Shown one piece after another: positions 1 to 34,039 of a stretch of DNA of 34,039 nt. This DNA comes from a virus. The stretch is taken from the IMG/VR virus record IMGVR_UViG_3300046167_000074, positions 1-34,039 of that record; one strand, written 5' to 3'. Position 1 is the stretch's first letter. Every line of letters begins with the position of its first letter. The position numbers and the translations under genes were made by a program. The notes beneath the pieces were generated by a model. The model was not told where the DNA came from. It did not search any database and saw only the letters and a program-made list of their open reading frames with translations.

Positions 1-3
1 CCT

Positions 4-312
4 ATGGCCGTAACTTACACTTGGACTATCGCCACATGCGAACACGACATTGCATCTGGCGGTATTAACGTAATTCACTGGCGCTGCGAAGGCATTGACG
101 GTGACAACTCTGCGTCATCTTATGGTACTGTCGGGCTAACCCCTGACCCATCCTCCGCTGACTTTGTAGCTTATGCTGACGTTACTGAAGCAATGGCTCA
201 AGGCTGGGTGTGGGATAGCGTATCACAAGCTGACACTGAAGCTGCTCTTGCTGACAAGATTGACGCAATGGCAAATCCAACCGAAGCCTCTGGAACACCT
301 TGGGCTGCTTAA
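4..312 (+). CDS. Small fibre-adjacent phage protein, DUF7936-like (copy 1)
   Basis: This 102-aa protein opens with a TYTWTI motif and has HWRC, DGD-SASSYGT, TPDPS and ADFV-YAD-TEA blocks, followed by a conserved tail (DKIDAMANPTEASGTPW). I recognise this layout from small proteins next to tail-fibre genes in marine phages (DUF7936-like). The function is not established; a tail- or fibre-associated role is inferred from position, because the second copy at 32757 directly follows the fibre gene. The window begins three bases before the start codon, so its ribosome-binding site is not visible. It is intact, unlike the second copy, and shares only about 60% of residues with it in the N-terminal two thirds, while the C-terminal third is nearly the same. 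Confidence 0.7.
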   Translation: MAVTYTWTIATCEHDIASGGINVIHWRCEGIDGDNSASSYGTVGLTPDPSSADFVAYADVTEAMAQGWVWDSVSQADTEAALADKIDAMANPTEASGTPWAA

Positions 313-334
313 CTTAACTTAAAAGGAGATCAAC

Positions 335-550
335 ATGACTGAAGACAAAAAGGTCATTACGATTGACGAAATCGAGTACACTGAAGACCAACTGTCCGAT
401 GAGGCGAAGGTCTGCATTAATCACATTGGTTCGCTGGATCAAAAGATTGGTTCAGCCCAGTTTAATTTGACTCAGCTACAGGGTGGCCGTGAGTTCTTTA
501 TGGCACGACTGAAGACGGCTCTGGAGATAACGGAAGAAGAAGATGGATAA
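335..550 (+). CDS. Small acidic phage protein, DUF6447-like
   Basis: A 71-aa acidic protein beginning MTEDKKVITIDEIEY. A short beta-rich start (VITIDEIEYTEDQLSDEAK) leads into a helical segment (INHIGSLDQKIGSAQFNLTQLQ) and a very acidic end (EITEEEDG). The IT-D-EY--DQLSD-AK pattern followed by a helix is what I associate with DUF6447-type small proteins of marine phages; the function is unknown. The start is well supported by AAAAGGAGAT about 4 bases upstream. Its stop overlaps the next start by 8 bases, so translation of the two is probably coupled. A second copy at 33090 differs at residue 2 (T to A). Confidence 0.75.
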   Translation: MTEDKKVITIDEIEYTEDQLSDEAKVCINHIGSLDQKIGSAQFNLTQLQGGREFFMARLKTALEITEEEDG

Positions 551-737
551 ACGTACAGTGGCTTCGGCTCATGAGCGGATTGATGGCTTGGAAAAGGAAG
601 TGATTGCTATGCAAACAGAAATGCGAATCCAATTCAAAGATCTGTTTGGCCGTGTCAAGCGCATGGAAGCAATCATGATCGGCACAACAGGCTTTATCAT
701 TGCACTCTTAGTCGCCGTGCTGACTAAGATGGGCTGA
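543..737 (+). CDS. XhlA-like coiled-coil membrane protein (lysis-associated)
   Basis: A 64-aa protein with a heptad-like helical N-terminus (about residues 5-42; AHERIDGLEKEVIAMQTEMR) and one C-terminal transmembrane helix (IMIGTTGFIIALLVAVLTKM, about 44-63). This architecture matches the haemolysin XhlA family, which acts with holins at the inner membrane during lysis. The start lies inside the end of the preceding gene, giving an 8-base overlap. It heads a group with three further membrane proteins and an amidase, which supports a lysis role. XhlA assignment is by architecture only; it could also be a spanin-like or superinfection-exclusion protein. Confidence 0.65.
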   Translation: MDKRTVASAHERIDGLEKEVIAMQTEMRIQFKDLFGRVKRMEAIMIGTTGFIIALLVAVLTKMG

Positions 738-741
738 CAAA

Positions 742-1215
742 ATGATTGACCCGGTAACAGCGGTCGGTCTAGCTACTAGCGCATTTAATATTCTAAAGCA
801 GGGTATAAGTGCAGGCAAAGACATCCAAGAAATGAGCGGAACCCTAGCTAAATGGGGCTCCGCTTTTTCTGATTTTCAGTATGCTGAAGACAAAACAAAG
901 AACCCTCCGTTCTACAAGATGATGTCTGACAATAGCGCCAATGCTATTGAAATCTTTGCTCATAAAAAAAAGATGGAGGCTATGCGTAAAGAGATTAAGG
1001 ATCATATCTCATGGACGTATGGCCCCTCTGCGTGGGAGGAGGTTCTCGCTATAGAAGGTGAGATGCGTAAGATACGCAGGGAAGAAGCTTACAAAAAACA
1101 AGAGATGATAGACAACGCTATCAACTATACCCTTGGTGCAATTATATTTGTCATTGCGGGGGCTGGTATAGTGACAGGCTTTTATTATCTTGGTCGCTAT
1201 CAGGGTAAGTGGTAA
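742..1215 (+). CDS. Conserved marine-phage protein with C-terminal membrane helix
   Basis: A 157-aa protein. The N-terminus is amphipathic (MIDPVTAVGLATSAFNILKQG), the middle is charged and helical (HKKKMEAMRKEIKDHISWTYGPSAWEE), and one transmembrane helix lies near the C-terminus (AIIFVIAGAGIVTGFYYLG, about 133-151), leaving a short basic tail. The W-YGPSAW-E--AIEGEMRK-RREE signature occurs in unnamed proteins near lysis and fibre genes in marine phages. The function is unknown; membrane location is inferred. The start follows the previous stop by 4 bases. The same gene is repeated at 33497-33970. Confidence 0.75.
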   Translation: MIDPVTAVGLATSAFNILKQGISAGKDIQEMSGTLAKWGSAFSDFQYAEDKTKNPPFYKMMSDNSANAIEIFAHKKKMEAMRKEIKDHISWTYGPSAWEEVLAIEGEMRKIRREEAYKKQEMIDNAINYTLGAIIFVIAGAGIVTGFYYLGRYQGKW

Positions 1216-1379
1216 TGTGGGTGTTAATCTGGTTCCAAGTAATTAATAACAACATTGAGCATTATCAACTCAATCAGTTCACTACTGAAAACGAGTGTAA
1301 AGAAGCTCTTGAAGATGCAAAAGTCTTGATAACGACAAGTCAAACGACGGTGTACTGCTTTGAGGTTATACCAAAATAA
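1215..1379 (+). CDS. Small hypothetical protein (54 aa)
   Basis: The ATG shares one base with the preceding stop (TAATG), the usual sign of coupled translation. The product begins MWVLIWFQVINNNIEHYQL and continues TTENECKEALEDAK to a cysteine-containing end (TVYCFEVIPK). A short hydrophobic start followed by a small alpha/beta body resembles other tiny marine-phage proteins in this position; no function is known. The first 70 bases recur at the right end of the window, where the second copy is cut off. The overlap, compact composition and conserved position make it likely real. Confidence 0.6.
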   Translation: MWVLIWFQVINNNIEHYQLNQFTTENECKEALEDAKVLITTSQTTVYCFEVIPK

Positions 1380-1512
1380 GAAGGGTAATTATGTTGTATA
1401 TGACAAAGACGGAAAAGTTGTTATAATTACTCACCACAAGCATTATGCTATAGCGTATGCCAGGAGTGTAGAAGATGGCGGCAAAGAAGTTGGAAGATCA
1501 GTCGAAGTATGA
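1360..1512 (+). CDS. Possible small protein (uncertain start)
   Basis: This frame reads KKGNYVVYDKDGKVVIITHH then KHYAIAYARSVEDGG, which looks protein-like, with regular beta-strand alternation and a DKDG turn. There is no ATG: the only in-frame start after the last stop is a TTG at 1360, with no good ribosome-binding site. It overlaps the end of the 54-aa gene and the beginning of the EF-hand gene. A lost base at its 5' end, as in other genes here, could explain the missing start. Low confidence. Confidence 0.3.
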   Translation: MRLYQNKKGNYVVYDKDGKVVIITHHKHYAIAYARSVEDGGKEVGRSVEV

Positions 1513-1708
1513 CGCCTATGATATGGACGGCGATGGCGTTGTCTCTGACTCTGAGATGGCAAAGGCCAAAGAGATCAGGGAGACAGAGGATGCGCTGCGT
1601 AAGCATCTTGCCCAGCTTCGCATGGCTCGGTGGACACTGATAGGCATGGCGGTGTTTACTGTCACAATGTTCTTTATACCTCTGGATCGGGTCACTGCAC
1701 TTAAGTGA
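1475..1708 (+). CDS. EF-hand-like small membrane protein
   Basis: A 77-aa protein. Residues about 15-27 form a canonical EF-hand-type loop (DMDGDGVVSDSE, acidic at positions 1, 3, 5 and 12), preceded by a polar helix and followed by a charged helix (MAKAKEIRETEDALRKHLAQLR). A C-terminal transmembrane helix follows (WTLIGMAVFTVTMFFIPL). Small EF-hand/TM proteins recur in lysis modules of marine phages; whether they bind calcium or what they regulate is unknown. It sits between the XhlA-like and 3TM holin genes, so an accessory lysis function at the inner membrane is the obvious inference. The start has AGGAGTGTAGAAG upstream. Confidence 0.7.
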   Translation: MAAKKLEDQSKYDAYDMDGDGVVSDSEMAKAKEIRETEDALRKHLAQLRMARWTLIGMAVFTVTMFFIPLDRVTALK

Positions 1709-1757
1709 TATTAGCAATCTATTCTACATTAGTGGCGCCGGCATAGTCGGAGCTTTC

Positions 1758-2192
1758 ATGGGCGCAACAGCATGGATGGGGACGAAAGTAATGGGTATAC
1801 TAAGCGCACTTATAGGGCCAGCTACTGAGCTTGCTGGCAAGTTCATTCAAGACAAAGATCAAGCGGCACAGTTGGCCCATGACCTAACAACGATGGCCGA
1901 CAAGCACGCGCAGGAAGCGATGCTTGCGCAGGTTGAGGTCAACAAAGCTGAAGCGGCCAGCGGTTCTGTATTCAAGGGCGGGTGGCGTCCATTTATCGGA
2001 TGGGTTTGCGGTGCTGCATTTGCATACCATTTCGTGTTGCAGCCGTTTATTGTTTTCGGTGTTGCGGTTGCTGGCGTAGCAATTCCCGAGCTACCATCAT
2101 TTGACATGGGTAGCCTAATGACTGTTATGATGGGCATGCTTGGGCTTGGTGGCCTGCGCAGCTATGAAAAGAAACAAGGATTGACAAAATGA
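1758..2192 (+). CDS. Holin, GTA 3TM type (PF11351-like)
   Basis: A 144-aa protein carrying the recognisable GWRPFIGWVCGAAFAYHF segment followed by hydrophobic helices (LQPFIVFGVAVAGVAI and LMTVMMGMLGLGGL) and a short basic tail. This matches the 3TM holin family first described in gene-transfer agents and widespread in alphaproteobacterial phages; it opens the inner membrane to let the endolysin out. The N-terminal region (IGPATELAGKFIQDKDQAA) is an amphipathic cytoplasmic segment. An internal ATG at 1791, 11 codons in, has an equally plausible leader and may be the true start. The stop overlaps the amidase start by 4 bases (ATGA), linking holin and endolysin translation. Confidence 0.8.
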   Translation: MGATAWMGTKVMGILSALIGPATELAGKFIQDKDQAAQLAHDLTTMADKHAQEAMLAQVEVNKAEAASGSVFKGGWRPFIGWVCGAAFAYHFVLQPFIVFGVAVAGVAIPELPSFDMGSLMTVMMGMLGLGGLRSYEKKQGLTK

Positions 2193-2623
2193 GGCTAATA
2201 AATGAAATCGTTGTGCATTGCACGGCAACAAACGCTAAGTGGTATGCGAGCAAGTCGGCTGAAGATGTTGTTGCCGAGATCCGCCGCTGGCATACTGAGG
2301 AACGAGGCTGGTCTGATATAGGCTACCATGCCATTGTGCATCGTGATGGATCAGTTGCGCATGGCCGATCAGATGATCGCAAAGGCGCGCATGTTGCTGG
2401 CCGCAACTCCACAACTATAGGAATAAGTCTGGTCGGTGGTCGCGGCGGTATAGCCAACGGCAAGTTTGAAGACAACTTCACCCCAGAGCAAGACGAAGCT
2501 TTGCGGAAGTTGATTGCACAATACAAAGAAAAGCACCCAAAGATTGAAACGGTCTCGGGTCACAATGATTATGCAAGCAAAGCCTGCCCAGGCTTTAACG
2601 TAGGAGAATGGTTAAATGGCTAA
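2189..2623 (+). CDS. Endolysin: N-acetylmuramoyl-L-alanine amidase, T7-lysozyme type
   Basis: This 144-aa protein is a single Amidase_2/PGRP domain that cleaves the bond between N-acetylmuramic acid and L-alanine in peptidoglycan. Zinc ligands H10 (VVHCTAT), H125 (SGHNDYAS) and C133 (KACPG) are present, with Y46 (IGYHAIV) and K131 at the catalytic positions. The spacing matches T7 lysozyme, where the equivalents are H17, Y46, H122, K128 and C130. The GRSDDRKGAHVAGRNSTTIGI stretch is typical of the fold. There is no signal peptide, so export depends on the holin encoded just upstream with a 4-base overlap. T7 lysozyme also inhibits T7 RNA polymerase; no such polymerase is seen here, so only the lytic role is supported. 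Confidence 0.93.
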   Translation: MRLINEIVVHCTATNAKWYASKSAEDVVAEIRRWHTEERGWSDIGYHAIVHRDGSVAHGRSDDRKGAHVAGRNSTTIGISLVGGRGGIANGKFEDNFTPEQDEALRKLIAQYKEKHPKIETVSGHNDYASKACPGFNVGEWLNG

Positions 2624-2788
2624 AGATGGTTTGTACTCAAACATTCACAAAAGAAAAAGCGCATTGCCGCTGGATCTGGGGAGAAGATGCGCAAACCTGG
2701 TTCACCAGGCGCACCAACAGCGCAGGCTTTCAAGGACAGCGAGAAGACCGCGAAGAAAAAGAAGTCAATAATGAACAGGACTGCGTAG
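2616..2788 (+). CDS. Small basic conserved phage protein, frame-broken
   Basis: The frame starts at the ATG at 2616 (MAKDGLYSNIHKR), with AGGAG 9 bases upstream, and then must shift one base to continue as KRIAAGSGEKMRKPGSPGAP, then AFKDSEKTAKKKKS, ending MNRTA at TAG 2786-2788. Joined, it is a ~58-aa, lysine-rich protein of a kind common after lysis genes in marine phages. The break falls in an A-rich run (about 2648-2662), consistent with one missing A. A ribosomal -1 slip on AAA in that run would also join the frames, but many other genes here are broken by single-base errors, so an error is more likely. Function unknown. Confidence 0.6.
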
Positions 2789-2789
2789 C

Positions 2790-3002
2790 ATGAGCCGGCC
2801 ACCAGAAAGAACCGGCAACTCCGGACGCCGCGCAGCGTTCTTGCAGCGCATGGGCAAGATGCCTGGGCCGACAAAGAACAAGGATGGCACGGACACGCCG
2901 CTGCTTAAATCTTTGAAAGCCTGGGGCGCGTCATCGAAGAGCGAAGCCGTTGCAAAAGGCAAGCGAATTTCCATGATGAATAAAAAGAAAAGCAGCGCAT
3001 AA
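2790..3002 (+). CDS. Small basic conserved hypothetical protein
   Basis: A 70-aa, strongly basic protein (MSRPPERTGNSGRRAAFLQR then MGKMPGPTKNKDG-DTPLLKSLKAW and a Lys/Ser-rich end). It starts one base after the preceding stop and is the last gene before the terminator at 3248-3277. Basic proteins like this occur in the same place in related phages; DNA binding is possible but unproven. No domain is recognised. Confidence 0.65.
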   Translation: MSRPPERTGNSGRRAAFLQRMGKMPGPTKNKDGTDTPLLKSLKAWGASSKSEAVAKGKRISMMNKKKSSA

Positions 3003-3247
3003 AGAGGTTGAACCAATTTAGTGCGCTGCTATAAGTCTCTGGTGAGTGGCTATCATCACAATACAAATCGCTTTGTCCCAATTGGGCGGTTGTTTACCTC
3101 GGTGACGTTGCTACAAAAAAGCGCCAATCTTTTAAATATCAACGGCCACTCACACGATATTTTATCTTGCAATGATTTAGAAATCAAAGTAAGATTTTTT
3201 TATTCATAGCGGGAGGTTTGGTCACCACTCGTCGTTAGTTACAAAAG
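3003..3247. other. Non-coding stretch between lysis genes and terminator
   Basis: I find no convincing gene in these 245 bases; the frame beginning at a GTG at 3021 has no ribosome-binding site and an unprotein-like composition. The stretch contains a perfect 9-bp inverted repeat, GTGAGTGGC at 3042-3050 and GCCACTCAC at 3145-3153, separated by 94 bases. It ends at a strong terminator, so it would form the 3' untranslated end of the lysis mRNA or a separate small RNA. Confidence 0.4.
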
Positions 3248-3277
3248 CCCTCGCAACTTTGGTTGCGGGGGTTTTTG
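3243..3277. terminator. Bidirectional rho-independent terminator
   Basis: The arms CCCTCGCAAC (3248-3257) and GTTGCGGGGG (3262-3271) pair over 10 bp with one wobble around a TTTG loop. On the plus strand the stem is followed by TTTTTG; on the minus strand it is followed by CTTTTG, encoded by the AAAA at 3243-3246. It lies where the rightward lysis genes meet the leftward operon and can stop both. Confidence 0.85.
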
Positions 3278-3316
3278 TTAGAATATAATTGCAATAAGCG
3301 CCATCAAGCCATCCAC
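3278..3316 (-). pseudogene. Truncated duplicate of the 36-aa membrane protein gene
   Basis: On the minus strand these bases read GLMALIAIIF-stop, against GLMALVAIIF-stop at the end of the intact gene at 3814-3924. Over the 11 shared codons (3278-3310) most differences are at third positions, including the two stops (TAA against TGA). This pattern shows both copies diverged under selection as coding sequence, so this is the C-terminal remnant of a once complete homologue. A GTG at 3316 could start a 12-aa peptide, but the N-terminal two thirds are gone, replaced by the gene at 3321-3683. Confidence 0.6.
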
Positions 3317-3325
3317 ACGATTAAT
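3314..3325. repeat. 12-bp direct repeat, left copy
   Basis: CACACGATTAAT occurs here and again at 3695-3706. The two copies bracket the 3321-3683 gene, one covering its stop codon and the other just upstream of its start. Confidence 0.7.
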
Positions 3326-3683
3326 CTGCCATCTTCATAATCCTATTGCGCACTTCGTCTGAGGGTTTTATCTTATGTCTATTTTTTGAAAGCCGGTGCT
3401 TCATTGCATTGTATAAAAACTTTCTTTCATGTGATTTTATGTAACCAATTGCCAAGGCGATTTCTATTACAGTTATGCTTGTGTCGAATGATGCGGTGTA
3501 ACCTCTCCTTAATACTACACCGCACTGGCTTGAGCCAACCATGTTCCCACAAAGATTAGATATACATTGCAGGCTTGGAGAGTTAGTTGATCGCCTCCAT
3601 TCTCTTAAAAAGAAGTCCCACCATTCTGGCGATAGCCTCATATCTTTTGTAAGAACATTGCCATCATAAGTGTATTTGTTCAT
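3321..3683 (-). CDS. Orphan hypothetical protein in a cassette-like insertion
   Basis: A 120-aa protein with no domain I recognise. It contains an aromatic SPEWWDFFLREWRR stretch, three cysteines (LQCISNLCGN, SSQCGVV), a hydrophobic segment (ITVIEIALAIGYI) and a basic C-terminus (KHRLSKNRHKIKPS). The coding sequence is more AT-rich than its neighbours. It is the last gene of the leftward operon, separated from the rest by about 130 non-coding bases, flanked by 12-bp direct repeats, and lies between a truncated and an intact copy of the same small membrane-protein gene. These signs suggest a late-arriving accessory gene (moron). Confidence 0.55.
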   Translation of the reverse strand: MNKYTYDGNVLTKDMRLSPEWWDFFLREWRRSTNSPSLQCISNLCGNMVGSSQCGVVLRRGYTASFDTSITVIEIALAIGYIKSHERKFLYNAMKHRLSKNRHKIKPSDEVRNRIMKMAD

Positions 3684-3694
3684 AATTATCTACT

Positions 3695-3706
3695 CACACG
3701 ATTAAT
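3695..3706. repeat. 12-bp direct repeat, right copy
   Basis: Second copy of CACACGATTAAT, 12 bases upstream of the start of the 120-aa gene; partner of 3314-3325. A shorter match (CACACGAT) also occurs at 3151-3158. Confidence 0.7.
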
Positions 3707-3738
3707 TTAAGTTTTGGTCTTCCTTTTCGCCCCCCCTT

Positions 3739-3769
3739 GAGGGTTTTCCCCCGCGTGGGGAAAAACCTC
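3739..3769. other. Strong hairpin, resembling a type I-E CRISPR repeat
   Basis: Arms GAGGGTTTTCCCC (3739-3751) and GGGGAAAAACCTC (3757-3769) pair over 12 of 13 positions around a CGCGT loop. Neither strand has a T-run after the stem, so it is not a standard terminator. The order GTTTTCCCC, then CGCG, then GGGG, then AAACC resembles a shortened type I-E CRISPR repeat. It stands alone, with no second repeat or spacer. It may instead be an mRNA-stabilising or processing hairpin in the leftward operon. Confidence 0.6.
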
Positions 3770-3813
3770 TAAGTATTTATTTGACCCAATTTAAACACTT
3801 AGTTTTAAAGACT

Positions 3814-3924
3814 TCAAAATATTATAGCGACTAGCGCCATCAGGCCGGCTCCAGAAACAAATCCTACAAGGGCGCCTACCAGGCCAGCTATGTGGATCTC
3901 ATGTTCTGTGAATTTACTTTTCAT
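3814..3924 (-). CDS. 36-aa single-span membrane protein
   Basis: This short gene reads MKSKFTEHEIHIAGLVGALV then GFVSGAGLMALVAIIF-stop. A charged N-terminus of about 11 residues precedes one glycine-rich transmembrane helix (residues about 12-36). Its start overlaps the stop of the DUF6378 gene by 11 bases, which strongly supports translation as part of the operon. A diverged C-terminal remnant at 3278-3310 keeps the protein sequence while changing codons, independent evidence that it is real. The function is unknown; small phage membrane peptides often inhibit host processes or exclude other phages. Confidence 0.65.
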   Translation of the reverse strand: MKSKFTEHEIHIAGLVGALVGFVSGAGLMALVAIIF

Positions 3925-4183
3925 TTGTCATCATCTCCCCTGCCAATGCAGCATAACCGCAAATATCTGTCCATGTATCATCTTTGCTTGGTGACGTTAA
4001 TGTACGCTGCACCTTGCTCAGTATATACATGTTGGCAACATCCATAGGACTAACAGCCACATCAAGATAAGATGTCCAAAGCCGAGCAATGCGCTTGAAC
4101 GATTCATCTGCCGGCCCATAATCGTCAGCCCTTTCGGTGCTGATTATGCGCGCGGCTTCTTTCAGTATTTCATCTCTTGTCAT
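3914..4183 (-). CDS. DUF6378 domain protein (MazG-like)
   Basis: An 89-aa protein starting MTRDEILKEAARIIS. The blocks TERADDYGPADESFKRIARLW, then SYLDVAVSPMDVANMYILSK, then DTWTDICGYAALAGEM match the DUF6378 family of phages and bacteria, a compact all-alpha domain related in layout to MazG-type nucleotide pyrophosphohydrolases. The activity is not established here. The conserved domain starts exactly at this ATG, which overlaps the end of the upstream gene by 14 bases, so I prefer it to a longer frame beginning at 4255. The position in the leftward, probably early, operon would suit a role in nucleotide pools or alarmone signalling, but that is inference. Confidence 0.75.
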   Translation of the reverse strand: MTRDEILKEAARIISTERADDYGPADESFKRIARLWTSYLDVAVSPMDVANMYILSKVQRTLTSPSKDDTWTDICGYAALAGEMMTNEK

Positions 4184-4562
4184 TTTTAAACCTTCTTTCA
4201 ATCCCGTCACGCGGCAGATTGTATTGCTTGACGGCCCGATCATAAGCGATCTCACTTATGTGCAGAACGTCCATGATTTGTGATTTGTTCAAGTCTAACT
4301 TGAGCAGGTAATTAACAGACCAAGCAGTGCGGGTGACTACAATGTTGCGCTTGAGCGGCTGGCTCTTAATGTAATCCCGAGCCTTGGATGCAGACGCCAA
4401 GCGCCTGTCGATCTTTTCAATTGTATTCTTGCCACCGCATTGCTTTTCGTTTCTTTTGGCGTTCAGCCTCATCAAGGCGCCCACCTCTGCCTCAGTGGGT
4501 TCCCGATTAAATGCGCGTTTAAATGACATGACGTTTATTTCAACGTCTACTACTTTGACCAT
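4170..4562 (-). CDS. Hypothetical protein with HTH-like C-terminal region
   Basis: A 130-aa basic protein. The middle is charged (NAKRNEKQCGGKNTIEKIDR) and the C-terminal part reads LLKLDLNKSQIMDVLHISEI then AYDRAVKQYNLPR, which has the helix-turn-helix cadence of a small DNA-binding domain (about residues 87-120). No named family is recognised. Its ATG overlaps the upstream stop in the form ATAATGG, so it is translationally linked to the upstream gene. A regulator is a reasonable guess only. Confidence 0.6.
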   Translation of the reverse strand: MVKVVDVEINVMSFKRAFNREPTEAEVGALMRLNAKRNEKQCGGKNTIEKIDRRLASASKARDYIKSQPLKRNIVVTRTAWSVNYLLKLDLNKSQIMDVLHISEIAYDRAVKQYNLPRDGIERRFKNDKR

Positions 4563-4834
4563 TATATATTGTATCCTTTTTTTCTAAGGTCAGATGTGTA
4601 TTTCTTCAGATCACGCTGGGCAATCTGAAGCTCATTAACAATGCTCGGCCTCGCGTCCTGCCGATACCGCTCGTCTTGCAGGCGATCCACTTGAGTGCGC
4701 AGGTATTGCAGTATGGCCTGATCGGCAGGAGTTAGTTCGCTCACCACCACCCCCATACAATGCCTGCGATCCATACGTTTGCAGCGAACAAACGCGCTGA
4801 CAATAATTACATAGTCTTCCCAATCAGCTTTCAT
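4562..4834 (-). CDS. Small hypothetical protein with coiled-coil C-terminus
   Basis: A 90-aa protein. The N-terminus is short and hydrophobic with two cysteines (DYVIIVSAFVRCKRMDRRHC), and the rest is a long charged helix (ADQAILQYLRTQVDRLQDER and QIAQRDLKKYTSDLRKKGY). It overlaps the upstream gene by 11 bases and the downstream start by 1 base. An internal ATG at MGVVVSELTP could give a 64-aa, purely helical form. No function is known. Confidence 0.55.
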   Translation of the reverse strand: MKADWEDYVIIVSAFVRCKRMDRRHCMGVVVSELTPADQAILQYLRTQVDRLQDERYRQDARPSIVNELQIAQRDLKKYTSDLRKKGYNI

Positions 4835-5042
4835 CTGTCATCTCCTTCAGTAACTGCTCAAAATTTTTGCGGGTTGCAATTGCGGTTTGCAGCATGGCTG
4901 CTTCCATTCCTATGTCGGCGCTGGCCGATGATGATCGGACACCTTCTCCATAGTATTTTTTTAGTTCGTCAATGACCTTTAATTTATTGTCAATGAAACT
5001 AGTCTCTTTGGCAATTGCGGATTTGATTTCGTCGATTGTCAT
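4824..5042 (-). CDS. Small helical hypothetical protein
   Basis: A 72-aa protein, helical throughout: MTIDEIKSAIAKETSFIDNK leads to KLKVIDELKKYYGEG, a Ser/Ala hinge, then AAMLQTAIATRKNFEQLLKE. A good ribosome-binding site (AAGGGAG, 8 bases before the ATG on the minus strand) supports the start. It overlaps the next gene by 11 bases. Unrecognised; the pattern of two helices joined by a flexible hinge suggests a small binding protein. Confidence 0.6.
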   Translation of the reverse strand: MTIDEIKSAIAKETSFIDNKLKVIDELKKYYGEGVRSSSASADIGMEAAMLQTAIATRKNFEQLLKEMTDES

Positions 5043-5054
5043 GTGGTTCTCCCT

Positions 5055-5219
5055 TTATATTAAGTCTACGCCAACAATAATAATGGCGACATGAATTGCG
5101 GCAATAAAGAATACAATGCTTGTTTCCGCCCAAGCCCCCATTCCCCTGAATGCTACATAGGCAATGAGGCAGGACAGCAAACCAGTTGCAATCCCACTGT
5201 AGATAAAGAAATCAAGCAC
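5055..5219 (-). CDS. 54-aa two-span membrane protein (GTG start)
   Basis: Starting from a GTG two bases after the preceding stop, the frame reads LDFFIYSGIATGLLSCLIAY then VAFRGMGAWAE then TSIVFFIAAIHVAIIIVGV. This gives two hydrophobic helices (about residues 3-23 and 33-52) joined by a short loop containing an arginine. The tight fit between neighbours, leaving only 12 bases before the next ATG, supports it. Unknown function; a small inner-membrane protein made with the leftward operon. Confidence 0.55.
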   Translation of the reverse strand: MLDFFIYSGIATGLLSCLIAYVAFRGMGAWAETSIVFFIAAIHVAIIIVGVDLI

Positions 5220-5221
5220 AA

Positions 5222-5428
5222 TCAATTGCCCCACATTTCTTTTGCGATTTGTTCGCCAGACTTGTTGGGATTGCGGATCAATCGGTCGCTAATGCGCAAC
5301 AACTCATCTTCATCTTTTGCGTAAATGCCTACGTTACCGTTTGAGTGCTGGACTGCGTAGCAGTCGTCACCAAAATCAACAATGATGTTTGCGCCTTCAA
5401 ACTGAATTGCTGTCATCTTTAAGATCAT
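5222..5428 (-). CDS. First gene of the leftward operon, small hypothetical protein
   Basis: A 68-aa acidic protein. A beta-rich first half (TAIQFEGANIIVDFGDDCYA then VQHSNGNVGIYAKDEDELLR) is followed by a helical end (ISDRLIRNPNKSGEQIAKEM). The ATG at 5428 has GGGGAA about 8 bases upstream; a second ATG four codons in is less well placed. It is the promoter-proximal gene after the four-palindrome divergent control region, so it should be among the first products made from the leftward promoter. Unrecognised. Confidence 0.6.
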   Translation of the reverse strand: MILKMTAIQFEGANIIVDFGDDCYAVQHSNGNVGIYAKDEDELLRISDRLIRNPNKSGEQIAKEMWGN

Positions 5429-5461
5429 GTCCGTATTCCCCTTGTTTGTGTCTATACATTA

Positions 5462-5490
5462 CATATAGAATATTGCTAGCAACTTTGCAA
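5462..5490 (-). promoter_or_regulatory. Leftward sigma70-like promoter
   Basis: On the minus strand, TTGCAA (5490-5485) is followed after exactly 17 bases by TATATG (5467-5462), about 35 bases before the first gene's ATG. One TTGCTAGCAA palindrome (5473-5482) lies within the spacer, so a bound repressor would block polymerase. Confidence 0.55.
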
Positions 5491-5561
5491 TACCTTTGCT
5501 AGCAAAAAATTACACTTGATAAAAATAATTGCTAGCACTATGTATGGTGAATGACTAGCAA
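5473..5561. promoter_or_regulatory. Operator cluster: four TTGCTAGCAA palindromes
   Basis: The 10-bp palindrome TTGCTAGCAA occurs exactly at 5473-5482 and 5496-5505, with one mismatch at 5529-5538 (TTGCTAGCAC), and as a degenerate copy at 5552-5561 (TGACTAGCAA). Centre-to-centre distances are 23, 33 and 23 bases, close to two and three helical turns, so the sites would lie on similar faces. The first and third sites lie within the spacers of the two divergent promoters. The natural candidate ligand is the ribbon-helix-helix-like protein encoded immediately to the right. Confidence 0.75.
5516..5544 (+). promoter_or_regulatory. Rightward sigma70-like promoter
   Basis: TTGATA (5516-5521) and TATGTA (5539-5544) are separated by 17 bases. 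The third palindrome (5529-5538) fills the end of the spacer and abuts the -10. Transcription would enter the small regulator gene at 5575 and the replication genes beyond it. Confidence 0.5.
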
Positions 5562-5574
5562 CCCTGGGGGAACT

Positions 5575-5757
5575 ATGAAACAGAAGAAAGAGCAGTGGAA
5601 CCACCGCATCAAGTGTGAGCTTGCTGACGGCATGCGCGTTCTGCAAGAGAACCGTGCAAAGATGGATGGGCAAGACCCAACCCTGCGCGATCTAACTGAA
5701 GAAGCAATATTCTTCTTTCTCAATTTTAACGGCATCAAGATCCGAGATCAGGTATGA
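5575..5757 (+). CDS. Small ribbon-helix-helix-like protein, candidate regulator
   Basis: A 60-aa protein. HRIKCEL could form the DNA-contacting strand, ADGMRVLQENRAKMDG the first helix, and TLRDLTEEAIFFFLNF the second, which is the order and size of a ribbon-helix-helix (Arc/MetJ/CopG-type) repressor. The ATG has GGGGG 4 bases upstream. An alternative ATG at 5551 would add eight residues but overlaps the fourth palindrome. The gene is the first on the rightward transcript and directly adjoins the four TTGCTAGCAA sites, so autoregulation plus control of the leftward operon is a reasonable inference. The stop overlaps the next start (ATGA). The fold assignment is by pattern only. Confidence 0.55.
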   Translation: MKQKKEQWNHRIKCELADGMRVLQENRAKMDGQDPTLRDLTEEAIFFFLNFNGIKIRDQV

Positions 5758-6225
5758 CAGTCTTTGTCGGCATAGACCCAGGCTTCACTGGTGCAATTGC
5801 ATTCTACTGGCCCGACAGCAACAGCGTCGAGGTGTATGACATGCCGGTTTACAAAAACATCAAAGGCAAGACAGAGCTGAACCTGTATGAGCTGCACGAA
5901 ATCTTAAAGCCAGAAGGTGATGAGCCGCACCACGTTATATTGGAGCAGGTCAGTGCCTGTAAGAGGCAACGGTGTCAGTAGCATGTTTAGATTCGGCCAA
6001 GCCTACGGCGCCACTCAGATGGCAATCGCAGCACACAAGCTGCCGATGACATTGGTAACGCCAGCCAAGTGGAAGTCATGCCTTGGCCTTAACAAAGACA
6101 AAGGCCTCAGCAGATCACTTGCCAGCCAGAGATGGCCTGCACAAGCTGACCTGTTTAAACGTGTCAAAGACGATGGCAGAAGTGAGGCCTGTCTCTTGGC
6201 CCTATATGGAAAGCTAACAGCATGA
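5754..6225 (+). CDS. RuvC-like Holliday-junction resolvase, frame-broken
   Basis: The N-terminal part (MTVFVGIDPGFTGAIAFYWP ... HVILEQVSA) and the C-terminal part (RGNGVSSMFRFGQAYGATQM ... DDGRSEACLLALYGKL) are in different frames and join near 5957-5965 if one extra base is removed. The product is about 156 aa, the normal size for phage RuvC-like RNase H-fold resolvases, which cut branched DNA before packaging. Catalytic acids visible are D8 (GIDPG), the E of LEQVS and the D and E of DDGRSEA near the C-terminus. It follows the regulator with a 4-base overlap and precedes the RecB-like nuclease with another (ATGA). The frame break is probably a sequencing error. Confidence 0.8.
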
Positions 6226-6971
6226 ACGGTTTTGAAAAGCACGGCATCAAGCACCTGTCAGCATCATCAATCAACCTCTGGGCCAACGCCCCCGACGTTT
6301 GGGTTGCGTCATACCTATTCAAGAAGCGCACACCTATGGGCGCTGCTGCCATGCGTGGCATCTGCACAGAAGATGCTGTTGCCAACACACTGACCGGCAA
6401 GCTGCACAAAGCCGGCGCGCTGGATCAGGCATTGGAAAAGTTTGACAGCATGTTCTTCATGGCTGACGAAAAGATCACCAAAGAGCGCGCCATGATTGAG
6501 CCGTGCATGGAGCTAACACTCCAAGAGCTTGAGCATTACGGCAAGCCTGAGTTTCCTGAAGACGGGCAAACAAAGATCAGCATCACAGCCAAGACAGATG
6601 ACTTCGAGATCCCTGTGATCGGCTACCTTGACTTTGTGTTCCCCGATCATGGCGTTGTCATCGATCTAAAAACAACAGGACGCATCCCAAGCAAGATGTC
6701 GCCAGAGCATCAACTGCAACGCGCGATCTATCAAAAAGCCCGTGGCAACCAGGTGGTCAAGTTTCTTTATGTGTCATCAAAGAAAACCAACATGCTTGAA
6801 GACGGCGATCCAACAGAGATCCTTGGCAAGGCCAAGAAGCAGATCGCTCGGCTAGAAAAGTTCCTGCGCTCAGGCAGCGCGGAAGATATTAGAGAGGTCA
6901 TACCCGTCAACCCTAACACGTTCTACTGGAACGGGGCAGAAGATCTGCGGGAAGAAATGTATGGCATCTAA
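6222..6971 (+). CDS. RecB/Cas4-like PD-(D/E)XK nuclease
   Basis: A 249-aa protein of the PDDEXK_1-type (Cas4/RecB-like) superfamily. The N-terminus has the LSASSINLW motif; the catalytic core contains D137 (VIGYLDFVF), D148 and K150 (VVIDLKTTG), and the QxxxY motif at Q166-Y170 (QRAIY). No helicase domain is attached, so it resembles stand-alone phage exonucleases that process DNA ends for recombination or replication. It overlaps the resolvase gene by 4 bases and precedes the SSB-like gene, forming a recombination module. I see no four-cysteine Fe-S cluster as in Cas4. Confidence 0.85.
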   Translation: MNGFEKHGIKHLSASSINLWANAPDVWVASYLFKKRTPMGAAAMRGICTEDAVANTLTGKLHKAGALDQALEKFDSMFFMADEKITKERAMIEPCMELTLQELEHYGKPEFPEDGQTKISITAKTDDFEIPVIGYLDFVFPDHGVVIDLKTTGRIPSKMSPEHQLQRAIYQKARGNQVVKFLYVSSKKTNMLEDGDPTEILGKAKKQIARLEKFLRSGSAEDIREVIPVNPNTFYWNGAEDLREEMYGI

Positions 6972-7031
6972 TCCCAGCGCAGGGTTACGCGCACAACAAC
7001 TCCAACAATCAAACAACGTAAAGGATACAAA

Positions 7032-7649
7032 ATGTTTGAAATAGATCTAGGGGCATCAGGCTCCGATATTAACACTTTCCTGCAATGGTCAGCCCGTGGC
7101 ACACAGGACGGCTCCGTCAGAGCCAAGCAGTTCTACATCCGTGATGGTGCGGCAAAGGATGAGTTTGAGGCTGCGCAAACAAACGGCTTTGTCATTGACT
7201 TGGACAGCCTCAAGACAGGTTGGCAGAAGTCAGACGGCATGGTCGGCGTAGCTCCAGAATGGAAGTGGAACCCGACAGTCAATCAAATGATGGGCAAGCC
7301 TGGAGATGATTACAAGAAAGGCTTTTCGGTCAAGTGTGCTATCGGCGGCGGCAAGGTCGCCATGTGGGAGCAAGCAGGCGCCGGCGTGTGGGCCGCTCTG
7401 ACAGACCTAGCTCCAAAACTGAGCCAAGGCACAAACGGCCAAATGCCACTCATCAAAATGGTTGAGGCCAAGGAGATCAAGTTTACCAAAGGCTCCACAT
7501 GCTACCCGATCTTTGAGATCGTAAAGTGGGTAGACAAGCCAGACTGTCTGAAAGAAGGTGTCGCCGCAGGAATAGCAGTCGAAGAAGCTGCACCCGCACC
7601 CGCACCGGCCCCAGCTCCTGCACCAGCCCCGGCTGACGCAGAGTTTTAA
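7032..7649 (+). CDS. Phage SSB-like single-strand DNA-binding protein
   Basis: A 205-aa protein. The body is aromatic- and beta-rich (TFLQWSARGTQDGSVRAKQF, GFVIDLDSLKTGWQ, FEIVKWVDKP) and matches my memory of phage SSB-like proteins placed between nuclease and primase genes. It ends in an acidic patch (VEEAA), a run of Ala-Pro repeats (residues about 187-201) and the acidic tip DAEF, similar to the flexible acidic tails of SSBs. It would coat single-stranded DNA during replication and recombination. The start follows AAAGGATACAAA. No frame break. The SSB call rests on layout and tail more than on a defined motif. Confidence 0.55.
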   Translation: MFEIDLGASGSDINTFLQWSARGTQDGSVRAKQFYIRDGAAKDEFEAAQTNGFVIDLDSLKTGWQKSDGMVGVAPEWKWNPTVNQMMGKPGDDYKKGFSVKCAIGGGKVAMWEQAGAGVWAALTDLAPKLSQGTNGQMPLIKMVEAKEIKFTKGSTCYPIFEIVKWVDKPDCLKEGVAAGIAVEEAAPAPAPAPAPAPAPADAEF

Positions 7650-7652
7650 ATG

Positions 7653-7682
7653 AAAAAAGCCCAGCGGTCATAGCCGCTGGGC
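7653..7682 (-). terminator. Terminator hairpin oriented for the minus strand
   Basis: GCCCAGCGG (7659-7667) pairs perfectly with CCGCTGGGC (7674-7682) around a 6-base loop. On the plus strand no T-run follows, but on the minus strand the stem is followed by six Ts (A6 at 7653-7658). It would stop antisense transcription entering the SSB-like gene; for the plus-strand mRNA it is only a hairpin between two genes. Confidence 0.65.
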
Positions 7683-7700
7683 AGTTCAGGGGAGGAATCA

Positions 7701-9890
7701 ATGAAAATGGAAGTGGAAGAACAAATGGAAATGGCTCCCAAAACCGAAATCATTAAGCAGTTCATAGCACAGATCACAGAAAATTGGAACACTGTGGGCC
7801 AACCGCTCATAGAGATACGTTCTATATCGCAATCTGGATCAGCAAACGCCGCAAGATTTGCACTAAAAAACATCGAAGACGCAGCACAACACGCCCAGGC
7901 AATGAACGAAGCCAAGCAAAACATCTACATGTGCATCAATCCAATTGACCCAATCATAGAGATACCAGCAGGCCAAGCCGCCAAAGACACAGACATCCTA
8001 GCCGCGTTCTATTGCTTTGCAGACGCAGACACAGCAGGCGCAATGGAAAACATCCTGTCTTTCGCCGGCCCAAAGTTCACAATGTCGATCAAGACAGGAA
8101 CAACGCCATTCGCAAGAGGCCACGCATACTGGCAGCTCGAAGAGCCAGTGCAAAACATGCAAGCATGGCGTGACGTACAAAAAGCAATCGCCGCCTCGCT
8201 CCAAACAGATGCAGCAGTCATCAACCCATCACGCATCATGCGCGTGGCAGGCACAGTCTCATGGCCCAACAAAAAGAAACAAGACAAAGGATACGTCCCA
8301 GAGCTGGTCACAATGCGGACAGAGTTCTCAACAGACAGAGAGCCTGTCGAATTTGAACGCATGATGCGCGCATTCCCAAAAACAGAGCCACAGGCTGCTA
8401 GCACAATGAGCATAGACCTCGGCCAGCAAGCAATGGACAGGCAACTGGCAGTCCAGAATGTGCTAGCAGGCGAGGATTGGCATCACAATATGGTGCGCCT
8501 GGTTGGATCATACGTTAACAAAGGCCTAGCAGACGAAGAGATCCACGCAATCACAGATGGCTTCACCCTGGGCGGCTACACAGTGGACGAAACAAGGGCA
8601 GAGGTGCAGAAGGCAATCGACGGGGCCAGAGCAAAAGGCTGGACGCCACCGCCAGACCCAGCAGCCGAGCGCATGGAGCAGCAGAACCAGACACTGCAAG
8701 TAGCCACAGAGCCAACACAGAGCTACACAGAGCCTGATACAGGCAATGAATGGCCCACGCCCTACGAAATGTTTGATGCGCTCACACTGCCCCGCAGAGA
8801 GTGGGTCTATGGATACGACTACATCAAGAAGTATATCAGCGTCACAGCATCTGCCGGCGGCATAGGCAAGACATCCGCAATCATTGTGGAAGCACTGGCA
8901 ATATCGACAGGCAAAGACCTGCTTGGCGTAAGGGTCAAGGAGCAGTGCAACACCTGGGTCATAAATTTGGAAGATCCTATCTCAGAACTCCAAATGAGAA
9001 CCATAGCAGCCATGCAGCACTATGGCCTCACGCCAGATGACATCAAAGGAAAGCTGTTCATGGATGGCGAGGACACCATGCAGATCACGCTGGCAGCAGA
9101 AGGAAGGGACGGCCTGATCCAGAACGATGAGCTGCTGGCATTTATGATCCGCAAGATCAAAGAAAAAAATATAGGTGTCGTAATATTAGATCCCTTCATA
9201 TCTGCCCATCTGGTCAATGAGAATAATAATGGAAGCATCCAGGCAGTCGTAGCAATGCTCAGGAAGCTGGCAAGAGACACCAACAGCTCAGTACAGCTCG
9301 TGCATCACATCCGTAAAGGCAACGGAGAAGACGCAACAGTGGACTCAGTGCGCGGTGCAGGCAGCCTGATCGGTGCAGCAAGAGCAGCAAGAGTGATAAA
9401 CAGGATCACTCCAGAAGACGCAATGGCACTCGGGGTGGACGAACAAGAGGCGCTTGGCATCTTCCGCCAGGACGATGGCAAGGCAAACCTCGCACCGCCA
9501 TCAGACAAGGCAACATACCGCCGTATGATCTCAGTCGAAATCGCAAACTCTGAGCTGATTGGTGTAGCCACAGAGTTCAAACTTCCTAATTTATTCGACG
9601 GCGTAACAGCCAAAGACCTGTACGATGTCCAAAGAACAGTCGGCAAGGCAGAGGAAAACGATAAGGCATACCGCTCAGACATCAGAGCAAAGAACTGGAT
9701 CGGCAATGCAGTCGCAGAACAGCTCGACCTCGACACAGAAAAGCCAGGGGACAAAGCAAAGGCAAAGGCAATCGTCAAGAAGTGGATCAGCACAGGCAAC
9801 CTCAAAGTCGCAGAGATAAGAGACAGCCGAAGCGGAAGAGATGTGCCGTGCGTAGTGGTCGGTGAATGGATCAATTGGGAGGAAGTTTGA
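7701..9890 (+). CDS. Primase-helicase (RepB-like primase plus RecA-like helicase)
   Basis: A 729-aa, two-domain replication protein. Residues about 60-230 resemble the RepB/archaeo-eukaryotic primase fold: D108 and D110 in CFADADTAG, H141 in RGHAYWQL, and INPSRIMRVAGTVSWP. Residues about 355-590 are a RecA-like ATPase of the RepA (RSF1010)/AAA_25 type, with Walker A at 385-391 (AGGIGKT), Walker B at about 493-499 (VVILDPF), a VHHIRKG motif and a possible arginine finger in RGAGSLIGAARAARV. It would synthesise primers and unwind DNA. The ATG has a strong GGGGAGGA site 4 bases upstream. No DNA polymerase is encoded nearby, so the product probably loads host polymerase. The repeat region immediately downstream is the candidate origin. 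Confidence 0.85.
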   Translation: MKMEVEEQMEMAPKTEIIKQFIAQITENWNTVGQPLIEIRSISQSGSANAARFALKNIEDAAQHAQAMNEAKQNIYMCINPIDPIIEIPAGQAAKDTDILAAFYCFADADTAGAMENILSFAGPKFTMSIKTGTTPFARGHAYWQLEEPVQNMQAWRDVQKAIAASLQTDAAVINPSRIMRVAGTVSWPNKKKQDKGYVPELVTMRTEFSTDREPVEFERMMRAFPKTEPQAASTMSIDLGQQAMDRQLAVQNVLAGEDWHHNMVRLVGSYVNKGLADEEIHAITDGFTLGGYTVDETRAEVQKAIDGARAKGWTPPPDPAAERMEQQNQTLQVATEPTQSYTEPDTGNEWPTPYEMFDALTLPRREWVYGYDYIKKYISVTASAGGIGKTSAIIVEALAISTGKDLLGVRVKEQCNTWVINLEDPISELQMRTIAAMQHYGLTPDDIKGKLFMDGEDTMQITLAAEGRDGLIQNDELLAFMIRKIKEKNIGVVILDPFISAHLVNENNNGSIQAVVAMLRKLARDTNSSVQLVHHIRKGNGEDATVDSVRGAGSLIGAARAARVINRITPEDAMALGVDEQEALGIFRQDDGKANLAPPSDKATYRRMISVEIANSELIGVATEFKLPNLFDGVTAKDLYDVQRTVGKAEENDKAYRSDIRAKNWIGNAVAEQLDLDTEKPGDKAKAKAIVKKWISTGNLKVAEIRDSRSGRDVPCVVVGEWINWEEV

Positions 9891-9896
9891 TGCTGT

Positions 9897-10051
9897 TTCC
9901 ACACTTCCACAGTTGTTTTTCTGAACTGTGGACGAACTGTGGAACTGTGGAAGAAAAGGCCACAAATACTTCCACCACAGTAGTTGTATGTATTAGACAT
10001 ACTACTGTGGTGGAATGTGGATTAAACGAAACTGTGGTGGATGAACTGTGG
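9897..10051. repeat. AACTGTGG iteron-like array, candidate replication origin
   Basis: AACTGTGG occurs in direct orientation ending at 9931, 9942, 9950, 10037 and 10051 (four of them as GAACTGTGG) and inverted at 9907-9914 (CCACAGTT). The first three direct copies start 11 and 8 bases apart. Between the groups lies a perfect 15-bp palindrome. The segment is non-coding, about 160 bases long and lies directly after the primase-helicase gene, a usual place for an iteron origin. The motif resembles but does not match the DnaA box, so a phage-encoded or other host protein is the likelier binder. Confidence 0.5.
9970..10015. repeat. Perfect 15-bp inverted repeat inside the iteron array
   Basis: TTCCACCACAGTAGT (9970-9984) is perfectly complementary to ACTACTGTGGTGGAA (10001-10015). 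The 16-base centre can add a small inner stem (ATG 9988-9990 with CAT 9998-10000). Both arms contain the ACTGTGG core of the iterons. There is no T-run, so it is not a terminator; an origin cruciform or a large operator fits better. Confidence 0.8.
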
Positions 10052-10059
10052 AGATGATG

Positions 10060-10647
10060 ATGAATACGCAGAAGCCCAAGAGGCCAAGGCGCCAAAAGAA
10101 GGCAGACAGAATATTCAACCCGCAAGCACATAAGGATCAAATCATGTGTGACTATGCAATCGCACCAATGGATCGGCTGGCAATACAGATGGACACAAAG
10201 TGGGGCATCGACATGCTGCCAGAATTGGTAAGCGTCGAAACAGCGCAGAAGTATGGATCAGCAATGGCAAAGATGAACAAGGCTATCGAAGAAAACAATC
10301 CAGAAGAATGTAAGGTCAGAGCAGAGGTCGTCGTGAGAGGACTCAAGGCAATGGATGCAGAGGCAGAGAGACTAGGCGCACAGAGAGCCTCAACAGACAT
10401 CTGGGAGATGGAACTGGATGGCGAGACCTTTGGCATTATGAAAGACGGAAGGTCGTGGCAAAAGATCAAAGAGCAACGGCCAGACCTAGAGCTGCTGACG
10501 CTCAGAGAGGTGGCACTCGCATACCGAAACTTCCGAGACCACAACGCAGGAGAGTTTGAGAAGGCAGTCAAAGAATCATTCCCAGCAGCAGAGGTGATCG
10601 ACATCCGAGCAAAGCCGAAAGTGTTTGATGATGACATCCCATTCTGA
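10060..10647 (+). CDS. Protein ending in the bacterial SSB tail motif (FDDDIPF)
   Basis: A 195-aa protein with a basic N-terminus (KPKRPRRQKKADRIFNP), a helical middle (AQKYGSAMAKMNKAIEENNP and VVVRGLKAMDAEAERLGAQR) and a C-terminus IRAKPKVFDDDIPF. The last seven residues equal those of Escherichia coli SSB, the tip that docks PriA, RecQ, ExoI, RecO and the polymerase III chi subunit. The body shows no evident OB-fold, so it is either an unusual SSB or a mimic that borrows host SSB partners. The ATGs at 10054 and 10057 are alternatives; 10060 has the best distance from GTGGAG. It starts inside the repeat array, suggesting regulation by whatever binds there. Confidence 0.7.
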   Translation: MNTQKPKRPRRQKKADRIFNPQAHKDQIMCDYAIAPMDRLAIQMDTKWGIDMLPELVSVETAQKYGSAMAKMNKAIEENNPEECKVRAEVVVRGLKAMDAEAERLGAQRASTDIWEMELDGETFGIMKDGRSWQKIKEQRPDLELLTLREVALAYRNFRDHNAGEFEKAVKESFPAAEVIDIRAKPKVFDDDIPF

Positions 10648-10663
10648 TAAAAAGTAATTGCCC

Positions 10664-10697
10664 GTTGAGCTGCTTCCACCTGTTTCCACAGCTCAAC
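10664..10697. repeat. Inverted repeat carrying TTCCAC motifs in its loop
   Basis: GTTGAGCTG (10664-10672) pairs with CAGCTCAAC (10689-10697). The 16-base loop contains two TTCCAC units (CTTCCACC and TTTCCA), the complement of the iteron core upstream of this gene. It precedes the terminator by 11 bases and may be an outlying site of the same binding protein. Confidence 0.55.
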
Positions 10698-10708
10698 ACT
10701 CAACAACT

Positions 10709-10738
10709 GGCCCAGCATTATTGCGCTGGGCCTTTTTT
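10709..10738 (+). terminator. Rho-independent terminator ending the replication genes
   Basis: GGCCCAGC (10709-10716) pairs with GCTGGGCC (10725-10732), loop ATTATTGC, followed by TTTTTT (10733-10738). This is a classic terminator separating replication from packaging genes. Confidence 0.85.
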
Positions 10739-10771
10739 GTGTTATGATCCCAAAAAACAGATGAGGCACAC

Positions 10772-11236
10772 ATGGCAAAGAAACCAGTAAAAATTAACGC
10801 CGAGCTGATGCACAAGATCGCTGACCGCTTGGCAGTAGGCGAAACACTCAAAGACATACTCAAGACAGCAGGCATGCCAACCTATCAAGGTGTCATGCAA
10901 GCCGTGTTGCGTGACGATGATCTGTATGAGGTCTATCGAAGAGGCAGAGTGATGCAGTCAGAATACTTCACTGACCACATCAACAACCTGGCAGTGTCGC
11001 CACTTCCTACGTTTGAGGATAACAGGCTGGCTAACGCAGAGGTGCAACGGCGTAGGCTTGAGATTGACACACTGAAGTGGACGCTAGCACGGAACATGCC
11101 TTGGGGCGTAAGGGACAAGAAAGAAGACCAGCCACAAGCCCAGACGTTCACAATCAGTTGGGCTGGCGGGGATGTCGAGGTCAATACCACTGAGGTTGTG
11201 CCTGACCAAAAGGAAGAGAGAGTAACAAAGCATTGA
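10772..11236 (+). CDS. Terminase small subunit-like protein (Sf6 gp1-type)
   Basis: A 154-aa protein. An N-terminal helix-turn-helix-like part (MHKIADRLAVGETLKDILKT then AGMPTYQGVMQAVLRDDD) would bind the packaging site; the C-terminal half contains AEVQRRRLEIDTLKWTLARN then MPWGVRDK, close to the LR-DTRKWALARM-P--YGDK signature of Sf6-type small terminases. The subunit recognises phage DNA and regulates the large terminase. It lies about 490 bases upstream of that gene, separated by a poorly coding stretch. The leader GATGAGG supports the start. Good match in layout, no structural proof. Confidence 0.75.
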   Translation: MAKKPVKINAELMHKIADRLAVGETLKDILKTAGMPTYQGVMQAVLRDDDLYEVYRRGRVMQSEYFTDHINNLAVSPLPTFEDNRLANAEVQRRRLEIDTLKWTLARNMPWGVRDKKEDQPQAQTFTISWAGGDVEVNTTEVVPDQKEERVTKH

Positions 11237-11537
11237 TGTCGGATCTTGTGTATACAACACATTCTGTCGTTGACAGCTACGCGCGTGAAAACATCACATA
11301 TGAATGTGTGAATGTGATGGGGCTGAGGCATGGCAGGCACAACATCTTGTGGTTTGCGTTTGCTGCATGGCAGTCGCGGATAAAATCTACAGCAACAACA
11401 ATGCCTTGCGTTCTATTTAACATAATAGTTATTATGACACTACGGTTAAGCCATGCGTTTTGCGCAAACCGACCCCCCCACCCCCCGCAAAACCGCGCGC
11501 CCTTATACCTCTATATTACACCGGAGCTAGAGACACT
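11237..11537. promoter_or_regulatory. Non-coding region with two palindromes and a possible late promoter
   Basis: I see no convincing gene here; a frame starting at the ATG at 11236, overlapping the terS-like stop, runs to 11541 but turns into unlikely sequence including a C-rich run at 11471-11487. The region holds CATAATA-GT-TATTATG (11421-11436) and TTTGCGCAAA (11459-11468), plus CTGTC-GTT-GACAG (11264-11276). TTGCGT (11406-11411) and TATTAT (11430-11435), 18 bases apart, could be a sigma70 promoter for the late genes, with the first palindrome covering its -10. Confidence 0.4.
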
Positions 11538-11732
11538 TTGACTTACTCCCTGTCGCCTTCGCAACAAGCCATGCTGGGCCACCTAGAGGCCTTGAGGGAT
11601 ACTGTTGTCACTGGCCGCAGCGTGTCTGAGCAGATTGAGTCGGCAATATTGCTTATTGATTTGTACGAGGCTATCCTTGAGAGTAACGGCATATTGATAT
11701 TTAGAGATCAGAAGAGGGTTACGGAGCATTGA
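11538..11732 (+). CDS. Small hypothetical protein before the large terminase
   Basis: From a TTG at 11538, with GGAG 11 bases upstream, the frame gives 64 aa: LTYSLSPSQQAMLGHLEALR then a helical, acidic remainder (VSEQIESAILLIDLYEAILE). The upstream part of the open frame is proline-rich and unlikely to be coding. An ATG at 11571 gives a 53-aa alternative but lacks a ribosome-binding site. It overlaps the terminase start by 4 bases (TTGA). Helical proteins of this size precede large terminase genes in some phages; no function known. Confidence 0.5.
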   Translation: MTYSLSPSQQAMLGHLEALRDTVVTGRSVSEQIESAILLIDLYEAILESNGILIFRDQKRVTEH

Positions 11733-13006
11733 CGCACATTGAGATTCCTTATGAGCCGAGGGAGTTGCAGTTAAAGCTGCACAATGAGATGTCTAAAAAG
11801 CGTTGGGGCGTTGTTGTTTGCCACCGCCGCTTTGGCAAAACGGTCTGGGCGATCAACCATGTTTTACGCGATGCCTTGATGTCTGGGAAAGAGAACCCCC
11901 GGTATGCCTATATGGCGCCCACCTATCGTCAGGCAAAGAATGTTGCCTGGGATTATATAAAACAGTTTGCTGGCAAGATCCCGAATGTTCGGTTTCACGA
12001 GACTGAATTGCGTTGTGATTTGCCTAACGGCGCGAGAATATCGTTGCTTGGCGCTGAGAATCCAGACAGCTTGCGTGGGATTTATCTTGACGGTTGTGTT
12101 ATGGATGAGGTTGCCGACATGCCTGAGAATGTTTTTCCTGAAGTGTTGAGGCCGGCGTTATCTGATCGCAAGGGTTGGTGTGTGTTTGTCGGGACGCCGA
12201 AGGGTCACAATGCTTTTTTTGATAAGTATGAGGAGGCTTCTTCTAATCCTGATTGGCTGGCTGCGGTTTACAAGGCGAGTGAGACAGGCTTGCTGGACGA
12301 TGAGGAATTGGACGCTGCCAAGTCTATGATGACGCATGACCAGTATCAGCAGGAATTTGAGTGTTCTTGGAATGCGAATGTTCCTGGTGCTGTTTATGGC
12401 AAGGAGATGGAGGTTGCTCAGTTGGATGGGCGGATTTCCAATGTTCCTTATGATCCGAGTGTGCGTGTTGACACCTGGTGGGACTTGGGTGTTGGCGACA
12501 GCACGGCGATATGGTTTACGCAATCGGTTGGTCGTGCTATACATGTGATAGACTTTTACGAGGCCCGTGGTGAGGGGTTGCCTCATTACTGCAAGATTTT
12601 AACGTCTAAGAACTATTTGTATGGCGATCACAATGCGCCGCACGACATTGAGGTTCGGGAGTTGGGGTCAGGTAAGAGCCGGCGTGAGGTTGCTTGGGAC
12701 TTGGGTTTAAACTTTCGGGTTGTTCCTAAGCTGCCGATTGAGGATGGCATACATGCGGCTCAGATGTTGATCCCGCGTTTATGGTTTGACAGGGAGAAGT
12801 GCGGACATGGTTTGGAGTGTTTGCGTCAGTATCATAGAGCGTATAACGAGCGCACTAGGAGCTTTAGGTCTTCGCCTGTCCATGATTGGTCGAGCCATGC
12901 AGCGGATGCTTTTAGGTATTTGGCAGTTGGTTTGCGAGAAAGCAGGGATCGCATGGCGGTTTCTCAGAAAATGGCGGTAATGGAATATGATCCATTTGCG
13001 GCGTGA
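11729..13006 (+). CDS. terL: Terminase large subunit
   Basis: This 425-aa protein packs DNA into the prohead. Its N-terminal ATPase has Walker A at 31-38 (CHRRFGKT), preceded by PYEPRELQLKLHNE, and Walker B at 124-127 (VMDE). The C-terminal RNase H-like nuclease has its acidic residues at D252 (WWDLGVGDSTAIW), D300 (YGDHNAPHD) and D393 (SHAADAFRYLAVG). The length is normal for the Terminase_6 group. The likely start is a TTG shared with the preceding stop; no better ATG exists before Walker A. From here the coding strand becomes markedly G/T-rich, in contrast to the A/C-rich replication genes. The product is intact, with no frame break. Confidence 0.95.
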   Translation: MTHIEIPYEPRELQLKLHNEMSKKRWGVVVCHRRFGKTVWAINHVLRDALMSGKENPRYAYMAPTYRQAKNVAWDYIKQFAGKIPNVRFHETELRCDLPNGARISLLGAENPDSLRGIYLDGCVMDEVADMPENVFPEVLRPALSDRKGWCVFVGTPKGHNAFFDKYEEASSNPDWLAAVYKASETGLLDDEELDAAKSMMTHDQYQQEFECSWNANVPGAVYGKEMEVAQLDGRISNVPYDPSVRVDTWWDLGVGDSTAIWFTQSVGRAIHVIDFYEARGEGLPHYCKILTSKNYLYGDHNAPHDIEVRELGSGKSRREVAWDLGLNFRVVPKLPIEDGIHAAQMLIPRLWFDREKCGHGLECLRQYHRAYNERTRSFRSSPVHDWSSHAADAFRYLAVGLRESRDRMAVSQKMAVMEYDPFAA

Positions 13007-13460
13007 TGTTTGTAGTTACAGTTTAGCTGGTCGCAGTGATGCTGTTTCTATTTTTGAGATGTGCCGTGACTTTCACCAAGAAACTCAATTAAAAGATATT
13101 CCTTTTGATGATGCTGTTTTTGCCGGTCATTTGGCTTGTCTTTACGATGATGACAATTGTTTTTTGGCTGTTGCGAAGCTGAATGGTTCTGTTGCTGGAT
13201 TCATCTCTGGCTGGGTTTCCCAGATGTATTTTTCAAAAACCTTGTCAGCTAAGAATAATTTGTGGTATGTCTTGCCCCAACATCGTGGCAGCATGATTGG
13301 TATTAGGTTATTGAAGATGTTTGAGGCTTGGGCGTCTGACAAGGGCGCGAAGATTTTAGTTGGCGGCACTTCTTCTGGCATTTCGATGTCTAGGTCTAAT
13401 AAGCTAATTGAGCGTTTGGGTTATGAGCCTGTTGGCTCTGAGTATAGAAAGGTTTTGTAA
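12987..13460 (+). CDS. GNAT-family N-acetyltransferase
   Basis: A 157-aa protein with the GNAT fold order: an N-terminal strand-helix (MIHLRRDVCSYSLAGRSDAVSI), central strands (NCFLAVAKLNGSVAGFISGW), then the acetyl-CoA loop region LWYVLPQHRGSMIGIRLLK (about 91-110) and FEAWASDKGAKILVGG, closing with KLIERLGYEPVGSEYRKVL, a typical GNAT end. It would transfer an acetyl group to an unknown amine target. It overlaps the terminase by 20 bases. A GNAT between terminase and portal genes occurs in several marine phages; whether it modifies a virion or host protein is unknown. Confidence 0.8.
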   Translation: MIHLRRDVCSYSLAGRSDAVSIFEMCRDFHQETQLKDIPFDDAVFAGHLACLYDDDNCFLAVAKLNGSVAGFISGWVSQMYFSKTLSAKNNLWYVLPQHRGSMIGIRLLKMFEAWASDKGAKILVGGTSSGISMSRSNKLIERLGYEPVGSEYRKVL

Positions 13461-14038
13461 TGGGCGGTTGTTTTAGTACTCCAGAACCAAAGAGCGGCAA
13501 GAGCAAAGGCGGCGGCGGGAGCGTATCGGAGCTTCCCAAGAACAGCGCCACTGACGATTTTTTGATGGACGTAGGCCTTAAAGAACAGAATGCTGCTTAT
13601 CAGCGAGACCTTGCTGGTAGGCAGGCCAGAGCAAACGCTGCTGTCGAACAAATGATGAAGAGCGACAACGATGATCCTGTTCCTGCGGCAACGACTTCTA
13701 CTACGACAGAAGCGGAGACAGCCGCAGATACAACCACCACGCTTGATACCAAAACTGACACTGCCTTGACGGAAGTTGAAAAGATTAGTCAAGACACGTT
13801 TAGCGGAAACGCTGATTTTGTTGGCACTGCTAGTCCTGCTGCATCTGTTGGCACTGCTGCTGGCGGGGCTGCCCAGGCTGCTGCTGCAAGTGCCACCTCT
13901 GTTGGCCCTGCTGAAGATGAGGCGATTGACCTTATGAAGAAGGGGCGCCGATCAACTATTCTTACGACACCTGGCGGTTTGCTTGGCTCTGGTGAGGAAG
14001 AGAAGAAGACGCGCCGCCGCCGGTCATTGATTGGATAG
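13460..14038 (+). CDS. Low-complexity virion-region protein
   Basis: A 192-aa protein beginning MGGCFSTPEP, with a Gly/Ser-rich start, a helical part (FLMDVGLKEQNAAYQRDLAG), then a long Thr/Ala/Ser-rich disordered region (about 75-150) and a conserved-looking C-terminus (GRRSTILTTPGGLLG ... RRRRSLIG). The C-terminal RRSTILT-GLLG pattern recurs in short proteins just upstream of portal genes in podoviruses. Its role is unknown, probably head-associated. Its start overlaps the GNAT stop by one base (TAATG). Confidence 0.65.
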   Translation: MGGCFSTPEPKSGKSKGGGGSVSELPKNSATDDFLMDVGLKEQNAAYQRDLAGRQARANAAVEQMMKSDNDDPVPAATTSTTTEAETAADTTTTLDTKTDTALTEVEKISQDTFSGNADFVGTASPAASVGTAAGGAAQAAAASATSVGPAEDEAIDLMKKGRRSTILTTPGGLLGSGEEEKKTRRRRSLIG

Positions 14039-14042
14039 AATT

Positions 14043-14258
14043 ATGCTTATTAAGAAAAAGAAACTTAGCAACATTGCAGGGATTATGGGCGGTAATGCCG
14101 CCCAGCCTGCTGCGTTGATGGGGCAATCGACTGTAGATCCTTTGGAGCGCGCGCAGCAAAAGATGGCTGGTCGGACGCAAGGCGGTGCGGTTGAAGGCGT
14201 TAAGGATTCCAAGTCGCGTCCTAAGCGCACACTGATGACAAGTTATGGGATGAAATAA
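14043..14258 (+). CDS. Small basic hypothetical protein upstream of the portal
   Basis: A 71-aa basic protein (MLIKKKKLSNIAGIMGGNAA ... QQKMAGRTQG ... PKRTLMTSYGMK). It ends one base into the portal start (TAATG). The lysine-rich beginning and the position suggest a minor head-associated or DNA-binding protein, unproven. A TTG at 14031 would add four residues but lacks support. Confidence 0.55.
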   Translation: MLIKKKKLSNIAGIMGGNAAQPAALMGQSTVDPLERAQQKMAGRTQGGAVEGVKDSKSRPKRTLMTSYGMK

Positions 14259-15861
14259 TGGCAGAAGTAAAACCTTTAGTCGCTCGGTTAGATAAGCGAT
14301 ACAAGACGTTACAAAGCCAGCGATCCAATTGGGAGTCCCACTGGCAGGAGCTTGCTGATTTTATGCTGCCTCGTAAGGCGGATATTACCAAGAAGCGAAC
14401 CCAGGGCGATAAAAGAACTGATAGGATTTTCGACGGCACGGCTATTCATGCTGTTGAGTTATTGGCGTCTTCGTTGCACGGCATGTTGACTTCGCCAAGT
14501 ACTCCTTGGTTTTCAATGCGTTACCGAGACACTGCCTTGCAGCGTGACGATGCTGCTAATGAGTGGTTGGAAACCTGCATGGATCAGATGTACCAGCACT
14601 TCAATCGGCTCCAACTTCCAGCAAGAGATCCATGAGCTGTATTATGATTTGGTTGTTTTTGGCACGGGGTCTTTTTACGTTGAGTCTGAAGAGGGCGGTT
14701 TGCGTTTTGCGTGCCGCCACATTGCCGAGGTTTGCATAAGCGAAGATCCTTCTGGCCGGGTTGATACTGTTTACCGCAAGTTCAAGCTGACGGCTCGGGC
14801 GATTGCCATGCAGTTCCCTAATGTTAAGATGCCTCGCCAGGTAGAAAAAGACTTGAAGGATGATCCCATACAAGGAGCATCAAGTCATTCATGCTGTTTT
14901 CCCGCGCAACGAGGCGTCTGGAAAGTTAGCCAAGAACAAGCCTGTTGCGTCTGTTTATTATTTGGCTGACAATCGTGAGCTGCTTTCCGAGGGTGGCTTT
15001 GACGAATTTCCGTTTATGTGTCCGCGCTTTGTAAAAGACAGCGTCTCTACTTACGGCAGATCGCCGGCGATGACTGCCTTGCCTGACGTTAAGATGTTGA
15101 ATAAGATGTCTGAAACTACAATCAAGGCGGCTCAAAAGCAGATTGACCCGCCTTTGATGGTTCCAGATGACGGCTTTATGATGCCTGTGCGTACTACACC
15201 AGGCGCGTTAAACTTTTACCGCTCGGGGACACGGGATCGTTTGGAGCCTTTGAACATTGGCGCAAACAATCCTTTGGGCTTGAACATGGAAGAGCAGCGC
15301 CGAAATGCAATCCGTCAAGCTTTTTATGTGGATCAGTTGCTGTTAGGCCAAGGCGCCAACATGACAGCGACTGAGGTATTGCAGAGGAACGAGGAGAAAA
15401 TGCGTTTGCTCGGGCCTGTTTTGGGGCGTTTACAAGCCGAGCTTCTCCAGCCGCTGATCGACCGTTCCTTTGCTTTACTTCTTAGAGCAGGCTTGCTTCC
15501 AGAGCCGCCTGAAGAGCTGCAAGGCCAAAACATTGATATTGAGTACGTTTCTCCGCTTGCCAAAGCTCAGAAGCTTACAGATCTGCAAGCGATGCTGCGC
15601 GGGTTTGAGATCTTGCTGCAAGTTAGTGAGGTTGCGCCTGTTACTGATTACTTGGACGGCGACAAGATGGTTCAGTATTTGGTTGAGACAGCAGGCTTGC
15701 CGGCTCGGGTTATCAGGGGTTCTGATGAGGTTGAGCAGGTTCGCAAGGAGCAGGCCGAGCAGGCCCAGGTTCAGGAGCAGATGCAGCGTGAGATGATGGC
15801 GTCTGAGGCTGCTGGCAATGTTGCGCCTTTGGTTAAGGCCACTCAGGGTGGTGGTCAATGA
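14258..15861 (+). CDS. Portal / head-tail connector protein, two frame breaks
   Basis: Three frames join into one ~533-aa head-tail connector of the T7 gp8 type. N-terminal: LVARLDKRYKTLQSQRSNWE, LPRKADI, DRIFDGTAIHAVELLASSLH, LTSPSTPWF. Middle: SNFQQEIHELYYDLVVFGTG. C-terminal: VIHAVFPR, MTATEVLQRNEEKMRLLGPV, GRLQAELLQPLIDR. The junctions lie near 14615 (AATCGGCTCC) and 14866 (a CCC run), each cured by removing one base; the total of 1604 bases agrees. Twelve copies form the vertex ring through which DNA enters and leaves. The last part, with YVSPLAK then a Gln/Glu-rich helix (VRKEQAEQAQVQEQMQREMM), is typical. Breaks are almost certainly sequencing errors, since the gene is essential. Confidence 0.92.
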
Positions 15862-16067
15862 AGCAAATAGATGATCTGAAGTTAGCTTACCGGCGCACCT
15901 TTAATACAGAGGATGGCGCAAAAGTTTTAAGTGATCTCAAATCCAGGTTTGGATATGAGACAACCACGTTTTCGGACAATCCTTATGAAACTGCATTTAA
16001 TGAAGGTCAGCGCGCAGCGGTGCTGCTGATTGTCCGTATGTTGACCGAAGAGAAGGAAAAACGATGA
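15858..16067 (+). CDS. Bbp19-like small phage protein
   Basis: A 69-aa protein: LAYRRTFNTEDGAKVLSDLK, then FGYETTTFSDNPYETAFNEG, then QRAAVLLIVRMLTEEKE. The pattern of F-T-EG-VL-DL-F, a middle loop, and EGQR-VVL-I is that of the Bbp19 family of small proteins encoded between portal and scaffold genes in podoviruses. Function unknown. It overlaps both the portal stop and the scaffold start by 4 bases (ATGA). Confidence 0.8.
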   Translation: MKQIDDLKLAYRRTFNTEDGAKVLSDLKSRFGYETTTFSDNPYETAFNEGQRAAVLLIVRMLTEEKEKR

Positions 16068-16873
16068 GCGAAGAGGCAATCCAAGACACTGGATCTCAAG
16101 AAGTCGCAGGGGGTGCAGAAGCTGCGCCTGTAGGATTTTTGGACAGTTTACCAGAGGATCTGCGTGGCGAGCCGTCACTGCGGACGTTTACAGACCCAGC
16201 CAGCTTGGCGAAAAGCTATGTGAACGCGCAGCGCATGATTGGCGCTGATAAAATTGCAAAGCCTGGTAAGAGCTGGACAGATGACCAGTACAATGAGTTT
16301 TATAATTCTGTTGGCCGGCCAGAAAGTGCTGACGCTTATGAAATGAACTTAGGCGATGGCATGAACGAAGATGCTATCTCTGGCCTAAAGCAGGCTATGT
16401 GGGAAGCGGGGCTACAGCCTCGGCAGGTAGATCGCATTGCCAGGTTCATCAATGAGACAGGCGAGACATCAAAGGCAGATGCTCAGAGCCGCTCTGAGAG
16501 CGCCGTATATGAGTCAGAGCAAGCTCTGCGGCAAGAGTTCGGCCAAGCGTATGAACAGCGCATAGGAATGGCTCAGAGCGCCGCTAGGACGCTATTGGGC
16601 GAAAAGGGCATGGATATGTTTGAGGATGTGCAGCTTTCGGATGGCCGCATGCTTGGAGATCACCCAGAAGTTATAAAAATGTTTTCTGCCTTGGCAGAGC
16701 AGATTGGAGAAGACAATTTGGTTGGTGAACCAACCGAGCTTGTAATGACTCCAAATGAGGCTCAGTCTCGAATTACAGAGATGACTAGACGGGACGGCCC
16801 ATATTTTGATAAGATGCACCCAGAGCATAGCACATACGTTGAAGAAGTGCTAAGGCTCCGCGAGTATCTTTAG
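16064..16873 (+). CDS. Capsid assembly scaffolding protein
   Basis: A 269-aa, acidic, largely helical protein between portal and capsid genes, the canonical scaffold position. It begins with a disordered Glu/Gly/Ala-rich stretch, then GFLDSLPEDLRGEPSLRTFT and DPASLAKSYVNAQRMIGADK, characteristic of T7-like scaffolds, then WTDDQYNEFYNSVGRP. The C-terminal part (YFDKMHPEHSTYVEEVLRLR) has the charged helix that contacts capsid protein. It guides capsid assembly and leaves before maturation. Intact frame. Confidence 0.88.
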   Translation: MSEEAIQDTGSQEVAGGAEAAPVGFLDSLPEDLRGEPSLRTFTDPASLAKSYVNAQRMIGADKIAKPGKSWTDDQYNEFYNSVGRPESADAYEMNLGDGMNEDAISGLKQAMWEAGLQPRQVDRIARFINETGETSKADAQSRSESAVYESEQALRQEFGQAYEQRIGMAQSAARTLLGEKGMDMFEDVQLSDGRMLGDHPEVIKMFSALAEQIGEDNLVGEPTELVMTPNEAQSRITEMTRRDGPYFDKMHPEHSTYVEEVLRLREYL

Positions 16874-17001
16874 TGGATAACCCTTTGGCCCACGACATCA
16901 AACCTGTGAGACAGGTGGACTAACTGGCCTAAGCAGTAGCACGGCCCCGCCAGGGATAACCAAGCGCAGTAACATTAACTGAACAAAGCTAGGAGGACAT
17001 C

Positions 17002-17868
17002 ATGTCCACACAAGTAACCACAGCTTTCGTCAATCAGTTTTCGTCAAACATCCAGATGCTGTCACAGCAGATGGGTTCCCTGCTGCGTAATGCGGTGGAT
17101 GTCGAAAGCGTAAACGGCGAAAAAGCATTTTTCGATCAAGTTGGAGCAGCCGCTGCTGTTCTTCGTACAACCCGTCACTCAGATACACCGTTGATTGATA
17201 CGCCGCACTCGCGCCGTATGGTCACAATGTCTGATTACGAATATGCTGACCTGATCGACGATCAGGACAAGGTTCGTATGCTTGTCGATCCAACGTCCAC
17301 ATATTCCCGTGCCGCTGCGGCTGCTATGGGTCGGGCTATGGATGACGTTATCATCACTGCGGCTTTGGGCGACTCGCTCACAGGCAAAGATGGCTCGACA
17401 ACTACAGCGTTTGACACAACAAACAATCAAATCGCTGCTGGCGCCGCTGGCTTAACATTGGCGAAATTGATTGAAGCCAAGGAAATCTTGGATTCTGGAA
17501 ATGTTGATCCATCTATCCCACGTTACATTGCTTGTTCGCCTAAGCAGGTCACTGATCTGTTGAACAACACAACTGTAACTTCAAGCGATTACAACACTGT
17601 AAAAGCTTTGGCGATGGGTGAAATCAACACGTTTGTTGGTTTTAACTTCATTGTTTCAAACCGCTTGGGCGTTGACGGTTCTTCTGACCGCCGTTGCTTC
17701 GCATGGGCTGAAGACGGCATCAAAGTCGCTATGGGTAAAGAGCCTACAGCGCGCATTGATGAACGTGCCGACAAGTCTTACGCAACTCAAGTTTACTACT
17801 GCCAAACTCTCGGTGCGACACGCATGGAAGAGTCTAAGGTTGTTGAGCTTTTGTGCGTAGAATCATAA
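17002..17868 (+). CDS. Major capsid protein
   Basis: A 288-aa protein with phage capsid features: TAFVNQFSSNIQMLSQQMGS, then LLRNAVDVESVNGEKAFFDQ, a conserved block with HSDTPLIDTPHSRRMVTM and DYEYADLIDDQDKVRMLVDP, and AMGRAMDDVIITAALGD. The end contains FAWAEDGIKVAMGKEPTARI. These match HK97-fold capsids of T7-like marine podoviruses. No large N-terminal delta domain; the separate scaffold supplies that role. It has the strongest ribosome-binding site in the region (AGGAGGAC, 4 bases before ATG) and a stable hairpin directly after the gene, as expected for a very abundant protein. Confidence 0.92.
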   Translation: MSTQVTTAFVNQFSSNIQMLSQQMGSLLRNAVDVESVNGEKAFFDQVGAAAAVLRTTRHSDTPLIDTPHSRRMVTMSDYEYADLIDDQDKVRMLVDPTSTYSRAAAAAMGRAMDDVIITAALGDSLTGKDGSTTTAFDTTNNQIAAGAAGLTLAKLIEAKEILDSGNVDPSIPRYIACSPKQVTDLLNNTTVTSSDYNTVKALAMGEINTFVGFNFIVSNRLGVDGSSDRRCFAWAEDGIKVAMGKEPTARIDERADKSYATQVYYCQTLGATRMEESKVVELLCVES

Positions 17869-17870
17869 GG

Positions 17871-17898
17871 TTTAAGGGGCGGTTCGCCGCCCCTTAAA
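17871..17898 (+). terminator. Stable hairpin after the capsid gene
   Basis: TTTAAGGGGCGG (17871-17882) pairs perfectly with CCGCCCCTTAAA (17887-17898) around a TTCG loop. Only two Ts follow, so it is probably a partial terminator or an mRNA 3'-protecting stem that raises capsid over downstream genes. Confidence 0.7.
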
Positions 17899-17917
17899 TT
17901 CACATGGAGAGAGCAGA

Positions 17918-18244
17918 ATGCCTGAGTTTGAGCCTTTTGATCCAAGCAAGCACACTGCGATTGATTTGCCTGGTGGCCGCAAAGCCACAGAATATTTGGC
18001 GTCTGAAAAGTCTCCAGAGGGCAAAGCTTGGAACATTCCACAGATATGGTTTGACACAGAAACAGGTAAGCCGAAATTTTTTAAAGGTGACGCGGCCTGG
18101 AACGCTGCTCAAGACTATGAAGAAAGAACAGGAAATAAGTTCCCCAGGTATGACACAATTCCCGATGCAGTTAGTGCTGCAAAGAATAGGTCTAACTCTG
18201 GTGGTGCGTCAAAGAAAAGCCTTATTAATAGGGGTAGCCAATGA
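17918..18244 (+). CDS. Conserved small virion-region protein
   Basis: A 108-aa protein between capsid and tail tube A. It starts MPEFEPFDPSKHTAIDLPGG, has IPQIWFDTETGKPKFFKGD and ends with YDTIPDAVSAAKNRSNSGG, a motif seen in similarly placed proteins of marine podoviruses. Function unknown; probably minor virion or assembly. AGAGAG precedes the ATG. It overlaps the next gene by 4 bases. Confidence 0.7.
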   Translation: MPEFEPFDPSKHTAIDLPGGRKATEYLASEKSPEGKAWNIPQIWFDTETGKPKFFKGDAAWNAAQDYEERTGNKFPRYDTIPDAVSAAKNRSNSGGASKKSLINRGSQ

Positions 18245-18846
18245 CCAGTACGGTTGATATTGCAAACTACGCGCTGAACAGCTTGGGTGCGAACAACATT
18301 TCAAGCTTCGAGGAAAACAGCAAGCCAGCGCGCTTAATCAACCAGAGGTTTGATAGTGTCCGCGACAGCGTGTTTCGTGCGCATCCTTGGAACTGTCTTT
18401 TGCGCCGCGCAGAGCTGGCAAAGGAAAGCGATTCCCCTCCTTTCGGATATGCAAATCAGTTTGCTTTGCCGACAAATCCATACTGCCTTAGAGTTTTGGA
18501 GTTTAGCAACGGAAATTTGTCATACCCGCAGGACAACATGTTTAGCAACACAGGTGGCCCTGTGTTCGTTATTGAGGGGCGAAAGCTGCTTTCTGACGAA
18601 GGCGTTGCCAAAATAAAATATGTTGCTCGGGTCACAGACCCTCAACAGTATGACGCCAATCTGATCGACACTTTGGCAGCGGCTATAGCGTTTGAGGTCA
18701 GTTACGCTATTACTGGCTCCAACAGTGTCAAGCAAATGATGGCGGCAGAATACTCTGACAAATTAAAACAGGCTGCATTTGTTGACGGCACTGAAGGCGC
18801 GCCGCAGCGCCTTGAAGCAAGCGAATTTATTGAGTCGAGGTTCTAA
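18241..18846 (+). CDS. Tail tubular protein A (T7 gp11-like)
   Basis: A 201-aa protein with the family pattern IANYALNSLGANNISSFEEN, then RLINQRFDSVRDSVFRAHPW and AIAFEVSYAIT. The FD-VRD-VLR-HPWN motif (here FDSVRDSVFRAHPWN) is diagnostic of gp11-like adaptor proteins that form the dodecameric ring below the portal. It overlaps neighbours at both ends by 1 to 4 bases. Intact. Confidence 0.92.
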   Translation: MTSTVDIANYALNSLGANNISSFEENSKPARLINQRFDSVRDSVFRAHPWNCLLRRAELAKESDSPPFGYANQFALPTNPYCLRVLEFSNGNLSYPQDNMFSNTGGPVFVIEGRKLLSDEGVAKIKYVARVTDPQQYDANLIDTLAAAIAFEVSYAITGSNSVKQMMAAEYSDKLKQAAFVDGTEGAPQRLEASEFIESRF

Positions 18847-20856
18847 TGGCGCGATCAGCTCCAGCGATTAGCACATTCACAGCCGGTGAGATCTCTCCGC
18901 GCCTTGAGGGGCGCGTTGGAATTGAGAAGTACCGCGAGGGGTTATCTAACCTAACAAACATGGTTGTGCAGCCTCATGGGGGCGTTACGCGCCGCCCAGG
19001 CACAGAATATTTGGGTGAGGTGAAAGACAGCTCAAGCATCACTCGTTTGATACCGTTTGAGTTTAAAACAGCCGACACATATGCACTAGAGTTTGGCGAT
19101 CAGTACATGCGGGTCTTCCGCAATGGTTTGCAAGTTTTGGTTGATAGCGAAAAAAGTGTTTCTTCTATTACGCAGGCAAGCCCCGGCGTTTTTACCAGCT
19201 CTAGCCACGGCCTTAGCGATGGAGATGAAGTTTACCTTTACAACGAAGGTGGCGATATGACCGAGCTAGTCGCTCGAAATTATCTTATTGCTAACTCTAC
19301 ACCTAACACTTTCACCCTCACTGACTTGTTTGGCAATGCAATTGATACGACAAGTTTTACAACTTACACTGGCTCTGGCGTCAGTGTTGACAAATTGTTT
19401 GAGGTTGCAACACCCTACACATCCGCGCAGGTAAGTGATGTGCGTTTCGCACAGTCTGCGGATGTTATGTATTTGGTGCATCCAAGCCACGCTGTCCGCA
19501 CATTATCTCGCACCGATCATAATGCTTGGACGTTTGCCACTCCCACCATTAACGAAAACAACACGCCAGTTCTCACTAGCTCTGACAATTACCCTAGCGT
19601 TGTTACGTTTTTTGAACAGCGGTTGGTTTTTGCGGCAAGTAACAACAATCCTCAGACGTTGTGGTTTTCTAAAAGTGCTGACTATTTAAATTTTCACACT
19701 GGCACTGCTGACAATGACGCTCTGATCTACACTATTGCGTCCAACAAAGTAAACGCAATCCGTTACCTGTCAGCTACTCGAATACTTAACATTGGCACAT
19801 CTGGCGGTGAGTATGTTCTGACAACAACTAATGGTGGGCCTGTGACGCCTACGCAGACAGTGATCCGCAAGTATTCTAACTACGGTTGCATTGACAGCGA
19901 AGTTGTCCAGGTTGCTGACGTTACATTGTTTGCCCAGCGCGGTGCGCGCAAGGTTAGAGAGTTTCGTTATATTGGTGAAGTGGATGTTGCAGGATATGCA
20001 GCTCCAGACATTACAATCCTATCCGAGCATCTGACTGAAGGCGGCATAAAAGAGTTTGCGTACCAACAAGAGCCTGAAAGCATAATCTGGGCGCGCCGCA
20101 CTGATGGCACTCTGCTTGGATTGACCTACCGGCGTGAAGAAGAGATTGTTGCTTGGCACAAGCACATTATCGGCGGAGAGTTTGAGAGCGGTCAGGCTAA
20201 AGTTGAAAGCATCATCACCTTGCCGACAGACAGCGGTGAAGATGAGCTTTACATGATTGTTAAGCGCACGATCAACGGCGTGACCAAGCAGTATGTCGAA
20301 GTGATGAAGGCATTTGACTTTGGCAGCGACACGACCGCTGCTTTCTTTGTGGACAGCGGTTTGGTCTACTCAGGGTCTGCAACCACAACTCTTTCTGGCC
20401 TGTACCACTTAGAGGGTGAAGATCTTTCAATACTAGCCAACGGCGCCACACATGCTGGAAAGACAGTTTCAGGCGGCGGTGTGACGTTAGATTTTCTCCG
20501 CTACAACCGGCGCCGTTGGGTTTGGCTACACCAGTGAAATGCAAACACTGCGCTTAGAGTCTGGATCTCAGGATGGCACTTCCCAAGGCAAGCCAAAGCG
20601 CATACACGACATCACTGTTCGATTCCATGAAACGGTTGGCGCTGAAGTGGGTAGCGACTCAGAAAGTGCGGATAGAATATTTTTCCGCGACAGCTCTATG
20701 AATATGGACGAAGCTGTGCCATTATTCACGGGAGACAAGGAAATCGAGTTTGACGGCGGTTTCGTTGACGGTGATCGCATTTATGTGCGGCAATCACAGC
20801 CCCTGCCAATGACTGTTCTGGCGCTATATCCGCGCATGAACACATTTGATTTGTGA
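18846..20856 (+). CDS. Tail tubular protein B / nozzle (T7 gp12-like), one frame break
   Basis: The first part starts ISTFTAGEISPRLEGRVGIE, then YREGLSNLTNMVVQPHGGVT and RRPGTEYLG, the signature of podovirus stabilisation or nozzle proteins. Further motifs are FEQRLVFAASNNNPQTLWFS and FAQRGARKVREFRY. The frame breaks near 20495 (GATTTTCTCC); removing one base joins VTLDF to SATTGAVGFGYTSEMQ and continues to NTFDL at 20856. The product is about 669 aa. Six copies form the tail tip and bind fibres. The break looks like a sequencing error. Confidence 0.9.
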
Positions 20857-20867
20857 GGTGATTGAGT

Positions 20868-21383
20868 ATGTTTGAGATCTTAACGCTAGGGGCAACAATC
20901 TTTGGTGGTATGAGCGCAAAAAGCTCTGCGAACAAAGCTGCTGCCGCTGCTGCAAGAGTAGGTGAGTTTAACGCTGGCCTAATTGAGCGAGACATTGATC
21001 TACTTGAAAAGCAACGTGAGATTATTAACCGCAATGCAGTTTTGCAGGAGCGCGTTGATCGGTTTCGTTTTAGAGAAGCTCAGGGTTCTGTTGTCGCTCA
21101 GTACAGCGGCGCTGGCATAGACATATCTCACGGCACTCCAATGCGAGTTATGCGTCAGGCTGCGCGAGAGTTTGAATATGACCAAGCTATTAATGACTTT
21201 AATAACACGGTCACAAACATGCAGATCAACGATCAGCAAGAAAGTTCTAGGCTGAGTGCTGAATTGTCACGCATGGAAGGCGGGGCGCAGGCTGCTGGTC
21301 TAAGAGCGCAAGGCACAACTAGCTTGATCCAGAGTTTTGGAACGGCAGGCCGGTTTGCTTCTTCTAGTGGAATGTTCGCATAA
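20868..21383 (+). CDS. Internal virion / ejection protein A (T7 gp14-like)
   Basis: A 171-aa protein. It begins with a hydrophobic, glycine-rich segment (MFEILTLGATIFGGMSAKSS), followed by an Ala-rich helix (NKAAAAAARVGEFNAGLIER) and long helices (RFREAQGSVVAQYSGAGIDI, then SHGTPMRVMRQAAREFEYDQ). This is the pattern of small internal core proteins placed after tail tube B, which are ejected to form the outer-membrane part of the DNA channel. The ATG has GAGGTG 7 bases upstream. Intact. Confidence 0.8.
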   Translation: MFEILTLGATIFGGMSAKSSANKAAAAAARVGEFNAGLIERDIDLLEKQREIINRNAVLQERVDRFRFREAQGSVVAQYSGAGIDISHGTPMRVMRQAAREFEYDQAINDFNNTVTNMQINDQQESSRLSAELSRMEGGAQAAGLRAQGTTSLIQSFGTAGRFASSSGMFA

Positions 21384-23169
21384 TGAGAATACCAGTTTAT
21401 AAATCACAGGGCCGTCCAACTTCTGAAGCCCCCGGCGCCCGCATCACAGCTAGGATGAATGCCCAGCCTTTTGTCCAGGCTGAATTGCAGAAGGGCGCTA
21501 TTGCAACAGAGGTTGCGAACCAGGTTGGTGAGTATGCCAACATGCGCTATAAGATGATTACTGAGACACAAAAGAACGAGGCGATCTTTTCAGCCAAAGA
21601 AGGCTTGATGGCTTTGTCTAGCCAGCTCGAAAAAGACAGGGATGTCGGAAACATTTTTGACGGTGAGCTTAAATATGCGCAGGGCGTCAAAAGCGTTTAT
21701 GATACGATGCGATCTACTGTTGGCAAAAACAAATACGCGCTGCAAGACTTTGACAACAGCTTCCGCCAAATGGAAATACCTATCAAGTTTAGGCTGCAAG
21801 AGGTTGTTGATCTAAAGATTGAAAAGCGCAGGCAGGCTGCACTGAAGGCTCGGGAAGACCAGCAGGTTTCTATTTACTCTAATCCCTACCTGGACATTAC
21901 ATCTGATGAGCTTGCTATGGAGCAGTCCCAACTACAGGCTATGGTTGAGCAAGCTGTTAGAAACGGGGGTGTGAACCCAGAAATTATGGGCAATGTCACC
22001 CAAAAGGTTTTGTCAAAGGCTTTTAAAAACCTTGTTCCAGCATACGCAGGCACTGACTTAAACAAGGCAATAGGTCTTTCATCGGTTTTGAGCCAGATTG
22101 AAATGGTGCGTAGTGGTAAAATGAGCGCGGGAGACATGGTCGGGATTTCCACCTTGCCGCCTCATGTTCTGAATATGCTTATGGCTGTGCCGGCTGAAGA
22201 GGCCAATGCAGTTGTGCAGGACACAATACAGATGGCCTCTACGTTCTTTACCGCTCAAGAAAAAATAGACGATGAGCGGGAAGAGGAAGCAGGTAAATCA
22301 AACACAAAGGCTTTCAATCTTGTTGTTTCTTTAGACAGCACAGACACTGTGTCTGGGGCTACGCTGCGGCAGGTACTAGACCCCATTGATATGAAAAAGA
22401 TTGACGACAATTTTCAATCGGTGCGCGGACCTGGGGAAGATTTGATATTGTCAGGATCTCAGGCTCAAGTAATTCTATATGAAGGGCTAATGCGCCAGAT
22501 GTGGGCTACTCCTGCGCAGCAAGAAGCGATGGAAGAGGCTATGTCAGTTTCTGAAGCACCTACGGCCTTTAGGCCTGCCGGCAAAGGTGATGCAGTTGTC
22601 TATAGTGAGCTTTATGGAACGGCAGAAAATGGCATGCTGACAGTTGCAGATCTTAATGCCAAAGAGAAGCTCTTTGGACGTAGGCCAGTACAACGGCTTG
22701 CGGACAAAGATTGCAAATGAGGCGGATGAGGGGCTGGCTGTAGGTTCAGGGCTGCTTTCGCGGCATTTCCGTTATAATGCCCAAATGGCAATTGGAAAAG
22801 ATGACAGGCTTGCCCAAGCATCCAAAGCAGCTTTTGAGCAAGCTGACTTTGCTTTAAGAGATGAGTTTAGCCGCAGAGAGTCAGAAGGCAACCCTATGAC
22901 GCTAGCGGAAATTCGTCAGTTTGCTATGGAAAAAAGAGATGAGTTTGACGCTATCTATAGGGAAGAGTTAAGATCTGAGTATGTGGATTTCGTTGAAAGC
23001 AGATCGAGAGATTTGCCTGGGTTTGACTGTAGACATATCTGATCCCTTCGGCTCATTAGATGCTTGGTACAACGATTTAAACGCAGACGACCAGGCTAGA
23101 AGTAGAAACTCTTATTCCGTCTTCAAATCAATTTTAAGAGCTAGATACGCAAATCAGGGATTGTTCTAA
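21383..23169 (+). CDS. Internal virion / ejection protein B (T7 gp15-like), two frame breaks
   Basis: Three frames join into one protein of about 594 aa. It begins MRIPVYKSQGRPTSEAPGAR, with helical segments such as LQKGAIATEVANQVGEYANM and YDTMRSTVGKNKYALQDFDN. The second part, VGQYNGLRTKIANEADEGLA, is joined near 22671 (CTCTTTGG), and the last part, VDISDPFGSLDAWYNDLNAD, near 23025 (GGGTTTGA). Each junction needs removal of one base and the total length fits. The protein ends one base into the next start. Its place between gp14-like and larger ejection proteins and its all-helical composition support a gp15-type periplasmic tunnel subunit. Confidence 0.75.
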
Positions 23170-26108
23170 TGGCAGATCTATTAGGAAACGACACCGACTA
23201 CGAAATGGACAAATACCTTGAGGCCAACCTTATTTCCGAGGCTGGCATCAACCCTGCTATTGAAAAGAACAAGAAAAGCGTCTTTAACACCGAGACCAAT
23301 ACCCACGACATCCTTCTGCCCATGTCTCAAGGCGGGTACATAAAGATTGGTGAAGAGGGCGAAACGGTAGACCCTCCAAGATCCATACTGATTGAGGGGA
23401 TGGAGTTCGGCCCTGAGACACCTGAGTTTCAGAGCTACTACCCAGCGCCGCAGCCAGAGGTTATGGAGACAGCTCCTGCTTCTCTTGTGGCGCCGACAAC
23501 GGAATCTGCTCCAATAGAGGGCGCTGTTTCTTTTGCCAATGAGCGCAAAGCAGCCACCGGCGCCATGCCAACTATGGAAGACTTTGACGCTGCCGGCTAC
23601 ACACCTGACGTTGTAGAAGCCGCCGGTCTTATGGGGCCGCAAGCAGAGCCGAGTGGTCGCACAGAACCCTTGTCAGAAGAAGAAGTGACAAAGATTGTGT
23701 CAGAAGGTGGCTCCCTTATAGGCGAATATGACCCAACGATAAGAGAAAGCGGCAGCGCGGCTGTTTCAGATTTTGCAGTTGGGCTTGCAGTTGAAAGTTT
23801 GCGCAGCGAGTTAGAGGCAACAGGAGCTGATCCTCGCACTATTGAGGAAGAAATAAAGGCAGCAATGCCTAGACTGCAAAGCGAAGCAGGTGTTCTTTCG
23901 AGCGCCCTGTTCGGCACAGGCAACCCGCTAGAAGTCGGCGTTGCTGATTTTACTACCTTGGGCATAATGGACATCCAAGAAGGTTATCAGATGTACCAGC
24001 AGAACTTTGGCCCAGAAGGTTCTTTAGCAGGGCGTGCGATGGGCATGGCTGTCATGCTAGCAGGTTTGGCCGAAATGACCGGCGTTGGCATTCCTCTTGG
24101 CAAGCTTGTAAAGGCAGGAGTTAAAAAGTTAGAAGGCCCACTAATGCGCGCAGGAGCACAGGCCGAGCAGCGCATAGCGCAAGAAGGCTCGACAATGTTT
24201 AGCAACCCTGTTGGGCCTATAGTAGATCGCGGCCTTGCCGCGGCTGGTAGGTTGGTTGCGCCGCAAACTCCTGATGCTGCATTTTACGTTGCGGCCAGAG
24301 AGGGCGGTGAGCAAAACGCCAGCGCAGTAAACCGAGTTTCGGAAATTGCTCAAGCCAGAGGCGGGTCTAAGCCAAAAGTTGAAGACCTTGTTCAGTTTTT
24401 TGAAGAGAAGCACGTTGAGATTCATGGCCGGCAGCTAGATCCAAATGTAGAAGAGGATTTTGATTTAGCGGTAACTGCTGCGGCAGAAGAAGTCGCTTAC
24501 CAAATGGAGCAGGCCACAAGCGGTCGCGGGTGGTATGATGCGGATGTTAAGAAAACATTTGAGACACTGGCGCAGACTCCAGGCCTTGAGGCTTTGGCAA
24601 ATGACGAAACACTGCGTGTAATTTGGTCGGCGTTTGCTGCGCCTACATCAATTGGCAACAAGGTCAATAATAACACAAAAGCAGCAACGGCAGCGTTTTT
24701 GCAGTTCTTGAAAACGGGAAAAGTCCCAGTAGATCCGCCGCAGCCTGGAGCTGTTACTGAGGGCATATCTGGCGCTGGATGGGGAATGAAGCAAAAGTCT
24801 GTTGCTTCTGGCATGAAAGTTATTGCCCATTTGATTGAGACTAAAGGCCCAGAAGGATTTGCTGATTGGTGGCTTTCTTCTCACACATTAAAAGAAATGA
24901 CAGACTTGCGCAAAGCCGCAGGACTTGGCGGTGGCCCTAGTGGACTTAGTGGTGGGAAAGACAGCTTGCATTTAGGCGCCATGATTTTAGGCGACAAGAC
25001 AGGCCGGTTCTCACTAAATATTAACGGTTACCAAGGCACTACAAAAGACATGTGGTTTGCCCGTTCCTACAACAGACACTTTGGCAACATGCGAAATCCT
25101 GATGGTTCTATCACAGGTGGCCCTCGCAACCAGTCTGAGCGCAGACGCATGGAAGAATTTACGTCAAGGTTGATTGACAAGCTTGGCGGTGACGGCCTAT
25201 CTGAGCAGGACGCCCAGGCAGTCCTGTGGTTCTATGAGCAAAACTTATTTACTGACTTAGGCGTAGTTTCTCGCCCAGGGTCATTTTCTGAAGCAGCGGA
25301 GGGAATATCAAGTGGATTACGATCAGGAGTTCGAGCAGGCGATGAAGCTCAAGTTGCAAATGAATCGGCAGGCGAAAGCGTCCTCACAGGGTTCAGAAGC
25401 ATCAGCAACCCCAAGCGCACCATACGATCGCAGCGCAGAGGTTCAGGCCTTGATAGCGAAGCATCCGGGCCTTACACCAGAGAAAGCGGAGCAGGGTCTG
25501 AGGGAACTGGGCTTTTAAGCTTAGATCCTGATCCACTTACACAGCGACTGTATCAAGAGTCTAATATATCATTGCCAAAAATAAATGAAGTTTCCGCTGT
25601 AGAAACAGCGGACACATTTAATGCAGATATGACTAAGGCCATGTCTGCACATGAATTTGCGGCGCAAGTTGAAATTAAATCTTCTGAAGAGCTTTCCAAC
25701 GCTCGGTTATTCAGAACCGAAAATGGAAGCGGCTTTGCAATCAAGCCAGACGGAGACATTGTGGCAGTGTTCCAATCTGCGAACGAGACCGGCAGCGTTG
25801 GTTATTCAATGATACAAGCCGCAGTAGAAGCTGGGGGTCGCAAGCTTGACGCATTCGACACATTCTTGCCTGGCATATACGAAGCCGCTGGCTTTAAGCC
25901 TGTTGCAAGGTTGCCTTGGAATGATGAGTTCGCCCCTCCAGGTTGGAACAAAGACACATTTAATGATTTCAACAATGGCGAACCTGATGTAGTATTCTTT
26001 GTGTACGATCCAAACTATTTTGGAGGAGCCACTGATGTGCCAAAGTTTACGGACTACGATGAAGCGGTTGCGGCGCAAGACGCAGAGCTAGCTCGGCTAG
26101 GAGAATAA
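23169..26108 (+). CDS. Large virion protein with polyvalent-type regions and GNAT-like C-terminus
   Basis: A continuous 979-aa frame. The N-terminal ~250 residues are acidic and disordered; residues about 285-320 contain a hydrophobic Gly/Ala/Met segment (GRAMGMAVMLAGLAEMTGVG). Residues about 490-710 resemble a polyvalent-protein domain (HLGAMILGDKTGRFSLNING, TTKDMWFARSYNRHFGNMRN, LSEQDAQAVLWFYEQN). Residues about 714-785 are low-complexity in this frame and overlap a convincing small gene in another frame. The C-terminal ~140 residues (GSGFAIKPDGDIVAVFQS, GGRKLDAFDTFLPGIYEAAG, FKPVARLPWNDEFAPPGW, EPDVVFFVYDPN) match a GNAT-like domain found at the ends of phage virion proteins. It is probably ejected with the DNA. 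The C-terminal part might be a separate gene if the linker hides errors. Confidence 0.7.
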   Translation: MADLLGNDTDYEMDKYLEANLISEAGINPAIEKNKKSVFNTETNTHDILLPMSQGGYIKIGEEGETVDPPRSILIEGMEFGPETPEFQSYYPAPQPEVMETAPASLVAPTTESAPIEGAVSFANERKAATGAMPTMEDFDAAGYTPDVVEAAGLMGPQAEPSGRTEPLSEEEVTKIVSEGGSLIGEYDPTIRESGSAAVSDFAVGLAVESLRSELEATGADPRTIEEEIKAAMPRLQSEAGVLSSALFGTGNPLEVGVADFTTLGIMDIQEGYQMYQQNFGPEGSLAGRAMGMAVMLAGLAEMTGVGIPLGKLVKAGVKKLEGPLMRAGAQAEQRIAQEGSTMFSNPVGPIVDRGLAAAGRLVAPQTPDAAFYVAAREGGEQNASAVNRVSEIAQARGGSKPKVEDLVQFFEEKHVEIHGRQLDPNVEEDFDLAVTAAAEEVAYQMEQATSGRGWYDADVKKTFETLAQTPGLEALANDETLRVIWSAFAAPTSIGNKVNNNTKAATAAFLQFLKTGKVPVDPPQPGAVTEGISGAGWGMKQKSVASGMKVIAHLIETKGPEGFADWWLSSHTLKEMTDLRKAAGLGGGPSGLSGGKDSLHLGAMILGDKTGRFSLNINGYQGTTKDMWFARSYNRHFGNMRNPDGSITGGPRNQSERRRMEEFTSRLIDKLGGDGLSEQDAQAVLWFYEQNLFTDLGVVSRPGSFSEAAEGISSGLRSGVRAGDEAQVANESAGESVLTGFRSISNPKRTIRSQRRGSGLDSEASGPYTRESGAGSEGTGLLSLDPDPLTQRLYQESNISLPKINEVSAVETADTFNADMTKAMSAHEFAAQVEIKSSEELSNARLFRTENGSGFAIKPDGDIVAVFQSANETGSVGYSMIQAAVEAGGRKLDAFDTFLPGIYEAAGFKPVARLPWNDEFAPPGWNKDTFNDFNNGEPDVVFFVYDPNYFGGATDVPKFTDYDEAVAAQDAELARLGE
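25312..25518 (+). CDS. Nested small gene with strong ribosome-binding site
   Basis: Inside the 979-aa frame, shifted by one base, lies a 68-aa frame from GTG to TAA: DYDQEFEQAMKLKLQMNRQ, a Ser/Ala/Pro linker, then YDRSAEVQALIAKHPGLTPE and KAEQGLRELGF. It is far more protein-like than the overlapping stretch of the large frame, and GGAGGG (25298-25303) sits exactly 8 bases before the GTG. Either it is a real overlapping gene, or two compensating errors hide the true order (large gene ending at TAA 25518, C-terminal domain separate). HPGLT-E-A---LRELGF endings occur in small marine-phage proteins. Confidence 0.55.
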   Translation: MDYDQEFEQAMKLKLQMNRQAKASSQGSEASATPSAPYDRSAEVQALIAKHPGLTPEKAEQGLRELGF

Positions 26109-26111
26109 TAA

Positions 26112-29100
26112 ATGGCATTTGATCCAAACAAGGTGGCACAAGAGCAAGAAGCCAAGCAGCGCATCACTGCGGTTGGTCAGCCAACTGAGTTTGCCCAAGG
26201 CCCAGAGCAAGAAGGCGTGCAGGTAGCAGGCGTTGGCAAACTGTTTGAGCTTCTAAACAAGCTTGAACCAAGTGTGCGGCCTGCGCCCCCTAAGCCCAAG
26301 CCTGTCGGCCCTGAAGCTGCGCGTGTGATGACGCCTGACGAAATTGCGGCTACGCCTGCATTTGATCCGTCTGTTGCGCCTCGGATGCCGACTCCGCAAG
26401 AGGTGGGTTTAGTTCCAGATCAAGGTGCTTTTTCGGAAAGCGCAACTAAGCGCGCTCTTGCCGGCCAGGTTCTTAGCCCAGAAGGCGTGGCAAAGTTTGA
26501 AGAGCGAGGCCTCAAGGCGCCTGGTATTGGCGAAGAGGCGCCGACAGATGTGCTGCAAGACGCGCAAACTGCTTTGGCTGATGACGCTGCCGAGGCAGAG
26601 CTGGCCGCGACTAATGTTAGGAAAGACGCACAAAAAGCTCTTAACGCAGAGGTTAGAGGCTTCAAGCCTGAAACAGGCACTGCTTCTGATGAGGTCGCCC
26701 AAGCAGTTCTAAGTCGCCTTGATGTAAAAAAGAACAACATAAAATCCCTGCAAGACGGCGGTGATTTTAACTTTGATTACATTGACACTTCTGATGATGT
26801 CTTGGCTGTAATTACAGCAATTGGTGATAACTTTAAGGGCGAGACAGCCACTATAACCCGAGGCACTGTCTCTAATAAGGAAACAGCCAGAGCCGCTGCG
26901 GGGCTGGTTGCTGATGAGATTGGCTTGACGCGCAGCCTTCTCACTCGCAGAATAGGCGAAGGCGGCATGACCGCAGAGATGTTTGTTGCATCTCGGGAGC
27001 TTCTTGTAAGAAGTGCGACGAAACTTGAAGAGCTGGCAACGCTAATCAAAACAGGCCAAGGCACAGACGCAGACAGGCTTCGCTTCCGCAGGCAGCTTGC
27101 CATTCACAGCGGTATTCAGTTGCAGCTCAAGGGCGCTCAGACAGAAGCAGCTCGGGCATTGCAATCATTTCAAATCCGAGTTGATGGGGAGCTAGACGCA
27201 ACTCGCTTTGGAGAAGAGGCCACAAGGCTGCTTTCTGAAAGCGGAGCCGCTGGGGCTACAGACGCATTGGCTTCTGCTTTATTAAAATCTGCAAAAGAAA
27301 ATGGTTTGCAGGGCGTCAACCAGGTTGCCAATGTTGGTAAGTACGCAAAAACAAAACAGATGGTGCATGAGGCTTACTTGGCCGGCTTGCTGTCATCACC
27401 AGCCACGCAAATGAAAAACGTAATTGGCACTACTTCTTTCATGTTGTTCCAGCTACCAACTGAAGTTATGGCTGGAATGTATGGCAGTGTTGTCCGAGCA
27501 GCGCGCAAGCCTTTTGGCGAGGCGTACATGCCCTATCAGTGAAGATCAAGTTTACATGGAAGACGCTCTTCTTCGCCTGAAAGGATGGTCGGATTCTTGG
27601 GGTGACGCAATGAAGGCGGCGTCAATTGCTTGGCGAACCGAAATGCCTTCTGGGGCAAGCAAGTTAGACATTGAGAATTACGCAGCCACTTCTGGGTCTG
27701 ACAGCAGTTTCTTTGGCAGGTCTCTTGATGAGCTGGGCAAACGGATGCGGATACCATTCCGTCTGTTGCTTTCGGCTGATGAGTTTCACCAAAACAATTT
27801 CTCAACGCGGCGAGTTTTATACGTCTATAAATAAGCGTTATCAGCATGCACTTCGCAAGGGGATGAGTGAGCAAGAGGCTTTGGATGAGGCCGGCATGAT
27901 GCTGCTTGACCCTGGCTCAGTTGCAGACGATTTAAATTACAAGGCAAAGTTTGACACTTTGCAATCTGATCTGGGGACTTTTGGTGAAGTTGCTGGAAAG
28001 TTTCAACGCACTTTAGCAGGCAGATTTATTATGCCATTTGTAACTGCGCCGACAAATGCGTTGCTTCGCACAATGGAATACACACCATTCAGCAAAACAG
28101 CTTTGGATGCGCTCGGTCTTAACGGGCAACGCGCGCAACAGCTTGCCGTTGGCAGATTAACTGTTGGCGGCGCAGTTATGATTAAAACACAACAATACGC
28201 AATGGATGGCCGTATCACCGGCGGCATGCCAAGCGATCAAAAGTCTCGGGACGCCCTGCCGCCTGGTTGGCAACCTTACAGCTTTGTCTTAAAAGGCGAA
28301 GGGTTCCCAGAGGATATGCCGCTTTACGATCCTTTTGGAGCGCCAAACGGCCCGTTAATGTATGTAAGCTTCCAAGGGTTCGAGCCTGTTGGCGGCTTGC
28401 TTGCAATTACGGCTGACACAGTTCAGCGCATGAATATGACGAATGATCCTGAGTTGCAGCAAAATCTTGCAGCAACAGCGATGCTTGCCAACAATAGATT
28501 ACTACAAAGAGCTGCCTATGTTGCAGGGGGTTGCTGATGTGACTGCTTTTATGGATGGTTACGATGCGGCCAAGATTTCACGCAGCTACGCAGAAAGCGC
28601 AAGCCCAATTGGCGTTCCAAACCCACTAAGCTCATTGCAGCGTATGTTTGCGCGGCTTGCTGATCCAACGAGGGTCAAGCCTAGAGAGGATATTGAGTAT
28701 TACACAATCGAAGATGTAAAAAAGATTGTCATTGACGAAGATGGAAACGAGTCTTTTGCATACTCACTTGCAGACGGGACGCCAAACTATGCTATTGTCG
28801 GGACGCCGAAGGGCGACCTTGGGAACGAAGTTTTAGGGAATACGTCACAGAAGTCAGCGCGCTACAATCCAAGGACAGCTTCATTCGGGATGAGCGAGAC
28901 TTAAACGCTGTTGTCTATGATACACTAGGCAACGCAAAAGGATCGGACGAATTTAGCTTTGCCGCCAACCCAGGCGCCGCGTTGTTTAGCAACATATCAG
29001 GCCTGCGCTTAAAGCGTGGCGATGAGCTAGAAAATTACGAAAAAGAGCTGATCCGATTGCAGCGCATAACAAACAAGTGGCCTTTGACTAACCCACAAAA

Positions 29101-29401
29101 AATGGGCCAAATCAAACTTAGCTACGGCATGCAGTCTGACTTGGTAAATCTGGCAAAAAATGAAATTCGCATCGACACACTTGGTTTCGGAGTATTGGAT
29201 TTTAGGCAAACAATCATGGCTCTTACTGGATCTAGAGAATATCAAGGCCTTCCAGATAAAGTAAAAGTAAACGAGCTTCGTAAAATAAACCAGAAATTTA
29301 TAGAAGCAGGGTTCTTAGCGTTGCTTGAAAACCCAGAATATGCAAATATGCGGCAAGCATATGAGCAGGTCGAGCAGTTAAAAAACGAGGGTCGTAGATA
29401 A
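26112..29401 (+). CDS. Largest ejection protein (T7 gp16-like), four frame breaks
   Basis: Five frames join into one protein of about 1095 aa. Part 1 begins MAFDPNKVAQEQEAKQRITA and reaches KTKQMVHEAYLAGLLSSPAT, then QMKNVIGTTSFMLFQLPTEV, a hydrophobic region like the LPD38 segment of large phage virion proteins. Junctions lie near 27533 (giving MPISEDQVYMEDALL), 27783 (DEFTKTISQRGEF), 28495 (ANN to DYYKELPMLQG) and 28837 (NEVL to EYVTEVSALQ). Three need one base removed and one needs a base added, and the total length agrees. The last part is helical (LRLKRGDELENYEKELIRLQ) and ends with YEQVEQLKNEGRR. By size and position it should span the inner membrane during DNA ejection. I see no lysozyme motif. 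Confidence 0.78.
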
Positions 29402-32400
29402 TGACAGTATCGAGCAGCACAAACCGAGCAAGTTATAGCGGCAATGGATCGCTTGCAACTTTTGCGTATGGCTTCAAGGTTTTCGACCAGGACGATCTAG
29501 CGGTTATTCTGAGAGCCAGCAACGGTACAGAAACCGTCCAGACGATTACAACCGATTACACTGTAACGGGTGTTGGCGATGTCGGGGGCGGCAACGTAGT
29601 GTTTGGCACTGCACCGGCGTCAGGTGTAACAGTCGTTATTTTGCGCGAGATGGACTTAGAGCAAGGGCTAGACCTGGTTCCTAACGATCCGTTCCCTGCT
29701 CAATCACTTGAGAACAGCCTGGACAAACTGACGTTTATGGTGCAGCAGCACGATGAACAGCTAGGTCGGACAATCCAAGCTTCTCGTACTAACGTGATTA
29801 CTGGATCTGAGTTTGTAATTTCTGCGGCGGATAGAGCGAACAAAGTCTTTGCCTTCGACAGTTCTGGTGACGTTTCGATCACGCAAGAAATAGGAACTTT
29901 CAGAGGAGATTGGGCTGCATCTACAGCATATGTAGAGCGTGACTTGGTGAAGGATACAACAACAAATAATGTGTTTATTGTTAACTCAGCACACACATCT
30001 TCAGGTTCTTTGCCGCTTACAACTAACACAAACAGTGCCAAGTATGAAAAAATAATTGATATTACTAACCCGCCTGGAGATCTTGCGGTTGGCGGCAACA
30101 TATCAACATCAGGATCTGTGACTGCTGGCAGCTTTGTTATTGGTTCTGCGGATATTAATGAAAACGACTTAGAAGCGATCGACAGCATTATTGCCTGGGA
30201 CAGTTGCGGCTAGCAAGGCAGTTGTTGTTGATGTTAACAAGGACATTTCTAGTTTTAGAAACTTGACTGCTACTGGTGACATTACGTTTGGCGGTTTGTC
30301 AGATGGTACAATCACAGTCACAGACATTCTTGATGAAGATGATCTGACATCTAACAGCGCAACATCATTAGCAACGCAACAGTCTATCAAGGCTTATGTT
30401 GATAGCCAGGTTGGCTCTTTTGATACGCTTGCGGAAATTCTATCAAACGGCAACACGACCGGCGGCACTAACATATCAGTTTCTACGGGCGATGATATTA
30501 AGTTTGCGGATGGTAGCCAAGCGATCTTTGGTGCTAGCGACGATTTACGCATCAATCATAACGGCTCTTATTCGTATGTTACAGACCTTGGGGAAGGCCC
30601 GTTATTCATTGGAGGAAACGAAGAAGTTTCCATTATGAACGGGCAGTTGAATGAGTATAAAATCAAAGCTGAGACAAACGGCGCAGTAACGCTTTACTAC
30701 GACAACGCAGTCAAAATGGCGACTACGAGTTTAGGTATTGACGTAACTGGCACGATTACATTTGACGGTGGTGAAACGACTGCTGATTTATATTTCGGAG
30801 ACAACGACAAAGCCATATTCGGCGCAGGGTCTGACCTACAGATTTACCATGATGGTTCTGCAAGCTACATAGAAGACGCAGGCCAAGGTAATCTACTGAT
30901 AAAAACAGATGGCACTAAGATTGCCTTGCAAGACGGCAGCGGTACTAACATGCTGCAAGCAAGAACCAATGGGGGTGTAGAGCTTGCGTATTTAGGCGCA
31001 AATAAACTCGCCACAAGCAGCACAGGGGTAGACATTTCTGGGACTTTGACCAGCGATGGGCTGACTGTGGCTCAAGGCAGTGGCGCAAATATATTGCTTG
31101 AGTCTACCACTACTGGCGCAACTACTGGTGACATCTTTGGTGAAATCGAGTTCAAGACTAATGACTCAAACAGCGCAGGTATAAAGGGTAAAATTGATTC
31201 ATATAGTGAAGGTGCGGTTGGGAACGGAGCTTTGCGTCTGTTTACTGGCGATACCACTGGTTTGTATCAGCGCATGAACATTGCCTCTAACGGCGACATC
31301 TCCTTCTACGAGGACACAGGCACCACGCCAAAGTTCTTCTGGGATGCGAGTGCGGAGAGGTTGGGGATTGGCACGAGTTCACCTACCTCTAAGCTGCACG
31401 TTAAGGGCAGAACAATCGCTGTTGATGGGGCTGCTGCTTCGGATAGCCCAAGACTTAATCTTGATCTAGATGGAACAAATAAAGCCTCAGTTTTCACAAT
31501 CGGTTGCTTCAATTGAATCGGGCTACCTTCAAGACTTTGTGTTTAAGACAGGCTCAACGGCCACAGAACGTATGCGCATCGACAGCAGCGGCAACGTAGG
31601 CATTGGGACGAGTTCGCCTACAAACGGAAAGCTAGAAGTCACACATTCTAGTAGCACGGTTCCCGCTGGCTTCTTTAGAAACACAAGTGGCAGTGGTGAT
31701 AGCCCAGCTTTAACAGTGCAGGGCGGCGCAAACAACGCTGCACCAAACTTTAGTGTACTTGATTACAATGGAAACACTGATTTTGTTGTTCAAGGCCTAG
31801 GCAACGTAGGGATTGGTACGAGTTCGCCTAGGGTAGCTTTAGATGTAGATGGTGAAGTAGCCATAGCCTACAATGCAAACTACGGTATGAGATTTTACAA
31901 TCAGCCTAATAATAACTGGTCAAGCATCGGCAATAATCACACTAGCTCAGGCGCTAATTTGGTCTTCAAGGATGCTTCAGGAGAAGCCTTTAGGCTGGAT
32001 GGAAGCGGCAACCTGCTTGTGGGTAAGACTGTTCAGAGCATTGGCACTGATGGTGTAACAATAGTTAATGGTCAGATTACAGCTACAGCAGATGGCGCAG
32101 ATGCTATTCGCCTAAACCGCAAAACATCGGATGGCAGCATCATTGATTTCCGCAAAGACGGCTCCACTGTGGGGAGTATTAGCTCAAGAAATGGCGAAGC
32201 TATATCGATTCATTCAGGGTCAGTTGGGATCGAATTTAACCCAAGCAATCAGGTTAATCCTTCTAATGGTTCTGCTCCTTTAGATAATACATTAGATTTA
32301 GGAGCTTCTGGAACACGTTGGGACGACATCTACGCCACCAACGGCACTATCCAAACATCTGACCGCAACGAGAAGCAGGACATCGAAGTTCTCTCTGATG

Positions 32401-32744
32401 CTGAAACTCGTGTAGCACAGGCTTGCAAGGGTCTACTCCGCAAGTTCCGCTGGCAGGATGCTGTAGCTGAAAAGGGTGACGATGCCCGTATCCACTTCGG
32501 TATCATCGCACAGGACTTGCAGGATGCTTTCACTGCTGAGGGCTTGGACGCTGGCCGCTACGCCATGTTCATCTCTAGCACTTGGTGGGAAGCCACTGAG
32601 ACCTACACGGATGACGATGGCGTTGAGCAGACCCGCACCAACACATACGAGACACTTGAGGCGGCTCCAGCAGGTGCCACAGAACGTACCCGCCTTGGTG
32701 TCCGCTACCCTGAACTACTCGCATTTATCATTGCCACAATCTAA
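29401..32744 (+). CDS. Tail fibre with T7-type N-terminus and S74 chaperone, two frame breaks
   Basis: Joined, this is about 1113 aa. The N-terminus (ASYSGNGSLATFAYGFKVFD, then LVPNDPFPAQSLENSLDKLT) matches the tail-binding domain of T7-type fibres. The shaft repeats beta-strand units such as DLQIYHDGSASYIEDAGQGN and three NVGIGTSSPT-type units. The C-terminal ~128 residues are an Intramolecular chaperone auto-processing (S74) domain beginning at SDRNEKQDIEVL, with the catalytic Ser codon at 32358-32360 and Lys five residues on, then HFGIIAQDLQDAF. It trimerises the fibre and then cuts itself off. Junctions lie near 30190 (AIDSI to PGTVAASKAVV) and 31505 (FTI to VASIESGY). It recognises the host surface. 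Confidence 0.88.
31590..31830. repeat. 31-bp imperfect repeat in the fibre shaft
   Basis: GGCAACGTAGG-ATTGG-ACG followed by AGTTCGCCTA occurs at 31590-31620 and 31800-31830 with two mismatches; a weaker third copy is at 31361-31384. Each encodes a NVGIGTSSP-type beta-turn unit. Near-identity at the DNA level would allow recombination that lengthens or shortens the shaft. Confidence 0.7.
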
Positions 32745-32756
32745 AGGATAATCACG

Positions 32757-33067
32757 ATGACAACTTACACATGGCAGATCGCCAACATGGAACGCAACAC
32801 AGCCGACGATGGAGTGGTTGTTTGCCACTGGCGTTGCACAGGCGTTGACGGGGATCACTCTGCGTCATCCTACGGGACAACATCACACACGCCTGACCCA
32901 TCGGCTGCGGACTTTGTGCCTTACGCTGACCTGACCGAAGCAACAGTATTGGGCTGGGTTCACGCTGCGGTAGTGTATCACAGGAAGATACGGAAGCTGC
33001 TATTGCTGACAAGATTGATGCAATGGCAAACCCAACCGAAGCCTCTGGAACACCTTGGGCTGCTTAA
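32757..33067 (+). CDS. DUF7936-like fibre-adjacent protein (copy 2), frame-broken
   Basis: This allele of the gene at 4-312 starts MTTYTWQIANMERNTADDGV and has HWRC, VDGDHSASSYGT and TPDPSAADFVPYADLTEA. Near 32965 (GCTGCGGTAGTG) the frame breaks; adding one base restores VSQEDTEAAIADKIDAMANP to the TAA at 33065. It directly follows the fibre gene by 12 bases, with AAAGGATAATCACG as its leader. About 40% of residues differ from copy 1 in the N-terminal two thirds, so the two ends carry different alleles rather than simple duplicates. Function unknown, probably tail-associated. Confidence 0.65.
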
Positions 33068-33089
33068 CTTAACTTAAAAGGAGATCACG

Positions 33090-33305
33090 ATGGCCGAAGA
33101 CAAAAAGGTAATCACGATTGACGAAATCGAGTACACTGAAGACCAACTGTCCGATGAGGCGAAGGTCTGCATTAATCACATTGGTTCGCTGGATCAAAAG
33201 ATTGGTTCAGCCCAGTTTAATTTGACTCAGCTACAGGGTGGCCGTGAGTTCTTTATGGCACGACTGAAGACGGCTCTGGAGATAACGGAAGAAGAAGATG
33301 GATAA
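33090..33305 (+). CDS. DUF6447-like small acidic protein (copy 2)
   Basis: Identical to the product at 335-550 except Ala for Thr at residue 2. AAAAGGAGAT lies 4 bases upstream. It belongs to the terminal redundancy, so it is probably not a second gene in the circular map. Confidence 0.75.
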   Translation: MAEDKKVITIDEIEYTEDQLSDEAKVCINHIGSLDQKIGSAQFNLTQLQGGREFFMARLKTALEITEEEDG

Positions 33306-33492
33306 ACGTACAGTGGCTTCGGCTCATGAGCGAATTGATGGCTTGGAAAAGGAAGTGATTGCTATGCAAACAGAAATGCGAATCCAATTCAAAGATCTGT
33401 TTGGCCGTGTCAAGCGCATGGAAGCAATCATGATCGGCACAACAGGCTTTATCATTGCACTCTTAGTCGCCGTGCTGACTAAGATGGGCTGA
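33298..33492 (+). CDS. XhlA-like membrane protein (copy 2)
   Basis: The protein is identical to that at 543-737; one silent base differs in the HERID codons (GCGG against GCGA). Part of the terminal redundancy. Confidence 0.65.
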   Translation: MDKRTVASAHERIDGLEKEVIAMQTEMRIQFKDLFGRVKRMEAIMIGTTGFIIALLVAVLTKMG

Positions 33493-33496
33493 CAAA

Positions 33497-33970
33497 ATGA
33501 TTGACCCGGTAACAGCGGTCGGTCTAGCTACTAGCGCATTTAATATTCTAAAGCAGGGTATAAGTGCAGGCAAAGACATCCAAGAAATGAGCGGAACCCT
33601 AGCTAAATGGGGCTCCGCTTTTTCTGATTTTCAGTATGCTGAAGACAAAACAAAGAACCCTCCGTTCTACAAGATGATGTCTGACAATAGCGCCAATGCT
33701 ATTGAAATCTTTGCTCATAAAAAAAAGATGGAGGCTATGCGTAAAGAGATTAAGGATCATATCTCATGGACGTATGGCCCCTCTGCGTGGGAGGAGGTTC
33801 TCGCTATAGAAGGTGAGATGCGTAAGATACGCAGGGAAGAAGCTTACAAAAAACAAGAGATGATAGACAACGCTATCAACTATACCCTTGGTGCAATTAT
33901 ATTTGTCATTGCGGGGGCTGGTATAGTGACAGGCTTTTATTATCTTGGTCGCTATCAGGGTAAGTGGTAA
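33497..33970 (+). CDS. 157-aa C-terminal TM protein (copy 2)
   Basis: Same protein as at 742-1215, offset by exactly 32755 bases. Part of the terminal redundancy. Confidence 0.75.
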   Translation: MIDPVTAVGLATSAFNILKQGISAGKDIQEMSGTLAKWGSAFSDFQYAEDKTKNPPFYKMMSDNSANAIEIFAHKKKMEAMRKEIKDHISWTYGPSAWEEVLAIEGEMRKIRREEAYKKQEMIDNAINYTLGAIIFVIAGAGIVTGFYYLGRYQGKW

Positions 33971-34039
33971 TGTGGGTGTTAATCTGGTTCCAAGTAATTA
34001 ATAACAACATTGAGCATTATCAACTCAATCAGTTCACTA
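33970..34039 (+). CDS. 54-aa hypothetical protein (copy 2, cut by window end)
   Basis: The first 23 codons of the gene at 1215-1379, again starting on a TAATG overlap; the window ends before its stop. Confidence 0.6.
   Translation, partial: MWVLIWFQVINNNIEHYQLNQFT

Follow-up and report, generated by a model that had tools for sequence, protein, structure and literature searches.

A predicted autorepressor of 60 amino acids and four candidate operators between divergent operons in a relative of the HTVC010P-group phages

A marine virus of bacteria (IMG/VR record IMGVR_UViG_3300046167_000074; the whole stretch of 34,039 nucleotides is called the window here) carries four palindromes between a leftward and a rightward operon, and the first gene of the rightward operon encodes a protein of 60 amino acids. 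Judged from the sequence, this protein probably represses its own operon and also the opposite accessory operon by means of dimers bound along the array, a reading to which we give a probability of about 0.78. It would provide relatives of the HTVC010P group with a concrete, testable candidate regulator and a set of operators. The large terminase of the window has its best matches in HTVC010P-group pelagiphages (50–58% identity). The phage is a relative of that group, whose members are reported to be abundant in the sea (PMC5039313, PMC10504331). The GC content of the window is 48.7%, compared to about 32% in HTVC010P-group phages and, therefore, the host is probably not SAR11. Domain searches of the window detected neither a phage integrase nor an HTH_3 (CI-type) domain, in agreement with the original prediction, which had seen no integrase and no CI-type repressor.

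The operator array and its promoters

The features of the control region and of the flanking operons are as follows.

3914–5428, minus strand: leftward accessory operon with open reading frames at 5222–5428, 5055–5234, 4824–5042, 4562–4834, 4170–4562 and 3914–4255 (the last a DUF6378 protein in Pfam)
5462–5490, minus strand: predicted leftward promoter; −35 TTGCAA (5490–5485), 17-bp spacer holding O1, −10 TATATG (5467–5462)
5473–5482, no strand assigned: candidate operator O1; exact TTGCTAGCAA in a sequence scan, within the leftward promoter spacer
5496–5505, no strand assigned: candidate operator O2; second exact TTGCTAGCAA in the scan, directly upstream of the leftward −35
5516–5544, plus strand: predicted rightward promoter; −35 TTGATA (5516–5521), 17-bp spacer holding O3, −10 TATGTA (5539–5544)
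5529–5538, no strand assigned: candidate operator O3; TTGCTAGCAC, one mismatch to TTGCTAGCAA, within the rightward promoter spacer and abutting its −10
5552–5561, no strand assigned: candidate operator O4; TGACTAGCAA, degenerate with two mismatches to TTGCTAGCAA, at about +1 of rightward transcription and immediately 5' of the ribosome-binding site
5575–5757, plus strand: putative DNA-binding autorepressor of 60 amino acids, probably ribbon-helix-helix (RHH), with a QWNHRI motif and homologous loci
5754–6225, plus strand: RuvC-like Holliday junction resolvase, whose gene directly follows that of the regulator (phrog_1770, E = 7e-11 and 9e-16)
6222–6971, plus strand: PD-(D/E)XK nuclease of the rightward operon (PF12705, E = 3.5e-7)
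7701–9890, plus strand: primase/helicase-like protein of the rightward replication block (PF13481, E = 1.5e-31; phrog_906, E = 5e-37)

The four copies of one palindrome that had been predicted were found at their positions with start-to-start spacings of 23, 33 and 23 bp, two of them perfect and two degenerate. Sites with at most two mismatches were not enriched in the window as a whole (30 observed versus 27.8 expected); four such sites within 90 bp occurred in 0 of 300 dinucleotide shuffles, where the maximum was three. O1 to O4 lie roughly on the same side of the helix and form a lattice of about 11.5 bp, and cooperative binding of neighbouring dimers is therefore probable.

The original prediction also placed two palindromes in the 17-bp spacers of opposite-facing promoters and, indeed, O1 and O3 are so placed, albeit between weak hexamers: both promoters match the consensus at just 8 of 12 positions, and a generic promoter scan of the window reported neither the leftward nor the rightward pair. 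The geometry recurs in relatives, with consensus matches of up to 10 of 12. There, the hexamers stand 17 bp apart, with a constant placement relative to O3 and, for most loci, also to O1. The rightward −35 reads TTGxxx (TTGATA, TTGATT, TTGCAA, TTGCAT or TTGTAA) in all 22 tabulated loci and the rightward −10 reads TATxxx in 21 of these 22. The leftward −10 is TAxxxx, and the leftward promoter is TTGACA-17-TATATA in locus L340 and TTGACA-17-TAGATT in L067; in lineages with altered operator spacing the leftward geometry differs. The candidate operators overlap the predicted promoter of the regulator's own gene as well as the predicted opposite promoter, the arrangement that characterizes a divergent-promoter autorepressor of a phage.

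From the computed sites, their conservation, geometry and linkage to the gene, we infer fold, binding, repression, cooperativity and timing as follows. The repressor, probably of the Arc/Mnt type with an RHH fold, would be the product of the gene that opens the rightward operon for replication and recombination, and its dimers would occupy the four palindromes with GCTAGC at their centre. On the right, autorepression would result from dimers that cover O3 in the −35/−10 spacer and O4 at the start point; on the left, dimers over the spacer (O1) and the DNA immediately 5' of the −35 (O2) would turn down the accessory operon, adjoining dimers probably binding cooperatively. Upon entry of the phage DNA, transcription would be free, and with accumulation of the protein it would fall in both directions.

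The 60-amino-acid protein

Since a longer ATG at 5551 is missing in most relatives, in which site 4 is CGACTAGCAA, position 5575 was taken as the start codon. Residues Q7, W8, N9, H10, R11 and I12 are invariant in 22 aligned homologues. In an HMM alignment, which with an E-value of about 9 is not significant alone, QWNHRI was aligned to QFNLRW of P22 Arc and matched Arc residues Q9, N11 and R13, which are known to contact DNA. No RHH family match to the protein was found in Pfam, NCBIfam or PHROGs, and the Arc family (PF03869) was absent from the window at E ≤ 10. Two AlphaFold2 monomer models were of low confidence (pLDDT 73–74, pTM 0.35–0.46) and helical throughout; helices 14–29 and 37–51 fit RHH helices A and B and, within this low confidence, a helix replaces the expected N-terminal strand. 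A structure search of the PDB with both models gave no match. Of the original prediction of an RHH-like protein of 60 residues, the length was borne out for the open reading frame at 5575–5757; its RHH-like nature found no match in the family libraries and only low-confidence helical models.

A bridge to known RHH proteins is provided by locus L160, whose protein has a QLNTRI motif, three palindromes of the same type and a VapB-type RHH match (9e-5); the 60-amino-acid protein aligns weakly to this RHH-like protein in an HMM alignment. Furthermore, FitA-like RHH antitoxin genes have pairs of TTGCTAGCAA upstream of them in L222, L250 and L262; the first two genes were matched by Pfam (1.9e-16 and 1.4e-18) and the third was assigned by sequence. 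Like the putative RHH gene described here, the small genes for these antitoxins, which control their own toxin-antitoxin promoter, have the palindromes in their promoter, but they have a single promoter and a toxin partner, whereas here the promoters are divergent, a toxin partner is missing and the strand residues differ. Because of the similarity of the invariant QWNHRI to Arc QFNLRW, the L160 bridge and the pairs in front of FitA-like genes, we favour an RHH fold with reasonable though limited confidence. Membership of the RHH superfamily is likely, not established; by function, the protein is predicted to be an Arc/Mnt-type phage autorepressor.

Conservation and variation among relatives

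Among IMG/VR uncultivated viruses, 58 loci encode the protein in full length, and in a 59th the gene is truncated by the end of its contig. Since many of the full-length loci are closely related, they do not amount to 58 independent events. Identity of the homologues to the window protein drops to about 48%. No homologues were found in deposited phages and no close ones in bacterial genome contigs. The original prediction had tied the operators of the divergent control region to this gene and named their absence from relatives retaining both operons as evidence against the proposal. It withstood this search: at least four CTAG-centred sites lie within about 105 bp upstream of the gene in 55 of the 58 loci, and the three loci lacking them have a rebuilt regulator. 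In 16 non-redundant loci of the common geometry the CTAG cores are invariant (conservation 1.0), and mean column conservation is 0.93 within the sites versus 0.76 between them. One lineage (L030/L031/L054) has CTGCTAGCAG at O1, a symmetrical change on both arms.

The spacing between sites shifts in helical steps among lineages. It is 23/33–34/23 in most loci, 12/44–46/12 in L070, L075, L076 and L078 and 22/34/13 in L077, while L059 and L073 have an extra site midway between O3 and O4. In a post hoc test, the distinct spacings followed a period of 10.5 bp (P about 0.0004).

In the three exceptions (L341, L342 and L355), the 60-amino-acid domain is the C-terminal part of a protein of about 197 residues. 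Its middle is of the T5orf172/MUG113 (GIY-YIG) type, as found in a scan of the identical protein of L079, and its N-terminus, a putative RHH that resembles a second DNA-binding domain, weakly matched a transcriptional-repressor PHROG (E = 0.022). These loci lack the four-site array and retain one CTAG; TGTGCAA direct repeats surround both promoters in L341 and L355, the two sequences inspected. Operators therefore co-occur with the gene for the small protein (55 of 58 loci) and change with the regulator (the three fusions).

In more distant relatives, the same gene slot is occupied by another small protein of similar size, and the GCTAGC array was not found in them. Of six slot proteins scanned, those of L084, L090 and L104 matched Pfam RHH families (NikA-like or TacA1) above the cut-off (E < 1e-6), and those of L081, L092 and L095 had NikA-like matches below it (1e-4 to 2e-3). 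Like the 60-amino-acid gene, the slot genes of L081, L084, L090 and L095 are directly upstream of the RuvC-like gene, and those of L092 and L104 lie upstream of the nuclease at a distance of no more than about 1.3 kb; unlike it, they have no GCTAGC palindromes, and their products have no detectable sequence homology to it. Profile comparisons of the 60-amino-acid protein with the slot RHH proteins were negative.

On the other side, the first leftward gene is different in most relatives. No leftward gene of the window is universal (maximum 21 of 34 loci) whereas the 60-amino-acid gene is present in 34 of 34, and the promoter region is thus a constant socket for variable leftward accessory genes. 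On the leftward side, a promoter that stays constant is followed by an accessory operon that varies. The re-spaced, extra-site and swapped-operator variants form a natural series in which the joint evolution of a small repressor and its sites can be studied. It is conceivable, if doubtful, that the array is a repressor lattice in which dimers fill a grid of about 11.5 bp over back-to-back promoters, operators are moved by helical steps and the fusion swaps the whole set; if so, these phages would be a natural record of the stepwise rewiring of a genetic switch.

Known systems and alternative explanations

The layout of the control region matches that of P22 immI and, by analogy, it would also work like immI. 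In both, a small protein is encoded directly downstream of divergent promoters; in P22, the Arc operator is in a −35/−10 spacer and the Mnt operator is near the rightward start point. The Q-x-N-x-R strand motif aligns with Arc, albeit without significant sequence homology. In P22, Mnt acts as a repressor of arc and ant, and Arc reduces mnt and has a moderating effect on ant (PMC11016777). Unlike immI, with two proteins and two unlike operators, the window has one protein and four copies of one operator, and its rightward genes are replication genes, whereas the antirepressor is on the right in P22.

That the protein is an activator, or a direction switch which represses one promoter and activates the other, is unlikely. 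The position of O2 just 5' of the leftward −35 would be compatible with activation, as would the weak consensus match of both promoters, but O1 and O3, in the promoter spacers, and O4, around +1, are in positions that normally block RNA polymerase, P22 Pant uses the same operator positions, and one site in the spacer and one beside the ribosome-binding site are also found in a separate small family (the L122 family, see below). Repression by the 60-amino-acid protein is thus preferred. This protein need not be the binder, since its binding is deduced from the computed linkage: a host regulator or a product of the leftward operon could bind the palindromes next to a gene that is merely a neighbour. 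A faint HTH-like match in the leftward product 4170–4562 (E = 0.12) and the presence of TTGCTAGCAA pairs in other genomes agree with this. We consider it quite unlikely, however, since none of the leftward genes is universal among the relatives (at most 21 of 34), the array is absent exactly in the three loci in which the 60-amino-acid domain is fused, and distant relatives with another slot gene lack the GCTAGC array.

Far less probable is a role of the repeats as part of a replication origin, as a packaging signal or as structural DNA. The region is AT-rich and upstream of replication genes, in keeping with such a role, but the sites are at fixed offsets from the promoter hexamers, change together with the adjacent regulator and recur beside FitA-like antitoxin RHH genes in bacterial chromosomes. 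Operators of the 60-amino-acid repressor remain the preferred reading of the palindromes.

Two control palindromes were searched as pairs. TTGTCGACAA pairs were found at only 4 loci, 3 of them near RHH-like genes, and therefore an association of paired palindromes with RHH genes is not unique to GCTAGC; TTGCATGCAA pairs were found at 12 loci, none near RHH genes by eye. Other occurrences of TTGCTAGCAA were rejected as candidates: pairs 32 bp apart, widespread in viral contigs, are apparently a coding repeat of an unrelated phage protein (L109 was inspected), repeats with a 21-bp period in MAGs of Spirochaetaceae and Planctomycetaceae resemble repeat arrays, and further intergenic pairs (e.g. 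L139, L225, L227, L240, L242, L248, L249, L264 and L280) have no evident adjacent RHH gene. The deposited phages HTVC010P, HTVC034P, Greip and HTVC028P contain no TTGCTAGCAA anywhere, and the divergent regions inspected in them gave no convincing palindromic repeat. A literature search for the palindrome gave top-ranked matches unrelated to phage regulation, and a search for HTVC010P combined with ribbon-helix-helix found no paper among those covered.

A small conserved family (GQFSVSxxREKL; L122, L152, L189, L238, L261, L277 and L286) occurs in viral contigs and Clostridia-like genomes. Its genes have paired TTGCTAGCAA sites at their own promoter and no Pfam RHH match; a profile comparison with the 60-amino-acid protein was negative.

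The window itself has a direct repeat of about 1.2 kb at its ends (76–1284 versus 32825–34038; 95% identity, 51 mismatches, 9 gaps), which is either a terminal redundancy or an overlap in an error-bearing assembly. Genes at 5754–6225, 14258–15861, 21383–23169 and 29401–32744 are split by apparent frameshifts; the first, the RuvC-like gene, is in two parts (5754–5981 and 5917–6225) and intact with 155–157 amino acids in relatives and, therefore, sequencing indels are suggested.
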